NCBI RefSeq assembly: GCF_009996735.1
Contig: NZ_JAACYI010000010.1
Span: forward strand, 1-64,000
Reading direction: 5' to 3'
Source of the DNA: Cellulomonas sp. APG4
GTDB lineage: Bacteria; Actinomycetota; Actinomycetes; Actinomycetales; Cellulomonadaceae
DNA length: 64,000 nt
The notes under the pieces are model-generated. The model did no database searches and was not told where the DNA came from. It saw only the letters and a list, made by a program, of their open reading frames with translations. The first letter of the stretch is position 1, and every line of letters begins with the position of its first letter. Shown here piece after piece: positions 1 through 64,000 of the stretch. The position numbers and the translations under genes were made by a program.

Positions 1-830
1 CGGTGCACGGTCCCGTCGTGCGCAGGCACGTCACCGTCGCGCAGCACGAGCCGCGGCACGGCGGCCCTCGCGAGGCGCTCGTACACGCCCGGGGCGAGGT
101 CGTGGAGCAGCACACCCACGCGGTGCGCGCGACCGACGAGCACCTGCCGCCGCGGCCGCCGCAGGCTCCGCTCGACCGCGCGGGCGACGCGCCCCGGGCC
201 CACCATGAGCGGGAGCGGCCGCAGGGGCCGGCCCGTGTAGTTGGCCGCGTGCCGGTAGATCGGGGTGTCGACCGCGGCCGGCAGGACGGTGACGACGTCG
301 ACCCCCGAGCCGTGCAGCTCCTGACGCAGCGCCTCGGCGAACCCGACGAGCCCCCACTTGGCGGCGACGTAGGGCGACACGAGCGGTGACGCGAGCCGGC
401 CGTACATCGACGCGACGAGCACGAGCGTGCCGCGGCGTGCCCGCAGGGCGGGCAGCACCGCGCGCGCACACGTGAGCTGGCCGAGCAGCGTCGTCTCGAT
501 CACCTGGCGCACCACGTCGGGCGGCGTCTGCTCGAATCGGCCGTAGCTCCACACGGCGGCCGCCCCGACGAACACGTCGATCCCGCCGAACCGCGCCACG
601 GCCGCGTCGACGAGTCGCGCGACGGACGCGGCGTCCGTGACGTCGGTCGGCACCACGAGCACGTGCGCGCCGCGGTCGGCGCACACCCGCTCGACGTCGC
701 GCAGACCGCTCTCCCCGCGCGCTGCGAGCACGAGCCTCGCCCCGGGGCGCGCGAGCCGCACGGCGGTCGCCCGCCCGATCCCGCTCGAGGCGCCCGTCAC
801 CACCACGGCCCCGGCCTCACGACGTCCCAT
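1..830 (-). CDS. SDR family NAD(P)-dependent oxidoreductase (3' end off the window)
   Basis: Short-chain dehydrogenase/reductase; about 276 residues are visible and the C-terminus lies beyond base 1. The Rossmann motif TGASSGIG sits near the N-terminus, and the catalytic pair is YVAAK (YxxxK) with a serine in LVASMYG upstream of it. Two normally conserved elements are changed: NNAG is replaced by GAAA, and the helix Asn (usually N-x-x-G) is Thr in TTLLGQ. The overall pattern (DTPIYRHAANY after the active site) resembles the SDR_c3 subgroup. The substrate cannot be told from sequence. The ATG at 828-830 was chosen because a TAGCGT hexamer lies 7 nt upstream, the leaderless spacing seen across the window. 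The family call is secure; full catalytic activity is less so. Confidence 0.85.
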   Translation of the reverse strand, partial: MGRREAGAVVVTGASSGIGRATAVRLARPGARLVLAARGESGLRDVERVCADRGAHVLVVPTDVTDAASVARLVDAAVARFGGIDVFVGAAAVWSYGRFEQTPPDVVRQVIETTLLGQLTCARAVLPALRARRGTLVLVASMYGRLASPLVSPYVAAKWGLVGFAEALRQELHGSGVDVVTVLPAAVDTPIYRHAANYTGRPLRPLPLMVGPGRVARAVERSLRRPRRQVLVGRAHRVGVLLHDLAPGVYERLARAAVPRLVLRDGDVPAHDGTVH

Positions 831-837
831 CGCACGG

Positions 838-843
838 ACGCTA
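838..843 (-). promoter_or_regulatory. Leaderless -10 (TAGCGT) for the SDR gene
   Basis: TAGCGT on the minus strand, separated by 7 nt from the ATG at 830. Transcription would start at or next to the start codon. Confidence 0.5.
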
Positions 844-873
844 ACCCGGCCCCGGGCAGGGCGCGCGTCGGGC

Positions 874-879
874 TAGCCT
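874..879 (+). promoter_or_regulatory. Possible -10 (TAGCCT) for the penicillin-binding protein gene
   Basis: TAGCCT lies 33 nt before the GTG at 913. This leaves room for a short leader containing the purine run AGGGGG, so this gene appears to have a leader, unlike its neighbours. Confidence 0.35.
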
Positions 880-912
880 GGGCCAGATCCGGTCCGACGT
901 GCAGGGGGTTCC

Positions 913-2841
913 GTGACCGTGCTCCACCACCCGCGTCCGCGCACCGGACGTCACCTCGCGGCCGCCACCGTCGTCCTGGCGCTGGGAGTCGCGACGCTCA
1001 CGGCGTGCTCGGCACCCGATCCCGCGCCCGACGACGCCGCGCGGGCGCTCGCCGCGGGCCTCTCCTCGGGCGACCTGAGCGACGTGCCGCTCGACGACCC
1101 GGGCCGCGCGACCGCCGAGCTCACGGCGGCCGTCGAACCGCTCGGCCTGCGCCCCGCGGTCGAGGTCACCGAGGTCGTCCAGGACGACGACGCGACGCCG
1201 CGTACCGCGACCGCGACCCTCGCGCACACGTGGGACCTCGACGACAGCCCCGTCGACTGGACGTACACGACGACGGCGCGGCTCACGCTCGTCGAAACGG
1301 ACGACGAGCCGAGCTGGCAGGTCGCGTGGTCCCCCGCCGTCGTCGCACCCGACCTGAGCGAGGGCGAGGTCCTGACGTCGACCCGCACCCGGGCCGAGCG
1401 GGCCCCGGTGCTGGGCGCGGGCGACGTCGCGATCGTCGAGCCCCGACCGGTGCAGCGGCTGGGCGTCGACAAGACGTGGGTCGACGCCGACGGCGCGACC
1501 AGGGCCGCCCGCGCGCTCGCCGAGCAGCTCGGGCTCGACGCCGACGCCTACGCCGAGCGCGTCGCCGCGGCGGGCGAGAAGGCCTTCGTCGAGGCCATGG
1601 TCGTGCGCGTCGGCGACCCGGGGTACGACGTCGCCGAGGCGCTCGAGATCGAGGGCGTGCGCGCGGTCGACGACGAGCTCCCCCTCGCCCCGAGCCGCAC
1701 GTTCGCGCGCGCCGTGCTCGGCACCGCGGGCCCGGCCACGGCGGAGATCGTCGAGGCCTCGCAGGGTGAGGTCGTCGCGGGCGACCTCGCCGGGCTGTCC
1801 GGCCTCCAGCGGCAGTACGACGACCAGCTGCGCGGCACGCCCGGGCTCACGATCACGGCCGCGCAGCCCGACGGGAGCGGCACCCGGCTGCTCTTCGAGC
1901 GCGAGCCGGAGGCCGGCGAGCCGCTGCGGACCACGCTCGACCCGGCCGTGCAGACCGCAGCCGAGGCGGTGCTCGCGGACGTCACGCCGGCGGCGGCGAT
2001 CGTGGTCGTCGACACCACCACCGGGGCGGTGCGGGCCGTGGCTGACGGCCCGGGCAGCGAAGGCCTCGCGACGGCGACCGTGGGCACGTTCGCGCCTGGC
2101 TCGGTGTTCAAGGTCGTGAGCTCGCTCGCGCTGCTGCGCGCGGGCCTCACACCGGACTCCCCTGTCGAGTGCCCCACCTCGATCGAGGTGGACGGCCGCA
2201 CGTTCGAGAACTTCCCGGGGTACCCGGACGCCGCGACGGGCGCGATCGACCTGCGGACGGCCGTCGCGCACTCGTGCAACACGGCCTTCATCGGAGCGCG
2301 CGGCGACGCACCACCCGAGGCCCTCGCCGACGCGGCGGCCTCGCTCGGGATCGGGGCCGGTGAGGTGGGCGCGACGCTCGGCTACCCCGTGTTCCTCGGG
2401 TCGGTGCCCACCGACTCGACGGGCACCGACCACGCGGCCTCGATGATCGGCCAGGGCCGCGTGCAGGCGTCGCCGCTCGCGATGGCCACCGTCGCCGCAT
2501 CGGTGGCTGCGGGTACCACGGTGACCCCGTGGCTCGTCGGCGCCGAGCCGCCCGAGCCCGTGGCACCGGCCGCGGTGCTCACGCCCGACGAGGCGACGCA
2601 GCTGCGCGAGCTCATGCGCGCGGTCGTGACCGACGGCGGCGCGACGTTCCTCGCCGACGACGGCGACGTGCTCGCCAAGACGGGCACCGCCCAGACCGGC
2701 GCGGGCGACGACGCCCACAACCACGCGTGGATGATCGCCGCCCGGGGCGACCTCGCGTTCGCCGTCTTCGTCGAGGACGGCGACTACGGCTCGACCACGG
2801 CCGGCCCGCTCCTGGAGCAGCTGCTCGCCGGGGTCGCCTGA
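913..2841 (+). CDS. Penicillin-binding transpeptidase lipoprotein (PbpA/MecA-like)
   Basis: Class B penicillin-binding protein that should cross-link peptidoglycan outside the membrane. The N-terminus is a lipoprotein signal with lipobox LTAC near residue 32. It is followed by an NTF2-like (MecA_N) domain at about 40-150, a PBP-dimer linker region, and a transpeptidase domain from about 340 to the end. All three penicillin-binding motifs are visible: SVFK (nucleophile Ser about residue 397), SCN (about 454) and KTG (about 589). The length of 642 residues is normal for this class. A GTG start is preceded by an AGGGGG run. It runs toward a convergent S4-domain gene only 17 nt away. The lipid anchor in place of a transmembrane helix is typical of the MecR/PBP2a-like actinobacterial branch, not of FtsI. 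Confidence 0.9.
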   Translation: MTVLHHPRPRTGRHLAAATVVLALGVATLTACSAPDPAPDDAARALAAGLSSGDLSDVPLDDPGRATAELTAAVEPLGLRPAVEVTEVVQDDDATPRTATATLAHTWDLDDSPVDWTYTTTARLTLVETDDEPSWQVAWSPAVVAPDLSEGEVLTSTRTRAERAPVLGAGDVAIVEPRPVQRLGVDKTWVDADGATRAARALAEQLGLDADAYAERVAAAGEKAFVEAMVVRVGDPGYDVAEALEIEGVRAVDDELPLAPSRTFARAVLGTAGPATAEIVEASQGEVVAGDLAGLSGLQRQYDDQLRGTPGLTITAAQPDGSGTRLLFEREPEAGEPLRTTLDPAVQTAAEAVLADVTPAAAIVVVDTTTGAVRAVADGPGSEGLATATVGTFAPGSVFKVVSSLALLRAGLTPDSPVECPTSIEVDGRTFENFPGYPDAATGAIDLRTAVAHSCNTAFIGARGDAPPEALADAAASLGIGAGEVGATLGYPVFLGSVPTDSTGTDHAASMIGQGRVQASPLAMATVAASVAAGTTVTPWLVGAEPPEPVAPAAVLTPDEATQLRELMRAVVTDGGATFLADDGDVLAKTGTAQTGAGDDAHNHAWMIAARGDLAFAVFVEDGDYGSTTAGPLLEQLLAGVA

Positions 2842-2858
2842 GCCGGGGGGCGGAGCCC

Positions 2859-3236
2859 TCAGGCCCTCCCGCGCAGCCGGTCGATCTCGCGCCGTTCGCG
2901 CTTGGTCGGCCGCCCTGCCCCGCGGTCCCGCTGGGCGACCACGGCCGGCCGCTCGGCCGGCGGGGGCGGGGGCGGGGTGAGGTCCTCGAACGCCTCGGCC
3001 GCGAGCGCGGCCGACACACGCTTGACCAGCACGCCGCGCACCACCACCACGCGCTCGGGACCGACGCCCCGCACGCGAACCTCGTCGCCCACGCCCACGG
3101 GTGTCGCGGGCTTGGCACGCTCGCCGTTGACCCTGACATGGCCTGCGCGGCACGCCACGGCCGCCGCCGAACGGGTCTTGAACAGCCGGACGGCCCAGGT
3201 CCAGGCGTCCACACGCGCCCGCCCGGACCTGTCCAT
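2859..3236 (-). CDS. RNA-binding S4 domain protein (Hsp15-like)
   Basis: 125-residue basic protein with an S4 RNA-binding domain over about residues 8-70, including the signatures VDAWTWAVRLFKTRS and GHVRVNGERAKPATPVGVGD. It matches the ribosome-associated heat-shock protein 15 family, which binds free 50S subunits carrying nascent chains. The C-terminal third is Pro/Arg-rich and probably disordered. Its ATG is one base out of phase with the stop of pgi (TGATG overlap), so it is translationally coupled downstream of pgi; a GTG directly before it is an alternative start. The family call is confident; the exact ribosomal role is inferred. Confidence 0.88.
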   Translation of the reverse strand: MDRSGRARVDAWTWAVRLFKTRSAAAVACRAGHVRVNGERAKPATPVGVGDEVRVRGVGPERVVVVRGVLVKRVSAALAAEAFEDLTPPPPPPAERPAVVAQRDRGAGRPTKRERREIDRLRGRA

Positions 3237-4936
3237 CACCGCTCCCGGTGCGCCAGGTAGTACGTGATCAGCGCGCGGGTCGACGGGTCCTGCGCCTCGA
3301 GCGCAGCGGTGTCACCCGCGACCGCGGGCGCGACCTCGGTCGCGAGGACCTTGCCGAGCTCGACGCCCCACTGGTCGAACGAGTCGATGCCCCACACCAC
3401 GCCCTGGACGAAGGTGATGTGCTCGTACAGCGCGATGAGCTGCCCGAGCACGGCCGGGGTCAGGGCGGGCGCGAGGATCGACGTCGTCGGGCGGTTCCCG
3501 CTGAACACGCGTGCGGGCACGATGTGCTCGGGCGTCCCCTCGGCGCGCACCTCGTCGGCCGTCTTGCCGAACGCGAGCGCCTTGGACTGGGCGAAGAAGT
3601 TGGCGAGGAAGAGCTCGTGCACGTCGGTCTCGCCGTCGCGCAGCGGGTGCGCCGGGGTCGCGAACGCGAGGAGGTCCGCCGGGACGAGGCGCGTGCCCTG
3701 GTGGATGAGCTGGTAGAACGCGTGCTGGCCGTTGGTGCCGGGCTCGCCCCAGAACACCTCGCCGGTCTGCGTGGTCACCGCGGAGCCGTCCCAGCGCACG
3801 GACTTGCCGTTGGACTCCATGGTGAGCTGCTGCAGGTAGGCCGGGAACCGGTGCAGGTGCTGGGCGTAGGGCAGGACGGCGTGCGTGTGGGCGTCGAGGA
3901 AGTTGACGTACCAGACGTTGAGCAGGCCCATGAGCACGGGCACGTTGCGCTCGAGCGGCGCCGTGCGCAGGTGCTCGTCGACCGCGTGGAAGCCCGCGAG
4001 AAGCTCGCGGAACGCGTCGGGGCCGATCGCGACGGCGAGCGAGGTGCCGATCGCCGAGTCGAGCGAGTAGCGGCCGCCCACCCAGTCCCAGAAGCCGAAC
4101 GCGTTCGCCGGGTCGATGCCGAACGCCGCGACCTTGTCGAGCGCCGTCGAGACCGCGACGAAGTGCCGCGCCACCGCCTGCCCGCGTGCGGCCTCGTCGC
4201 CCGCGTCGATCGCCCCACCGGCGTCGAGTCCCTCCCAGAGCCAGGTGCGCGCGAGCCGTGCGTTGGTGAGCGTCTCGAGCGTGCCAAAGGTCTTCGACGC
4301 GACGACGAAGAGCGTGGTGCGCGGGTCGAGGTCCGCGAGGGTCTCGGCGACGTCGGTCGGGTCGATGTTGGACACGAAGCGCAGCGCGACGTCGCGGCTC
4401 GCGTACGGCTGCAGCGCCTCGTACGCCATGACCGGGCCGAGGTCGGAGCCCCCGATCCCGATGTTCACCACGGTGCGGATGCGCTCGCCGGTGATGCCCG
4501 TCCACTCACCCGACCGCACCTTGTCGGCGAACGCGAAGACCTTGTCGAGCTCGGTCTGGACGTCGGCGTCGACGTCCTGCCCGTCGACCACGAGCCGCGG
4601 CTGCGCACCCGGTGGCCGCCGGAGCGCGGTGTGCAGCACCGCACGGTCCTCCGTGACGTTGATCCGGTCGCCGCGGAGCATGGCCTCGATGCGACCGCGC
4701 AGCCCGACCTCCTCGGCCAGGCGGGTCAGCAGCTCGAGCGTCTCGTCGGTGACGAGGTTCTTCGACAGGTCGACGTGCAGGTCGCCCACCGTGCGGGTGA
4801 GGCGCTCCGCGCGCGCCGGGTCGGCCGCGAACCAGCCGCGGAGGTCGGGCTCGAGGGCCTCGCGGTGGCGTCCGAGCGCGGCCCACGCGCTCGTCGTCGT
4901 CGGGTCGATGGGCGCCTCGATGGCTGCGTCGCTCAC
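3236..4936 (-). CDS. pgi: Glucose-6-phosphate isomerase
   Basis: Interconverts glucose-6-phosphate and fructose-6-phosphate in glycolysis and gluconeogenesis. The 566-residue protein has both PGI signatures: [11 protein letters not shown] in the middle and [17 protein letters not shown] near the C-terminus. It also has the sugar-phosphate loop [11 protein letters not shown] and the active-site MESNGKSVR segment. The GTG start at 4936 was chosen because an AGGAGG lies about 6 nt upstream. The GTG overlaps the stop of the upstream yihY gene by 4 nt (GTGA), and its own stop overlaps the S4 gene start, giving a tight three-gene unit yihY-pgi-S4. An open frame continues far upstream, but only as a shadow of yihY. 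Confidence 0.96.
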
Positions 4937-5973
4937 GCGTCTCCTCCTGCGGATGGGTGCTCGGCACCACCGTAGTGACCTCCGGCACCTGCCGGTGCGG
5001 GACGTCCGGGCAGCCGCTCGAGCTCGGCGTTGACCACACCACCTGCCAGGATCACGATGCTGGACAGCCAGAGCCACAGCACGCCGGCGAGCACGGCCCC
5101 GACCGCCTGGGCCGCGGCCCGCACGGCGGCGGTCGCCTGGGCGACGTCGGGGCCCGACGACCCGACCACGTCGAGGTAGGTCGCGAAGGCCCACGCGACG
5201 AGCACGAGCCCGACCGTGCCGAGCAGCGCGCCGGGCAGGCAGCGCCGCCACGTGTGGTCGAGGGCCGGGCCGTAGCGGTAGAGCAGCGTGAGGAACGCGG
5301 TGCTCACCCCGCCCACCAGCGCCCAGCGCCCCACCGACCACGCGGCGAGATAGGCCTCACCGGTGCCCCATCGCTCGGCGAGCGCGGCACCCCCGCCCAG
5401 CAGGGGGCCGACCACGACCATCGCGAGCACCACGACGAGGGTGACGACGGCCCCCAGCGCGAACCCGAGACCGAGCACCACCTGGAGCACGAGGGAGCGC
5501 CGCTCGGGGACCGAGTAGGCGTCGTCGAGGGCGCGGATCGCCGCGCGGAACATGCGGCTCGCGAGCCAGAGCGCGACGAGCACGGAGCCGACGGCGACGC
5601 CCGTGCGCTCCTGCTCGAGCAGGCCCCGCACGAGCGGCGCGAGGACGTCGCGGGTCACCTCGGGGTCGAACACCCGGCCGAGGCCCTGGACCAGGCCGTC
5701 CTCGACCCGCTGCACCCGCTCGGCACCCACGAAGCGCTCGAGGAACCCCAGCGCGGCGCCCGTGGCCGTGAGCAGCGGGAGCAGCGAGATGAGCGCGTAG
5801 TAGGTCATCTCGGCCGCGAGACCCGTGACCCGCACCTCGACCACCCGGCGTGCGCTGCGCACGGCGAGCAGCCCCGCGTCGACCGTGCCCAGGAGCAGTC
5901 GACCGGTGGCGGCCTCCTCGAGCCGGTCGAGGCGCTCCGCTCCCCGGACGCCGCCCCGCACCCCTCGCACCAC
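4933..5973 (-). CDS. YihY/virulence factor BrkB family membrane protein
   Basis: Integral membrane protein of about 346 residues with six or so hydrophobic segments, matching the YihY/BrkB family (formerly and wrongly called ribonuclease BN). The family-typical segment is [17 protein letters not shown], followed by [16 protein letters not shown]. Function is unresolved; an envelope or export role is usually suggested. The GTG at 5973 is the preferred start because TACGGT lies 6 nt before it, the leaderless spacing seen elsewhere here. GTGs at 5970 and 5961 are alternatives. Its stop overlaps the GTG of pgi by 4 nt. The C-terminal 30 residues are Gly/Pro/Ala-rich. Confidence 0.88.
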
Positions 5974-5979
5974 CCGACG

Positions 5980-5985
5980 ACCGTA
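5980..5985 (-). promoter_or_regulatory. Leaderless -10 (TACGGT) for the yihY-pgi-S4 unit
   Basis: TACGGT on the minus strand, 6 nt from the GTG at 5973. Confidence 0.45.
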
Positions 5986-6061
5986 GCCCGGGTGGGCGGG
6001 CCGGGCGGACCGGGCGGGGCGCAGGCGCACCCACCGTCCGTGCGCGTGGCACGATGCCGTC

Positions 6062-6601
6062 GTGACGAGCGACCACCCGGCGACACCTGCCGTCGAGCGA
6101 CCGAGCGAGGTCGTCGTGCGCGCGATGACGTCGCACGACTGGCCGGCCGTGGCCGCCGTCTTCGCCGAGGGCCTCGAGGACCGCTCGGCGACGTTCGAGA
6201 CCACCGTCCCCACGTGGGAGACGTGGGATGCGGGCCACAGCGACGAGCACCGGTGGGTCGCGACGGTCGACGGCGCCCTGCTGGGCTGGGTCGCGTGCTC
6301 GCCCGTGAGCAGCAGGTGCGTGTACGCGGGCGTGCTCGAGCACAGCGTGTACGTGGCCCGCGCCGCACGCGGGCGCGGCGTCGGCTCGGCCCTGCTGCGA
6401 CACCTCATCACCTCGACCGAGGACGCGGGGGTCTGGACGCTGCAGGCCGGCGTCTTCCCCGAGAACGTCGCGAGCCTCGCGCTGCACGCGCGGCACGGCT
6501 TCCGCGTGGTCGGCACGCGTGCACGCGTGGGCCGGCTCGACGGCGTGTGGCGCGACGTCACGCTCATCGAGCGGCGCAGCGACTCCGTCGGAATCACGTA
6601 G
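6062..6601 (+). CDS. GNAT family N-acetyltransferase (phosphinothricin acetyltransferase-like)
   Basis: 179-residue acetyltransferase. The acetyl-CoA pyrophosphate loop is ARGRGVGSALL (R/Q-x-x-G-x-G/A) around residues 104-114, followed by the motif B region with GVFPENVASLALHARHGF. The pattern FAEGLEDRSATFETT near the N-terminus and the closing HGFRVVGTR resemble the PAT/MnaT group, which acetylates phosphinothricin, methionine sulfone or related amino groups. The true substrate is unknown. A GTG start was chosen because CACGAT lies 6 nt upstream. It is divergent from yihY with about 90 nt between the starts. Confidence 0.85.
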   Translation: MTSDHPATPAVERPSEVVVRAMTSHDWPAVAAVFAEGLEDRSATFETTVPTWETWDAGHSDEHRWVATVDGALLGWVACSPVSSRCVYAGVLEHSVYVARAARGRGVGSALLRHLITSTEDAGVWTLQAGVFPENVASLALHARHGFRVVGTRARVGRLDGVWRDVTLIERRSDSVGIT

Positions 6602-6622
6602 CCGCACACGCGCCGCCGCGCT

Positions 6623-6628
6623 TACCGT
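6623..6628 (+). promoter_or_regulatory. Leaderless -10 (TACCGT) for the DinB-like gene
   Basis: TACCGT followed by 6 nt and the ATG at 6635. Confidence 0.5.
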
Positions 6629-6634
6629 CCCCGC

Positions 6635-7195
6635 ATGGGTGACCAGCCGCAGGACTCCGTCGTCGTCGACCCCCAGGGGCGCCCCGAGCCACCGCTCGCC
6701 GCGGACGAGGCCGGGACGCTGCTCGGCTTCCTCGAGTTCCAGCGCGCGACGCTCGCGTGGAAGGTGGACGGCCTCGACGCCGCCGGGCTCGCGGCCACCA
6801 CGGCCGCGTCGACGATGACGCTCGGCGGCATGCTCAAGCACCTCGCGTACGTCGAGGACCACTGGTTCGTGCGTCGGCTGCGCGGCGCCCCGTCCGCGCC
6901 GCCGTGGGACACCGTGGACTGGGCCGCGGACGAGGACTGGGACTGGCACTCGGCCGCGCAGGACCCGCCGGTCGAGCTGCACCGGCTGTGGCGCGACGCG
7001 GTGGAACGGTCGCGCACCGCGACCGCCGAGGCCCTCGCCGGGGGCGGGCTCGACCAGCCCGCGCGTGGCACGACCTCCGACGGACGCGTGCCGAGCCTGC
7101 GCTGGATCCTGTGCCACATGGTCGAGGAGTACGCGCGGCACAACGGGCACGCGGACCTGCTGCGCGAGGCGGTCGACGGGCAGACCGGGGAGTAG
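6635..7195 (+). CDS. DinB family protein (DUF664-type)
   Basis: 186 residues with the four-helix DinB/DUF664 pattern: GFLEFQRATLAWKVDGL, then TLGGMLKHLAYVEDHWF in the middle, and MVEEYARHNGHADLLRE at the end. Three histidines (KHLA.., ARH.., GHAD) are placed like the metal-binding triad of the family. Members include thiol-dependent S-transferases (mycothiol or bacillithiol) and many of unknown role. A mycothiol-linked role would fit an actinobacterium, but nothing in the sequence proves it. A leaderless start is likely. Confidence 0.85.
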   Translation: MGDQPQDSVVVDPQGRPEPPLAADEAGTLLGFLEFQRATLAWKVDGLDAAGLAATTAASTMTLGGMLKHLAYVEDHWFVRRLRGAPSAPPWDTVDWAADEDWDWHSAAQDPPVELHRLWRDAVERSRTATAEALAGGGLDQPARGTTSDGRVPSLRWILCHMVEEYARHNGHADLLREAVDGQTGE

Positions 7196-7233
7196 CCCGA
7201 GCAGCCCGGCGCGCGCCGGCCGCGCGACCCTCC

Positions 7234-7239
7234 TAGCGT
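7234..7239 (+). promoter_or_regulatory. Leaderless -10 (TAGCGT) for the DUF72 gene
   Basis: TAGCGT followed by 7 nt and the ATG at 7247. This spacing favours that ATG over the in-frame GTG at 7238, which overlaps the hexamer. Confidence 0.5.
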
Positions 7240-7246
7240 GCTCACC

Positions 7247-8095
7247 ATGGCCACGCACCCCTCGCCGTCGGGCACGGGCCACGTGCGTGTGGGCATCTCG
7301 GGCTGGCGGTACGCACCGTGGCGCGGCACGTTCTACCCGCGCGGCCTCCCCCAGCGCGCCGAGCTCGCCTACGCGACCGAGCAGCTCAGCACGATCGAGG
7401 TCAACGGCTCGTTCTACGCCCTCCAGCGGCCCGAGAGCTACCGGCGCTGGGCCGCCGAGACGCCCGACGACGTGCTGTTCTCGGTCAAGGGCGGGCGCTA
7501 CCTCACGCACATGCTGCGCCTGCGCGGGGTCGAGCAGGCGCTCGCCAACTTCTTCGCCTCGGGCGTGCTCGCGCTCGGGCCCAAGCTGGGTCCCGTGCTG
7601 TGGCAGCTGCCGCCCACGCTCGCGTACGACGCCGAGGTGCTCGCGCGGTTCGCCGAGCTGCTGCCGCGCTCGACCAGCGCCGCCGCCGAGATCGCCCGGG
7701 GGCACGACGCGCGGCTCGACGGCCGGGCGTGGACCGAGGCCGGCGCCGAGCGTCGCCTGCGGCACGTGCTCGAGGTGCGACACCCCAGCTTCGCGGCGCC
7801 CGAGGTGGTCACGCAGCTGCGGGCGCTGGACCTCGGCCTGGTGGTGGCCGACACCGCGGGGCGGTTCCCGCAGCTGTTCGACGTCACGACCGACCTCGTC
7901 TACGTGCGCCTGCACGGCGCCGAGGAGCTGTACGTGAGCGGGTACGACGACGACGCGCTCGAGGCCTGGGCCGGGCGCGTGCGGGCGTGGGCCGCCGACG
8001 GCCTCGACGTGCTCGTGTACTTCGACAACGACGCCAAGGTGCACGCACCGTTCGACGCCCGGCGGCTCGCCGCCCTCGTCGAGCCTCCCCGCTGA
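7247..8095 (+). CDS. DUF72 domain-containing protein (YecE family)
   Basis: 282-residue TIM-barrel-like DUF72 protein. Typical features are RVGISGWRYAPWRGTFYP near the N-terminus, the central EVNGSFYALQRPESY, and the terminal segment YVRLHGAEE with YFDNDAKVHAP. Family members have no established biochemical function. The gene appears monocistronic and converges on the aminotransferase gene downstream, with about 96 nt between their stops. Confidence 0.88.
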   Translation: MATHPSPSGTGHVRVGISGWRYAPWRGTFYPRGLPQRAELAYATEQLSTIEVNGSFYALQRPESYRRWAAETPDDVLFSVKGGRYLTHMLRLRGVEQALANFFASGVLALGPKLGPVLWQLPPTLAYDAEVLARFAELLPRSTSAAAEIARGHDARLDGRAWTEAGAERRLRHVLEVRHPSFAAPEVVTQLRALDLGLVVADTAGRFPQLFDVTTDLVYVRLHGAEELYVSGYDDDALEAWAGRVRAWAADGLDVLVYFDNDAKVHAPFDARRLAALVEPPR

Positions 8096-8176
8096 CACGC
8101 GCCGCGCGACGCTGCCGTACACCAAGATCGGACAATCCACACATCGTGGACAAACCTGGGGACAGTCGCTCGCGTC

Positions 8177-8192
8177 ACGGCTGGTCAGCCGT
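8177..8192. terminator. Hairpin between convergent DUF72 and aminotransferase genes
   Basis: ACGGCT-GGTC-AGCCGT, a perfect 6-bp stem that abuts the stop of the minus-strand aminotransferase. No U-tract follows, as is usual in such GC-rich genomes. Confidence 0.4.
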
Positions 8193-9472
8193 CAGTTGAT
8201 CACGCGACCGTCCGTCGGACCCGCCTCACCGGCAAGCCCCGCGAGCCCCTCGAGGCGGACGAGCGCCTCCTCGAGCACCTCGGCGCGCTTGACGAAGGTC
8301 AGCCGCACGTGGCTGCGCAGCGCACGAGCCGTGGGCGAGCCGTCCGCGCAGAAGGCCGCGACCGGGACCGCGGCCACGCCCAGCTCCTCGGGCATCCGCC
8401 GGCACAGCGCGACGCCGTCGTGCAGGCCGAGCGGTGCCGCGTCGGTCACCACGAAGTACGTGCCGCGCGGGACGACGACTCCCAGCCCCAGCCGCTCGAG
8501 CCCCGCGCAGAGCAGGTCGCGGCGCCGCGCGAGCCCGTCCGCGAGCTCGGCGAGATGACGCGCGACACGCCCGTCCTCGTCCGCGAGCGCCTCGGCCACC
8601 GCGGGTTGGAAGGGCGCCCCCGAGGTGTAGGTGAGGTACTGCTGGACCGTGCGCACGGCCGCCACCAGGTCAGCCGGCCCCGTGAGCCAGCCGACCTTCC
8701 AGCCCGTGAACGACAGCGACTTGCCCGCCGACGAGATGCGCAGCGTGCGCTCGGCCATGCCGGGCAGGGTCGCGACCGGCACGTGCCGGACGCCGTCGAA
8801 CGTCAGGTGCTCGTAGACCTCGTCGGTCACGACAAGCAGGTCGTGGGCCCTCGCGACGTCCGCCACGACCACGAGCTCGTCCTCGTCGAGGACCGCCCCG
8901 GTGGGGTTGTGCGGGCTGTTGAGCAGGATCATGCGGGTGCGCGACGTGACGGCCCGCTCGAGCGCCGGGCCGTCGAGACGGAACCCCTCGGGACCGGGGC
9001 GCAGGCCCACCGGCACCAGGCGCGCACCCGCCATCGCGACCGCACCCGCGTAGGAGTCGTAGTAGGGCTCGAGCACGACGACCTCGTCGTCCGGGCCCAC
9101 CAGGGCGAGGATCGCCGCGGCGATCGCCTCGGTCGCGCCGGTCGTCACGAGCACCTCGTCCGCGGGGTCGACCTCGAGCCCGTAGTGGCGTCGGGCGTGA
9201 GCCGCGACGGCACGACGCAGCTCGGGTGCTCCCGAGCCTGGCGCGTACTGGTTGCGACCCTCGCGGATCGCTCGCTCGGCCGCGCGGGCGACGTGCGCGG
9301 GGCCGTCGACGTCGGGGAACCCCTGACCGAGGTTCAGCGCACCGGTGCGACCCGCGAGGTCGGACATCTCCGCGAAGACGGTGCGGCGCAGGCCGCCGTC
9401 CGCGTCGACGAGGCCGGCGCCCCGCGCCACGGCCCGCCAGCGCGGTTCAGGGGACGAGGAGGGCGTGGCCAT
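8192..9472 (-). CDS. PLP-dependent class I/II aminotransferase
   Basis: 426-residue fold-type I aminotransferase. It shows the substrate-loop LNSPHNPTGAVLD, the PLP-phosphate contact TDEVYEHL, the Schiff-base lysine in SSAGKSLSFTGWKVGW, and the C-terminal arginine in LRSHVRLTF. It looks like the methionine/kynurenine aminotransferase (YbdL/KAT-like) branch; the actinobacterial Rv0858c-type protein, often labelled DapC, is similar. The better DapC candidate in this window is at 61055-62182, next to fdxA, so this gene is left without a symbol. A TAGCCT hexamer 6 nt upstream of the ATG suggests a leaderless transcript. Confidence 0.88.
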   Translation of the reverse strand: MATPSSSPEPRWRAVARGAGLVDADGGLRRTVFAEMSDLAGRTGALNLGQGFPDVDGPAHVARAAERAIREGRNQYAPGSGAPELRRAVAAHARRHYGLEVDPADEVLVTTGATEAIAAAILALVGPDDEVVVLEPYYDSYAGAVAMAGARLVPVGLRPGPEGFRLDGPALERAVTSRTRMILLNSPHNPTGAVLDEDELVVVADVARAHDLLVVTDEVYEHLTFDGVRHVPVATLPGMAERTLRISSAGKSLSFTGWKVGWLTGPADLVAAVRTVQQYLTYTSGAPFQPAVAEALADEDGRVARHLAELADGLARRRDLLCAGLERLGLGVVVPRGTYFVVTDAAPLGLHDGVALCRRMPEELGVAAVPVAAFCADGSPTARALRSHVRLTFVKRAEVLEEALVRLEGLAGLAGEAGPTDGRVIN

Positions 9473-9478
9473 CGGGCC

Positions 9479-9484
9479 AGGCTA
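9479..9484 (-). promoter_or_regulatory. Leaderless -10 (TAGCCT) for the aminotransferase gene
   Basis: TAGCCT on the minus strand, 6 nt from the ATG at 9472. Confidence 0.5.
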
Positions 9485-9499
9485 GGTCGCGCGACCGGC

Positions 9500-10777
9500 T
9501 CAGTGCGCGGCTGCCACGGCGGGCTCGTCGACGCCCTGGTCGAGCCACGCCCCCGGGCGGTACGCCCGGACCCCGAACGTCAGCACCGCGAGCGCGGTGA
9601 GCAGGCTCGCGAGCATCACGCCCGTCATCGCGCGGGCGTCGCCGCCCACGAGGCCGACGAGCGGGCTCACCAGACCCGCGAGGCCCGCCTGGAGGAAGCC
9701 GATGACCGCGGCCGCCGTGCCGGCGCGCTCACCGTGCCTCGTGAGGGCCAGCGCCGAGGCGTTCGACATGACGAAGCCGAGCAGGGTGAACGCGAGCCAC
9801 ACCGCCGCGACGAAGGCGACGATCCCGCCCACCCGGCCGACGGCGACCACCACGAGCGCGGCCGTCGCGACCGCGGCCGCGGGCAGCCCGACGCGGAGCA
9901 GCCGCAACGGGCCGACGCGTCGCACGAGCGCCGCGTTCGTCTGGGAGCCGACGACGAGCGACGTGCCGCCGATCGCGAAGACGAGCGCGAACTGCTGGGG
10001 GCTGAGCCCGTAGCCCTGCTGGAGGACGAACGGGCTGCCGGCGACGTAGCTCATGATCACCGACATGCCGAGCCCCGGGATCACCGCGAGCGCGACGAAC
10101 CGGCCGTCGCGCAGCAGGCCCACGTAGCCGCGCAGCGACGTGCCCAGCCCGTGGGTGCTGCGACGCCCGACAGGCAGCGTCTCGGGCAGGAACCGCGCCA
10201 CGACCAGCCACATCACCACGGCGAAGAGCGCGAGGGCGACGAACACCGCGCGCCAGCCCCAGGCGTCCGCGATCACGCCGCCGACGGTGGGCGCGAGCAG
10301 CGGCGCGACCGCGATCACGAGCATGAGCCGCGACATCAGGCGCGCGGCCTCCGAGCCCGCGTAGCGGTCCCGGATGACCGCCATCGCCACGACGGTGGCC
10401 CCCGCGCTCGCGGCCCCCTGCGCGATCCGGAGCGCGACGAGCTGCTCGATGGTCGCCGCGACGACGCACAGCAGCGACAGCAGGGCGTGCAGACCCACGC
10501 CGATGAGCACGGGGCGACGACGGCCGACCCGGTCGGAGAAGGGACCCACCACGAGCTGGCCCAGCGCACCGCCGATGAGCATGCCCGTGATGGTCAGCTG
10601 CGCGCCGGCCTCGTCCGCGCGCAGGTCGCTCGCGACCTCGGGGAGCGAGGGCAGGTACATGTCCGTCGTCACGGCGGGCAGCAGGGTGAGCATCCCGATG
10701 AGCACGACGAAGCCCGCCGTGGGTGCCGCGTGGGCACGACCGTGGTGCGTGGGGGCGGGCGGTGGTGCGGAGGTCAT
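9500..10777 (-). CDS. MFS multidrug transporter, Bcr/CflA type
   Basis: 425-residue major facilitator with twelve predicted membrane segments, probably a proton-driven drug exporter. The Bcr/CflA signature is the first-helix tail TTDMYLPSLPEVASDL, followed by the loop 2-3 motif GPFSDRVGRRRPVLIG and motif C-like glycines in the fifth helix. The ATG at 10777 is the first methionine before helix 1; the frame upstream of it is a shadow. Unlike most genes here it seems to have a leader: a TACGAT hexamer sits about 70 nt upstream, near a palindrome. It is divergent from the SRAP gene. Confidence 0.9.
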   Translation of the reverse strand: MTSAPPPAPTHHGRAHAAPTAGFVVLIGMLTLLPAVTTDMYLPSLPEVASDLRADEAGAQLTITGMLIGGALGQLVVGPFSDRVGRRRPVLIGVGLHALLSLLCVVAATIEQLVALRIAQGAASAGATVVAMAVIRDRYAGSEAARLMSRLMLVIAVAPLLAPTVGGVIADAWGWRAVFVALALFAVVMWLVVARFLPETLPVGRRSTHGLGTSLRGYVGLLRDGRFVALAVIPGLGMSVIMSYVAGSPFVLQQGYGLSPQQFALVFAIGGTSLVVGSQTNAALVRRVGPLRLLRVGLPAAAVATAALVVVAVGRVGGIVAFVAAVWLAFTLLGFVMSNASALALTRHGERAGTAAAVIGFLQAGLAGLVSPLVGLVGGDARAMTGVMLASLLTALAVLTFGVRAYRPGAWLDQGVDEPAVAAAH

Positions 10778-10845
10778 GTGGTGCGCTCTCGGGCTTCGGG
10801 ACGGTCGGTCGGACGGTGCGGCGGGCCTGTGACCTGCACCGAAGC

Positions 10846-10856
10846 ATCGTAACGAT
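10846..10856. promoter_or_regulatory. Palindrome ATCGTAACGAT overlapping a possible -10 for the MFS gene
   Basis: An 11-bp dyad (ATCGT-A-ACGAT) overlaps TACGAT on the minus strand, about 70 nt upstream of the exporter start. It could be a repressor operator, since drug exporters are commonly repressor-controlled. No regulator gene is adjacent, so this is only a suggestion. Confidence 0.3.
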
Positions 10857-10932
10857 TCGAGGCTCACGGGCATTCCCGGCGGGCGGGGCCGGCGGAGCCG
10901 CCGATGTCGGCGGCCAGGGGCATGCTGGTCCT

Positions 10933-11721
10933 GTGTGCGGACGCTACGCCTCGTTCCGGGAGGCCCAGGACCTGGCCGACCACTTCGCGGTCGAGGAGGT
11001 CGCCGGGGACGCCGCCCTGCTCCCGCCGTCGTGGAACGTCGCGCCGACGGACGCGGTGCGCCTCGTGGTCGAGCGCGTGCCGCGCGACGCTCCCCGCGGC
11101 GCGCCCGCGGCGCGGGCCCTGCGGCTCGCACGCTGGGGGCTCGTGCCCTCGTGGGCCAAGGACCCGCGCATCGGCGCGCGCATGATCAACGCACGCGCCG
11201 AGTCGCTCGCCGACAAGCCGGCGTTCCGGCGCGCCCTCACGGCGCGACGCTGCCTGGTGCCGGCCGAGGGCTACTTCGAGTGGCAGCCGGCCCCCGACGG
11301 CGGGGCCCGCGCGCCCAAGCAGCCGTTCTGGATCCACGACCCCGACGGCGGCCCGCTCGCGTTCGCGGGTCTCTACGAGTTCTGGCGGGACCCGACGAGG
11401 GCCGACGACGACCCGGACCGCTGGCTCGTGAGCACGACCGTCGTGACGGGCGCGGCACCGCCCGACCACCCCGAGCTGGCCGCGATCCACGACCGCCGTC
11501 CCGTCGTGCTCCCCGCCGATCGCTGGGACGCGTGGCTCGACCCGGCCCGCGACCAGGCCACGGACGCCGTCGGGCTGCTGCACGGGCCCGCGCCGCGACT
11601 CGTCGCGACGCCCGTGTCGACGGCGGTCAACCGCGTCGGCACCGACGGGCCCGAGCTCGTCGAGCCGATCAGCCTGCCCGAGGCCGCCCAGGCACCTCCG
11701 GGTCTCCCGCTCGAGGGCTGA
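10933..11721 (+). CDS. SOS response-associated peptidase family protein (SRAP, YedK/HMCES)
   Basis: 262-residue SRAP protein that should shield abasic sites in single-stranded DNA by forming a thiazolidine DNA-protein crosslink. The catalytic cysteine is residue 2 after removal of the initiator Met (start GTG-TGC, giving CGRYAS). The other family motifs are SWNVAPTD, the DNA-binding WGLVPSWAKD, NARAES and the catalytic EGYFEWQ. The GTG start is fixed by the need for Cys2; the longer upstream frame would bury it. CATGCT lies 6 nt upstream. Its last 53 nt overlap the 3' end of the convergent cyclase gene. Confidence 0.93.
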   Translation: MCGRYASFREAQDLADHFAVEEVAGDAALLPPSWNVAPTDAVRLVVERVPRDAPRGAPAARALRLARWGLVPSWAKDPRIGARMINARAESLADKPAFRRALTARRCLVPAEGYFEWQPAPDGGARAPKQPFWIHDPDGGPLAFAGLYEFWRDPTRADDDPDRWLVSTTVVTGAAPPDHPELAAIHDRRPVVLPADRWDAWLDPARDQATDAVGLLHGPAPRLVATPVSTAVNRVGTDGPELVEPISLPEAAQAPPGLPLEG

Positions 11722-12742
11722 GCGTCACTGTCCGCACGGGGCCCAGGCCGGGGAGCACGCGCTCGACCACCGGACCCGGTGAGACGTCGCCCGTGTCCGC
11801 GGTCGCCAGGCGCGTCGGAAGGAGCGCGGCGGTCGACGAGTCGACCAGCACGGTGCCGGGCTCGGCGACGTCCGTGAGCCGGGCCGCGAGGTTGACCGAC
11901 GGACCGAAGACGTCGCCGAAGCGCGACAGCACGCGTCCCCACACGAGGCTGACGCGCACGGGCGTCGCGGCGTGCGTCCCGAACGTCGCGGCGAGCCCCA
12001 GGGCGACCGCGGATCCCCGGGCGACGTCGTCCGCGACGAACAGCACCGCGTCGCCGATGGTCTTCACCACCCGCCCGCCCGCGGCCGTCACCACGTCGCG
12101 CGCCCGCGCCTCGAAGCCCTGCACGAAGTCTGCGAGCTCGTGGGGCCCCAGGTCCGCGGTACGCCTCGTGAAACCGACCACGTCGGCGAAGCCGACCGCA
12201 CGGGCGAGCGGGAGCTCGTCACCCCCGGACCCCGGGTCCCGAGCGTCGGCGAGCTCGTCGGCGAAGCGCCGCGCGATGGCCGCGAGCTGCCGCCGCCATG
12301 CGTGCACCAGCTGCCGCTCGAGCACCGGGCTGAGCTCCGCGAGCCGGTCGAGCACGGTCAGGCGCGCGCTCACGTCGTCGAGCCCGTACCGCTCCGCGAC
12401 CTGCTCGACGAGCGCCTCGACCTGCCACAGCACCAGTCGGTCGGTCGTGTGGCCCACCGAGCGCACCAGCGAGACCGCGGTGCGCGCGGAGAGGTGGAAC
12501 CGGTGGGCGGCCCCGAGCAGCTCGTGCAGCACGTCCGCGTCCGTCGCGGTGTACGCGGGCTCGTCGTCCCCGCGCGTCGGCAGGCCCAGGGCGTGCCAGT
12601 AGAGCCTGACCTCCTCGACGTCGCCCCCCGCGCGCTCCGCGAGCTCGACGAGGCTGAGCTCACGCGGGCCACCGAGCAGACGGTCCTCGAGGTCGGCGAG
12701 CGTCGAGGCGTGGCCGCCCTCGTCCGCCGTTCCCTCACCCAC
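11669..12742 (-). CDS. Class III adenylate/guanylate cyclase domain protein
   Basis: 357-residue cytosolic protein with no membrane segment. The N-terminal half (about 1-170) is a helical regulatory region resembling that of M. tuberculosis Rv2212. The cyclase homology domain spans about 180-340. Both metal-binding aspartates are present (GFADVVGF and KTIGDAVLF). The purine-selecting Lys (VVKTIGD) and Asp (FGDVFG), and the transition-state Asn and Arg (SVNLAAR), are also present, so it should make cAMP. The GTG start has TAGCCT 6 nt upstream. The 3' end overlaps the SRAP gene on the other strand. CRP-like dyads occur upstream of sdh and gltA in this window, so a local source of cAMP is of interest. 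Confidence 0.9.
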
Positions 12743-12748
12743 CCGGTC

Positions 12749-12754
12749 AGGCTA
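12749..12754 (-). promoter_or_regulatory. Leaderless -10 (TAGCCT) for the cyclase gene
   Basis: TAGCCT on the minus strand, 6 nt from the GTG at 12742; it lies just upstream of the 3' end of birA. Confidence 0.5.
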
Positions 12755-12756
12755 GT

Positions 12757-13626
12757 TCACGCCGTGCGGGTTCCCTCGAGGCGCAGGCGCACGTCGCCCG
12801 CGAGCACGGTCCGGGTGCGTCCCGACGCCTCGGTGACCACGAGCGCGCCGTCGGGTCCCAGGCCGGAGGCGACGCCGCGCAGCGTGCCCCCGCCCGGCAG
12901 CTCGACCTCGACGCGCGCCCCCAGGGTCGCGCTCGACGTGGCGCACGCTCGCGCGAGCCCGCTCGCCTCGGCGTCCCCCGACGCGGCGCGCCACCGGGTG
13001 TCCAGGTCGACCAGGTGCCCCGTGAGTCCCGCGAGCAGCACGGCCCTGTCCACCTCCACCCCGACCCCCCGCAAGGACGTCGCGCTCTCGACGGGGAGCT
13101 CGGCCGCCGCCTGGTGCACGTTGACGCCGATGCCGAGCACCACGGCAGGTCCGGCGGACGTGGGCACGAGGTCCGCGAGGACGCCCGCGACCTTGCGCCG
13201 CACCCCCCAGCCCGCGAGCTCGACGCGCCCGGGATGGTCGACGAGCACGTCGTTGGGCCACTTGACCGTCGCCCGCACGCCGACGTCGGCGAGCGCACGC
13301 ACGACGGCGAGGCCGCCGAGCAGGGGGACCCACCCGAGGCACTCGACGGGCACGGCGGGCCGCAGCACCCACGACGCGGTCAGGGCGACGCCCGCCGGCG
13401 TCTGCCACGCGCGCCCGGCCCGGCCCCGCCCGGCGCTCTGGTGGTCGGTCACCAGCACCGACCGGTCGGGCCACTTCCCGGGCTCGCGGCCGAGCGCCGC
13501 GACCAGGTCGGCCGAGGTCGACGGCGTCGTCGCGACCACCTCGACCCGCCCGACGCCCGGCACGGCGCCGAGCTGCGCACGCACCCGCGCGGCGTCGAGG
13601 GGCCGTCGGTCGGCTGGATCCGTCAC
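12757..13626 (-). CDS. birA: Biotin--[acetyl-CoA-carboxylase] ligase
   Basis: Attaches biotin to the carboxylase carrier domain via biotinyl-AMP. The 289-residue protein has the biotinyl-AMP loop [11 protein letters not shown], the KWPNDV motif and the GIGVNV segment, followed by the C-terminal SH3-like domain. There is no N-terminal helix-turn-helix, so it is a monofunctional ligase and not a repressor. It is divergent from accD (132 nt between starts), and the biotin acceptor AccA3 is encoded 7 kb away, so the context matches the function. The GTG at 13626 follows TACCGT by 7 nt. Confidence 0.94.
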
Positions 13627-13633
13627 GCGCCCC

Positions 13634-13639
13634 ACGGTA
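13634..13639 (-). promoter_or_regulatory. Leaderless -10 (TACCGT) for birA
   Basis: TACCGT on the minus strand, 7 nt from the GTG at 13626. Confidence 0.5.
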
Positions 13640-13745
13640 GCCGCGGGCCGCAGGCCCACGGGTCGGCGGGCGTTTGTGCAGATCCGCACATCCGCCGCAC
13701 GCGACACGGTCGGAACCCGCATCCGGGATGTCGGGAGGCGACAAC

Positions 13746-13751
13746 TACTCT
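13746..13751 (+). promoter_or_regulatory. Leaderless -10 (TACTCT) for accD-accE
   Basis: TACTCT followed by 7 nt and the GTG at 13759. Confidence 0.5.
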
Positions 13752-13758
13752 CGGAGCC

Positions 13759-15345
13759 GTGACGACCGACACGACCGCCGCCAAGCTCGCCGACCTCGCC
13801 CGCCGCCGCAGCGAGGCGGTGGACGAGGCCGAGGCCGCCGCACGCACCAAGCAGCACGCACGCGGCAAGAAGACCGCGCGCGAGCGCATCGAGACGCTGC
13901 TCGACGAGGGCAGCTTCGTCGAGCTCGACGCCTTCGTCCGCCACCGCTCGACGGCGTTCGGGCTCGACAAGCGTCGCGTCCCGGGCGACGGGGTGGTCAC
14001 GGGCCACGGCACCGTCGACGGCCGTCAGGTCGCGGTGTACAGCCAGGACTTCACGACCTTCGGCGGCTCCCTGGGCGAGGCCCACGGGCAGAAGATCACC
14101 AAAGTCATGGACCTCGCACTGCGCACGGGGGTGCCGCTCATCGGGATCCTCGACGGCGGTGGGGCACGCATCCAGGAGGGCGTGGCGGCGCTGACCCAGT
14201 TCGCCGAGATCTTCCGGCGCAACGTCGCGGCCTCGGGCGTGATCCCGCAGATCTCGCTCATCCTCGGCCCGAGCGCGGGCGGAGCCGTCTACTCCCCCGC
14301 CCTCACCGACTTCGTGGTGATGGCCGACGGCACCTCGAACATGTTCATCACGGGCCCCGACGTGATCCGGGCCGTGACCGGCGAGGACGTGGGCTTCGAG
14401 GAGCTGGGCGGCGGCCAGACCCACAACACCCGGTCAGGCGTCGCGCACTACCTGGGCGCCGACGAGGACGACGCGATCGACTACGTCAAGGCCCTGCTCG
14501 GGTACCTGCCGTCGAACAACCTGAGCGACCCGCCCGTGTGGGAGGACGACGTCGACGGCGCCGAGCTCGAGGTCACGGAGGTCGACCTCGAGCTCGACGC
14601 CCTCGTACCGGACTCCGACTCCCAGCCCTACGACATGCGCACGGTGGTCGAGCACGTCGTCGACCACGGCGAGCTGCTCGAGGTGCAGCCCCTCTACGCG
14701 CGGAACGTGCTCGTCGGGTTCGCCCACGTCGAGGGGCGACCGGTGGGCGTCGTCGCCAACCAGCCCCTGCAGATGGCCGGCACCCTCGACATCGCCGCGG
14801 CCGAGAAGGCGGCGCGGTTCGTGCGGACGTGCGACGCGTTCAACCTGCCGGTGCTGACGTTCGTCGACGTGCCGGGCTTCCTGCCGGGGACGGACCAGGA
14901 GTGGAACGGCATCATCCGGCGCGGCGCGAAGCTCATCTACGCCTACGCCGAGGCGACCGTCCCGCTCGTCACGATCATCACCCGCAAGGCCTACGGCGGT
15001 GCGTACATCGTCATGGGCTCCAAGCAGCTCGGGGCCGACGTCAACCTCGCGTGGCCCACCGCCCAGGTGGCCGTCATGGGCGCCGGCGGGGCCGTCAACA
15101 TCCTCCAGCGCGGCGCGCTCGCGAAGGTGGCCGAGGCCGGCGGCGACGTCGAGGCCGAGCGCGCACGGCTCACCGACGAGTACACCGAGGCGCTGGTCAA
15201 CCCCTACGAGGCGGCCGACCGCGGCTACGTCGACGCCGTGATCGCCCCGTCCGAGACGCGGCTCGAGGTGGTGCGCGCGCTGCGGGCGCTGCGCACCAAG
15301 CGCGCGGCGCTGCCCGCCAAGAAGCACGGGAACATCCCGCTGTGA
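13759..15345 (+). CDS. accD: Acyl-CoA (acetyl/propionyl-CoA) carboxylase beta subunit
   Basis: Carboxyltransferase subunit of the actinobacterial acyl-CoA carboxylase; it transfers CO2 from carboxybiotin to acetyl- or propionyl-CoA to feed fatty-acid synthesis. The 528-residue length is that of the AccD5/PccB group. It contains two crotonase-like halves. Oxyanion-hole glycines are seen in the N-half ([23 protein letters not shown]) and in the C-half ([26 protein letters not shown]). The GTG start is set by TACTCT 7 nt upstream. The stop overlaps accE by 4 nt. Substrate range cannot be fixed from sequence; the residue controlling acetyl versus propionyl choice would need an alignment. Confidence 0.94.
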
Positions 15346-15566
15346 CCCCCGACGTACGGGTCGTGCGCGGAGAGCCCGACGAGGTCGAGCTCGCCGCCCT
15401 GGTGGCCGGACTCGCGGCACGCGGCTCCCACCCTCCGGGCGCGGACCGCTCGGACGAGCCGGGCCCGCGCGCCGGGCGACGCTGGCGCGGCGCGCTCCAC
15501 CCCGCGGCCCGCGTGCCGGCCCCGGGCCCCGACGCGTGGCGCTGGAGCCTGCACCCGCGCGGCTGA
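15342..15566 (+). CDS. accE: Acyl-CoA carboxylase epsilon subunit
   Basis: 74-residue protein overlapping the end of accD by GTGA. It follows the epsilon-subunit pattern: a short strand with a [18 protein letters not shown] helix, a variable Pro/Arg-rich linker, and a Trp-rich C-terminus (WRGAL, then [11 protein letters not shown]). In mycobacteria and streptomycetes this small subunit joins the alpha and beta subunits and raises activity. Position and length leave little doubt, though the linker is too variable to align by eye. Confidence 0.88.
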
Positions 15567-15621
15567 GCCCTCGATCGGGTGGCGACGGCGACACCCCCTC
15601 CCGTTGTGTCCGTATTTGTCC

Positions 15622-15627
15622 TACCCT
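15622..15627 (+). promoter_or_regulatory. Leaderless -10 (TACCCT) for the DivIVA-motif gene
   Basis: TACCCT followed by 6 nt and the ATG at 15634. This argues against the longer frame that starts at 15604. Confidence 0.5.
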
Positions 15628-15633
15628 CCGGTC

Positions 15634-16278
15634 ATGGTCCCCCTCGCACCACAGGCGTCCGGAACCCTCGACCCGACGGTGCTGCCCGCGCCCGAGCCGG
15701 GGACGGCGCCGTACCGCCCGCCCGCCGTCGCGCCCGGGCCCCTCGTCGACGACGTGTACGACCCCACGCGGGATCCCGACAACGGCTGGGTGCCGGGCCG
15801 GGCGCGCGTGGGCGACGTGACGGCCGACGAGGTGCGGCGCGCACGCTTCCGCACCGTCGGTGACGTGGGCTACGCCCAGGCCGACGTCGACGACTTCCTG
15901 GACCAGGTGGAGGCGACGCTGCGCCGCTGGGAGCAGCACGCCCCCGGCCTCGCGGGGGAGCGCCCTCCGGTGCTCGACGGCTGGCCGTTCGTGCGGGAGG
16001 CGCCCGCGCAGGCGCCGCACGGGCGCCAGGTCGCACCGAGCGGGCTCACGCTCATCTCCCGGGGCCTGGGCTACGACGTCCACGAGGTCGACGCGTTCCT
16101 CGAGCACGCGGCCGTCGCGCTCGAGCTCCTGGGCCAGGGCGTAGCCCCCGAGATGACCGCGCAGATGGTCGAGCGCGTCCTGTTCCGCATGACGCTCGAC
16201 CACGGCTACGACCAGCGCGAGGTGGACCAGCTCCTGGACCAGGTCGCCGCCGTCCTGCGCGAGGGTCCCCGACGCTGA
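15634..16278 (+). CDS. Protein with three DivIVA-like motifs
   Basis: 214-residue soluble protein. After a Pro-rich N-terminal region of about 60 residues come three copies of the short DivIVA N-domain motif: GYAQADVDDFLDQV, then GYDVHEVDAFLEHA, then GYDQREVDQLLDQVAAVL. Each is preceded by a helix-like segment containing R-F/hydrophobic or LTLISRGL. Classical DivIVA/Wag31 has one such motif and a long coiled coil; here the coiled coil is missing. This matches actinobacterial DivIVA-domain-containing small proteins of unknown role, perhaps at the cell pole or septum. It is separate from the accDE unit, with its own likely promoter. Confidence 0.75.
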   Translation: MVPLAPQASGTLDPTVLPAPEPGTAPYRPPAVAPGPLVDDVYDPTRDPDNGWVPGRARVGDVTADEVRRARFRTVGDVGYAQADVDDFLDQVEATLRRWEQHAPGLAGERPPVLDGWPFVREAPAQAPHGRQVAPSGLTLISRGLGYDVHEVDAFLEHAAVALELLGQGVAPEMTAQMVERVLFRMTLDHGYDQREVDQLLDQVAAVLREGPRR

Positions 16279-16319
16279 CCGGCACCGTCCCGACGCCCCC
16301 TGCACCTGACGCGGGCGCA

Positions 16320-16325
16320 TAGTCT
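16320..16325 (+). promoter_or_regulatory. Leaderless -10 (TAGTCT) for the DUF885 gene
   Basis: TAGTCT followed by 7 nt and the ATG at 16333. Confidence 0.5.
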
Positions 16326-16332
16326 GCCTGCC

Positions 16333-18057
16333 ATGACCGACACGACCTCCGGCCCGACGACGGGCCGCAGCCGCACCCCCAGCGCGATCGACGAGATCGC
16401 CGAGCGCTACGTCCGGACCGTCGCGGACCTCGACCCGCTCTCGGCCACCGAGATGGGCCTGACGGGCTACGACCACCGGATGACCGACCTCTCCCCGGGA
16501 GGCTGGGCGGCTCGGGCCGCCGCAGCCCGCGCGGTGCTCGAGGAGCTCGCCGCGGCCGAGCCCGTGGACGAGGTCGACCACGTCACCCTCGCGGCCATGC
16601 GCGAGCGCATCGGGCTCGAGCTCGAGCTCCACGAGGCCGACGAGCTGCTGGGCATGCTCAACAACATCGCGTCCCCCGTGCAGTACCTGCGCGACGTGTT
16701 CGACCTGATGCCCACCTCGACGCCCGAGCACTGGGAGAACGTCGCGCTGCGCCTCACCGCGCTCCCGACGGCCGTGGCCGGCGTCGTGGAGTCGCTCCGG
16801 CTCGCGGCGTCGCGCGGGCGGGTCGCCGCGCAGCGCCAGGTGCTCGAGTGCGCCGCCCAGGCCGAGGAGCTCGCGGCGCCCGGCTCGTTCTTCGAGCGGC
16901 TCGTGACGGGACCCGAGGCCGAGGCCGCGCTCGACGGCTCGGCCGCGTGCGCCGCGATCCGCAAGCAGCTCGAGGAGGGCGCCGCCGCCGCACGCGGCGC
17001 GTACGCCGACCTCGCGACCTTCCTGCGCGAGGAGCTGCTCGCACAGGCTCCCGCGCAGGACGCCGTCGGGCGCGAGCGGTACGCGCGCTGGTCGAGGTAC
17101 TTCCTCGGCGCTGCCGTGGACCTCGACGAGACCTACGCGTGGGGCCTGGCCGAGCTCGACCGCGTCATCGCCGAGCAGGAGGCCGTGGCGGCCCAGATCG
17201 CGGGGCCCGGCGCGAGCGTCGCCCAGGCGATCGCGGTGCTCGACGCCGACGAGACCCGCGTGCTGCGCGGCACCGAGGCGCTGCGCGCCTGGATGCAGGA
17301 GACGTCGGACGCCGCGATCGCCGCCCTCGACGGCACGCACTTCGAGATCGCCGAGCCGCTGCTCCGGCTCGAGTGCCGGATCGCGCCCACGCAGAACGGC
17401 GGCATCTACTACACCGGCCCCTCGGACGACTTCTCGCGTCCGGGACGCATGTGGTGGTCGGTCCCGCCGGGCGTCGAGACCTTCACGACGTGGCGCGAGA
17501 AGACGACCGTCTACCACGAGGGCGTCCCCGGCCATCACCTGCAGATCGCGCAGGCGGTGCACGAGCGCGCGACGCTCAACAGCTGGCGCCGCCTGGCGTG
17601 CTGGGTCAGTGGCCACGGCGAGGGCTGGGCGCTCTACGCCGAGCGTCTGATGGCCGACCTGGGCTTCCTCGACGACCCGGGCGACCGGCTCGGCATGCTC
17701 GACGGCCAGCGCATGCGGGCCGCGCGCGTCGTGCTCGACCTCGGCGTGCACCTCGGCCTGCCCTGTCCCGAGCGCTGGGGTGGCGGCACCTGGGACGCCG
17801 ACAAGGCGTGGGAGTTCCTGCGGGCCAACGTCAACATGGACGAGGGCTTCCTGCGCTTCGAGCTGTCGCGGTACCTCGGCTGGCCGGGCCAGGCGCCGTC
17901 GTACAAGGTCGGCCAGCGGCTGTGGGAGCAGGCGCGTGACACGGCCCTGGCGGCCGCGCGTGCGCGCGGCGACCAGCCCGACCTCGCGCAGTTCCACGCC
18001 CGCGCCCTGCGGCTCGGTTCCGTGGGTCTCGACGTCCTGACCGACGCGCTCGCCTGA
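16333..18057 (+). CDS. DUF885 domain-containing protein (putative metallopeptidase)
   Basis: 574-residue DUF885 protein. The family hallmark HEGVPGHHLQ sits about residue 396, followed by SGHGEGWALYAERLM, which supplies a glutamate like the third ligand of gluzincin peptidases. There is no signal peptide, so it should be cytosolic. The N-terminal part contains ATEMGLTGYD, common in the family. Members are presumed zinc carboxypeptidases or dipeptidases by their fold similarity to M32 and related families; the actual substrate is unknown. A strong hairpin follows directly after the stop. Confidence 0.9.
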   Translation: MTDTTSGPTTGRSRTPSAIDEIAERYVRTVADLDPLSATEMGLTGYDHRMTDLSPGGWAARAAAARAVLEELAAAEPVDEVDHVTLAAMRERIGLELELHEADELLGMLNNIASPVQYLRDVFDLMPTSTPEHWENVALRLTALPTAVAGVVESLRLAASRGRVAAQRQVLECAAQAEELAAPGSFFERLVTGPEAEAALDGSAACAAIRKQLEEGAAAARGAYADLATFLREELLAQAPAQDAVGRERYARWSRYFLGAAVDLDETYAWGLAELDRVIAEQEAVAAQIAGPGASVAQAIAVLDADETRVLRGTEALRAWMQETSDAAIAALDGTHFEIAEPLLRLECRIAPTQNGGIYYTGPSDDFSRPGRMWWSVPPGVETFTTWREKTTVYHEGVPGHHLQIAQAVHERATLNSWRRLACWVSGHGEGWALYAERLMADLGFLDDPGDRLGMLDGQRMRAARVVLDLGVHLGLPCPERWGGGTWDADKAWEFLRANVNMDEGFLRFELSRYLGWPGQAPSYKVGQRLWEQARDTALAAARARGDQPDLAQFHARALRLGSVGLDVLTDALA

Positions 18058-18061
18058 GACC

Positions 18062-18106
18062 TCGACGCGGCGGGCCCGTGACCGACGTCACGGCCCGCCG
18101 CGTCGA
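18062..18106 (+). terminator. Strong hairpin after the DUF885 gene
   Basis: Arms 18062-18082 and 18087-18106 pair over 20 bp with one bulged C and a 4-nt loop (CGAC). It starts 4 nt after the stop codon and has no U-tract. The apex reads GTGA-N6-TCAC, so it also looks like a CRP-type dyad. Confidence 0.65.
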
Positions 18107-18125
18107 CGTGACATCCCATGACCCG

Positions 18126-18131
18126 TACGGT
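18126..18131 (+). promoter_or_regulatory. -10 (TACGGT) for the leader ORF and symporter
   Basis: TACGGT ends 9 nt before the leader-peptide ATG at 18141, so the leader ORF would begin within a few nt of the transcript end. Confidence 0.4.
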
Positions 18132-18140
18132 GGTGCGGCC

Positions 18141-18242
18141 ATGACCAACCCCTGGAACCTCTCCGAGCGCCTGCACGTCGACCTGCGACGTCAGGCCAGC
18201 TCGTCATGTCGTGGCGCCTCGAGCGCCGCGTCGGCCCGCTGA
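18141..18242 (+). CDS. Putative cysteine-responsive leader peptide
   Basis: 33-codon ORF, M T N P W N then LSERLHVDLRRQASSSC, with Cys at position 23 and a Ser/Ala tail to a TGA. The RLHVDLRRQAS...C block matches a family of actinobacterial leader peptides that I recall from upstream of sulfur-metabolism and cysteine/cystine transport genes. It ends 52 nt before the start of a cystine-type symporter, with a palindrome in between. I infer that ribosome stalling at the Cys codon when charged Cys-tRNA is scarce changes expression of the symporter. The ORF is real-looking because of its motif and position, but it is short and unproven. Confidence 0.65.
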   Translation: MTNPWNLSERLHVDLRRQASSSCRGASSAASAR

Positions 18243-18252
18243 GGCCGACGCC

Positions 18253-18266
18253 GGCGCGTACGCGCC
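18253..18266 (+). repeat. Palindrome GGCGCGTACGCGCC in the symporter leader
   Basis: A perfect 14-bp palindrome between the leader-peptide stop and the symporter ribosome-binding site (GAGAGG, about 18281). It could be part of an attenuation or RBS-masking structure. Confidence 0.5.
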
Positions 18267-18294
18267 CACGTCCTGACTCCTGAGAGGTACCCCC

Positions 18295-19716
18295 ATGGCG
18301 ACCACGCCACGTCTCCGCCTGCCGTCCTTCGGCACCCAGATCCTCGCCGCACTCGTCCTCGGCATCGGCCTGGGCCTGCTCGCCCTCGCGATCGGCGAAG
18401 GGCCCGACGAGAGCCCCAACGGTCTCACCGTCACGCTCGCGACCCTGGGCAGCACATTCGTCACGCTGCTCAAGGCCCTCGTGCCGCCCCTCATCGTGAC
18501 CGCGATCATCGCGTCGGTCACCAACCTGCGGCAGGTCACCGACGCCGCGCGGCTCGCGGGTCGCACGCTGCTGTGGTTCGCCGTCACTGCGCTCGCGTCG
18601 GTCACCATCGGCATCGTCCTGGGCCTCGTCTTCCGGCCCGGCCTGAGCACGACCCTCACGCCCGACAACGGCACGGCTCCGTCCCGCACGGGCTCGTGGC
18701 TCGACTTCCTCACCGGGCTGCTGCCGGTGAACTTCCTGGGCCTGAGCGCGGGGACGAACCTCCAGACCGACGAGGGCGTGGTCACGGGCGCCTCGACCTC
18801 CTTGAGCTTCAACGCCCTGCAGCTCGTGGTCATCGCGCTCGCGGTGGGCATCGCGGCGCTCAAGGTCGGCGACGCGGCCGAGCCCTTCCTCGCGTTCAAC
18901 CGGTCGCTCCTCGCGATCGTCCAGAAGGTCCTGTGGTGGGTCATCCGGCTCGCCCCGCTCGGCACGCTCGGCCTGCTCGGCAACGCCGTCGCGACGTACG
19001 GCTGGGAGCTCCTCGCCCCGCTCGGGACCTTCACGGTGGCCGTCTACGTGGGGCTCGCGCTCGTGCTCTTCGCGCTGTACCCGCTGCTGCTCCGGGCCCA
19101 CGGGCTCTCACCGCTGCGCTGGTACGCCGGCGCCTGGCCCGCGATCCAGCTCGCGTTCGTGTCACGCTCCTCGTTCGGGACCCTGCCGGTGACCGAGCGC
19201 GTGACCGTGCGCAACCTGGGCGTCCCGCGCGAGTACGCGTCCTTCGCGGTGCCCTTCGGCGCCACCACCAAGATGGACGGCTGCGCCGCGATCTACCCCG
19301 CGCTCGCGGCGATCTTCGTCGCGCAGGTGTTCGGGGTGCAGCTCTCGGTGTGGGACTACCTGCTCATCGCATTCGTCTCGGTCGTCGGCTCGGCCGCGAC
19401 CGCCGGCCTCACCGGCGCGCTCGTGATGCTCACGCTCACCCTGTCCACGCTGGGCCTGCCGCTCGAGGGCGTGGGCCTGCTGCTCGCGATCGACCCGATC
19501 CTCGACATGGGCCGCACCGCGGTCAACGTCGCGGGGCAGACGCTGGTGCCGACGATCGTCGCGCGCCGTGCGGGCATCCTCGACCGCGCGGTCTACGACG
19601 CGACCGACGCCGCGGACCCGTTCGCGGACGACGTCGAGCCGACGCGGCCCGCGGACGCGGCGACGACCGAGCCCGCCGCGGGCGAGAACGCCGACCGCGC
19701 GCCGGCACGCGCCTGA
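18295..19716 (+). CDS. Dicarboxylate/amino acid:cation symporter, probable L-cystine transporter (TcyP-like)
   Basis: 473-residue DAACS-family symporter with about eight hydrophobic segments and two re-entrant loops. It differs from GltP/DctA in the substrate region. HP1-like SRSSFGTLP is followed by GATTKMDGCAAIYPA, where GltP types have DGTA. The terminal helix carries IDPILDMGRTAVNV. I recall the same SRSS, NGCAGLYPA and MGRTALNV features in E. coli TcyP (YdjN), an L-cystine carrier. The Cys-containing leader ORF upstream supports a sulfur substrate. The acidic C-terminal 40 residues are a cytosolic tail. The family is certain; the cystine assignment is an inference. Confidence 0.85.
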   Translation: MATTPRLRLPSFGTQILAALVLGIGLGLLALAIGEGPDESPNGLTVTLATLGSTFVTLLKALVPPLIVTAIIASVTNLRQVTDAARLAGRTLLWFAVTALASVTIGIVLGLVFRPGLSTTLTPDNGTAPSRTGSWLDFLTGLLPVNFLGLSAGTNLQTDEGVVTGASTSLSFNALQLVVIALAVGIAALKVGDAAEPFLAFNRSLLAIVQKVLWWVIRLAPLGTLGLLGNAVATYGWELLAPLGTFTVAVYVGLALVLFALYPLLLRAHGLSPLRWYAGAWPAIQLAFVSRSSFGTLPVTERVTVRNLGVPREYASFAVPFGATTKMDGCAAIYPALAAIFVAQVFGVQLSVWDYLLIAFVSVVGSAATAGLTGALVMLTLTLSTLGLPLEGVGLLLAIDPILDMGRTAVNVAGQTLVPTIVARRAGILDRAVYDATDAADPFADDVEPTRPADAATTEPAAGENADRAPARA

Positions 19717-19753
19717 CCGACCGTCCGCAGGGGCACCCGGAGGCCACCGCCGC

Positions 19754-19759
19754 TACCCT
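19754..19759 (+). promoter_or_regulatory. Leaderless -10 (TACCCT) for the maf gene
   Basis: TACCCT followed by 6 nt and the GTG at 19766. Confidence 0.5.
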
Positions 19760-19765
19760 GCGGCG

Positions 19766-20407
19766 GTGGCCTCCCTCGTCCTCGCCTCCGCGTCCCCCGC
19801 CCGCCTCGCGACCCTGCGAGCCGCGGGCATCGAGCCGTCGGTGCGCGTCTCGGGCGTCGACGAGGACGCCGTGCTCGCCGCGGCGGCCGCTGCCGACGGG
19901 ACCCCTGCCCCCGCACAGGCCGTCCTCGTGCTGGCCGCGGCCAAGGCGCAGGAGGTCGCCGAGGGGCTCGCACCGGGTGACACGCTCGTCCTGGGCTGCG
20001 ACTCGCTGCTCGAGCTGGACGGCGAGGTGCTCGGCAAGCCGCACGAGCCCGCCGAGGCCGTGCGGCGCTGGCACCGCATGCGCGGGCGCGCGGGTGTGCT
20101 CCACACGGGTCACTGGCTGGTCGACCTGCGCCCGGGCCGCCCGGTCCCCCAGGTGGGCGCGACCTCGTCGACCGTGGTGCACTTCGCCGACCTCAGCGAC
20201 GCCGAGGTCGAGGCGTACGTCGCGACCGGCGAACCGCTCGCGGTCGCGGGGGCCTTCACCGTCGACGGCCTCGGCGGACCCTTCGTGACCCGCATCGAGG
20301 GCGACCACCACGGCGTCGTCGGGCTGAGCCTGCCGCTGCTGCGCGACCTGCTCGCCGAGGTGGACCTGACGGTGCCCGACCTGTGGGCCTCCTCCACCGC
20401 GCACTGA
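19766..20407 (+). CDS. maf: Maf family nucleotide pyrophosphatase
   Basis: 213-residue Maf/YceF/YhdE protein, a nucleoside-triphosphate pyrophosphatase that removes non-canonical nucleotides and is linked to septum formation. The N-terminal signature LVLASASPARLATLRAAG is complete. The catalytic segment LGCDSLLELDGEVLGKP follows, and the C-terminal portion has AGAFTVDGLGGPFV with EGDHHGVVGLSL. The GTG start follows TACCCT by 6 nt. In many actinobacteria maf lies beside the acyl-CoA carboxylase genes, as it does here with accA3. Confidence 0.93.
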   Translation: MASLVLASASPARLATLRAAGIEPSVRVSGVDEDAVLAAAAAADGTPAPAQAVLVLAAAKAQEVAEGLAPGDTLVLGCDSLLELDGEVLGKPHEPAEAVRRWHRMRGRAGVLHTGHWLVDLRPGRPVPQVGATSSTVVHFADLSDAEVEAYVATGEPLAVAGAFTVDGLGGPFVTRIEGDHHGVVGLSLPLLRDLLAEVDLTVPDLWASSTAH

Positions 20408-20432
20408 GCGAGCCTGTCGGGCCGCCACAGTC

Positions 20433-20452
20433 CCCGGCCCGCACGGGCCGGG
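20433..20452 (+). terminator. Hairpin downstream of maf
   Basis: CCCGGCCCG and CGGGCCGGG form a 9-bp inverted repeat with almost no loop, 26 nt after the maf stop. Confidence 0.5.
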
Positions 20453-20489
20453 CCCGAGCCTCGTGACCGGGTGCGATGGTGGTCCGGCA

Positions 20490-20512
20490 CAAAGCCCCCG
20501 CCGGGGCCTTTG
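20490..20512 (+). repeat. Second hairpin (CAAAG...CTTTG) before accA3
   Basis: CAAAGCCCC pairs with GGGGCCTTTG with one bulged base and a 4-nt loop. The A/T content is unusual for this genome. It may be a second terminator or part of an accA3 leader. Confidence 0.4.
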
Positions 20513-20585
20513 CCGATTCCACCAAAGGTAGAGCGGCAAGCCGCCGCCGAGGATCGATCCGCGCCGCCGGACGTTACGGTGAGCC

Positions 20586-22370
20586 GTGCCCGAGATCCGC
20601 AAGGTCCTCATCGCCAACCGTGGTGAGATCGCCGTCCGCATCGCCCGCGCGTGCGCCGACGCGCAGATCGCGAGCGTCGCCGTCTACGCCGACCCGGACC
20701 GCGAGTCGCTGCACGTGCGCCTGGCCGACGAGGCGTTCGCCCTCGCCGGCGCGCGCGCGGCCGACACGTACCTGGACATCGGCAAGCTGCTCGACGTCGC
20801 ACGTCGCAGCGGGGCGGACGCGGTGCACCCCGGCTACGGGTTCCTCGCGGAGGACGCCCGCTTCGCGCAGGCCGTCATCGACGAGGGCCTCACGTGGGTG
20901 GGGCCGCCGCCCTCGGCGATCGAGTCGCTCGGCGACAAGGTCAGCGCGCGGCACATCGCGCAGCGCGCGGGTGCCCCCCTGGTCGCGGGCACGGCCGATC
21001 CCGTGGCCGACGCCACCGAGGTCGAGCGGTTCGCCGCCGAGCACGGCCTCCCGGTCGCGATCAAGGCTGCCTTCGGCGGCGGTGGGCGCGGGCTCAAGGT
21101 GGCACGCAGCCACGACGAGATCCGCGAGATGTACGACTCCGCGGTGCGCGAGGCGACCGCAGCCTTCGGCCGCGGCGAGTGCTTCGTCGAGCGCTACCTC
21201 GACGCCCCACGCCACGTGGAGACCCAGTGCCTGGCCGACGCCCACGGTGGCGTGGTCGTGGTCTCCACGCGCGACTGCTCGCTCCAGCGTCGCCACCAGA
21301 AGCTCGTGGAGGAGGCGCCCGCACCGTTCCTGACGCCCGCGCAGGAGCAGCTGCTGCGGGAGTCCTCGATCGCGATCCTGCGCGAGGCGGGGTACGTGGG
21401 GGCGGGCACGTGCGAGTTCCTGGTCGCGGCGGACGGCACCGTCTCCTTCCTCGAGGTCAACACGCGCCTGCAGGTCGAGCACCCCGTCACCGAGGAGGTC
21501 ACGGGGATCGACCTGGTGCGCGAGCAGCTACGGATCGCCGCGGGCGAGCCCCTGGGCTACGACGACGTCCCGACGCGCGGGCACTCGATCGAGTTCCGGA
21601 TCAACGGCGAGGACCCTGCCGCGGGCTTCCTCCCGGCTCCCGGCCGCATCACCCGCCTGGTGCTGCCCAGCGGCCCGGGTGTGCGCGTCGACTCGGGCGT
21701 CGTCGAGGGTGACACCGTGTCGGGTGCCTTCGACTCGATGATCGCCAAGCTCGTCGTCACGGGCGCGACCCGTACCCAGGCGGTCGAGCGCGCACGGCGC
21801 GCGCTGCGGGAGCTCGAGGTCGTCGGCATCCCGACGGTCGTGCCCTTCCACCGCGCCGTCCTCGAGGCACCCGAGTTCGTGCCGGCGGATCCCCTGACCC
21901 CGTTCAGCGTGCACACGCGCTGGATCGAGACGGGCTTCGCCGAGAGGCTCGGCACCCTCGGCGGACCGTCCACGACCGAGGCGGACGACGTCCCGGCAGA
22001 GCCCGAGACCGAGCGCGTCGTCGTCGAGGTGGGCGGCAAGCGCATCGAGGTCGTGCTCCCGGCCGGCCTGGGCGGGCTGGGAGCCCGCGGCCGCGGCCCC
22101 GCGCGGCAGGCGCGGCCGCGCCGCACGACGCAGGCGCGCTCCGGCGGGTCGAACGGCACCACGCTCGCCTCCCCCATGCAGGGCACCATCGTCAAGGTCG
22201 CGGTCGACGACGGCGCGCAGGTGGCCGAGGGTGACCTCGTGGTGGTCCTCGAGGCGATGAAGATGGAGCAGCCGCTCGTCGCCCACCGTGCGGGCACGGT
22301 GCGCGGGCTCACCGCGGGCGTCGGCGCGAGCGTGAGCGCGGGCACGGCGATCTGCGAGATCGTGGGCTGA
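20586..22370 (+). CDS. accA3: Acyl-CoA carboxylase alpha subunit: biotin carboxylase and carrier domains
   Basis: 594-residue biotinylated subunit that carboxylates biotin with ATP and bicarbonate. The order is biotin carboxylase N-domain ([18 protein letters not shown]), ATP-grasp domain with the glycine loop [11 protein letters not shown], the active-site region [15 protein letters not shown] and [15 protein letters not shown], and the biotin carboxylase C-domain. A basic linker (about 490-520) follows, then the carrier domain with EAMKMEQPL, whose lysine is biotinylated by BirA. A GTG start is used. Together with accD and accE it gives a full enzyme in this window. TACGGT lies 5 nt upstream of the start. 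Confidence 0.95.
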
Positions 22371-22394
22371 GGGTGCGCTCGTGACGGGCAGGTC

Positions 22395-22892
22395 GTGACG
22401 GGCGGGGCCGGCATCCACCGGCAGCCGGGCGACGGCTGGCTCGAGTGCACGTGCGGCACCCGGCACTGGGGGCTCCACGGAGCAGCCGGCCTGCTGCTCA
22501 CGCGCACCGTGCGCACGGGCGACACGGACGACGAGCCCGAGGTCGTCCTGCAGCACCGTGCCGAGTGGAGCGACCACGGCGGCACGTGGGGCATCCCCGG
22601 TGGTGCGCTCGCCCCGGGTGAGAGCGCCGTCGACGGCGCGCTGCGCGAGGCGGCCGAGGAGGCGGGGATCGATCCCGAGGCTCTCGAGGTCCGGTCGACG
22701 CACGTGCTCGACCACGGACCGTGGTCCTACACGACGGTGGTCGCGCACGCGACCGGCCCCCAGCACCCGCGGCCCACCGATCCTGAGAGCCTCGAGATCG
22801 CATGGGTCGCCGCGAGCCGCGTGCCAGGCCTGCCCCTGCTGCCCGCCTTCGCGGCCGCCTGGCCCACGCTTCGCGCTCGGCTGCCCGGCTGA
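22395..22892 (+). CDS. NUDIX hydrolase
   Basis: 165-residue NUDIX protein. The Nudix box is complete, from GALAPGESAVDGA to LREAAEEAGI, giving the Gx5Ex7REUxEExGU pattern. Before it lies a short Cys pair (CTCGTRHWG) that may bind a metal or be structural; this N-terminal WLECTCGTRHWG block recurs in actinobacterial Nudix proteins. The substrate is unknown and could be a nucleotide sugar or oxidised nucleotide. It follows accA3 by 24 nt and probably shares its transcript. A GC-rich hairpin lies after its stop. Confidence 0.9.
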   Translation: MTGGAGIHRQPGDGWLECTCGTRHWGLHGAAGLLLTRTVRTGDTDDEPEVVLQHRAEWSDHGGTWGIPGGALAPGESAVDGALREAAEEAGIDPEALEVRSTHVLDHGPWSYTTVVAHATGPQHPRPTDPESLEIAWVAASRVPGLPLLPAFAAAWPTLRARLPG

Positions 22893-22919
22893 TCCCGGCA
22901 CCACGCACGCGGGCCGACG

Positions 22920-22947
22920 CCCGGGGCCGCACGGCCAGGGCCCCGGG
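22920..22947. terminator. Bidirectional hairpin between the NUDIX and lpdA-like genes
   Basis: CCCGGGGCC (22920-22928) and GGCCCCGGG (22939-22947) form a 9-bp stem between two convergent genes. Confidence 0.55.
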
Positions 22948-22962
22948 GCCCGTGACCCGGCG

Positions 22963-24426
22963 TCAGGGCTCGCGCGCGTGCAGCACGCGCGCGACCTCCG
23001 CGATCGAGCCCGAGAGCGACGGGTAGACCGTGAAGGAGCGCGCGACGTCGTCGGACGTGAGGCGGTGGCTCACGGCGATGGTGAGCGGGAAGATCAGCTC
23101 GCCCGCACGGGGGGCGACCACGACGCCGCCGAGCACCGTGCCCGTCGCCGCGTGCGCGAACAGCTTCACGAAGCCGTCCTTCATCCCGAGCATCTTGGCC
23201 CGCGGGTTGCGGGCGAGGGCGAGAGTGCTCGTGACGTAACGCACACCGGCCTCGTCGAGCGCGCGCTGCGAGCGCCCCACTGTCGCGATCTCCGGGGCCG
23301 TGAAGATGTTGGCTGCGACCTCGCTCAGGTCGAGCGGCTGCACCGCGTCGCCGAGCGCGTGCGCCATCGCGATCCGGCCCTGCATCGCCGCGACCGAGGC
23401 CAGCGGCAGCACCCCCGTGCAGTCGCCCGCCGCGTACACGCCGCGGGCGCTCGTGCGTGACACCCGGTCCACCTCGACGTGACCCCCGGGGCCCAGGTGC
23501 ACGCCGGCCTCCTCGAGGCCGATCCCGGCGGTGCTGGGCACCGAGCCCACGGCCATGAGGCAGTGCGACCCCTCGACCACGCGCCCGTCGGACAGGGTCA
23601 CGGCCACGCCGTCGGCCGTGCGCCGCGCCGAGGCCGCGCGCGACCTGCTGAGCACCGTCATCCCCCGGTCGGTGAAGACGTCCTCGATCACCTGCGCCGC
23701 GTCGGCGTCCTCTCCGGGGAGCACGCGCTCCCGCGAGGAGACGAGCACGACGTCCGACCCGAGCGAGCGGTACGCCCCGGCGAACTCGGCCCCTGTGACC
23801 CCCGAGCCCACGACGACGAGCCGCTCGGGCAGCCGGTCGAGGTGGTAGAGCTGCGTCCACGTGAGGATCCGCTCGCCGTCGGGCTGCGCCTCGGGTAGCA
23901 CGCGCGGCGTCGCGCCCGTCGCCACGAGGACGACGTCGGCGTCGAGGGTCCGCTCGCGCTCGTCCGCGGCGACAACCACGCGCTCGGGCCCGTCGAGCCG
24001 GCCCGTGCCCTCGATCACGTCGACGCCCTCGTTCTCGAGCCGCGTGCGGATGTCCTGGGACTGGGCCTCGGCGAGGCGCCGGACACGCGCGTTGACCTCG
24101 TCCAGCAGCACCTGGTGCCCGCGCGCGGGGCCGTCGGTCGGCAGCCCCGCCGTCCGGATCCCGAGCTCGGGGGCGCGGTCCGCGATCGTCATCCACTCGG
24201 CCGTCGCGATGAGGGTCTTGGACGGAACCACGTCGGTGAGCACCGCTGCGCCACCGACGCCGCTGCGCTCGACCAGCGAGACGCGCGCGCCCGACCTCCG
24301 GGCGACGAGCGCGGCCTCGTACCCGCCCGGCCCTCCGCCGACGACGACGACGTGCGGGCCGCCCGAGCGGGGGCGCGGGGTGGGCTCGGGCGCGGGTTCG
24401 GCGAGGCCGGGGGTCGTGGAGGTCAC
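22963..24426 (-). CDS. FAD-dependent pyridine nucleotide oxidoreductase (LpdA/quinone reductase-like)
   Basis: 487-residue member of the flavoprotein disulfide reductase family. It has an FAD-binding start VVVVGGGPGGYEAAL, a second Rossmann motif VVVGSGVTGAEFAGAY, GVYAAGDCTG, and a C-terminal dimer domain. The redox CxxxxC motif is absent: where GGxCxxxGCIPSK is expected, the sequence is GGAAVLTDVVPSK. The C-terminal His-Glu pair of true lipoamide dehydrogenases is also not evident. It therefore cannot be a dihydrolipoyl dehydrogenase. It resembles M. tuberculosis LpdA (Rv3303c), an NAD(P)H:quinone reductase that likewise departs from the classical disulfide. The GTG start at 24426 has CACAAT 6 nt upstream. 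Confidence 0.88.
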   Translation of the reverse strand: MTSTTPGLAEPAPEPTPRPRSGGPHVVVVGGGPGGYEAALVARRSGARVSLVERSGVGGAAVLTDVVPSKTLIATAEWMTIADRAPELGIRTAGLPTDGPARGHQVLLDEVNARVRRLAEAQSQDIRTRLENEGVDVIEGTGRLDGPERVVVAADERERTLDADVVLVATGATPRVLPEAQPDGERILTWTQLYHLDRLPERLVVVGSGVTGAEFAGAYRSLGSDVVLVSSRERVLPGEDADAAQVIEDVFTDRGMTVLSRSRAASARRTADGVAVTLSDGRVVEGSHCLMAVGSVPSTAGIGLEEAGVHLGPGGHVEVDRVSRTSARGVYAAGDCTGVLPLASVAAMQGRIAMAHALGDAVQPLDLSEVAANIFTAPEIATVGRSQRALDEAGVRYVTSTLALARNPRAKMLGMKDGFVKLFAHAATGTVLGGVVVAPRAGELIFPLTIAVSHRLTSDDVARSFTVYPSLSGSIAEVARVLHAREP

Positions 24427-24501
24427 CTGGACATTGTGCCAAGCACGACGGCGGCGGCGCCCGTCGGGCCCAACGTACCTGCGTCGGGGTGCGCGCCCGG
24501 T

Positions 24502-24507
24502 TAACCT
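24502..24507 (+). promoter_or_regulatory. Leaderless -10 (TAACCT) for the PNP gene
   Basis: TAACCT followed by 6 nt and the ATG at 24514. Confidence 0.5.
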
Positions 24508-24513
24508 CGCCCC

Positions 24514-25347
24514 ATGACCACGCACGCCCCTGACCTGGACGACCCCACCACCGACCCGCTCGAGGTCGCCCGCGCGGCGGCCGAGGCGATCGCCGCGCGG
24601 ACGGGTGTCGCACGGCACGACCTCGCGCTCGTGCTCGGCTCGGGCTGGGGCGGTGCGGCCGAGCTCCTGGGCGAGACGGTCGCCGAGGTGCCGAGCCACG
24701 AGATCCCCGGGTTCAGCGCGCCCGCGGTCGAGGGTCACGTCGGGACCATGCGCTCGGTCCGCCTGCACGACGGCGAGCGTCACGCGCTCGTGCTCGGCTC
24801 GCGCACGCACCTGTACGAGGGGCGTGGCGTGCGACGCGTCGTCCACGGCGTGCGGACCGCAGCGGCGGCGGGAGCACGCGCGATCGTGCTGACCAACGGG
24901 TGCGGCGGGCTCGACCCGAGCTGGGCACCGGGCACGCCCGTCCTGATCCGGGACCACCTCAACCTGACCGCCACCTCACCGCTCGAGGGCGCGACGTTCG
25001 TCGACCTCACGGACCTGTACGCGGCGCGGCTGCGCGCGATCGCGCACGAGGTCGACCCGACCCTCGCCGAGGGCGTCTACGCGCAGTTCCCCGGGCCCCA
25101 CTACGAGACGCCGGCGGAGGTCGCGATGGCGGGCCGCATGGGCGCCGACCTCGTCGGCATGTCGACGACCCTCGAGGCGATCGCGGCCCGCCACGTGGGG
25201 CTCGAGGTGCTCGGCATCTCGCTGGTCACGAACCTCGCCGCGGGCGTGGGCGACGAGGCGCTGTCGCACGCCGAGGTCATCGAGGCCGGGCAGGCGGCCG
25301 CGGGCCGGATCAGCCGGCTGCTCGCCGAGATCGTGGGGCGGATCTGA
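24514..25347 (+). CDS. punA: Purine-nucleoside phosphorylase
   Basis: 277-residue trimeric-type (family 2) purine nucleoside phosphorylase that cleaves inosine and guanosine with phosphate. Motifs include the phosphate loop LVLGSGWGG, SRTHLYEGRG, LTNGCGGLDPSW, QFPGPHYETPAEV and the purine-selecting segment with SLVTNLAAG. The gene is coupled to the downstream phosphomutase by a one-base TGATG overlap. The mutase can turn the ribose-1-phosphate or related sugar phosphates produced here into 5- or 6-phosphates. The same pair occurs in mycobacteria as deoD-pmmB. Confidence 0.94.
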   Translation: MTTHAPDLDDPTTDPLEVARAAAEAIAARTGVARHDLALVLGSGWGGAAELLGETVAEVPSHEIPGFSAPAVEGHVGTMRSVRLHDGERHALVLGSRTHLYEGRGVRRVVHGVRTAAAAGARAIVLTNGCGGLDPSWAPGTPVLIRDHLNLTATSPLEGATFVDLTDLYAARLRAIAHEVDPTLAEGVYAQFPGPHYETPAEVAMAGRMGADLVGMSTTLEAIAARHVGLEVLGISLVTNLAAGVGDEALSHAEVIEAGQAAAGRISRLLAEIVGRI

Positions 25348-27146
25348 TGGCGCTCGACCCGACCCTGGCGGCCCAGGTCCGCGCGTGGGCCGACGACGAC
25401 CCCGACCCGCAGACCGCCGAGCATCTTCGCATGCTGCTCGCGACGGCCGAGGACGACGACGAGGGCCTCGCCCGTGCGGCGCAGGACGAGCTCGCGGACC
25501 GGTTCTCGGGCCCGCTCGAGTTCGGCACCGCCGGCCTGCGCGGCGCGCTGGGCGGAGGTCCGCACCGCATGAACCGGGCCGTGGTGATCCGCGCGGCCGC
25601 CGGACTCGTGCACTACCTGCGGGACGCGCTGAGCGCCGTCCGCGCGGACGGCGGGATCGACGTCGAGGGCCCGCGCGTCGTGATCGGCTACGACGCCCGC
25701 TTCAACTCCGACGTGTTCGCGGCCGACACCGCGGCGGTCGTCACCGCGGCGGGCGGCCACGCCCTCCTGCTCCCCTCTCCCCTGCCCACCCCGGTGCTCG
25801 CGTTCGCGGTGCGTCACCTGGGTGCGGACGCGGGCGTGATGGTCACCGCGAGCCACAACCCGCCGCAGGACAACGGCTACAAGGTCTACCTCGGCGGCCG
25901 CGTGGTGACCGACGGCGGTCAGGGCGCGCAGATCGTGCCGCCGTACGACGCCGAGATCGCCGAGCGCATCGCCGCCGTCGAGTCCGTCGCGTCCGTCCCC
26001 CGCTCCGAGGGCGGCTGGACCGTGCTCGGCGAGGAGGTCCTCGACGCCTACCTCACCGCGGTCGGCGCGCTCGCGGAGCCCGGCGCACCGCGCGACCTGC
26101 GTGTGGTCGTGACGCCGCTGCACGGCGTGGGTGGTCACGTCGCCGAGCTCGTGCTGCGCGGTGCGGGCTTCACCGACCTGCACTTCGTCGCCGAGCAGGC
26201 CCTGCCCGACCCGCGATTCCCCACCGTCGCCTTCCCGAACCCCGAGGAGCCGGGCGCGATCGACCTGGCGCTCGCGCTCGCGGAGGAGGTCGACGCGGAC
26301 CTGGTGCTCGCGAACGACCCGGATGCCGACCGCTGCGCCGTCGCGGTGCGCGACCCGCGCTCGGCCTCGTACCGGGGCGAGGGGTCGGCCGCCGCGGGCG
26401 GCTGGCGCATGCTCCACGGTGACGAGGTGGGCGCCCTGCTGGGCGAGGACGTCGCCCGACGCGTCGCGCAGGCACGGCCCGACGGCGTGCTCGCGAGCTC
26501 GATCGTCTCGTCGCGCCTGCTGGGGCGGATCGCCGCAGCGCACGGGCTCCGCCACCGCGCGACACTCACCGGGTTCAAGTGGATCTCGCGCGTCGAGGGT
26601 CTCGTCTTCGGGTACGAGGAGGCCCTCGGCTACTGCGTCGACCCGGCGACGGTCCGTGACAAGGACGGTCTGAGCGCCGCCCTGCTGCTCGCGGGGCTCG
26701 CGGCACGCGTCAAGGCCGAGGGCCGCACGCTGGTCGACCTGCTCGACGACCTCGCGCTCGAGCACGGGCTGCACCTGACGGACCAGCTCTCGGCACGGTT
26801 CACCGACCTCGGCCAGATCCCGGCCACGATGGACCGGGTGCGGACCTCGCCCCCGCAGACGCTCGCCGGGTCACACGTCGTCGAGGTCCGGGACCTGTCC
26901 GTCGGGAACCTCGACGAGCCCGACGGGCTGCCACCGACGGACGGCCTGCTCCTGCTCGCCGAGGACGACACGCGCGTCGTCGTGCGCCCGAGCGGGACCG
27001 AGCCCAAGGTCAAGTGCTACCTCGAGGTGGTCGTGGACGTGCCGGCCTCCGCCGACGACGGCGATCGGGTGGGGGCCGCGCGGCGCGCTGCCCGCGAGCG
27101 CCTCGACGCGGTGCGCGCCGACGTCGCGGGCGCCCTCGGCCTCTAG
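25347..27146 (+). CDS. pmmB: Phospho-sugar mutase (phosphomannomutase/phosphopentomutase-like)
   Basis: 599-residue alpha-D-phosphohexomutase. The order of motifs is GTAGLRGALGGG, the phosphoserine loop TASHNPPQDNGYKVY, the metal site NDPDADRCAV, the sugar loop GYEEALGYCVD and the phosphate-binding RPSGTEPKVKCYLE. The length and the GTAGLRG start place it with the PGM2/PmmB branch, whose members act on pentose- or hexose-1-phosphates. Coupling to purine nucleoside phosphorylase suggests that ribose-1-phosphate is a physiological substrate. Its stop codon overlaps that of the convergent glpQ-like gene at CTAG 27143-27146. Confidence 0.92.
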   Translation: MALDPTLAAQVRAWADDDPDPQTAEHLRMLLATAEDDDEGLARAAQDELADRFSGPLEFGTAGLRGALGGGPHRMNRAVVIRAAAGLVHYLRDALSAVRADGGIDVEGPRVVIGYDARFNSDVFAADTAAVVTAAGGHALLLPSPLPTPVLAFAVRHLGADAGVMVTASHNPPQDNGYKVYLGGRVVTDGGQGAQIVPPYDAEIAERIAAVESVASVPRSEGGWTVLGEEVLDAYLTAVGALAEPGAPRDLRVVVTPLHGVGGHVAELVLRGAGFTDLHFVAEQALPDPRFPTVAFPNPEEPGAIDLALALAEEVDADLVLANDPDADRCAVAVRDPRSASYRGEGSAAAGGWRMLHGDEVGALLGEDVARRVAQARPDGVLASSIVSSRLLGRIAAAHGLRHRATLTGFKWISRVEGLVFGYEEALGYCVDPATVRDKDGLSAALLLAGLAARVKAEGRTLVDLLDDLALEHGLHLTDQLSARFTDLGQIPATMDRVRTSPPQTLAGSHVVEVRDLSVGNLDEPDGLPPTDGLLLLAEDDTRVVVRPSGTEPKVKCYLEVVVDVPASADDGDRVGAARRAARERLDAVRADVAGALGL

Positions 27147-27916
27147 GCGGACTCGGAAGGCCACTGCCCGCGCTCGCGGAGCACCTCACGGAGCACGTCG
27201 GCGCGGTCGCTCACGAGCCCGTCGACCCCGAGGTCGAGCAGGCGGCGCATGTCCGCGGCCTCGTTGACCGTCCACACGTGCACCTGCACGCCCGCGCGGT
27301 GCGCGGCCTCGACGGTGCGCTCCGAGACGACGCGTACCCGCCCGGCGCTCTCTGGCACCTGCAGGCACGCCACGTCCCGCAGGGCGCGACGCACCCCGGG
27401 TGTCACGCCCGTCCGCGCGAGCGCGAGGAACGTCGCTGTCACCCGGTTGCCCGCCGAGGTCGCCACGGGACGGGAGAGCGCACCGACGACGGCGCGGCGC
27501 CGTGCGTCCGAGAAGGACGCGATGCACACGCGGTCGTGCGCGCGCGTGCGCTCGACCACCTCGATCGTGGGCCGGACGGCCGACGCGGCCTTCACGTCGA
27601 TGTTGACGCGCAGGTCGGGCCACGCGTCGAGGAGCTCGTCGAGCCGTGGCACGGGCTCGGTACCCGCGATGCGGGCCGTGCGGACCCGCGACCACGGCAG
27701 CTCGGCCACGGCGCCGCGCGCGTCCGTCACGCGGTCGAGCGTCGTGTCGTGGAAGGCGACGGCGACACCGTCGGCCGTGCCGTGGACGTCCGTCTCGACG
27801 TAGGTGAAGCCGAGGCGTACGGCCGCCTCGAACGCGGCCATCGAGTTCTCGGGGTGCTCGGCCGAGAAGCCGCGGTGGGCGAGCGCGACCGGACCGGGGT
27901 GGTCCAGGTAGGCCAT
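27143..27916 (-). CDS. glpQ: Glycerophosphodiester phosphodiesterase
   Basis: 257-residue GDPD protein with a TIM-barrel fold. The catalytic start AHRGFSAEHPENS, the metal ligands in VETDVHGTADG and the VAFHDTTLDR segment are all present, as is the C-terminal WTVNEAADMRRLLDLGVDGL. There is no signal peptide, so it should act in the cytosol on glycerophosphodiesters, giving glycerol-3-phosphate. The ATG at 27916 lies 10 nt after the stop of the adenosine deaminase gene, and the open frame before it is the overlap with that gene. The stops of this gene and pmmB share CTAG. Confidence 0.92.
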   Translation of the reverse strand: MAYLDHPGPVALAHRGFSAEHPENSMAAFEAAVRLGFTYVETDVHGTADGVAVAFHDTTLDRVTDARGAVAELPWSRVRTARIAGTEPVPRLDELLDAWPDLRVNIDVKAASAVRPTIEVVERTRAHDRVCIASFSDARRRAVVGALSRPVATSAGNRVTATFLALARTGVTPGVRRALRDVACLQVPESAGRVRVVSERTVEAAHRAGVQVHVWTVNEAADMRRLLDLGVDGLVSDRADVLREVLRERGQWPSESA

Positions 27917-27926
27917 GGCGCCGGGC

Positions 27927-29057
27927 TCAGGCGCGGTGGCGACCCGAGCCGGGTGCCGTCCAGCCTGGCAGGACCTGCTCGGCGACGAGGACCTCGCGCT
28001 CGTCGTGGTGCAGGAACGCGGCACGTGCCGCGGTGACCGTGGCCTCGCGCAGGTCCGCGAGGGTCCACCCCGCCTCCTCGACCAGGCGCGTCATCTCCGT
28101 GGTCATCGACGTGCCGGACATCAGCCGGTTGTCGGTGTTGACGGTGACCGCGAAGCCGAGGCGTGCGAGCAGCGAGATCGGGTGCCGCGCGACGGACTCG
28201 GCCGCACCCGTCTGGACGTTCGACGACGGGCAGACCTCGAGCGGCACCTGCTGGTCGCGGACCCAGTGGGCGACCACGCCCAGGCGCGCGTGCTCGAGGC
28301 CGTCCGGATCCGCCTCGGTGGGCTCGCCGAACGTGATGTCCTCCACGATGCGCACGCCGTGACCGAGACGCAGCGCGCCGCCCACGTGGAGGGCCTCCTC
28401 GATCGACTCGACCCCCGCGGCCTCGCCGGCGTGCACGGTCACCGGGAAGCTCGCGCGGCGGAGCGTCGCGAACGCCCGGTGGTGACGTGACGGCGGGAAA
28501 CCTGCCTCAGCACCGGCGATGTCGAAGCCGAGCACGCCGCGGTCACGGTTCGCGAGCGCGAGGCGGGCGATCTCGTGACCACGATCGGCGTGCCGCATCG
28601 CGGTCACGAGCTGACCGACACGGATGGAGCGGCCCTGCGCGGCGGCCTCGGCGACACCCTCGTCGAGCCCCGCCTGGACCGCGTCGACGACCTCCTGCAG
28701 CTCGAGCCCGCGCTGCTGGTGCTGCTCGGGCGCATAGCGCTGCTCGGCGTACACGACGCCGTCGGCCGCGAGGTCCACGACGGACTCGCGGGCGACGCGA
28801 CGCAGGTGATCGGCGGTCTGCATCACCGCGATCGTGTGGTCGAACGTCTCGAGGTAGCGCTCGAGCGAGCCCGAGCTCGCGGCCTCGACGAACCAGCGGC
28901 CGAGCTCGTCCGCGTCGGTGCTGGGCAGCTCGTGGCCCACCTCGGCGGCGAGCTCGACGATCGTCGCCGGCCGCAGCCCGCCGTCCAGGTGGTCGTGCAG
29001 CACGACCTTCGGCAGGTCGGCGATCGTCTCGGGGCTCAACGGCAGCGCACGACTCAT
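27927..29057 (-). CDS. add: Adenosine deaminase
   Basis: 376-residue zinc enzyme that deaminates adenosine and deoxyadenosine to inosine and deoxyinosine. Metal and catalytic residues are visible: [11 protein letters not shown] (HxH), HAGEAAG (His, Glu), LGHGVR, and [10 protein letters not shown] (Asp). The product inosine is the substrate of the purine nucleoside phosphorylase at 24514. The ATG at 29057 was chosen because TAGCGT lies 7 nt upstream. The glycerophosphodiesterase gene follows after 10 nt, so the two are probably co-transcribed. Confidence 0.95.
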
Positions 29058-29064
29058 GGCGCAC

Positions 29065-29070
29065 ACGCTA
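29065..29070 (-). promoter_or_regulatory. Leaderless -10 (TAGCGT) for add-glpQ
   Basis: TAGCGT on the minus strand, 7 nt from the ATG at 29057. Confidence 0.5.
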
Positions 29071-29091
29071 GCGGCCCGGGGCCCCCGGGGC

Positions 29092-29316
29092 TCACTCGCC
29101 CGAGGGGTAGTCGTCGGTCTCGTCCTCCGGCAGGGTCTGCGCCTGCTCGACGACGTCCGGCTCCGCGGCCTCGTCGCGCAGGTCGGGACGAGGGGCGGCG
29201 GGCTGGTGCTCCGCCTCGACGGGCACGGTCGAGCGGCTCGGGTCCTGCACCTCGCTGCTGTCCGGCGGCACGAGCCCTGCGTCGGCCCACGTGTCGTCAC
29301 CCGGTGTGGTGCTCAT
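29092..29316 (-). CDS. Small acidic hypothetical protein
   Basis: 74-residue, strongly acidic and Pro-rich protein beginning [19 protein letters not shown] and ending [14 protein letters not shown]. It has no cysteine, membrane segment or recognised domain, and looks intrinsically disordered. A good ribosome-binding site (GAGGAG about 8 nt before the ATG) supports translation, making it one of the few leadered genes here. It sits between the add gene and a putative cysteine-peptidase-like gene. I do not recognise it. Small acidic proteins of this style are common and unassigned in actinobacteria. Confidence 0.6.
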
Positions 29317-29435
29317 GGTCGCTCCTCTCTCCTCACGGCGCCCGTGCCTGCGTCCCACGGGCCCGGCCCCATCGTGTCGCCGTCGGGGAGGCGCCGCCAG
29401 CCGAGGGTGGAGGCCACCGGGACCGTTCCCGGGGA
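29317..29435. other. Intergenic region, no gene seen
   Basis: 119 nt between two minus-strand genes. Apart from the GAGGAG ribosome-binding site for the small acidic protein I see no clear promoter or hairpin. Confidence 0.5.
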
Positions 29436-30437
29436 TCACAGGACGGGCAGGACCGCCCACGTCACGTGCCGCCAGCGGCCGAGGGCGGGCGACGGCACGG
29501 TGGGGCGCTCGAGCGCCGCGCGGCGGACCCTGAGCACGCGTCCCGCCGAGGGCTCCCAGACCACGAGGGTGTCGCCGTCGCGACCCACCACGAGCACGAC
29601 GTGCCGGGGCACCGCGCCCCACGGACCGTCTCGCAGGTCGCCGCCGCTGTAGAGCGGCACCGGGACCCCGCGGTCGACCGCGGCCACCACCGCGTCCAGC
29701 ACGGCCCGCAGGTGGACGACGTCCGTGTCGGCGACCGCGACGTGCGTGAAGGCGACCCCGGCGAACCTGGCCTCGCGCGCCGCCCCCCACGGCGGCGTGC
29801 CGAGCGCCCCGGGCCACGTGAGGCCGAGCAGCGACCGTGCGCAGCTGCGACGGTGCAGCACGCGCTGGACGGGCGCGAAACGTCGCGCGGGCGGCGCCTC
29901 GCGCAGGGTGTCGAGCCGTGCCTGCGGGGCGCCGGCGAGCTCGGGAGGCCGACCGCTGCGCACGAGCTCACCCGTGGCGAGCCAGAGCGCGAGCGCGGGG
30001 TCGCCCGCGGCCGCGAGCATCGTCAGGACCGCCGGGCCGCACGTCGTCCCGTCGCTCTGACGCCCGTGGTGCGCGAGAGCGGCCACCGGGTCGTGCACCG
30101 CGCGGCGGGTCGGGCCGTCGAGCCCCGCCCAGCGGCCGGCGAGCTCGGCGACCGCCGTGAGCGACCACGTCGCCGCGAGCGTGCGCGCGAGCACCTCGGA
30201 GCCGCGGGTGTCACCCGCCGCGGCTGAGGCCTCCGTCAGCGCTTCGACGCGGTCGCGGGCGCCCGTCGGCAGCAGGGTCAGCGCACGTGCGGCCGTGGCA
30301 CGCACCACGTGCGGCTCGGGCTCGGCCGCGGCGCGCACGGCCGGCGGGTCCGCGACGCCGGGGCCGTGGCCGAGCCGGCGCAGGACCGTCGTCAGCTGCA
30401 GCGACGCACGGTGCGCGCTGCCCGCCCCCTGAGCCAT
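29436..30437 (-). CDS. Hypothetical protein with a papain/C39-like catalytic pattern
   Basis: 333-residue soluble protein that I do not recognise by name. The N-terminal 110 residues are Ala-rich helices. Then comes QSDGTTCGPAVLTML (Q127, C133), followed by PRHVVLVVGRDGDTLVVWEPSAG with H279 and a polar residue (E295) about 16 positions later. Oxyanion Gln, nucleophilic Cys, His and an acidic or amide residue in this order is the layout of papain-fold peptidases, including the C39 and C1-like bacterial groups. No signal peptide or membrane segment is seen. It lies 13 nt after deoA in the nucleoside run. Function is unknown; a peptidase, transglutaminase-like or amidase activity is possible. 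Confidence 0.55.
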   Translation of the reverse strand: MAQGAGSAHRASLQLTTVLRRLGHGPGVADPPAVRAAAEPEPHVVRATAARALTLLPTGARDRVEALTEASAAAGDTRGSEVLARTLAATWSLTAVAELAGRWAGLDGPTRRAVHDPVAALAHHGRQSDGTTCGPAVLTMLAAAGDPALALWLATGELVRSGRPPELAGAPQARLDTLREAPPARRFAPVQRVLHRRSCARSLLGLTWPGALGTPPWGAAREARFAGVAFTHVAVADTDVVHLRAVLDAVVAAVDRGVPVPLYSGGDLRDGPWGAVPRHVVLVVGRDGDTLVVWEPSAGRVLRVRRAALERPTVPSPALGRWRHVTWAVLPVL

Positions 30438-30450
30438 GCCCGTGAGTGTC

Positions 30451-31752
30451 TCAGCCGGCGGCGACCCTGTCGATGACGAGCGGACGGTCGGCCGGGCGCG
30501 AACCCTCGGGGGCGATCGCGACGGCGTCGGCGAGAGCCTCGCGCGCCCGCGCGAAGCGCTCGGGCGTGTCGGTGTGCAGCGTCATGAGCGGCTCCCCGGC
30601 GCGCACCACGGTCCCCGGCTTGGCGTGCAGCTCGACGCCTGCACCGGCCTGCACCGGGTCCTCCTTGCGGGCACGGCCGGCGCCGAGGCGCCAGGCGGCG
30701 ACCCCGACGGCGAGCGCGTCGAGCTCGAGGAGCACGCCGTCGGCCGGGGCGAGCACGTGCTCGGTCTCGCGCGCGACAGGCAGGGGCGCGTCCGGGTCCC
30801 CTCCCTGGGCGGCGATCATGCGCCGCCACGCGTCCATGGCGCGTCCGTCCCGCAGCGCGTCGGCCGGGTCGACGTCTCCCCTGCCGGCACCCGCGAGCAT
30901 CTCGCGTGCGAGCGCGAGGGTGAGGTCCACGACGTCCTGCGGGCCGCCGCCCGCGAGCACCTCGACGGACTCGCGCACCTCGAGCGCGTTGCCCGCCGTG
31001 AGGCCGAGCGGGGTCGACATGTCCGTGAGGAGCGCGACGGTGTGGACACCCGCGTCGGTGCCGAGCGCCACCATGGTGCGTGCGAGCTCACCCGCGCGCT
31101 CGGCGTCCTTCATGAAGGCACCCGAGCCCACCTTGACGTCCAGCACGAGGGCACCCGTGCCCTCGGCGATCTTCTTGCTCATGATCGAGCTCGCGATGAG
31201 CGGGATGGCCTCGACCGTCCCGGTGACGTCACGCAGCGCGTAGAGCTTGCGATCGGCGGGGGCGAGGCCCGAGCCCGCCTGGCAGATCACGGCCCCGACG
31301 TCCTCGAGCTGCCGCATCATCTCGTCGTTGCTCAGCGCGGCGCGCCAGCCAGGGATCGCCTCGAGCTTGTCGAGGGTCCCACCCGTGTGGCCGAGGCCGC
31401 GTCCCGAGAGCTGGGGCACGGCCACGCCGCACGCGGCGACCAGCGGCGCGAGCGGGAGGGTGATCTTGTCACCCACGCCGCCCGTCGAGTGCTTGTCCGC
31501 GGTGGGGCGGGACAGCGACGAGAAGTCCATCCGCTCACCGGACGCGATCATGGCCGCGGTCCAGCGCGAGATCTCCGCCCGGTCCATCCCGTTGAGGAGG
31601 ATCGCCATCGCGAGCGCCGACATCTGCTCGTCGGCGACCACGCCGCGGGTGTAGGCGTCGACCACCCAGTCCACCTGGGCGTCGCTCAGCCGACCACCGT
31701 CCCGCTTGGTCCGGATGACGTCGACGGCGTCGTGCGCCTCGTGCGTGCTCAT
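30451..31752 (-). CDS. deoA: Thymidine phosphorylase
   Basis: 433-residue pyrimidine nucleoside phosphorylase that cleaves thymidine or uridine with phosphate. Motifs are KHSTGGVGDK (phosphate site) and SGRGLGHTGGTLDKLEAIPG, plus KKIAEGTGALVLDVKVGSG (split across the substrate loop). A C-terminal domain resembles a lipoyl/biotinyl fold. The ATG at 31752 overlaps the cdd stop by 4 nt, so Cdd (cytidine to uridine) and DeoA (uridine or thymidine to base) are made together, a logical pair. Confidence 0.95.
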   Translation of the reverse strand: MSTHEAHDAVDVIRTKRDGGRLSDAQVDWVVDAYTRGVVADEQMSALAMAILLNGMDRAEISRWTAAMIASGERMDFSSLSRPTADKHSTGGVGDKITLPLAPLVAACGVAVPQLSGRGLGHTGGTLDKLEAIPGWRAALSNDEMMRQLEDVGAVICQAGSGLAPADRKLYALRDVTGTVEAIPLIASSIMSKKIAEGTGALVLDVKVGSGAFMKDAERAGELARTMVALGTDAGVHTVALLTDMSTPLGLTAGNALEVRESVEVLAGGGPQDVVDLTLALAREMLAGAGRGDVDPADALRDGRAMDAWRRMIAAQGGDPDAPLPVARETEHVLAPADGVLLELDALAVGVAAWRLGAGRARKEDPVQAGAGVELHAKPGTVVRAGEPLMTLHTDTPERFARAREALADAVAIAPEGSRPADRPLVIDRVAAG

Positions 31753-32153
31753 GCGCGCTCCACCAGGTCGTCGGGTCCGAAGGCGTCGGGCAGCACCTCG
31801 GTCATCGGCTTGATGCCACTCACGGTGTCCACGAGCAGCGGCGCGCCGCCGTGCTCCCAGAGCAGCTGACGGCACCGCCCGCACGGCATCAGGGCGTTGC
31901 CGTGCCGGTCGACGCACGCGAACGCGACCAGACGACCACCGCCCGAGGTGTGCAGCGCGCCCACGAGGGAGCACTCGGCGCAGAGGCCCACGCCGTACGA
32001 CGCGTTCTCGACGTTCGAACCGACGACCACGCGGCCGTCGTCCACGAGGGCCGCGGCGCCGACGGGGAAGTTCGAGTACGGGGCGTACGCCGTGCGCATC
32101 ACGTCGCGCGCGGCCGCACGCAGGGCGTCCCAGTCGATCTCGGGTGTGGTCAT
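31749..32153 (-). CDS. cdd: Cytidine deaminase
   Basis: 134-residue tetrameric-type cytidine deaminase. The zinc and catalytic residues are in GLCAECSLV (Cys-Ala-Glu) and PCGRCRQ, and the substrate loop is SNVENASYGVGLCAE. It converts cytidine and deoxycytidine to uridine and deoxyuridine. It lies 7 nt downstream of the second permease gene and overlaps deoA by 4 nt, so the transporter and the salvage enzymes form one unit. Confidence 0.95.
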   Translation of the reverse strand: MTTPEIDWDALRAAARDVMRTAYAPYSNFPVGAAALVDDGRVVVGSNVENASYGVGLCAECSLVGALHTSGGGRLVAFACVDRHGNALMPCGRCRQLLWEHGGAPLLVDTVSGIKPMTEVLPDAFGPDDLVERA

Positions 32154-32160
32154 GACCTGC

Positions 32161-33444
32161 TCACTTGACGTAGGGCTTGCCCTCGGCGGCGGGCGGACGC
32201 ACCCGGCCGACGAGGCCCGCGACGGCGAAGATCGTCGCGAGGTAGGGCAGCATCGACAGGAACTGGCTCGGCACGGGCGAGCCCAGGTTCCCGAGCACCT
32301 GCCGCAGCGAGTCGGCGAAGCCGAACAGCAGGGCGGCCGCGAGGGCGCCCTTCGGGCTCCACCGCCCGAGGATCATCGCGGCGAGGGCGATGTAGCCCTT
32401 GCCCGACGTGAGCTCCTTGGTGAAGGCCAGACCAGCCGCCACGAGGGCCGCGCCGCCCAGGCCGGCGACGGCGCCACCCAGCACGGTGTTCTTCACGCGC
32501 GTGAGGTTGACCTTGATACCCACCGTGTCGGCCGCCTTCGGGTGCTCGCCGACGGACCGCATGCGCAGGCCCCACCGGCTGCGGAACACCATGACCTGGA
32601 GCACGGCCACCGCCGCGTACATGAGGTAGATGACGAGCGAGTGGTTGAAGAGGACCGGCCCGATCACCGGGATCTGCGACAGCACCGGGATGGGCAACGT
32701 GGGCAGGCGCGGCGGGTTGTTGAGGGCCTGCGGGTTCTGCGTCAGCACCGTCGAGAACAGGTAGTTCGTCACGCCGATGACGAGCACGTTGAGCACGACG
32801 CCGACGATGATCTGGTCCACCCAGTAGCGCACCGCGAACATGACCAGGACGCCGCCCACGAGCGCCCCCGCGACCGGCGCCGCGACGAGCCCCGCGTACG
32901 GGTTGCCGGTGATGCTGGCCACGACGACGGCGAGGAACGCGCCCGCGAGCAGCTGCCCCTCGATCGCGATGTTGATGATGCCCGAGCGCTCGCACAGCAG
33001 ACCGGCGAGTGCGCCGAACACGAGCGGCGCCGAGAGCACGAGTGCTCCGGTGAGCAGCAGGGTCAGCGGCAGCGCGTTGCCGTTGCCTGCCATCACCCAC
33101 ACGAGGAAGGCGAGCAGGACGAGGCCGCCGAACGTGATCGGCACCCAGGTGGGCACCTTGCGCCGCTCGCGCGTCAGGTAGGTGGCCCACCCCGCGAGGC
33201 CGAGGGCCGCGACCGAGAGCACCAGACCGACGAGCTTGGAGGGGACGGCGAACGGGCTGATGGTGACGAAGTCGCGGCTCGTGGAGACGGTGAACCGGGT
33301 GACCTCGTCGGCCGAGGTGAGCAGCCCGAAGAAGACGAAGGCGAGCGCGCCCACGACGAGGTAGATGACCGGCGTGCGCCAGGCGATCCGCTGCTGGACG
33401 AGCTGGGCGCCCGGGGCGTCCAGGGTCGTGGTCTGGGTGCTCAT
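32161..33444 (-). CDS. Nucleoside-type ABC transporter permease (second)
   Basis: 427-residue inner-membrane permease of the RbsC/YufQ (branched-chain/ribose-like) family, with about ten hydrophobic segments. The family features FGALAGLLCERSGIINIAIEG and GRWSPKGALAAALLFG are present; the former is typical of BMP-linked nucleoside importers. An N-terminal stretch of about 70 residues with one or two extra helices precedes the core. The ATG overlaps the upstream permease stop by 4 nt, and an AAGGAGG lies upstream. It pairs with the permease at 33441-34676. Confidence 0.92.
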   Translation of the reverse strand: MSTQTTTLDAPGAQLVQQRIAWRTPVIYLVVGALAFVFFGLLTSADEVTRFTVSTSRDFVTISPFAVPSKLVGLVLSVAALGLAGWATYLTRERRKVPTWVPITFGGLVLLAFLVWVMAGNGNALPLTLLLTGALVLSAPLVFGALAGLLCERSGIINIAIEGQLLAGAFLAVVVASITGNPYAGLVAAPVAGALVGGVLVMFAVRYWVDQIIVGVVLNVLVIGVTNYLFSTVLTQNPQALNNPPRLPTLPIPVLSQIPVIGPVLFNHSLVIYLMYAAVAVLQVMVFRSRWGLRMRSVGEHPKAADTVGIKVNLTRVKNTVLGGAVAGLGGAALVAAGLAFTKELTSGKGYIALAAMILGRWSPKGALAAALLFGFADSLRQVLGNLGSPVPSQFLSMLPYLATIFAVAGLVGRVRPPAAEGKPYVK

Positions 33445-34676
33445 GCGCGGGCCTCCTTGCCGGACCGGCCGGTCCACTTCGCGATGCCGTGGACGAGGGA
33501 CAGCGACCTCACGAGCGGCGGTGCCGCGATGAGGAGGACGATCGACGCCTGGATGACCAGCACGATGTCGATCGGGGTGTTCGCCGAGGTCTGCATGAGC
33601 GGTGACCCGGCGCGCAGCGCCCCGAAGAGCAGCGCGGCCAGCACGGTGCCGAGCGGCGTCGAGCGGCCCAGCAGCGCCACGGTGATCGCGTCGAACCCGA
33701 TCGAGCCCGCACTGCTGGCCTGGAGCGTCTTGTCGGTCCCCAGGATCTGGGTCGCACCACCGAGGCCCGCGAGGGCCCCGGCCGTGATCATGACCAGGAC
33801 GAACATGAGGTTGACGCGGATGCCCGCGGTGCGCGCGGCCTCCTGGTTGGCGCCCACCGCGCGGAAGCGGAAGCCGAGCACCGAGCGCTCGAGCAGCCAC
33901 CACACGCCCACCGCGGCGAGGAGCGCGACGATGAAGCCCCAGTGCAGGCGGAACGGCGGACCGAGCACCAACGGGAGCTGCGCGTTGGGGCCCACCGGCG
34001 GCGAGATGGGCCGTGAGCCGCCACCGGCGAGGACGCTCGTGGTGAGCAGGTAGGAGACGAGGAAGACGGCGATCGAGTTGAGCATGATCGTGACGATCAC
34101 CTCGTTCGCGCCGGTCCTGGCCTTGAGGAAGCCGGCGATGCCGGCCCAGAGCCCACCGACCACGACGGCGGCGAGGCACGCCAGCACCACGTGCACGACG
34201 ACCGGCGCCTGGAACGTGATCGCGATCCAGGTCGCGGCGGCCCCGCCCATGAGCACCTGGCCCTGCGCACCGATGTTGAACAGGCCCGAGCGGAAGCCGA
34301 TGGCGAGGCCGAGGCCCGCGAGGATCAGCGGCGTCGACGCGAGCATCGTCTCGGTGATCGGGCGGATCCTGCGCAGCCCGTCGGCCTGGTAGTCGAAGAT
34401 CGCGCCGCGGAACAGCGCCGAGTAGGCCGAGTAGATCGCGTCCCATGCCGCGCCGAAGAAGTCCCCGGGGCGCGCGAACAGGTAGGTCGCGGCCTCCTGG
34501 ACCTCCGCGTTCGCGGCGGCGATGAGCACCGACGACGCGACGAGCGCGATGACGATCGCGGACAGGATGATCATCCAGGAGGAGTCGAGCACCTGCTGGA
34601 GGTAGCTGGGTCGCTCGTCCTCGGGAGCCCGCGAGGGCTCGGCCGGCGGCGTGACGACGGTTCCGGTGCTGCTCAC
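33441..34676 (-). CDS. Nucleoside-type ABC transporter permease (first)
   Basis: 411-residue permease of the YufP-like family with about ten hydrophobic segments. The conserved core reads LAGLGLAIGFRSGLFNIGAQG and TAGIRVNLMFVLV. The N-terminus carries a 30-residue polar stretch before the first helix. It overlaps the ATPase gene by 4 nt and the second permease by 4 nt, so the three are translationally coupled. Together they should form the heterodimeric channel of a BMP-type importer. Confidence 0.92.
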   Translation of the reverse strand: MSSTGTVVTPPAEPSRAPEDERPSYLQQVLDSSWMIILSAIVIALVASSVLIAAANAEVQEAATYLFARPGDFFGAAWDAIYSAYSALFRGAIFDYQADGLRRIRPITETMLASTPLILAGLGLAIGFRSGLFNIGAQGQVLMGGAAATWIAITFQAPVVVHVVLACLAAVVVGGLWAGIAGFLKARTGANEVIVTIMLNSIAVFLVSYLLTTSVLAGGGSRPISPPVGPNAQLPLVLGPPFRLHWGFIVALLAAVGVWWLLERSVLGFRFRAVGANQEAARTAGIRVNLMFVLVMITAGALAGLGGATQILGTDKTLQASSAGSIGFDAITVALLGRSTPLGTVLAALLFGALRAGSPLMQTSANTPIDIVLVIQASIVLLIAAPPLVRSLSLVHGIAKWTGRSGKEARA

Positions 34677-36244
34677 TGCTGCTCCTCCAGGTCTGCCGCA
34701 CCGAGCGTGGTGTGGTGCGCGGCGGCGTCCTTGTGCGCGGTCTCCGCGGGGACGCCGGCCATCATGAGCCCGAGCACGTCGCGGTCGGTGCCGCCCGGGA
34801 CCACGCCGATGATGCGGCCGCGGTACATCACGGCGATCCGGTCGGCGAGCGCGAGCACCTCGTCGAGCTCGGTGGACACGATGAGCACCGGGGTGCCCTT
34901 GTCGCGCTCGGCGACGATCCGCTTGTGCACGAACTCGATCGATCCCACGTCGAGGCCGCGCGTGGGCTGTGACGCGACGAGGAGGCGCAGCGGCCGCGAC
35001 ATCTCGCGCGCGAGGACGACCTTCTGCTGGTTGCCGCCCGAGAGCGTGCTGATCGGGTCCTGCACCGAGGTCAGGCGGATGTCGAACTCGCCCACGCGCT
35101 GCTCGGCGTTCGCCGCGACCCTGGACGGGCTCAGCGAGCCGGCACGCGCGTAGGGCGCCTGGTCGTGCAGGTCGAGGATGAGGTTCTCCGCGATCGAGAA
35201 GGTCGAGATCAGGCCGTCGGTGCTGCGGTCCTCGGGCACGAAGCCGACACCCGCACGCAGCACGTCGTCGACCGAGCGGCCCAGCAGCTCGGCGCCGTCG
35301 AGGGTGATCGAGCCGCCGGTCGCGGGCATGAGGCCCAGCAGGGTCTCGGCGAGCTCGGACTGACCGTTGCCCTGGACGCCCGCGAGCGCCACGATCTCGC
35401 CGCGGTGCACCTCGAAGCTGATGTCGTCGACCACGCGCGCGCCGCGCTCGTCGATCACCGTCAGGCCCCGGACCGCGAGGCCCACGTCGGCCGGGCGGGC
35501 GGGCGCCTTGTCGACGCCCAGCACCACCGAGCGCCCCACCATGAGCGAGGCGAGCTCGGCCTCGGAGTCCTTCGGGCTCGCGGTGCCGACCACCTTGCCG
35601 CGCCGGATGACGGTGATCTTGTCCGCGACGGCCTTGACCTCGCGGAGCTTGTGGGTGATGAAGACGATCGAGGTCCCCGCGGCGCGCAGCTGGCGCATGA
35701 TGCCGATGAGCTCGTCGGTCTCCTGCGGCGTCAGCACGGCCGTGGGCTCGTCGAGGATGAGCACCTTGGCGTCGCGCGACAGGGCCTTGATGATCTCGAC
35801 GCGCTGCTGCACGCCCACCGGGAGGTCCTCGACGAGCGCGTCCGGGTCCACGTCGAAGCCGAACCGGTCCGAGATCTCGCGCACCAGGCGCCGGGCCTCG
35901 GCGAGGTCGATGATCCCCGCGCCGCCCTTGGTGGGCTCGTGGCCGAGCACGACGTTCTCGGCCACCGTGAAGACCGGGATGAGCATGAAGTGCTGGTGCA
36001 CCATGCCGATGCCGGCCGCCATCGCGTCGCCCGGCCCCTCGAAGCGCACGGGGGCGTCGTCGACGAGGATCTCGCCGCCGTCCGGGTCGTAGAGCCCGTA
36101 CAGGACGTTCATGAGGGTCGACTTGCCCGCACCGTTCTCACCCAGGAGGGCGTGGATCTCGCCCTGCTCGAAGGTGAGGTCGATGTGGTCGTTGGCCACC
36201 AGCGGACCGAACCGCTTGGTGATCCCTCTCAGTTCCAGCTTCAC
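34673..36244 (-). CDS. ABC transporter ATP-binding protein, double domain (YufO/NupA-like)
   Basis: 523-residue protein with two ABC ATPase domains in tandem. The first has Walker A GENGAGKST, the diverged signature region LPVGVQQRVEI and Walker B LILDEPTAVLTPQE. The second has a diverged Walker A (GVQGNGQSE), signature LSGGNQQKV and LLVASQPTRGLDV in place of a standard Walker B. This asymmetry is normal in the sugar/nucleoside CUT2-like family. It energises the two permeases downstream, with which it overlaps by 4 nt. It is separated from bmpA by a strong hairpin. Confidence 0.94.
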   Translation of the reverse strand: MKLELRGITKRFGPLVANDHIDLTFEQGEIHALLGENGAGKSTLMNVLYGLYDPDGGEILVDDAPVRFEGPGDAMAAGIGMVHQHFMLIPVFTVAENVVLGHEPTKGGAGIIDLAEARRLVREISDRFGFDVDPDALVEDLPVGVQQRVEIIKALSRDAKVLILDEPTAVLTPQETDELIGIMRQLRAAGTSIVFITHKLREVKAVADKITVIRRGKVVGTASPKDSEAELASLMVGRSVVLGVDKAPARPADVGLAVRGLTVIDERGARVVDDISFEVHRGEIVALAGVQGNGQSELAETLLGLMPATGGSITLDGAELLGRSVDDVLRAGVGFVPEDRSTDGLISTFSIAENLILDLHDQAPYARAGSLSPSRVAANAEQRVGEFDIRLTSVQDPISTLSGGNQQKVVLAREMSRPLRLLVASQPTRGLDVGSIEFVHKRIVAERDKGTPVLIVSTELDEVLALADRIAVMYRGRIIGVVPGGTDRDVLGLMMAGVPAETAHKDAAAHHTTLGAADLEEQQ

Positions 36245-36307
36245 GGCGTCGTCGCCTCCACGTGCGGTGCGGCCCGGCGGCGGCCCGGCCGTCGGGGGTC
36301 GTGCAGG

Positions 36308-36348
36308 CCGGTGGCCCGGGTGCGTGGAGCACGCACCCGGGCCACCGG
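36308..36348 (-). terminator. Strong hairpin between bmpA and the ABC ATPase gene
   Basis: A perfect 19-bp inverted repeat with a 3-nt loop (GAG), lying 35 nt after the bmpA stop. As an intercistronic hairpin it would let bmpA transcripts end or be stabilised, so the binding protein is made in excess of the membrane parts. Confidence 0.65.
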
Positions 36349-36382
36349 GGCGGTCATCGGACCGAGGTCCTGCGACCTGCGA

Positions 36383-37504
36383 TCACTCGGTGGGCGTGGC
36401 CGAGGGGGACTCGACCACGAGCTCACCGGAGATGATCTGCTGCTTGAGGTCGTCGACGGCGGCGACGAGCTCCTCGTCCACCTGGCCCTCGAAGTCGTGC
36501 AGCGGGGCGAGGTCCACGCCACCGTTCTCGAGCGTGCCGACGTACGGCGTCGCGTCGAACTCGCCGTTGACGGCGTTCTCGATCGTGTCGAAGACGGCGT
36601 TGCCGATCAGCTTCATGACCGACGTGAGGATCAGGTCCTTGTTCTCCTCGTTGGCCGGCTGGAGGTAGCCGTCGGAGTCGACCCAGATCACCTTGACGCC
36701 CTCGGCCTGCGACGCGGCGTTGAGCGTGCCGGCACCGACGGGGCCCGCGACGGGAAGGATGACGTCCGCACCCGAGGCGATGAACTGCTCGGTGGTGGTG
36801 CGGCCGGCCTCGGTGTCGGAGAAGTTGCCGATCATCGAGCCGTTCTGGGCCTCCTTGTCCCAGCCCAGCACCTGGACGTTCGTGCCGTTGTCCTCGTTGT
36901 AGCGCGCCACGCCGTCGGCGAAGCCGTCCATGAAGATGGTGACCGACGGGAACGGCTGACCGCCGTAGGTCGCGACGGTGCCCGTCTCGGAGACACCTGC
37001 GGCCATGTAGCCGGCGAGGTACGCGGCCTCCTGCGTGTTGAACAGGAGCGGCTTGGCGTTGTCGTACGTCACCGGGTTGAACTCGGTGTCGCTGAACGCG
37101 GAGTCGATGAGCGCGAAGTTGATGTCGGGGTTCGCCTGGGCACCCGCCTCGATGGCGTCCTCGAGCGCGAAGCCGACGCCGATGATGAGGTCGCAGCCCT
37201 CCTGGACCATCGCGTCGACGTTGCTCGCGTACTGGCCCGGGTCGGTCGACTCGGCGTCCTTGGTCTCGATGCCCAGCTCGTCGCCGGCACGCTGCAGACC
37301 CTCGAAGCCCGACTCGTTGAACGACGCGTCGTCCCAGCCGCCCTCGTCCGAGATCATGCAGGCGGTGTAGTCGACCATCTCACCGGTGGACTCGCCACCG
37401 GCCTCGGGCGATTCCTCCGACTCCTCGTCGGGGGCCGCAGCACACGCGGCCAGGGCCAGCGCGGTCGCCGCGGCGAGAGCCGCTGCTCGAGTCACTCTGT
37501 TCAC
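36383..37504 (-). CDS. bmpA: BMP family nucleoside-binding lipoprotein
   Basis: 373-residue substrate-binding lipoprotein. The signal peptide ends in the lipobox LAAC (about residue 21), followed by an acidic linker. The BMP/PnrA features are present: DEGGWDDASFNESGFEG, IIGVGFALEDAI, an ATYGGQPFPSVTIFMDGFADGV segment and VKVIWVDSDGY. The family binds purine and pyrimidine nucleosides. The GTG start at 37504 has AGGAGTG about 6 nt upstream. It is the first gene of a ten-gene minus-strand run: transporter, cdd, deoA, two unknowns, add, glpQ. Confidence 0.93.
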   Translation of the reverse strand: MNRVTRAAALAAATALALAACAAAPDEESEESPEAGGESTGEMVDYTACMISDEGGWDDASFNESGFEGLQRAGDELGIETKDAESTDPGQYASNVDAMVQEGCDLIIGVGFALEDAIEAGAQANPDINFALIDSAFSDTEFNPVTYDNAKPLLFNTQEAAYLAGYMAAGVSETGTVATYGGQPFPSVTIFMDGFADGVARYNEDNGTNVQVLGWDKEAQNGSMIGNFSDTEAGRTTTEQFIASGADVILPVAGPVGAGTLNAASQAEGVKVIWVDSDGYLQPANEENKDLILTSVMKLIGNAVFDTIENAVNGEFDATPYVGTLENGGVDLAPLHDFEGQVDEELVAAVDDLKQQIISGELVVESPSATPTE

Positions 37505-37714
37505 GTCGTCACTCCTGTTGAGTCGTGCGCCGGGTGCCGGCTCGGGGTACGTCGCCGGTGGTCGGCTCGGTGTACCCGCACAGTAATCCCCGTGCGGTGT
37601 CGTCGGTGTTACCCGCGGGTACGTCACGAGCGGTTGTTACGCAACCGGAATCATGCCCGGGCCCCCGCGACGTCATCGGGACCGAGGTCACGGGTGAGAA
37701 GCGTCCACGCGTGG
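37505..37714 (-). promoter_or_regulatory. Upstream region of the nucleoside transport operon
   Basis: 210 nt without a gene. It holds two dyads that could be operators: TACCCGCGGGTA (37610-37621) and CGGTTG-TTACG-CAACCG (37631-37647). The region is noticeably richer in A/T than its surroundings, as expected of a regulated promoter. I could not fix a single -35/-10 pair. Confidence 0.45.
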
Positions 37715-38941
37715 TCAGGCGGGGGCGGCGTGCCCCTCCCGGTCGGCGCTGCCCGCGAGCACCGCCGTCCGCGCCAGGACCCGGGCCCCCACGCCGATCG
37801 CGCGCTCGTCGACGCGGAAGTCACCCTGATGGAGGTCGTACGTGCGACCCCCCGGCCGCCGCGTGCCGAGCCGCGCCATCGCCCCCGGCGCACGGGTGAG
37901 CAGCCACGCGAAGTCCTCGCCGCCCAGCGACTGCTCCGTCAGGGCGACCGCGTCGCCGCCCAGCACGTCGCGCGCGGCCGCGTCGAGCAGGCGCGTCGCG
38001 ACGGCGTCGTTCTCGACGGGAGGGACGCCGCGGTGGTGCTGGACGTCCACCTCGACCCGGTAGGGGGCGACCGCGTGCTCGACCGCCTCGCGCAGCACCT
38101 TGGCAGCCTCTTCCCACGCGCGGGCCTCGAGGCAGCGCAGCGTGCCGCGCACGGCGCCGGTCGCGGGGATCGCGTTGTGCGCCGAGCCCGCCTGGACCTG
38201 CCCCCAGGTCAGGTTGACCCCGGCCCGCGGGTCGAGGCGGCGACCGAGCACCGCCGGCACCTGCGTGATGACCTGGCCGAGCGCGAAGACGACGTCGCCG
38301 GTCAGGTGGGGGCGCGAGGTGTGGCCGCCCTGCGAGGTGACCGCGACCGTGACCGCGTCCGAGGCCGACGTGATGGGGCCGATGCGCGTGCCGACGTGAC
38401 CGACGTCGAGCTTGGGGTCGCAGTGCACCGCGTAGACCTGCGCGACCCCGTCCATGGCCCCCGCGTCCAAGGCGTCGAGGGCGCCCCCGGGCTGGAGCTC
38501 CTCGGCCGCCTGGAACACGAGCCGCACGCCCGTGCGCAGCGCGCCGTCGTCGGCCAGGCGCGCGAGCACCAGTCCCGCACCCAGCACGACGGCGGTGTGG
38601 ACGTCGTGCCCGCACGCGTGGGCCTTGCCCGACGTCGCCTGCCACGGCTCGCCGCACGAGTCGGCGACGGGCAGCGCGTCCAGGTCGGCCCGCAGCGCGA
38701 TCCGCCGGCGTCCGGTCTCGACGGGTCCGGGACCGAGGTCGCACACCAGCCCCGTGCCCGGCAGCGGGTGAGGGCTCAGGCCGGCGGCGCGCAGCCGCTC
38801 CGCCACGAGGTCGGTGGTGCGCCGCTCGGTGCGTCCCACCTCGGGGTGGGCGTGCAGGTCGCGGCGCAGCTCGACGAGCTCAGGGACGAGCTCCTCGACC
38901 AGCTGGTTGATCCGTTCAGGGGTCGCGAGGGGATCGGGCAC
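37715..38941 (-). CDS. M20 family metallopeptidase/amidohydrolase
   Basis: 408-residue M20D-type amidohydrolase, related to hippurate and IAA-amino-acid hydrolases. The metal sites are ALRADLDALPV, HACGHDVHTAVV and FQAAEEL; AHNAIPATGAVRGTLR lies in the dimerisation/lid region and LGGEDFAWL at the end supplies the last histidine/acid region. It is cytosolic. The natural amide substrate is unknown. The GTG start has TAGGCT 6 nt upstream. It is transcribed away from the region upstream of bmpA, so both run on the minus strand but with separate promoters. Confidence 0.92.
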   Translation of the reverse strand: MPDPLATPERINQLVEELVPELVELRRDLHAHPEVGRTERRTTDLVAERLRAAGLSPHPLPGTGLVCDLGPGPVETGRRRIALRADLDALPVADSCGEPWQATSGKAHACGHDVHTAVVLGAGLVLARLADDGALRTGVRLVFQAAEELQPGGALDALDAGAMDGVAQVYAVHCDPKLDVGHVGTRIGPITSASDAVTVAVTSQGGHTSRPHLTGDVVFALGQVITQVPAVLGRRLDPRAGVNLTWGQVQAGSAHNAIPATGAVRGTLRCLEARAWEEAAKVLREAVEHAVAPYRVEVDVQHHRGVPPVENDAVATRLLDAAARDVLGGDAVALTEQSLGGEDFAWLLTRAPGAMARLGTRRPGGRTYDLHQGDFRVDERAIGVGARVLARTAVLAGSADREGHAAPA

Positions 38942-38947
38942 GGGCCG

Positions 38948-38953
38948 AGCCTA
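38948..38953 (-). promoter_or_regulatory. Leaderless -10 (TAGGCT) for the M20 amidohydrolase gene
   Basis: TAGGCT on the minus strand, 6 nt from the GTG at 38941. Confidence 0.5.
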
Positions 38954-39036
38954 GTTGCGGCCGTGCACCCCGGCAGGCGCAGCCTGTCCGACGCCCGGCC
39001 TTGGCACGCGCGAGCGCCCAGGACCGGGTCGGCACG

Positions 39037-40158
39037 TCAGAGCAGGTCGTCCCGCCCCCGCGAACGCAGCGCGTCGACGACCTCCTTGACCTGCTGCGCG
39101 CGGGCGCGCGTCGTCACGAGCAGGGCGTCGGGTGTGTCGACCACCACGACGTCCGGGACGCCGAGCAGCGCCACCGTCCGCTCCCCGGGCACGGCGAGCG
39201 CCCCGTCGGACTCCCGCGCGAGCACGGCGGCCCCGGCGCCGAGCACGCGCACCCCGTCGTCCCCCGGCTCGAGCAGGCGCGCGAGCGCGTCGAAGTCACC
39301 CACGTCGTCCCACGCGAAGTCCCCCGGCACCACGGCGACACCGCCCGACGCCGCGACGGGCTCGGCGATCGCGTGGTCGATCGCGATCCGCGTCAGGCCC
39401 GGCCAGACGCGCGCGAGCACCTCGCCGCGGTGCGGCCCGTCCCATGCGGCGGCGACCTCACGCAGACCGTCGTGCAGCGTCGGCTGCAGCCGCGCCAGGT
39501 GGCCGAGCAGCACGTCCGTGCGGACCACGAACATGCCGGCGTTCCAGCGGTACTCGCCCGTCGCGAGGTACTCGGCGGCCGTGCGCGCGTCGGGCTTCTC
39601 CGTGAATCCCGCGCACCGGTGCGCCGACGGCGCGCCCGCACGGCCGAGGGGCGCACCCGCCCGTACGTACCCGAAGGCCGTCGAGGGGCCGGTCGCCCGG
39701 ATCCCGACCGTGACGACGTCTCCCGCGCGCGCGGCCTCGACGGCCTCGCGCACCGCGCCGGCGAAGCCGTCCCCCGAGATCACGTGGTCGGCCGCGAAGG
39801 ACCCGAGCACGACGTCGCCCTCGCGCTCGGCGAGCACGGCCGCGGCGAGGCCGATCGCCGCCATCGAGTCGCGCGGCGACGGCTCGGCGAGCAGGGCCGC
39901 GGGCGCGACCCCGGGCAGCTGGGCACGCACCGCCGCGACGTGCGGCTCACCGGTGACCACGAGCACGCCGTCGGGCCCCGCGAGCGGGGTGAGCCGGTCG
40001 ACGGTCGCCTGGAGCAGGCTGCGGCCCGTGCCCGTGAGGTCGTGCAGGAACTTGGGTGCACCCGCGCGCGAGAGGGGCCACAGACGGGTGCCGGCACCTC
40101 CGGCCGGCACCACGGCACGGAAACCGGGGATCGGTCGGGGCGGCGCGGAACGGCTCAT
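39037..40158 (-). CDS. manC: Mannose-1-phosphate guanylyltransferase
   Basis: 373-residue GDP-mannose pyrophosphorylase, which makes GDP-mannose for glycolipids and protein mannosylation. The nucleotide-binding start VVPAGGAGTRLWPLSR, the metal and sugar motifs GSFAADHVI, FGYVRAG, FTEKPDARTA and NAGMFVVRTD, and GDFAWDDVGDF are all present. There is no isomerase domain, so it is monofunctional. It would work with the phosphomannomutase activity and the PIG-V-like mannosyltransferase encoded in this window. CAGGAT lies 6 nt before the ATG. Confidence 0.93.
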   Translation of the reverse strand: MSRSAPPRPIPGFRAVVPAGGAGTRLWPLSRAGAPKFLHDLTGTGRSLLQATVDRLTPLAGPDGVLVVTGEPHVAAVRAQLPGVAPAALLAEPSPRDSMAAIGLAAAVLAEREGDVVLGSFAADHVISGDGFAGAVREAVEAARAGDVVTVGIRATGPSTAFGYVRAGAPLGRAGAPSAHRCAGFTEKPDARTAAEYLATGEYRWNAGMFVVRTDVLLGHLARLQPTLHDGLREVAAAWDGPHRGEVLARVWPGLTRIAIDHAIAEPVAASGGVAVVPGDFAWDDVGDFDALARLLEPGDDGVRVLGAGAAVLARESDGALAVPGERTVALLGVPDVVVVDTPDALLVTTRARAQQVKEVVDALRSRGRDDLL

Positions 40159-40199
40159 GCCGCGATCCTGCCAGCCCCTCCCGATGCTCGTGGCGGGCC

Positions 40200-40215
40200 T
40201 GTGGCGTTGGTCACA
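40200..40215. promoter_or_regulatory. CRP/GlxR-like dyad upstream of sdhC
   Basis: TGTGG-CGTTGG-TCACA matches the TGTGA-N6-TCACA consensus at 9 of 10 core positions. It lies 180 nt before the sdhC start. GlxR, the corynebacterial CRP homologue, is known to act on the sdh operon. Confidence 0.4.
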
Positions 40216-40276
40216 AAGGGCCGGTCACGGGGACCCAGGACCCTTGCGCGGACCCGATCACGGCCGGGGCCGCGGC

Positions 40277-40295
40277 TAGAGTCGGACCGTACAGT
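40277..40295 (+). promoter_or_regulatory. Candidate -10 elements for sdhCDAB
   Basis: TAGAGT (40277-40282) and TACAGT (40290-40295) are the two best hexamers in the 238-nt gap before sdhC. Either would give a leader of about 95-115 nt. The GGGAGG ribosome-binding site lies about 10 nt before the GTG at 40397. Confidence 0.35.
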
Positions 40296-40396
40296 GAGAC
40301 AGACCGTGCGACGCGGCCGGTCCCCGGAGCCTGAGCCCGGGACGACCCGCCGGAGGTCGACGGCGGTCGTCGTCGACGTGGCGGGAGGATCACCAA

Positions 40397-40780
40397 GTGT
40401 CCAAGGCACCGGCCGGCACGCTCTACCGCGGCCGCGAGGGGATGTGGTCGTGGGTCGCCCACCGGGTGACCGGCTTCCTCATCTTCTTCTTCCTCCTGGT
40501 CCACGTGCTCGACACGTCCCTCGTGCGGGTCTCCCCGGAGGCGTACAACGCCGTCATCGGCACGTACAAGAACCCGATCATGGGCATCGGTGAGGCGGGG
40601 CTCGTCGCGGCGATCGTGTTCCACGCGTTCAACGGCGTCCGCGTGATGCTCGTCGACTTCTGGTCCCAGGGCCCGCGCTACCAGCGCGTGATGCTGTGGG
40701 TCGTCATCGGCCTCTTCGTCGTGACCATGGCCGGGTTCCTCCCGCGCCACCTCATGAACGTCTTCGGAGGTGGGCACTGA
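40397..40780 (+). CDS. sdhC: Succinate dehydrogenase cytochrome b556 subunit
   Basis: 127-residue membrane anchor with three transmembrane helices. It has the actinobacterial pattern [19 protein letters not shown], whose His and Arg lie near the haem and quinone, and [14 protein letters not shown] in the second half. It transfers electrons from the SdhAB head to menaquinone. The GTG start has a GGGAGG upstream. It is followed by sdhD with a one-base TGATG overlap. Confidence 0.95.
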
Positions 40781-41241
40781 TGTCCCAGCTCGCCACGCAG
40801 GCCCCCGCGGTCGCGGCTCCGCGCAGCCCGCGCTCACGCCGCACCACGCGCACGAACTACGAGCTGTACGGCTGGGTGTTCATGCGCGCCTCGGGCGTCG
40901 TCCTGCTCGTGCTGATCTTCGGCCACCTGTTCATGAACCTCATCGACGGCGAGGGCATCAACGCCATCGACTTCGGCTTCGTCGCGGGCAAGTGGGCCTC
41001 GCCGCTGTGGCAGGTCTGGGACCTGCTGATGCTGTGGCTCGCGATGATCCACGGGACCAACGGCGTGCGGACGATCATCAACGACTACGCCGAGCGCACC
41101 GGCACGCGCGTGGTGCTCAAGTCCGCGCTGTACCTCTCCTTCGTCGTGGTCGTGGTGCTCGGCACCCTGGTGATCTTCACCTTCGACCCGTGCCCCGCGG
41201 GTTCCCCCGCCGACCTGCTGCCCTCGTTCTGCGAGGCCTGA
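40780..41241 (+). CDS. sdhD: Succinate dehydrogenase hydrophobic anchor subunit
   Basis: 153-residue membrane anchor with three helices after a 30-residue basic N-terminus. Conserved residues are seen in [21 protein letters not shown] (haem His at the end) and [16 protein letters not shown]. The start is set by overlap with the sdhC stop and by GGAGG about 9 nt upstream. The extended tail after helix 3 ([15 protein letters not shown]) is likely periplasmic. Confidence 0.93.
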
Positions 41242-41279
41242 CCACCCCACGCCGCACGACGACAAGGAACGAAGACCTG

Positions 41280-43058
41280 ATGCAGACCCACCAGTACGAC
41301 GTCGTCATCGTCGGCGCGGGTGGCGCAGGCATGCGTGCCGCGCTCGAGTCCTCGACGCGGGCCCGCACCGCGGTGATCAGCAAGCTCTACCCGACGCGGT
41401 CGCACACCGGCGCGGCGCAGGGCGGCATGTGCGCGGCCCTCGCCAACGTCGAGGAGGACAACTGGGAGTGGCACACGTTCGACACCGTCAAGGGCGGTGA
41501 CTACCTGGTCGACCAGGACGCCGCCGAGGTCATGGCCAAGGAGGCCATCGACGCGGTCCTCGACCTCGAGCGCATGGGCCTGCCCTTCAACCGCACCCCC
41601 GAGGGGCGGATCGACCAGCGCCGGTTCGGTGGCCACACGCGCAACCACGGCGAGGCCGCCGTACGCCGCTCGTGCTACGCGGCCGACCGCACGGGCCACA
41701 TGATCCTGCAGACCCTGTACCAGCAGTGCGTCAAGCAGGACGTCGCGTTCTTCAACGAGTTCTACGTGCTCGACGTGCTGCTCACCCACGACCTCGCCGG
41801 CGGCGACGTGCCCGCAGGTGAGGAGGTCAAGGTGAGCGGGGTCGTGGCGTACGAGCTCGCGACCGGCGAGATCCACGTGTTCCGCGCCAAGTCGGTCGTC
41901 TTCGCGACCGGCGGTGCAGGCAAGATCTTCAAGACGACGTCGAACGCGCACACCCTCACCGGTGACGGGATGGCCCTCGCGCTGCGCCGCGGCATCCCGC
42001 TCGAGGACATGGAGTTCTTCCAGTTCCACCCGACAGGTCTCGCCGGCCTGGGGATCCTGCTGTCCGAGGCCGCCCGCGGCGAGGGCGGGATCCTGCGCAA
42101 CAGCGAGGGCGAGCGCTTCATGGAGCGGTACGCGCCCACGATCAAGGACCTCGCTCCACGCGACATGGTCGCGCGGGCCATGGCCAACGAGGTGCGCGAG
42201 GGCCGCGGCTGCGGTCCCGACAAGGACTACGTGCTGCTCGACCTCACGCACCTCGAGCCGGCGCACATCGACGCGAAGCTGCCGGACATCACCGAGTTCG
42301 CGCGCACCTACCTGGGTGTGGAGCCCTACACGGAGCCCGTGCCCGTGTACCCCACCGCGCACTACGCGATGGGTGGGGTGCCCACCACGATCGACGCCGA
42401 GGTGCTGCGCAACGCGACGGACGTCGTCGGCGGGCTCTTCGCGGCGGGCGAGGTCGCCTGCGTGTCGGTGCACGGCGCCAACCGCCTCGGCACCAACTCG
42501 CTGCTCGACATCAACGTCTTCGGCAAGCGTGCGGGCATCGCGGCGGCGGCCTACGCGACCACGGCCGAGTGGGTCGACCTGCCGGAGGAGCCCGAGGCGT
42601 ACGTCGTCGGCGAGATCGAGCGGATGCGCGATCGCGCGGCGGGCGAGCGCGTGGCCGACGTACGGCGCGCGCTGCAGGAGACGATGGACGCGAACGCGCA
42701 GGTGTTCCGCACCGCGACCTCGCTCGAGCAGGCGCGCGCCGACATCGCCGAGCTCAAGAAGCGCTACGCGGCCGTGAGCGTCCAGGACAAGGGCCGGCGC
42801 TTCAACACCGACCTGCTCGAGGCGGTCGAGCTCGGGTTCCTGCTCGACCTCGCCGAGGTCGTGGTCGAGGGCGCTCTCGCGCGCGAGGAGTCGCGGGGCG
42901 GGCACTTCCGTGAGGACTTCCCGACGCGCGACGACGAGAGGTTCCTCCAGCACACCCTGGCGTACGCGCGCCGGGGTGCGGACGGCTCGACGACGATCGA
43001 GCTCGGCACCAAGCCGGTGACCATGACCCGCTACGAGCCCATGGAGCGCAAGTACTGA
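41280..43058 (+). CDS. sdhA: Succinate dehydrogenase flavoprotein subunit
   Basis: 592-residue catalytic subunit carrying covalent FAD. The FAD-binding start [17 protein letters not shown], the flavinylated histidine in [12 protein letters not shown], the active-site region [11 protein letters not shown] and [20 protein letters not shown], the HYAMGGVPT loop and [13 protein letters not shown] are all present. It oxidises succinate to fumarate in the TCA cycle and respiratory chain. It lies 38 nt after sdhD with AAGGAA upstream and overlaps sdhB by one base. Confidence 0.97.
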
Positions 43059-43885
43059 TGGCGCAGACGAACGAGATCGCACCCGAGACGGGCTCGGCCG
43101 AGGGCACGCCCGGAGGCACCGACGAGCGCGAGCCGCAGGCCGCTGACGCGAGCGGCGGCGCGGGCGCCGTGCCCAGCTTCGACGTGACCCTGCGGATCCG
43201 CCGCTTCGACCCGGACGCCGACGAGCCCGAGGCGTACTGGGAGGAGTTCACGGTCACGGCGTACGGTACGGACCGCGTGCTCGACGCGATGCACAAGGTC
43301 AAGTGGGAGGTCGACGGCTCGCTGACCTTCCGTCGCTCGTGCGCGCACGGGATCTGCGGCTCGGATGCGATGCGCATCAACGGTCGCAACCGGCTCGCCT
43401 GCAAGACGCTCCTCAAGGACCTCGACCCGAGCAAGCCGATCACGATCGAACCGATCAAGGGCCTGCCCGTGATCAAGGACCTGGTCGTGGACATGGAGCC
43501 GTTCTTCGCGTCCTACCGGGAGATCATGCCGTTCCTCATCACGGGCGGGAACGCGCCGTCGGCCGAGCGGATCCAGTCCCCCGAGCAGCGCGAGCGCTAC
43601 GACGACACGACGAAGTGCATCCTGTGCGCCGCCTGCACGTCGTCGTGCCCGGTGTTCTGGACCGACGGCCAGTACTTCGGCCCCGCCGCGATCGTCAACG
43701 CGCACCGGTTCATCTTCGACAGCCGCGACGAGGGCGGGGCCCAGCGCCTCGAGATCCTCAACGACAAGGAGGGCGTGTGGCGCTGCCGCACGGTCTTCAA
43801 CTGCACCGAGGCGTGCCCGCGCGGCATCGAGGTCACCAAGGCGATCCAGGAGGTCAAGCGCGCGATGATCACCCGCGCGTTCTGA
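43058..43885 (+). CDS. sdhB: Succinate dehydrogenase iron-sulfur subunit
   Basis: 275-residue electron-transfer subunit. Cysteines for [2Fe-2S] occur in RRSCAHGICGSDAMRING with the fourth in NRLAC. Those for the [4Fe-4S] and [3Fe-4S] clusters occur in CILCAACTSSCPVFW and CTEACPRGIEV. The N-terminus is about 40 residues longer than usual and is Ala/Gly/Glu-rich, probably disordered. It is the last gene of the operon. The repeat array at 43911 begins about 25 nt after its stop. Confidence 0.96.
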   Translation: MAQTNEIAPETGSAEGTPGGTDEREPQAADASGGAGAVPSFDVTLRIRRFDPDADEPEAYWEEFTVTAYGTDRVLDAMHKVKWEVDGSLTFRRSCAHGICGSDAMRINGRNRLACKTLLKDLDPSKPITIEPIKGLPVIKDLVVDMEPFFASYREIMPFLITGGNAPSAERIQSPEQRERYDDTTKCILCAACTSSCPVFWTDGQYFGPAAIVNAHRFIFDSRDEGGAQRLEILNDKEGVWRCRTVFNCTEACPRGIEVTKAIQEVKRAMITRAF

Positions 43886-43910
43886 CCCGACCACCCTCTC
43901 CCCCGCCCAC

Positions 43911-44020
43911 GCGCAGCGCTCCGGGCACGTGCGGAGCGTTCCGGACCCGCCTGGAGCGTTCCGGACCCGCGTGGAGCGTTCCGAGCTCGTGTGGAGCATT
44001 CCCAGCCGGTGTGGAGCGAA
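43911..44020 (+). repeat. Left array of a 20-bp tandem repeat (GTGGAGCGTTCC family)
   Basis: At least five consecutive units spaced exactly 20 bp apart (starts 43911, 43931, 43951, 43971, 43991, with a partial sixth at 44011). The core is GTGGAGCGTTCCGGACCCGC with scattered changes; units at the outer edge are the most degenerate. The orientation is GTGGAGCGTTCC on the plus strand. The same repeat in the opposite orientation forms the array at 45231-45350. Confidence 0.9.
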
Positions 44021-44040
44021 GCTGACCCTTCTCGCCGCGT

Positions 44041-44063
44041 GTCGGCCCGAGAACGCTCCACAC
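44041..44063 (+). repeat. Left inverted repeat of the nuclease cassette
   Basis: GTCGGCCCGAGAACGCTCCACAC matches the reverse complement of 45192-45215 at about 21 of 23 positions, with one single-base gap. Its right part (CGCTCCACAC) also pairs with GTGTGGAGCG at 44009-44018, forming a hairpin. Confidence 0.8.
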
Positions 44064-44084
44064 GCCGCGCCGGCGGAACGGGCG

Positions 44085-45077
44085 TCACGTTCGTGGGGTC
44101 GTCCAGCGTCGCTCCTCGGGACGTCGGGACCGGGCACGTCGGTAGCCCGCACGCAGCCGTCCCTGCCACCGCGCCACGGCGGCACCGTCGCGAAGATCGA
44201 CAGCGGTCGCCCGGACAACCGTGAGGCCCAGGTCCTCGAGCCATTCCTGCCGCTCCGCGTCCTGCGCTCGTCGCTCGGCACTCGCGTGGTAGGCGCCGTC
44301 GTACTCCCCCACCACACCGGCCTGCTCGTCGAACAGGTCCACCCGCGCGACGAACCTCCCGACGCCATCGAGCACGACGGCGTTCGCCCGTGGGCGCGGC
44401 AGGCCTGCCTGCACCCAGGCAAGCCGCAGCAGCGACTCCTGCGGTGACTCGGCGGCGCCGTCGACCATCGAGAGCGCACGACGCGCGGCGAACGCGCCAC
44501 GCGCTCGGGGCCATGCGTCGAGCGCGTCGGCCACCTCGACAGGCGTGACCGCACCGACGTGGATCAGACGGTCGAGGCCGATCACGGCGGTCGTCAACGG
44601 GAGCAAGCGGGCGAGATCCAGCGCCGTGCGCACCGGGGACGTGATCCGGATCCCGTCCACCTCGACGCGTTCGTGCGCCCGGGCCTCGCTGCGGAGCACG
44701 CGCACGTCGGGCCTGAGAGTCAGCCTGCTCTCGCGCGCCGCGACGACGAGCACCCGCGCCTGACCGTGGGCGAAGTCCTGCCGGACGAGCTGCCCGTCGT
44801 CCCATCGTCGACGCCCGTCGAACACCTCGAGGTCGTCCGTGGCGTCCCGCGCCTCGAGCAACCGTGCGGCGCCCCATCCACCGACCACCGCGTGCTCCGG
44901 CAGGTCTCCCGCCACGGCTGCGATGCGCACGTCCGGGTTGAGCGGGTCCGTCAGGGAGTCCACACGGACGCCGCGCCGCACGGCGACCATCCCCGGTCCG
45001 CGCCACGCGCCCTCGGAGACCCCGCGAGCGGCGGCCTCGCGGGCACGCACGATGAGCGCTGACGAGGGACGCATCAT
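44085..45077 (-). CDS. Putative AbiEi-type/DUF559 endonuclease-fold protein
   Basis: 330-residue basic soluble protein. Residues about 5-160 resemble the AbiEi-like N-terminal module common in actinobacteria: EHAVVGGWGAARLLEA, then GIRITSPVRTALDLARL. Residues about 210-300 carry a Vsr/DUF559-like PD-(D/E)XK nuclease pattern: E214 in SPQESLLRL, then D247 in VARVDLFD, and E258 and D260 in VVGEYDGAYH. It is probably a DNA endonuclease or a decayed relative. It starts ATGATG at 45077 and lies alone between two inverted repeat arrays and downstream of trpS-ligT on the same strand. No partner toxin, methylase or transposase is adjacent. The role could be defence, element mobility, or self-regulation through the repeats. 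Confidence 0.65.
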   Translation of the reverse strand: MMRPSSALIVRAREAAARGVSEGAWRGPGMVAVRRGVRVDSLTDPLNPDVRIAAVAGDLPEHAVVGGWGAARLLEARDATDDLEVFDGRRRWDDGQLVRQDFAHGQARVLVVAARESRLTLRPDVRVLRSEARAHERVEVDGIRITSPVRTALDLARLLPLTTAVIGLDRLIHVGAVTPVEVADALDAWPRARGAFAARRALSMVDGAAESPQESLLRLAWVQAGLPRPRANAVVLDGVGRFVARVDLFDEQAGVVGEYDGAYHASAERRAQDAERQEWLEDLGLTVVRATAVDLRDGAAVARWQGRLRAGYRRARSRRPEERRWTTPRT

Positions 45078-45191
45078 GGCGTCAGGATCCGTGCGCGCGG
45101 CTCCGGCCGGTGGCGATCACGTGAGCCGCTGTGGACCGCATCCGCCTGTCGCGTGCTGTGGAGACCTGCTCCGGAGCGCCCGTGGCGCTTG

Positions 45192-45215
45192 GTGTGGAGC
45201 GTTGTCGGGTGCGAC
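45192..45215 (-). repeat. Right inverted repeat of the nuclease cassette
   Basis: Starts GTGTGGAGCGTTGTCGGG and ends TGCGAC; it is the mirror copy of 44041-44063. It lies 115 nt upstream of the nuclease start and points toward the right-hand array, with which it can pair. Confidence 0.8.
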
Positions 45216-45230
45216 ACGCCGGTGAAGCGG

Positions 45231-45350
45231 CCGGGAACGCTCCACATAGGCCGGGAACGCTCCACACGGGCCGGGAAGGCTCCACATGGGCCGCGAACGC
45301 TCCACATGGGCCGGGAAGGCTCCACATGGGCCGGGAACGCTCCACACCGG
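45231..45350 (-). repeat. Right array of the 20-bp tandem repeat, inverted
   Basis: Six units exactly 20 bp apart (starts 45231, 45251, 45271, 45291, 45311, 45331). The consensus is CCGGGAACGCTCCACATGGG on the plus strand, which is the left-array repeat reversed. Variation is limited to AACGC/AAGGC and the last four bases. The units are better conserved than in the left array. The array lies between the ligT-like stop (45378) and the nuclease gene. Confidence 0.93.
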
Positions 45351-45377
45351 CACCGAGCAGGCCGCCAGGACAGGCGG

Positions 45378-47487
<2,110 letters not shown>

Positions 47488-47493
47488 GTGTCC

Positions 47494-47499
47494 AGACTA
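47494..47499 (-). promoter_or_regulatory. Leaderless -10 (TAGTCT) for tatB
   Basis: TAGTCT on the minus strand, 6 nt from the GTG at 47487; it falls between htrA and tatB. Confidence 0.5.
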
Positions 47500-47531
47500 T
47501 CCGCGGCCCGGTGCCCCGCGGCCGGCCCGCG

Positions 47532-49007
47532 TCACTGGCTCGGGAGCTCGTCGAGCACGACGCGCACGTCGCGCGGGTCGGCGTCGCCGCGGCGCACCGT
47601 GAGCACGACGGCGTCCCCCGGGGCCTTGGCCCGGATCGCGACGATGAGCTCGTCGGCCTCGGTGACGGGACGCCCGTCGATCGCCGTGATCACGTCGCCC
47701 GGCTCGATGCCCGCCTGCGCGGCGGGTCCGCCCGGCGTGACGGCCGGCGTTCCCTCCTGCGCCTCGGTCGAGACCTGCACGCCCTCGCCGGTGTAGCGCT
47801 GGTCGAGCAGCACGCCGATCACCGGGTACGTCGCGGTCCCGGTCTCGATGAGCTCCTCGGCGGTGCGGCGGGCCTGGTTCGCCGGGATCGCGAAGCCGAG
47901 ACCGATGCTGCCGCCAGCCTGCGAGTACCCGGGCGGCTGGGCGATCGCCGAGTTGATGCCGACGACCTCACCGGACAGGTCGACGAGCGGGCCACCGGAG
48001 TTGCCGGGGTTGATCGCGGCGTCGGTCTGGATCGCGTTGATGAAGGCCGTCTGCTCCGCGTCCCCGGCGGCGACGGGACGGTTGAGGGCGCTGACGATCC
48101 CCGTCGTCACGGTGCCCTGGAGGCCGAGGGGCGCGCCCACGGCCACCACCGTGTCGCCCACGACGACCGCGTCGGAGTCGGCGAGCGGGAGCGGCCGGAG
48201 CCCGTCGCGGTCGACCTTGAGCACCGCGAGGTCGTAGTCCACGGTGCGACCGACCAGCTCTGCGGGCTCCTCGGTGCCGTCGGAGAACAGCACCGCGACG
48301 TCCGCGGCACCGTCGGCGGCCATCGAGACCACGTGGTTGTTGGTGAGGATGTAGCCGTCCTCGCGCAGCACGAAGCCCGAGCCGGTGCCCTGCCCGTCGG
48401 CGCCGCGCACCTCGATCGACACGACCGAGGGAAGCACCTCGGCGGCGATCGCCGAGACGCCCTCGAGGGGCTCGCCCGAGCCCGACGTCCCGCCGGCCGA
48501 GGCGGGCAGGTCGGCACTCGTCGGGCGTCGCCCGTCGAGCAGCTCCTCGACGCCCCAGCCTCCGACGGCGCCCGCGACGAGGGAGAGCACGACGAGCGGC
48601 GCGATCCACGCCTTGCTCATGCCGGCACGCAACGGACGTCCGGGCACCGGCCGACCCCAGCTGTCGACCGCGCCCTCGGGTGGTGGAGCGGCACCCGCCT
48701 CGGCCGCAGGCGTCGGCGAGGCCGACGCCGCTCCACCCGCAGCCGCCCCCCACGCGGGCGCGTGCGCACCACCGGCGGCGGGCGGGGGCGCGTACGGCCC
48801 GCCCACGGGCGCAGCACCGGCCTGCGCGGCCCCGTCGCCCGGCTCGGAACCGCCCCCTGGCCCGCGCTCGTGCGCCGACGACGTGGCCCCGGGACCCTCG
48901 TGCGTGGGCCGTGCGGCCCTGGCACCGTCCTGGTCGCCGTCGGGCGACCGCACGGGCTCGGGGGCGCGTGGCACCGACGGCGGGGCGAAGGGGTTCGAGT
49001 CGCTCAC
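47532..49007 (-). CDS. htrA: HtrA/DegP-like membrane-anchored serine protease with PDZ domain
   Basis: 491-residue envelope protease. A cytosolic Pro/Ala/Gly-rich N-terminus of about 130 residues precedes one transmembrane helix (WIAPLVVLSLVAGAVGGWGV), then a trypsin-like domain and one PDZ domain. The catalytic triad is visible: His in LTNNHVVS, Asp in VDYDLAVLKV, Ser in INPGNSGGPLV. It should degrade or refold damaged envelope proteins. The GTG at 49007 is preferred because it overlaps the anti-sigma stop (GTGA); the ATG at 49037 would lie inside that gene. Coupling to sigE-rseA implies control by envelope stress. Confidence 0.94.
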   Translation of the reverse strand: MSDSNPFAPPSVPRAPEPVRSPDGDQDGARAARPTHEGPGATSSAHERGPGGGSEPGDGAAQAGAAPVGGPYAPPPAAGGAHAPAWGAAAGGAASASPTPAAEAGAAPPPEGAVDSWGRPVPGRPLRAGMSKAWIAPLVVLSLVAGAVGGWGVEELLDGRRPTSADLPASAGGTSGSGEPLEGVSAIAAEVLPSVVSIEVRGADGQGTGSGFVLREDGYILTNNHVVSMAADGAADVAVLFSDGTEEPAELVGRTVDYDLAVLKVDRDGLRPLPLADSDAVVVGDTVVAVGAPLGLQGTVTTGIVSALNRPVAAGDAEQTAFINAIQTDAAINPGNSGGPLVDLSGEVVGINSAIAQPPGYSQAGGSIGLGFAIPANQARRTAEELIETGTATYPVIGVLLDQRYTGEGVQVSTEAQEGTPAVTPGGPAAQAGIEPGDVITAIDGRPVTEADELIVAIRAKAPGDAVVLTVRRGDADPRDVRVVLDELPSQ

Positions 49008-49960
49008 GGGCTCCAGCTTCCTGCCAGCTCGGCCCATCCGCGCGAGAGGCGGGCAGGCAGGCCGTCGTCGTAGGGGTCGTCAGGATAGGCCGCGACGAGC
49101 TCCTCGACCGCGTCGGCCTCACCCTGCGCGACCACGCCGACCACGGTGTCACCCGACTGCCACACGCCGTGCCACGGGGCGCTCGAGAGCACGTGGACGG
49201 TCCGGCCGCCCAGCTCGACCGGAGTCGCGCCCTCGAGCCCGGGGGCGTGGAGACGGCCACGCCTCTCGGTGACGACGAGCGTCGCGTCCTCGCCCACGAG
49301 GTCGATCTCGAGAGCACCGTCGGCGTGCAGCCGCAGCGCCGTCACCTCGAGACCGTCGGGCAGGTCGGTCGGGCACGCCCAGCCCTCGTCGGACATCCAC
49401 GCGAGGAGCGCGTCGCCGTCGTCGTCGTCGAGCGGCAGCTCGTCGTCGCCCAGCTCGGCCGTGGTGCCCGCCGGCGCCGCCGTGGGAACGGCGCCCAGCA
49501 CCGACATCGCCTGGGCGGGGTGCCCCGAAGGGACGACGAGCGGCTCGTCGCCGAGCGAGACGAGGGCTGCGACCACCACGCCCAGGCCGGCGCCCGTGAG
49601 GACGAGCGCCCGCGACGACACCGAGCGCCCCCGTCCGAGCGTCCCGTCGAGGCAGTCGGCAGGGACGCGCTCGCGCGTGCCCGGGAGCGGGACGGAGCCG
49701 TCGAGCGAGAACGGTTCGGCGGCCGGGCGCGCCGCGCCGCCGGGCGGCGGGCAACCGATCGCGAGGAGCCGCGCCGTGAGGTCAGGGTCCGCGGCGGGCA
49801 CGTCCATCGCCGCCCTGAGGGCGCGGTGGGCGGCGCGGGCCGCGCGGAGCTCGGCCTCGCACTCGGGGCAGACGGCGACGTGGGCGAGCGCCCGTTCGGC
49901 GGCCGCGGGGGACAGCTGGCCGTCGGCGAGGGCGCTGACCTGCGTGCCGAGGTGGGTCAC
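49004..49960 (-). CDS. rseA: Anti-sigma factor with zinc-binding ZAS motif (RseA-like)
   Basis: 318-residue protein. The N-terminus has the ZAS zinc motif H27-x3-C31-x2-C34 in [14 protein letters not shown], which binds ECF sigma factors. A probable transmembrane helix (about residues 120-138, [21 protein letters not shown]) separates it from an extracytoplasmic domain of about 180 residues. That outer domain is larger than in M. tuberculosis RseA (about 150 residues in total, soluble) and may act as the envelope sensor. It overlaps both sigE and htrA by 4 nt. Confidence 0.88.
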
Positions 49961-50547
49961 CGGGCACCCACCGACGCGTCCGCGTGGGTGACCGGCTCCG
50001 TGACGCCCTCACCTGCGCTCTCACCGGGAGCGCGGTGGGCGAGCGCGTCGCGCAGCTGGGCGCGCGCGCGGTGGATGCGTGAGCGCACCGTCCCGAGCTT
50101 GATGCCGAGCGTGACGGCGATCTCCTCGTAGGACAGGCCCTCGATGTCGCACAGCACGACGGCGGCACGGAACTCGGGCGAGAGGGCGTCGAGGGCCCGC
50201 TGGACGTCGTGGTCCAGGTTCGCGTGCTCGAAGCCGCGCTCAGGGCTGCCCGGGCCCTCGCGCCCCGGGATCTGCTCGGCGTTGTCGCCGAGGGCGTCCA
50301 TGCGGATGCGGTTGCGGCGACGCACCATGTCGAGGAAGAGGTTCGTCGTGATGCGGTGCAGCCAGCCCTCGAAGGTCCCGGGGGTGTACGTCGACAGCGA
50401 GCGGAAGACGCGGACGAAGGTCTCCTGCGTGAGGTCCTCGGCGTCGTAGCGGTTGCCCGTCAGGCGGTAGGCGAGGCGGTACACGCGCGCGGAGTGCTCG
50501 GTGACGATCTGCTCCCAGCCAGGCGGCTGGTAGGGCGCGTCGGTCAC
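49957..50547 (-). CDS. sigE: ECF RNA polymerase sigma factor SigE
   Basis: 196-residue ECF sigma factor. Region 2 (about 10-85) includes [18 protein letters not shown] and [16 protein letters not shown]; region 4 (about 125-180) includes [23 protein letters not shown] and [11 protein letters not shown]. The GTG at 50547 is preferred because AGGAGG lies 7 nt upstream. An ATG at 50592, close to a likely transcript start, would add 15 residues, and alternative starts are known for mycobacterial SigE. Its stop overlaps rseA. A GGAAC-N17-CGTT promoter upstream implies self-activation. Confidence 0.93.
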
Positions 50548-50607
50548 GTCGTCCTCCTGTCCGGTGACGGCCACCGGGGTGTCGGTGACCATTCTTCCCC
50601 ACCGAGG

Positions 50608-50633
50608 AACGTACGTCGCGGCCGCTGTGTTCC
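50608..50633 (-). promoter_or_regulatory. ECF-type promoter upstream of sigE
   Basis: Minus strand: GGAAC (50633-50629), 17-nt spacer, CGTT (50611-50608). This is the classic -35/-10 layout of SigE/SigH-class ECF factors, and the transcript start would be about 50600. It implies that the sigE-rseA-htrA unit is autoregulated. Confidence 0.65.
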
Positions 50634-50734
50634 GCGGGGGCCGCGCTAGCATCGGTCCACCGCACACGCACCGCCGGGGCGCACCGCACCCGGCCCCGTG
50701 GGACGCACCGCACCACGCCTGACGAGGAGCCATC

Positions 50735-51367
50735 ATCTCCACCGACAAGTCCGCGAGCTGGGCCTACAGCGAGGACTTCCTGACCCTCGACGACGTCGTG
50801 CTGCGGGCCACCGACCGCGCCGCGCAGCTGGGGTGCCCGCCGGTCTCCCCGGGGACCGGCGCTGCGCTGCGCACCACGGCCGCCGCCCTGCGTGCCGCGG
50901 CCGTGGTGGAGATCGGGACGGGTGCGGGGGTCTCGGGCCTGTGGCTGCTGCGCGGCATGGCGCCCGACGGCGTGCTGACCACGATCGACACCGAGGCCGA
51001 GCACCAGCGCGCGGCCCGCACCGCCTTCGCCGACGACGGCGTGCGGCCCACACGCGTGCGTGCGATCACGGGCAGGGCGCTCGACGTGCTTCCCCGCCTC
51101 ACCGACGGTGGCTACGACCTGGTGCTCGCCGACGGCGACCCGCTCGAGCTCCCGCAGCACGTCGAGCAGGCCGTTCGCCTGCTGCGCCCGGGCGGTGTGC
51201 TCGCCGTCGCGCACGCGCTGCACCACGACCGGCTGCCGGACCCGGCGCGCCGCGACGAGACGACGACGACGGTGCGCGAGGTCATCCGGGGCCTGCGCGA
51301 CGACGAGCGTCTGGTCCCGGCGATGCTCCCCACGGGCGACGGCCTGCTGCTCGCCGCTCGGCGCTGA
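50735..51367 (+). CDS. O-methyltransferase, apparently starting at ATC
   Basis: 210-residue class I SAM-dependent methyltransferase, orthologous in position to M. tuberculosis Rv1220c (divergent from sigE). Motif I is [19 protein letters not shown], followed by acidic TTIDTEAEH and the motif LVLADGDP. The frame is open from a TGA at 50720-50722, and the first canonical start (GTG 50798) would remove [19 protein letters not shown], a segment that looks conserved and structured. GAGGAG (50724-50729) is placed correctly for ATC at 50735, so a rare ATC start is the best fit. A sequence error remains possible. The substrate is unknown. Confidence 0.8.
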
Positions 51368-51389
51368 CCGTCTCCCGCGGCCCGTGCCG

Positions 51390-51418
51390 CCGGCCGACTA
51401 CCGCGCGGTACCGGCCGG
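51390..51418. terminator. Hairpin between the convergent methyltransferase and pepA genes
   Basis: Outer arms CCGGCC (51390-51395) and GGCCGG (51413-51418) enclose a second palindrome TACCGCGCGGTA. Confidence 0.5.
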
Positions 51419-51420
51419 GT

Positions 51421-53097
51421 TCAGCGCAGCTGACCCAGCCAGCGCATCAGCACACGCACGCCGAAGCCGGTGGCCCCCTCGGGAACCTCGTGCGCTGCCG
51501 CGGTCGCTCGTGCGGGCCCCGCGATGTCGAGGTGGGCCCACCGCCGGGCACCGGCGAAGCGCTGCAGGAACAGGGCCGCGGTGATCGAGCCACCCCCCGT
51601 CCAGCCGTCGACGGGCACCTGTCGTACGTCGGCCACCTGCGACCGGATGGCCTCGGCGTACTCGGGCACCAGCGGCATGCGCCACAGGCGCTCGCCTGCC
51701 TCGAGCCCGGCGGCCTCGAGCCCACGGGCGAGCCTGTCGTCGCTCGTGTAGAGCGCGCCGTGCTGGCGGCCGAGCCCGAGGGTCGCGGCGCCCGTGAGCG
51801 TCGCGACGTCGACCAGCACGTCGGGCTCCAGCCGGGCGTCGGCGTACGCCAGCGCGTCCGCCAGGACGATCCGCCCCTCGGCGTCGGTGTTGCCGATCTC
51901 GACGGTCGTGCCGTCGTACAGGCGCAGCACGTCACCCGGGCGGTAGGCCGAGGCACCGACCGCGTTCTCCGCGAGCGGGAGCACGGCGGTGACGCGGTGC
52001 CGCACTCCGGCCGCGGCGGCCCCGAGCACCGTCGCGAGAGCGACCGCGGCGCCCGCCATGTCGGTCTTCATCGCGACCATCGACTCGCGCGGCTTGATCG
52101 AGATGCCGCCCGTGTCGTAGGTGATGCCCTTGCCCACGACGACGACGTGCCGTGCGGTCCGCGAGGTCTCCGCCGGGGTGTATCGCACCGTCACGAGCCG
52201 TGGGGGGCTCGCCGAGCCGCCGCCGACGGCGAGGACGCCCCCGAAGCCCCCGGCACGCAGCGCGTCCTCGTCGAGCACCTCGGTCTCGAGCCCAGCAGCG
52301 CGGGCGAGCGCGACCGCTCGGTCGGCGAGCCACGCGGGTGTCTTGGTGTCGGACGGCTCGACGGTGAGCGCCCGCGCCGTGCACGTGGCGTGCGCGGCCG
52401 TGACCGCGGCGGTCACGGCCGCCTCGGCATGGCGGCCCAGCAGCACCACCTCGGCCGGTGGGGCGGGCGGGGAGGGAGCCGTCGCGCGGCTCGGGTGGCG
52501 GTAGGCGCCGAGCACGAAGCCCTCGACCAGCGCCCGCACACCGTCCGGCCCCGCATCCGAGCCCACGGTGGTCACCACGCGTCGCAGCCCCTGCGTGGCT
52601 CGTGCGAGCGCGGCGCCGCTGCGCCGCAGGTCCTCGGGACCGCCCGAGCCGATGCCCACCAGCAGCAGCCGCGACGGCAGCCCAGCCCAGGGCAGCGCGC
52701 CGCCGCCCGCGAGCGCGCGCGGCAGGTGGACCGTGCGGACCTCGCCCGCCGCACCCGTCGCGTCGTGCCGGTCGGCGAGGTCGGGGAGGTCGATCCCGTA
52801 CCGGACCGCGGCGTCGGTGGCGCCGGCGCGCGGCTGCGCGCCGTCGTCCCCCTCACCCGCGGGGGCCAGCGCGACCGCGAGCGCGTCCACGCCGTCGTCC
52901 TCGAGCAGGGCCGTGGCCGCGACGCTGCCGCGCACCACGGAGAAGCTCGTCGGCGGCACGGCCAGGAACGGCGCGTCCGACGTCTCGGTCGGACGGCCGT
53001 CGCGGGCGGGTCGCCGCGCCTGTGCGCGCGAACGGCCCCGTGCCGTGCTGCTCGTGCGCCCGGTCAGCGCACGTCCGCGTGGGTTGCCCCCGGGCAC
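51421..53097 (-). CDS. pepA: Leucyl aminopeptidase (M17)
   Basis: About 558 residues. The C-terminal catalytic domain has the M17 signatures GKGITYDTGGISIK (metal-binding Lys and Asp) and GNTDAEGRIVLADAL, plus ATLTGAATLGLG. The N-terminal domain (about 40-270) is Ala-rich and diverged. It is a cytosolic dizinc or dimanganese exopeptidase that removes N-terminal hydrophobic residues. The start is uncertain: the GTG at 53097 lies only 7 nt after the DUF3117 stop and has no Shine-Dalgarno, and the first 40 residues (Arg/Ala-rich) look non-conserved, so a later start is possible. Confidence 0.92.
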   Translation of the reverse strand: MPGGNPRGRALTGRTSSTARGRSRAQARRPARDGRPTETSDAPFLAVPPTSFSVVRGSVAATALLEDDGVDALAVALAPAGEGDDGAQPRAGATDAAVRYGIDLPDLADRHDATGAAGEVRTVHLPRALAGGGALPWAGLPSRLLLVGIGSGGPEDLRRSGAALARATQGLRRVVTTVGSDAGPDGVRALVEGFVLGAYRHPSRATAPSPPAPPAEVVLLGRHAEAAVTAAVTAAHATCTARALTVEPSDTKTPAWLADRAVALARAAGLETEVLDEDALRAGGFGGVLAVGGGSASPPRLVTVRYTPAETSRTARHVVVVGKGITYDTGGISIKPRESMVAMKTDMAGAAVALATVLGAAAAGVRHRVTAVLPLAENAVGASAYRPGDVLRLYDGTTVEIGNTDAEGRIVLADALAYADARLEPDVLVDVATLTGAATLGLGRQHGALYTSDDRLARGLEAAGLEAGERLWRMPLVPEYAEAIRSQVADVRQVPVDGWTGGGSITAALFLQRFAGARRWAHLDIAGPARATAAAHEVPEGATGFGVRVLMRWLGQLR

Positions 53098-53104
53098 GGC
53101 GGCG

Positions 53105-53272
53105 TCAGCTGACGACCGAGGTCAGGGCCTCGCCGAGCTCGCTCGCCTCGGTCGCGTTGAGCTCGACGACCAGACGCCCTCCGCCCTCGAGCGGCACGCG
53201 CATGACGATCCCGCGGCCCTCCTTGGTGACCTCGAGCGGTCCGTCACCGGTCCTCGGCTTCATCGCAGCCAT
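53105..53272 (-). CDS. DUF3117 domain-containing protein
   Basis: 55-residue protein of the actinobacteria-specific DUF3117 family (M. tuberculosis Rv1211). It starts MAAMKPRTGDGPLEVTKEG and ends LGEALTSVVS, with the middle GRGIVMRVPLEGGGRLVVEL. It is small, beta-rich and extremely conserved; its function is unknown. It is too short to stand out in a long-ORF search but the match is unmistakable. A GGAGG lies about 8 nt before the ATG, and a TAGACT hexamer at 53376-53381 may be its -10, giving a leader of about 100 nt. Confidence 0.95.
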   Translation of the reverse strand: MAAMKPRTGDGPLEVTKEGRGIVMRVPLEGGGRLVVELNATEASELGEALTSVVS

Positions 53273-53375
53273 CGGGGGGTTCCTCCCACGTCCGTCGCGA
53301 ACCGCTCTCTCGGCCGGGGGACGCAGGCACAGGCCTGCGGCCGTCCGGGCAGAGGTGAGCGGATGTCCGAGATCA

Positions 53376-53381
53376 GTCTAG
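53376..53381 (-). promoter_or_regulatory. Possible -10 (TAGACT) for the DUF3117 gene
   Basis: TAGACT on the minus strand about 104 nt upstream of the ATG at 53272. The 131-nt gap holds no gene; this is its only notable hexamer. Confidence 0.35.
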
Positions 53382-53403
53382 TTCACCCGGCGGACCTGCG
53401 GTC

Positions 53404-54609
53404 TCACGGCGGCCACCCGGACGGCGGTACCAGTCGCCAGAGCTGTGCGACCCAGACCACCTGGGTGACCAGCCCGATCACCAGCAGCGCGCCGAGCCTC
53501 GCAGCGGGCCACCGCGGGCTCGTCAGCGCCCACGCCGCGAGGCCGGCCGCGAGCGGGAACGCGAGCAGCCCGAAGCGCACCAGGCTCGTCCCCGGCTCGA
53601 CGACGGCGAGCAGGTAGGCGAGGTACCCCGCGGCCCAGCCCTGCAGCTCGGGGCCGAGCCGTCGCACCGGAGACGAGAGCACCGCGGCGACCGCCAGGGC
53701 CACGAGGAGGGCGAGGACGGGGAGACCCCAGCTGCCGAGCAGCCACTGCGCGACGTCGAGCCACGGACGCACCGGCACCACCTGCCCGGTCCCCCGCCAG
53801 GCCGCCTGGGTGCGCGTGTAGGCGTCGGGGACACCGGTGGCGGCGGCCGCGACCGCCAGCCAGAGCACACCGGACACCGCCGTCACCGCGCCGAGACCGA
53901 GCACGGGGGCGGCCACGGACCACGCACGCGCGTCGACCGCACGTGTGCGCAGGCGTGCCACGAGGTGCGCGAGCACGGCCGCGCCGACCGCGAGCGCGAC
54001 CGGGCGGGTCAGTCCGAGCAGCAGCACGAGCCCGGAGGCGGCGAGGTAGCGCTCACGCACGAGGCACAGCAGCACGGCGGCGAGCAGCAGCAGCGCGAGC
54101 GACTCGCTGTAGGCCACCTGGAGCACAGGGGCGGCGGCCGACGTCGTGACCAGGCCGACGGTCGCGAGCGCGAGCCGTCGGGCGTCGCGCGGGGGCCGGC
54201 CTGCGCGCTCCGTCGCGACCACGACGAGACGGTGCAGCACGAGCATCGCGAGCGCGCCCAGGACGGTCGCCGTCAGCGGCCCCGCGACCGCCCAGGGCGC
54301 ACCTGTCGCCGCCATGATCGCCCGGACCAGCAGCGGGAAGAGCGGCAGGAACGCCCACGCGTTCTGCACCACCGCGCCGTCCGCCCCGGTCGGCAGGTCC
54401 GACGGGTACCCGACCTCCGCCACCTGCCGGTACCAGCTGGCGTCCCACATGAGGCCCGTGTACTCGAGGTACCCGGGGCCTGCGGGGGTCCACGGTGTGG
54501 CCGCCTGGCTCCGGGCCACGACCACCAGCACCACGGCCGAGAACAGGCGCGCCAGCGCGTGGACCGCGAGCACCTGCACCCACCAGGGCCAGCGGGCCGG
54601 GGACGTCAC
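53404..54609 (-). CDS. Multi-spanning membrane protein, PIG-V/mannosyltransferase-like
   Basis: 401-residue integral membrane protein with about ten helices. The first external loop contains MWDASWYRQVAEVGYP, which resembles the catalytic Asp loop of GT-C glycosyltransferases of the PIG-V (GPI mannosyltransferase 2) type. Later segments QVAYSESLALL and GLTRPVALA also fit that family. It probably uses polyprenyl-phosphate-mannose to mannosylate a lipid or protein outside the membrane. The GTG start overlaps the folP2 stop by 4 nt. The manC gene in this window could supply the mannose donor pathway. Confidence 0.75.
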   Translation of the reverse strand: MTSPARWPWWVQVLAVHALARLFSAVVLVVVARSQAATPWTPAGPGYLEYTGLMWDASWYRQVAEVGYPSDLPTGADGAVVQNAWAFLPLFPLLVRAIMAATGAPWAVAGPLTATVLGALAMLVLHRLVVVATERAGRPPRDARRLALATVGLVTTSAAAPVLQVAYSESLALLLLAAVLLCLVRERYLAASGLVLLLGLTRPVALAVGAAVLAHLVARLRTRAVDARAWSVAAPVLGLGAVTAVSGVLWLAVAAAATGVPDAYTRTQAAWRGTGQVVPVRPWLDVAQWLLGSWGLPVLALLVALAVAAVLSSPVRRLGPELQGWAAGYLAYLLAVVEPGTSLVRFGLLAFPLAAGLAAWALTSPRWPAARLGALLVIGLVTQVVWVAQLWRLVPPSGWPP

Positions 54610-55514
54610 ACGAGCCCTCGCACCGCGCGTGCGGGCGGCAGGTCACCGCGCACGACGGCGACCATCTCGACGACGCGGCGCGTGGCACGCACGTCGTGCG
54701 CCCGGAACACCGACGCACCCTGCCACGCCGCGACGGCGGTGGCGGCGAGCGTGCCCTCGAGCCGCTCGTCGACGGGCAGGTCGAGCGACTCGCCCACGAA
54801 GTCCTTGCGGCTCAGGGCCATGAGCACGGGGAACCCGAGGCCGACGAGCGCCTCGGTGCGCCGCGTGAGGTGCAGGGAGTGCCAGGTGCTCTTGCCGAAG
54901 TCGTGCGTGGGGTCCACGAGCACCGAGCCCGGGTCGATGCCCAGGTCGACGGCGCGACGGGCCGCGGCCCCGACGGTCGCGAGCACGTCGTGCAGGACGC
55001 CGTCGCGAGGGTCGCCCTCGGCGGGGGGCAGGTACTCGGGACGCAGCGGGTCGGTGCGTGGGCCCAGGCCGCCGGTGTGCGAGCACACGACGCCCAGTCC
55101 GTGGCGCGCGGCGACCTCGACCAGCCGGGGGTCGTGCCCCGCCCAGGTGTCGTTGAGCAGGTCCGCCCCGGCGCGGGCGACCTCCTCGGCGACCTCGGCA
55201 CGCCACGTGTCGACGCTCAGCGGGAGGTCGGCGAACTCCGCGCGCACGGCGCGCACGAGCGGCACGACCCGGTCGATCTCCTCGTCCACCTCGACCGCGG
55301 GGCCGCGACCGGCCCGCACCCCGCCGATGTCCACGAGGTCCGCACCCTCGGCGACCGCGCGCGCCACGGCCGCGAGCGCGGCGTCGTCGTCGGCCGCCCG
55401 GGCACCCGACCAGAACGAGTCGGTCGTCCGGTTGACCACGGCCATGACAGCCGGACGCCCGTGCGCGACCGTCCGCCCGCGCAGCCGCAGCGGCACCCCC
55501 GCGGGCGGGATCAC
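54606..55514 (-). CDS. folP2: Dihydropteroate synthase paralogue (FolP2-type)
   Basis: 302-residue TIM-barrel protein of the dihydropteroate synthase family. The first loop reads MAVVNRTTDSFWSGARA in place of the canonical NVTPDSFSDGG. The second loop is VDIGGVRAGRGP, without the STRPG pterin/pABA loop of true DHPS. Both changes are those I recall for mycobacterial FolP2 (Rv1207), which does not replace FolP1. It sits in the same gene order (LOG protein before, DUF3117 after). The GTG at 55514 overlaps the LOG stop by GTGA. Its real reaction is unknown; a canonical folP should exist elsewhere. Confidence 0.85.
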   Translation of the reverse strand: MIPPAGVPLRLRGRTVAHGRPAVMAVVNRTTDSFWSGARAADDDAALAAVARAVAEGADLVDIGGVRAGRGPAVEVDEEIDRVVPLVRAVRAEFADLPLSVDTWRAEVAEEVARAGADLLNDTWAGHDPRLVEVAARHGLGVVCSHTGGLGPRTDPLRPEYLPPAEGDPRDGVLHDVLATVGAAARRAVDLGIDPGSVLVDPTHDFGKSTWHSLHLTRRTEALVGLGFPVLMALSRKDFVGESLDLPVDERLEGTLAATAVAAWQGASVFRAHDVRATRRVVEMVAVVRGDLPPARAVRGLV

Positions 55515-56374
55515 CGCCGTCGCGAGGCGCGCTCGGCCTCCTGCTCGGCCGCGGCGTTGGCCGCGACGGCGGCCTCCTCCTCGGCGCGCAGCTCGGCGTC
55601 GCGCTCGCACACGAGGCGCACGGCCTCGGCCGGGTCGTCGACGACCTCGACGAGGTCGAGGTCACGTGCGCTGATGGTCCCCGCGTCGACCACCGGGCCC
55701 GCGAGCCAGTCGAGCAGGCCGCGCCAGTAGTCGCTGCCCACCAGGACGATCGGGAACTCGGTGACCTTGTGGGTCTGCACCAGCGTCAGCGACTCGAACA
55801 GCTCGTCGAAGGTCCCGAACCCGCCCGGCAGCACCACGAAACCCTGCGAGTACTTCACGAAGCACGTCTTGCGCGCGAAGAAGTAGCGGAAGTTGACGCC
55901 CAGGTCGACCCACTGGTTCATACCCTGCTCGAACGGCAGCTCGATGCCCAGGCCGACGGAGAGCCCGCCCGCCTCGTTGGCACCCTTGTTCGCCGCCTCC
56001 ATGATCCCCGGGCCGCCGCCCGTGATCACCGCGTAGCCCTGCTCCACGAGACCGCGTCCCACCTGCTCGCCCAGCCGGTAGCCGGGCGTGCCCGGCTTCG
56101 TGCGGGCCGAGCCGAACACGCTCACGGCCGGGCCGACCTCGGCCAGCGCGCCGAAGCCCTCGACGAACTCGCTCTGGATGCGCATGACCCGCCACGGGTC
56201 GGCGTGCAGCCAGTCCGCCGTGCCGTCCTTGGCGAGCAGGCGCTGGTCGCTCGTGGTCGTGGGCACCTGCGTGCGGCGCAGCAGCACGGGCCCTCGCCGG
56301 TAGCCGTTCGGGTCCGAGCCCGCCCGCTCGGTCGCGCCGCCTGCGGGCACGGAGGTCTCTCGCTCGTCACTCAT
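55511..56374 (-). CDS. LOG family protein (TIGR00730, cytokinin-riboside monophosphate phosphoribohydrolase-like)
   Basis: 287-residue Rossmann-fold protein with the LOG signatures GGGPGIMEAANKGA and PGGFGTFDELFE. Such proteins hydrolyse purine riboside 5'-monophosphates to base and ribose-5-phosphate. M. tuberculosis Rv1205 is a member. Here an N-terminal stretch of about 60 residues and a charged Ala/Glu-rich C-terminal coil of about 30 residues extend the core. The ATG has TAGGCT 6 nt upstream. It leads a three-gene unit with folP2 and the PIG-V-like gene. Confidence 0.92.
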   Translation of the reverse strand: MSDERETSVPAGGATERAGSDPNGYRRGPVLLRRTQVPTTTSDQRLLAKDGTADWLHADPWRVMRIQSEFVEGFGALAEVGPAVSVFGSARTKPGTPGYRLGEQVGRGLVEQGYAVITGGGPGIMEAANKGANEAGGLSVGLGIELPFEQGMNQWVDLGVNFRYFFARKTCFVKYSQGFVVLPGGFGTFDELFESLTLVQTHKVTEFPIVLVGSDYWRGLLDWLAGPVVDAGTISARDLDLVEVVDDPAEAVRLVCERDAELRAEEEAAVAANAAAEQEAERASRRR

Positions 56375-56380
56375 GGGGCG

Positions 56381-56386
56381 AGCCTA
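56381..56386 (-). promoter_or_regulatory. Leaderless -10 (TAGGCT) for the LOG-folP2-PIG-V unit
   Basis: TAGGCT on the minus strand, 6 nt from the ATG at 56374; it overlaps the 3' end of dapE. Confidence 0.5.
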
Positions 56387-57484
56387 GGAGGTCAACCACG
56401 CCTCGAGCCCGGCGAAGCACGCCGCCACCTGGTCCACGGGGCACCGTTCGTCGTCCGCGTGCGCGAGGCTCGGGTCGCCCGGGCCGTAGTTGACCGCGGG
56501 CACCCCGAGGGCCGAGAACCGCGCGACGTCGGTCCACCCCTCCTTGGCGACGGGAGCAGGCCCACCCGCGCCCCCGACCGCCGCGGCGAACGCGGCCGCG
56601 GCCGGGTGGTCCAGGCCCGGGCGGGCCCCGGGCGCGAGGTCCGTGATGCGCACGTCGTGACCGGCGAACACCTCGCGCACGTGGGCCTCGGCCTGCTCGG
56701 GGGTGAGCTCGGGGGCGAACCGGTAGTTCACGGTCACCACGCACTCGTCCGGGATGACGTTCCCGGCGATCCCACCACGGATGCCGACGGCGTTGAGACC
56801 CTCGCGGTAGGTCAGACCGTCGACGTCGACCGTGCGGGGCTCGTAGCGCGCGAGCCGCTCGAGCACGGGAGCCGCGGCGTGGATCGCGTTGACCCCGAGC
56901 CATGCCCGCCCCGAGTGCGCCGCGACCCCGGACGTGCGCACCTCGGCCCGCAGCGTCCCGTTGCAGCCGCCCTCGATCCCGGCCCGCGTGGGCTCGCACA
57001 GCACGGCGAAGTCGGCGCGCACCCACTCCGGCCGGGTGCGCACGAGGCGGCCCAGGCCGTTGCGCTCGGCCTCGACCTCCTCCTGGTCGTAGAACACCCA
57101 GGTGACGTCGCGCGTGGGGGCCGTGACCCGCGCCGCGAGCGCGAGCTGGACCGCGACGCCTCCCTTCATGTCGACCGTGCCACGCCCCCAGATCTCGTCG
57201 GGTCCGCCGTCCGCACCGGGGCGCAGCCGCGTCGGCAGGTTGTCGGCGACCGGCACCGTGTCCAGGTGACCCGCGATCACGACGCGCTCGGCGCGCCCCA
57301 GGTGCGTGCGGGCGACGACGGCGTCACCGTCGCGGAGCACCTCGAGGTGCGGGTAGGCGCGCAGGGCGTGCTCGACGGCGTCCGCGAGCGCTGCCTCGTC
57401 GCCGCTCACCGACGGCGTGTCGCACAGCGCGCGTGCGAGGGTGACGAGGTCGCCCTCGAGGTCCAGGTGGGGTCGCTCGGCCAT
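56384..57484 (-). CDS. dapE: Succinyl-diaminopimelate desuccinylase
   Basis: 366-residue M20A dizinc enzyme that removes succinate from N-succinyl-L,L-diaminopimelate in lysine and peptidoglycan synthesis. Metal ligands are in [25 protein letters not shown] and [13 protein letters not shown], with the lid motif [13 protein letters not shown] and the C-terminal [14 protein letters not shown]. The ATG at 57484 (not 57505) is chosen because TAGGGT lies 7 nt upstream. It is divergent from dapD, the enzyme two steps earlier in the same pathway, with 89 nt between starts. Confidence 0.94.
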
Positions 57485-57491
57485 GGCGCCG

Positions 57492-57497
57492 ACCCTA
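57492..57497 (-). promoter_or_regulatory. Leaderless -10 (TAGGGT) for dapE
   Basis: TAGGGT on the minus strand, 7 nt from the ATG at 57484. Confidence 0.5.
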
Positions 57498-57560
57498 GCC
57501 CGCACGCCGTCGTCGGCGTCTCGCGGTTCAGGACGCCCGTCCCGTGCGGCAGGCGGCCCC

Positions 57561-57566
57561 TAGGCT
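57561..57566 (+). promoter_or_regulatory. Leaderless -10 (TAGGCT) for dapD
   Basis: TAGGCT followed by 7 nt and the ATG at 57574. Confidence 0.5.
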
Positions 57567-57573
57567 TGGTCCC

Positions 57574-58551
57574 ATGACTTCGCGCACCGCCTGGGGCACC
57601 GGCCTGGCCACCGTGACCACCGGCGACGAGGGCCCGGGCACCACCCTCGACGTCTGGTACCCCGCACCCGCGCTGGGTCCGGCCCCCGACGCCGACCCCG
57701 CCGAGCCCGCCCTGAGGGCGCTCGTGGGGTCCGACGACGCGCGCTCCGTCCGGACGGTGGTCGTGCGCACCGAGATCGACCTCGACACGCCGCCGACCTC
57801 GACCGCCGACGCGTACCTGCGGCTGCACCTGCTGTCCCATCGCCTCGTCGCACCGCACGGCCTCTCTCTCGACGGACTCTTCGGCGTGCTGCCCAACGTC
57901 GTGTGGACGGACCACGGTCCGTGCGCGGTCGCGGGATTCGAGACGACGCGGCTGCGGCTGCGCGCGGCCCACGGGCGCTTCCCCACCGTCCACGGCGTCG
58001 ACAAGTTCCCGCGCATGGTCGACTACGTGCTCCCGGCCGGCGTCCGGATCGCCGACGGCGACCGCGTGCGCCTGGGCGCGCACCTCGCCGAGGGCACCAC
58101 GGTCATGCACGAGGGCTTCGTGAACTTCAACGCGGGCACCCTCGGCGCCTCGATGATCGAGGGGCGGGTCTCGGCGGGCGTGGTCATCGGCGACGGGAGC
58201 GACGTCGGCGGCGGCGCCTCGATCATGGGCACCCTCTCGGGCGGCGGGCGCGTCACGATCTCGGTGGGGCGCCGGTCACTCCTCGGCGCGAACGCGGGTC
58301 TCGGTTTCCCGCTGGGCGACGACTGCGTGGTCGAGGCCGGGCTGTACGTGACCGCGGGCGCCAAGGTCGCGGTGGTCGGCGACGCGCTCGCGGGCACCCC
58401 TCTCGCGGGCCGCGACGTCGTCAAGGCCGCCGAGCTGTCAGGGCTGCCCGGCCTGCTCCTCCGCCGCGGCTCGACGTCGGGGGCGGTCGAGGTGCTGCGG
58501 CGCCAGGGCGTGGGCGTCGACCTCAACCCGGACCTGCACGCGAACTCATGA
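57574..58551 (+). CDS. dapD: 2,3,4,5-tetrahydropyridine-2,6-dicarboxylate N-succinyltransferase
   Basis: 325-residue enzyme of the long actinobacterial DapD type. It succinylates tetrahydrodipicolinate using succinyl-CoA. The C-terminal two thirds is a left-handed beta-helix of hexapeptide repeats, including the active-site [20 protein letters not shown] and [15 protein letters not shown] segments and [19 protein letters not shown]. The N-terminal domain begins [11 protein letters not shown]. The downstream gene overlaps by ATGA, so a lysozyme-like exported protein is made from the same message. Confidence 0.95.
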
Positions 58552-59423
58552 CGGCTCGGCGCGGGGCACGTCGGCGTCGAGCGGCCGCGCGGGCCGTGAC
58601 GGGCACGCTGACGCTCGCCCTCGTGGTGGTCGGCGGGGCCGCCGGCGTCGCGGCCCTGCTGCGCGCGAACGACGGCGAGCCGCGCGTCGAGCGCTGTGCC
58701 GCGGTCGCGGACGGCACCGAGTGGTACCTCGCACCCGACCAGGCCGAGACGGCGGCACTCCTGGCGGGGACGTCGGTGCGCCGGGGCATGCCCGCGCGAG
58801 CGGCGACGATCGCGATCGCGACGGGCCTGCAGGAGTCGAAGCTGCGCAACATCGACTACGGCGACCGCGACTCGGTCGGGATCTTCCAGCAGCGTCCGTC
58901 CCAGGGCTGGGGCAGCGTCGAGGAGATCATGGACCCGGTCTACTCGACGAACGCGTTCTACGACGCGCTCGCGCAGGTGGACGGGTACGAGGAGATGGCC
59001 GTGACCGAGGCCGCGCAGACCGTGCAGCGCTCGGCGTTCCCCGACGCGTACGCCCAGCACGAGGCGCGGTCGCGGGCCTGGGCCTCGGCGCTCACCGGCT
59101 GGTCCCCCGCGGCCCTCACGTGCACGCTCCCCGAGGCCGACGGCGTCGGTGACCCGGCGGCACTCGCGGCTCGGCTCGAGCGCGACCTGGGACTCGTCGC
59201 AGTGGTCGAGGGCGGGCTGGTGAGGATCGACCTGTCAGCCGCGGGCGAGCCCTCGAGGGCGGGATGGGCCGCCGCGCAGTGGGCGGTCGCCGTCGCGTGG
59301 ACGCACGACGTGGTGCGTGTGCGGCACGAGGACCAGGTGTGGGACCGCACGACAGGGACGTGGGCGCCGGACGAGACCGACCCCCTCGCGAGCGGGGTCG
59401 TCGAGCTCACCCTCCACGACTGA
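58548..59423 (+). CDS. Exported lysozyme/transglycosylase-like protein
   Basis: 291-residue protein with a basic N-terminus and one hydrophobic segment (about 17-38), acting as a signal anchor or uncleaved signal. The middle region has [20 protein letters not shown] followed by [14 protein letters not shown]; a glutamate in this setting, then a Gln-Arg-Pro-Ser-x-Gly-Trp-Gly loop, is typical of lysozyme/soluble-lytic-transglycosylase folds. The C-terminal domain (about 190-291) is of unknown function. I infer a peptidoglycan-cleaving enzyme. It is coupled to dapD by a 4-nt overlap, linking precursor synthesis and wall turnover. Confidence 0.7.
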
Positions 59424-59439
59424 GACGCGCCCCCTGGAA

Positions 59440-59480
59440 CGACGACGGCGTGCGACCGCACCGGTCGCACGCCGTCGTCG
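59440..59480. terminator. Bidirectional terminator between the lysozyme-like gene and gltA
   Basis: A perfect 19-bp inverted repeat (59440-59458 and 59462-59480) with a 3-nt loop, placed between two convergent genes. It is the strongest hairpin in the window. Confidence 0.75.
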
Positions 59481-59495
59481 AGGTGGTCCTGCGGC

Positions 59496-60794
<1,299 letters not shown>

Positions 60795-61054
60795 GGGGTC
60801 TCCTCCTCGGGACGCGATCGTGTCGACGTCCGTCCGTGCTCCGGGCTCGTCCGCCCGGTCGACCGTACCTGCGCCACGGTGCGCGGTCCCAATCGGCCAG
60901 GGTCGAACGTCCCCTGGTCCAGGTGATTCCCGTCACAGGCCCGACGACGTCGGCAGGCCTCGCGGGCGTCACGTGCGTGCCAAGACTAGGCCAAGCCGGG
61001 CTCTTCCGGCACCGAGAGGTGGGAGGAATCGTTCCCCACGTCGCGTGATCCTCG
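60795..61054 (-). promoter_or_regulatory. Upstream region of gltA
   Basis: 260 nt without a gene between gltA and dapC, both on the minus strand. It contains TACGGT (60862-60867) as a possible -10 about 70 nt upstream of the ATG, with TTGGGA (60887-60892) as a loose -35. It also holds a CRP-like dyad (60922-60937), a second possible -10 TAGTCT near 60983, and a hairpin GTGGG...CCCAC (61019-61039) that could end dapC transcripts. Confidence 0.4.
60922..60937. promoter_or_regulatory. CRP/GlxR-like dyad upstream of gltA
   Basis: GGTGA-TTCCCG-TCACA matches TGTGA-N6-TCACA at 9 of 10 positions with a perfect GTGA-N6-TCAC core. It lies 128-143 nt upstream of the gltA ATG. Confidence 0.45.
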
Positions 61055-61059
61055 TCACG
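61044..61059. promoter_or_regulatory. Second CRP-like dyad at the dapC 3' end
   Basis: CGTGA-TCCTCG-TCACG has the same GTGA-N6-TCAC core and overlaps the dapC stop codon. It may instead simply be a terminator hairpin (GCGTGA/TCACGC, 61043-61060). Confidence 0.3.
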
Positions 61060-62182
61060 CCCCGGTGAGACGGGCGGCGGCGCGTTCGACGGCGTCGTCG
61101 GGAGCCGTGAGGGCGACCCGCACGTGCCGGGCCGCCGCCGGACCGTAGAAGGAGCCCGGCGCGACGAGGATCCCGAGGCCCGCGAGGTCCTCGACCGTCC
61201 GCCAGCAGTCCTGGCCCGCCCCTGGGGCGCGGACCCACAGGTACAGGCCCGCGGGCGAGCCGTCGACCTCGAACCCTGCGCTCTCGAGCGCCGTCCGCAG
61301 CCGCGCACGCCGTCGCCGGTAGCGCCCGAGCTGCTCGGCCACGTGGTCGTCATCCCCCAGCGCCGCGACCATCGCCGCCTGGACGGGAGCGGGCACCATC
61401 ATCCCGGCGTGCTTGCGCACCTCGAGCAGGCGTCGTACGAGCCGCTCGTCGCCCGCGGCGAACGCCGCCCGGTAGCCCGCGAGGTTGGACTGCTTCGAGA
61501 GCGAGTGGACCACGAGCAGGTCGTCGTGCCGCCCCCCGCACACGCGCGGGTCGAGCACGCTCGGCACCCCCTCGCTCGCGTACGGCTCGTCCCACGCGAG
61601 CAGCGCATAGCACTCGTCGCTCGCGACCACGGCGCCGATCCGCCGGGCGGCCTCGACCACGGCGCGCATCGCGTCGACGTCGAGCACCTGGCCGGTGGGG
61701 TTGGAGGGCGAGTTCAGCCAGACCAGGCGCACGTCGTCGCGACCGGCCCACACGGCGACGTCGTCGGCCGGCAGCGGGTCCGCGCCCGCGAGCCTCGCAC
61801 CCACGTCGTACGTCGGGTAGGCGGCCTCGGGGTGCACGACGACGTCGCCCGCGCCCAGCCCGAGCCATGAGGGCAGCAGGGCGACGAGCTCCTTGGACCC
61901 GACGGTCGGCAGCACCGCGGCCGGGTCGAGGCCGGGTACGCCGCGCCGCCGCGCGAACCAGGCCGCGACGGCCTCGCGCAGCTCCGCCGTGCCGTGGGTG
62001 GTCGGATAGCCGGGTGCGTCGGCCGCTGCGCACAGCGCCTCGCGCACCACCGGCGGTGTGGGGTCGACCGGCGTGCCGACCGACAGGTCGACCAAGCCGT
62101 CGGGGTGGGCGCGCGCGGTGTCCGCATACGGGCGCAGGCCGTCCCAGGGGAAGTCGGGCAGCGCGTCGCCGTGCAGGCCCAT
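61055..62182 (-). CDS. dapC: Succinyldiaminopimelate transaminase
   Basis: 375-residue fold-type I PLP aminotransferase. It shows the PLP ring contact SDECYALLAWDEPYA, the Schiff-base lysine in VHSLSKQSNLAGYR, the SPSNPTGQVLD loop and a C-terminal VRVALTAPDD. Its place 11 nt after fdxA is the conserved arrangement of actinobacterial dapC, and dapD and dapE are 4-6 kb away. It should convert N-succinyl-2-amino-6-ketopimelate with glutamate. The start ATG at 62182 fits the short spacing to fdxA. Confidence 0.9.
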   Translation of the reverse strand: MGLHGDALPDFPWDGLRPYADTARAHPDGLVDLSVGTPVDPTPPVVREALCAAADAPGYPTTHGTAELREAVAAWFARRRGVPGLDPAAVLPTVGSKELVALLPSWLGLGAGDVVVHPEAAYPTYDVGARLAGADPLPADDVAVWAGRDDVRLVWLNSPSNPTGQVLDVDAMRAVVEAARRIGAVVASDECYALLAWDEPYASEGVPSVLDPRVCGGRHDDLLVVHSLSKQSNLAGYRAAFAAGDERLVRRLLEVRKHAGMMVPAPVQAAMVAALGDDDHVAEQLGRYRRRRARLRTALESAGFEVDGSPAGLYLWVRAPGAGQDCWRTVEDLAGLGILVAPGSFYGPAAARHVRVALTAPDDAVERAAARLTGA

Positions 62183-62193
62183 GCCCGACCCGC

Positions 62194-62520
62194 TCAGGCC
62201 TCGGTCTGCTGCGGCGGGAGGGCGGCGACGATCGGGTGGTCGTGGTCGATCTCACCGAGCTTGGCCGCGCCGCCCGGCGAGCCGATCGCGTCGAAGAACT
62301 CGACGTTCGCCTTGTAGTACTCGCTCCACTGCTCCGGGACGTCGTCCTCGTAGTAGATCGCCTCGACGGGGCAGACGGGCTCGCACGCACCGCAGTCGAC
62401 GCACTCGTCCGGGTGGATGTAGAGCGATCGCTTGCCCTCGTAGATGCAGTCGACCGGACACTCCTCGATGCACGCCTTGTCCTTGACGTCCACACAGGGC
62501 TGGGCGATGACGTAGGTCAC
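62194..62520 (-). CDS. fdxA: Ferredoxin, 7Fe type
   Basis: 108-residue bacterial ferredoxin. The first cluster motif is CVDVKDKACIEECPVDC, in which the spacing of cysteines (C8, C16, C20 and later) fits a [3Fe-4S] site. The second is CVDCGACEPVCP, a [4Fe-4S] site. The tail of about 45 residues is typical of the Azotobacter/mycobacterial 7Fe class. The GTG start has GGAGG about 8 nt upstream. It is followed by dapC. Electron partners are not indicated by the context. Confidence 0.95.
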   Translation of the reverse strand: MTYVIAQPCVDVKDKACIEECPVDCIYEGKRSLYIHPDECVDCGACEPVCPVEAIYYEDDVPEQWSEYYKANVEFFDAIGSPGGAAKLGEIDHDHPIVAALPPQQTEA

Positions 62521-62566
62521 GAGCGGTCCTCCACAGCGGTCGAGAGCGCACCTGTCGGCGCGCCCC

Positions 62567-62572
62567 TAGTAT
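62567..62572 (+). promoter_or_regulatory. Leaderless -10 (TAGTAT) for the small SH3-like gene
   Basis: TAGTAT followed by 7 nt and the GTG at 62580. The overlapping sequence on the other strand (GATACT) may serve fdxA. Confidence 0.5.
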
Positions 62573-62579
62573 CCCCCAC

Positions 62580-62855
62580 GTGGGACGACACGCGACGGAT
62601 GGTCCGGGTGAGACCCCGCCCGCGGGCCGGGCCCACCCCGCCCCGTGGACCACGTGGCCCGTCGGTGCGCGTGTCGTGGTCCGCAGACGCGTCGACGACG
62701 GCTGGAGCGACGTGCTCGGCGAGCTGATCGCGCGCGACGAGGACGGCGTCGAGGTGCGCACGCGCCGGGGCGACGTGCGGGTCCCCGCGCACGAGATCGG
62801 CCTCGGCAAGCTCGTCCCGCCCGCTCCCCCGCGACGGGGACCACGCCGAGGGTGA
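62580..62855 (+). CDS. Small SH3/Tudor-like hypothetical protein
   Basis: 91-residue protein. After a Gly/Pro-rich start comes a compact beta-rich core: WPVGARVVVRRRVDDGWSD followed by VLGELIARDEDGVEVRTRRG and VRVPAHEIGLGKLVPP. This matches the SH3-like module found in front of a GNAT domain in some actinobacterial acetyltransferases, but here no GNAT domain follows, and the next gene is convergent. It may be a free-standing form or the remnant of a longer gene. Function unknown. It is divergent from fdxA. Confidence 0.7.
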   Translation: MGRHATDGPGETPPAGRAHPAPWTTWPVGARVVVRRRVDDGWSDVLGELIARDEDGVEVRTRRGDVRVPAHEIGLGKLVPPAPPRRGPRRG

Positions 62856-62868
62856 CCTCAGCCGAGGA

Positions 62869-64000
62869 TCACTCGTCCTCGTCCTCGTCGTCGTCGGCCG
62901 ACGGCGGCTCACCGCACACGACCCGGTTCTGAGGTCGGTACCGCACCGTCCAGGACTCGCGGTCGACCTCCTCGCCCTCGAGCCTGACCACGCGCGTGAC
63001 CGTGACCGTGAACCCGGGGTTCCCGGCGGACTGCGGCGCGCACGTGGGTGAGCTCGAGTAGACGGTCGTGGGCGACACCACGTTCGACCGGCCGCTCGTC
63101 GAGCTCTCGACCTCGAAGTGCGGCGTGCTCCACACGCGGACGTGCAGGCGACCACCCGTGACGTACGCCTGGAGCAACGCCCCGTACGGCGTCGTGTTGC
63201 GGAAGCGCATGTCCAGGGTGCCCGTGAAGATCGTCGCCTCGCGGCCCTCCGGGTAACGCGCGAACCACTCCGAGTGAGGGTGGTGCTCGACGTCCTCGAA
63301 CCCCGCGAAGTAGGCCGCGTTGTAGGTGGTCGTCGACAGCTGCGACAGACCACCGCCCCACGCGTCGGTGTGCTCGCCGTTGACGATCGCGCCCGCCTGG
63401 ACGAACCCGTTGACGCCGTCCACCGGCCCGAGCGCCTCGGTGAGGCTGAACTCCTCGTCGGGGCGGACCAGGGTCCCGTTGACCTTCGACGCGCCGTTGA
63501 TGATGTTCTTCGTGCGACGCGGTTCGCTCGTGAGCGGGGTCGAGAACTCCGAGACCACCTCGACCACCCCGAGGGCCTCGAGCGCGGCGGTCGACTCGGC
63601 CGGGTCGGTCTCGACCAGCTCGAGCGCGGCCGTGCGGTCGGCCCCCGAGGTCGCGACCGCGGCGAGCGCCGTCGCGACCGCCTCGGGGTCGAGCGTGGTG
63701 CCCGGCACCCCCGGCTGGATCACGGGGGCGCCGTCGACGAACTCGAACCGCGCGTCGGTCGGCTCGCTGAGCAGGTCGGGTATCCGTGCGACGACCTCCT
63801 CGACGAGCGCCTCGCCGTCGAGCTCGAGCACGAGCGCCTCGCCCTCAGGAACGAGGCTCGCGTGCGCCGCGAGCACCTCGGCGGGGAGCTCGGCACGACT
63901 CTCGCCGACGGTGACCGTCACGGGTGCGTCGACGAGCGGCCGCGCGAGCTCGGCGAGCGCGCGCTCCACCTCGGCGTCGTCGATCGCCGGCTCGAGGACC
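62869..64000 (-). CDS. VanW family protein (5' end off the window)
   Basis: The frame is open to the right edge, giving about 376 visible C-terminal residues. The region KNIINGASKVNGTLVRPDEEF, then GAIVNGEHTDAWGGGLSQLSTTTYNAAYFAG, is the VanW domain, preceded by a domain resembling the putative peptidoglycan-binding domain of YoaR. The tail after this (VWSTPHFEV, then VVRLEGEEVDRESW) and the highly acidic end (DDDEDEDE) follow. VanW proteins are envelope proteins of unclear role, first seen near vancomycin-resistance genes. A signal sequence would lie outside the window. Confidence 0.88.
   Translation of the reverse strand, partial: VLEPAIDDAEVERALAELARPLVDAPVTVTVGESRAELPAEVLAAHASLVPEGEALVLELDGEALVEEVVARIPDLLSEPTDARFEFVDGAPVIQPGVPGTTLDPEAVATALAAVATSGADRTAALELVETDPAESTAALEALGVVEVVSEFSTPLTSEPRRTKNIINGASKVNGTLVRPDEEFSLTEALGPVDGVNGFVQAGAIVNGEHTDAWGGGLSQLSTTTYNAAYFAGFEDVEHHPHSEWFARYPEGREATIFTGTLDMRFRNTTPYGALLQAYVTGGRLHVRVWSTPHFEVESSTSGRSNVVSPTTVYSSSPTCAPQSAGNPGFTVTVTRVVRLEGEEVDRESWTVRYRPQNRVVCGEPPSADDDEDEDE

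Follow-up and report, generated by a model that had tools for sequence, protein, structure and literature searches.

Between sdhB and ligT, the window (the whole stretch of 64,000 nucleotides that was analysed) contains a single putative nuclease gene enclosed by two arrays of 20-bp repeats in inverted orientation. What are these repeats, and what connects them with the gene? The features of the locus are as follows:

43058-43885, plus strand: sdhB, the conserved left neighbour (Pfam; context only)
43910-44062, minus strand: left flanking element in reverse orientation, with outer 20-bp array, box and inner single unit
~43930, 43950, 43970 and 43990, minus strand: cores of the left array units at 20-bp spacing, with a weaker core at 44010 and a degenerate one near 43910
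44034-44044, minus strand: left box, two mismatches to CGACACGCCGG
44049-44062: left inner single unit, opposite to the array
44085-45077, minus strand: gene of an AbiEi-like/DUF559 (Vsr-like, PD-(D/E)XK) nuclease of 330 amino acids (Pfam, conserved residues)
45193-45346, plus strand: right flanking element in forward orientation, with inner unit, box and outer array
45193-45206: right inner single unit
45212-45222: right box CGACACGCCGG
45233-45346: right outer array of six 20-bp units, opposite to the inner unit
45378-45920, minus strand: gene of the ligT / 2'-5' RNA ligase family, the conserved right neighbour, followed by trpS (Pfam; context only)

The symmetrical layout described in the initial annotation (array, inverted repeat, gene, inverted repeat, array) was recovered, and units, boxes and arms were located on both sides. 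The right array comprises 5.9 copies with 90% matches (TRF). Positions 43915-44044 and 45212-45341 form the arms of an inverted repeat, which pair over 130 nt with 72% complementarity. Each flank is one complete copy of a dispersed element, in which inverted 14-nt units surround a CGACACGCCGG box and one arm is drawn out into a 20-bp array. The two copies point away from each other with their arrays outward. Chance was considered as the origin of this layout and rejected. A search of positions 43700-45500 against Rfam yielded nothing up to E = 1, and a known RNA family was likewise rejected as the identity of the repeats.

The protein matches Pfam DUF559 above the cut-off (E = 9.1e-6) and, below the Pfam cut-off, MTES_1575 (7.7e-4) and AbiEi_1 (0.03); DUF2726 is also among the matches up to E = 1. 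The Y1 transposase family (Y1_Tnp, HUH) gave no match up to E = 1 and is absent from the Pfam families of 26 homologues, 19 of which match MTES_1575 and 18 DUF559 (E up to 0.1). In a passage of PMC3710099, MTES_1575 is a novel Vsr-type REase domain by its naming. Residues D169, S211, E214, R218, P229, D247, G261 and G284 are invariant in the 26 homologues; near-invariance extends to E258, D260 and R276, among others. A profile search against PDB sequences found 3hrl (8.7e-4) and PvuRts1I (0.013). The middle of the protein resembles the AbiEi models of PADLOC (3.4e-6), and the AbiEi-like N-terminal part is a probable DNA-binding region. This stretch is what the protein has in common with AbiEi of the type IV toxin-antitoxin system AbiE. 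It differs from that system by its fused nuclease domain and by the lack of an AbiEii-type gene directly beside it; the neighbours encode SdhB, LigT and TrpS according to Pfam. With no AbiEii toxin gene among the adjacent genes, an AbiE toxin-antitoxin system was rejected.

Allowing one mismatch, the genome that carries the window (G000, genus Actinotalea) contains 56 copies of the core unit GGGAACGCTCCACA, eight of which belong to the window locus; the reversed control gave 0. Elsewhere the core was counted 13 times in G014 and 8 times in G017; the other 15 of 17 genomes contain 0-2 copies (controls 0-2). In total, G000 harbours 16 element loci outside the window locus. The initial annotation called this the only locus of the window with such repeats. 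This is correct within the window, where all 11 matches to the 14-nt core (up to two mismatches) fall in the nuclease locus, but does not extend to the whole genome. At 15 of the 16 dispersed loci, a unit is followed 4-5 nt on by the CGACACGCCGG box (0-1 mismatch) and then by an opposite unit, which starts 39-40 nt from the first one (up to four mismatches allowed per unit). The exception, L074, is a lone unit. Most dispersed loci carry extra 20-bp units on one arm or both. Seven elements were folded as DNA and gave z-scores from -2.6 to -8.0 relative to mononucleotide shuffles.

The dispersed elements are mainly intergenic. A codon-model gene caller placed 14 of the 16 loci between genes; L073 overlaps the 3' end of an ORF, and a long called ORF contains L081. 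In a survey of 100 stretches and the window (1.99 Mb, 53% of G000), 32 of 34 units were intergenic, although called intergenic sequence made up 11.2% of the DNA examined. The unit also emerged without prior choice as the top intergenic 13-mer family of G000 (top word 19 copies). This ranking was obtained with genes masked, as 15-mer counts of whole stretches were swamped by coding words. The third intergenic 13-mer, with 10 copies, corresponds to the unit that accompanies another DUF559 gene in G000. The second one, CGCCGTCGTCGGC (16 copies), was rejected as a word of coding composition with 93 copies, of which the 24 inspected have unrelated flanks. A plain terminator was also rejected, since copies of the element are found between divergent genes as well.

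Close homologues of the nuclease are found at eight loci in seven other genomes. All of them are bracketed, often by a different unit. Seven share 46-54% identity with the window protein, and the second copy in A. fermentans (G014) shares 48%. The bracket scores of the window locus and seven homologues lie above at least 98.7% of the cross-locus controls, a set of 462 pairs contaminated by orthologous pairs. The two gene copies of A. fermentans have different elements, and the second copy sits between two copies of a palindrome. The G000-type core is common to G014 and G017, the unit of G007 comprises 19 bp around GGCACGACGCTCCGC, and that of G030 is AAGTGGAGCGATGTGC.

These elements are abundant where the gene is present. 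Counted together with copies beside genes, as for all other units below, the G007 unit has 86 copies in G007 (control 7) and 49 in A. solisilvae (G012, control 5); in the 17 genomes other than these two and A. ferrariae (G009) there are 1-14 copies (controls 2-11). A. ferrariae contains 5 exact copies of it, and 16 with one mismatch versus 12 for the control. The exact copies (C75:2985-3075, C213:4251) include a cluster of four around a centre palindrome and differ from the units beside the gene of G009 itself; the dispersed elements of this genome may belong to another or older partner. With up to two mismatches, the centre palindrome occurs at least eight times in 6 of the 8 genomes that have a close homologue (G007 15, G012 23, G014 11, G009 8, G017 8 and G030 36, the latter counted irrespective of G030's cognate unit). 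This is the case in 0 of 12 genomes of the same genus without a homologue, which have 0-3 matches each (Fisher p = 0.0007). The two exceptions with a gene are G000, which has a diverged centre (0 matches), and G010, an 83% complete genome (1 match). Widespread repeats with no link to such genes had been named as evidence against a mobile element. Widespread they are, but with a strong link to the gene.

The gene is located between sdhB and ligT-trpS in the window, in G017, G014, G007, G009 and G010, and in G030 from another genus, i.e. at one orthologous site in 7 of 9 loci including the window. Relocated or extra genes were seen only in G012 and G014. We compared this junction in 18 genomes. 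In nine genomes of the genus the gap is bare and 16-102 bp long, so that empty sites, whose absence had been expected to speak against an element, do exist. In G012 the gap (L105, 577 bp) holds two facing elements with long arrays and no gene between them; no gene remnant was detected there, and the G012 gene lies with two elements on another contig. The gene is thus mainly vertically inherited, absent in places and rarely relocated. Eight further gaps of 1.0-1.3 kb (L112-L119; G031, G001, G015, G033, G020, G024, G008 and G021) resemble another gene, perhaps one for a membrane protein.

The paired inverted flanks are what one would expect of a classical transposon, in which the gene has terminal inverted repeats and the dispersed copies are MITEs moved by the nuclease as transposase. 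This picture is in line with the relocation or extra copy of the gene in G012 and G014 and with the two elements that G012 retains without a gene at the sdhB-ligT site. However, 15 of the 16 dispersed copies are built like one flank with its own inverted pair and not like a pair of left and right ends. The constancy of the gene's site argues in the same direction, and we found no phage match and only four partial plasmid matches covering 46-49%. A classical transposon is thus distinctly unlikely. The gene with its two flanks is also not mainly a self-moving cassette, as the initial annotation had it, since seven genomes, six of the genus and one of another, share the sdhB-ligT location. The annotation's broader idea, a mobile and largely non-autonomous element with ties to the nuclease, was borne out. 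What spreads is the single flanking element.

For two of the 16 dispersed sites we compared orthologous positions, using gene names and inspecting gap sequences by eye. At the ybdK-PadR site the G000 element was absent in all 8 relatives examined (of 15 searched), with gaps of -2 to 110 bp versus 248-324 bp in G000. At the mscS-malQ site it was absent in all 6 syntenic relatives examined (of 15), with gaps of 110-208 bp versus 277-334 bp. These relatives are whole species apart and their gap sequences are too diverged to place junctions or recognise target-site duplications; loss could in principle account for the absence in place of gain.

The elements might instead be binding sites with a cellular job, such as operators or sites of chromosome organisation, or self-marks of a defence nuclease, spread by ordinary duplication and selection. 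The AbiEi-like part of the protein and the 20-bp spacing, which is near two helical turns, are compatible with this, and with elements on either side the gene could be autoregulated. A promoter preference is not apparent, however: the gene pairs at the 14 intergenic loci comprise 3 divergent, 3 convergent and 8 co-directional ones. Elements are also located at the 3' side of the gene, their presence is species-specific at the two sites compared, the unit changes between species, and no AbiEii-type gene lies directly next to the nuclease gene. We regard such a role as an unlikely origin of the elements. The operator array that had been suggested earlier is not supported by the distribution of the dispersed copies, but may apply as an additional function.

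The bracketing extends to the wider DUF559 family. Among more distant DUF559 loci, 14 of 22 have bracket scores that reach the top 1.3% of the cross-locus controls or exceed it, a threshold that is affected by the orthologous pairs in this control. A separate scan yielded 63 named loci, mostly from Nocardioides and mycobacteria. The loose motif D..E-x-D/N-G is present at 57 of them and EYDG itself at 54. With flanks set from the query match and 233 shifted controls for comparison, 56 of the 63 loci score beyond the 99th percentile, a threshold derived from those same controls, and 48 beyond the highest control; the median bracket score is 32.5 versus 13.0 for the controls. An earlier flank definition gave 45 of 62 (L135 was left out for too short a flank), because some gene ends had been misjudged. 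A bracket is absent by this test at seven loci (L125, L126, L131, L140, L149, L155 and L165).

In most cases tested, the palindromes of distant homologues are also dispersed in their own genome. The unit of G040 has 93 copies (control 0), many of them as inverted pairs, and seven bracket the gene; G058 from the same genus has 10, G043 and G051 have 6 each, and eight others have 0. The Nocardioides unit GGTAGTCCCTGACGAA was counted 20, 24, 21, 7, 4 and 4 times in the six genomes that have this or a similar arm beside their gene (L145 left out), and 0-1 times in the other 19. For the mycobacterial unit the counts are 25, 12, 6, 34, 31 and 8 in six of seven genomes and 0 in five controls. The seventh genome, M. 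colombiense (G083), has 0 copies and no bracket either. G085, the genome of L155, has 12 copies but no bracket by the test used.

Further DUF559 genes of G000 show the same pattern. A gene on C21 (L237:1421-2449) is bracketed by GAGTTCGCAC-type palindromes, and its unit has 33 copies, five of them at its own locus, compared with 0-4 in 17 other genomes. The gene reads in two frames and looks broken, yet its unit has this many matches, so present activity is not needed for the elements to persist. Two more paralogues have bracketing repeats of their own, clear on C20 and weaker on C15 (no separate control).

Given their REP-like anatomy, the elements could also owe their mobility to some other enzyme, e.g. 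an HUH RAYT, and just accumulate near DUF559 genes. The dispersed copies found in G009, which differ from the units at its gene, point in this direction. A RAYT motif search of G000 gave two matches in 1.99 Mb, neither RAYT-like by eye; with a crude motif and 53% of the genome covered, it leaves some room for such an enzyme. Against this stand the different elements owned by different DUF559 genes of one genome and the 48 of 63 loci whose bracket score exceeds each of the 233 controls. Mobilisation by some other enzyme is accordingly highly improbable.

Based on these results, a partnership between gene and element is well supported. It is observed as bracketing, dispersal, co-occurrence of gene and element, homologue-specific elements, species-specific presence at two sites and conserved nuclease residues. 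That the nuclease spreads the elements is an inference. The locus is probably organised like a REP/RAYT pair, with a Vsr-like PD-(D/E)XK nuclease in place of the HUH transposase and the gene with its flanks as the 'mother locus'. We propose the following mechanism. A mostly single-copy, largely vertically inherited gene is bracketed by two copies of a hairpin-forming element, which is also spread over tens of intergenic sites. The N-terminal part of the protein would recognise the repeat unit, and the nuclease would nick or cut the hairpin or the target DNA. HUH enzymes form a covalent intermediate with DNA, which is not expected of a PD-(D/E)XK enzyme; for this reason the new copy is proposed to arise in a homing-like way, with host repair or replication carrying the element over to its new location. 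The 20-bp arrays would have arisen secondarily, by expansion of one arm. We prefer the homing-like route as a guess, because the nuclease domain weakly resembles Vsr-fold enzymes, one of them from a mobile intron: the profile search gave weak matches to PDB entry 3r3p ('Mobile intron protein', E = 0.095), presumably I-Bth0305I, and to Vsr (0.7-0.8). A Vsr-fold homing endonuclease is a possible precedent for an enzyme of this fold that spreads DNA. It differs from the present case, where the elements are short hairpins.

The likeness to REP/RAYT loci noted in the initial annotation holds, as the gene is flanked by copies of a dispersed palindromic element. As in REP/REPIN-RAYT systems (TnpA-REP, 'REPtrons'), a mostly single-copy gene adjoins dispersed palindromes in cognate pairing. 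The elements are intergenic, inverted and hairpin-capable, and their abundance tracks the presence of the gene (see the genome counts above). PMC8266576, PMC3116915 and PMC3733652 describe RAYT as behaving like a resident gene with dispersed cognate palindromes beside it, and the partner enzymes of REP-like repeats named there are all HUH enzymes. In contrast to the HUH tyrosine enzyme of REPtrons, the nuclease is Vsr-like with an AbiEi-like N-terminus. None of the 16 dispersed loci and neither flank has the GTAG tag of REPtrons within the element or the 15 nt on either side, and, again unlike REPtrons, one arm has grown into a 20-bp array in several Actinotalea. Because the defining enzyme and the GTAG tag differ, we do not regard the system as a member of the REP/RAYT family; by analogy it would work like one. 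TIRtrons, RAYT-like genes with long terminal inverted repeats, resemble it in that the gene is bracketed by inverted repeats and some families are dispersed (in a passage of PMC3733652), but they use HUH tyrosine transposases.

Our results suggest a widespread partnership of enzyme and repeat in actinobacteria that is similar to REP/RAYT but involves an unrelated enzyme. We lean towards a second, HUH-independent class of REP-spreading enzymes across Actinomycetota, in which AbiEi/DUF559 nucleases, paralogues included, would each have a cognate hairpin family and act by homing-like cut-and-copy. We found no report of a pairing of DUF559/AbiEi nucleases with dispersed hairpins in the open-licence literature, the scope of our search. 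According to a passage of PMC8266576, the spread mechanism of short palindromic repeats remains to be elucidated, and part of PMC3733652 describes one REP superfamily without a known transposase. If our reading is correct, the enzyme-repeat partnership would have originated independently with an unrelated nuclease that shows the same genomic behaviour. This would also assign a role to the large DUF559/AbiEi-like family, whose function is unknown, and explain the leading intergenic repeat of G000. Many natural pairs of nuclease and repeat with differing units are now named, which makes the partnership directly testable.

Some further observations concern the palindromes themselves. Of the seven mycobacterial genomes that carry such a DUF559 gene, six contain a dispersed palindrome of the GTGTCTGNACANNGACAC type (L142, L155, L161, L162, L176 and L182). 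The flanking palindromes of Nocardioides (L137, L163, L133 and others) have a GGTAGTCC-like outer end in common and a variable interior, and in some of them GGTAGTCC lies inside the stem. In G064, G074 and G061, the starts of dispersed pairs are consistently 47 bp apart. A distant DUF559 gene with 34% identity (L238, C11:198900-203200) is bracketed by its own GAGGTCGACAC palindromes in G002, a genome of the genus without a close homologue.
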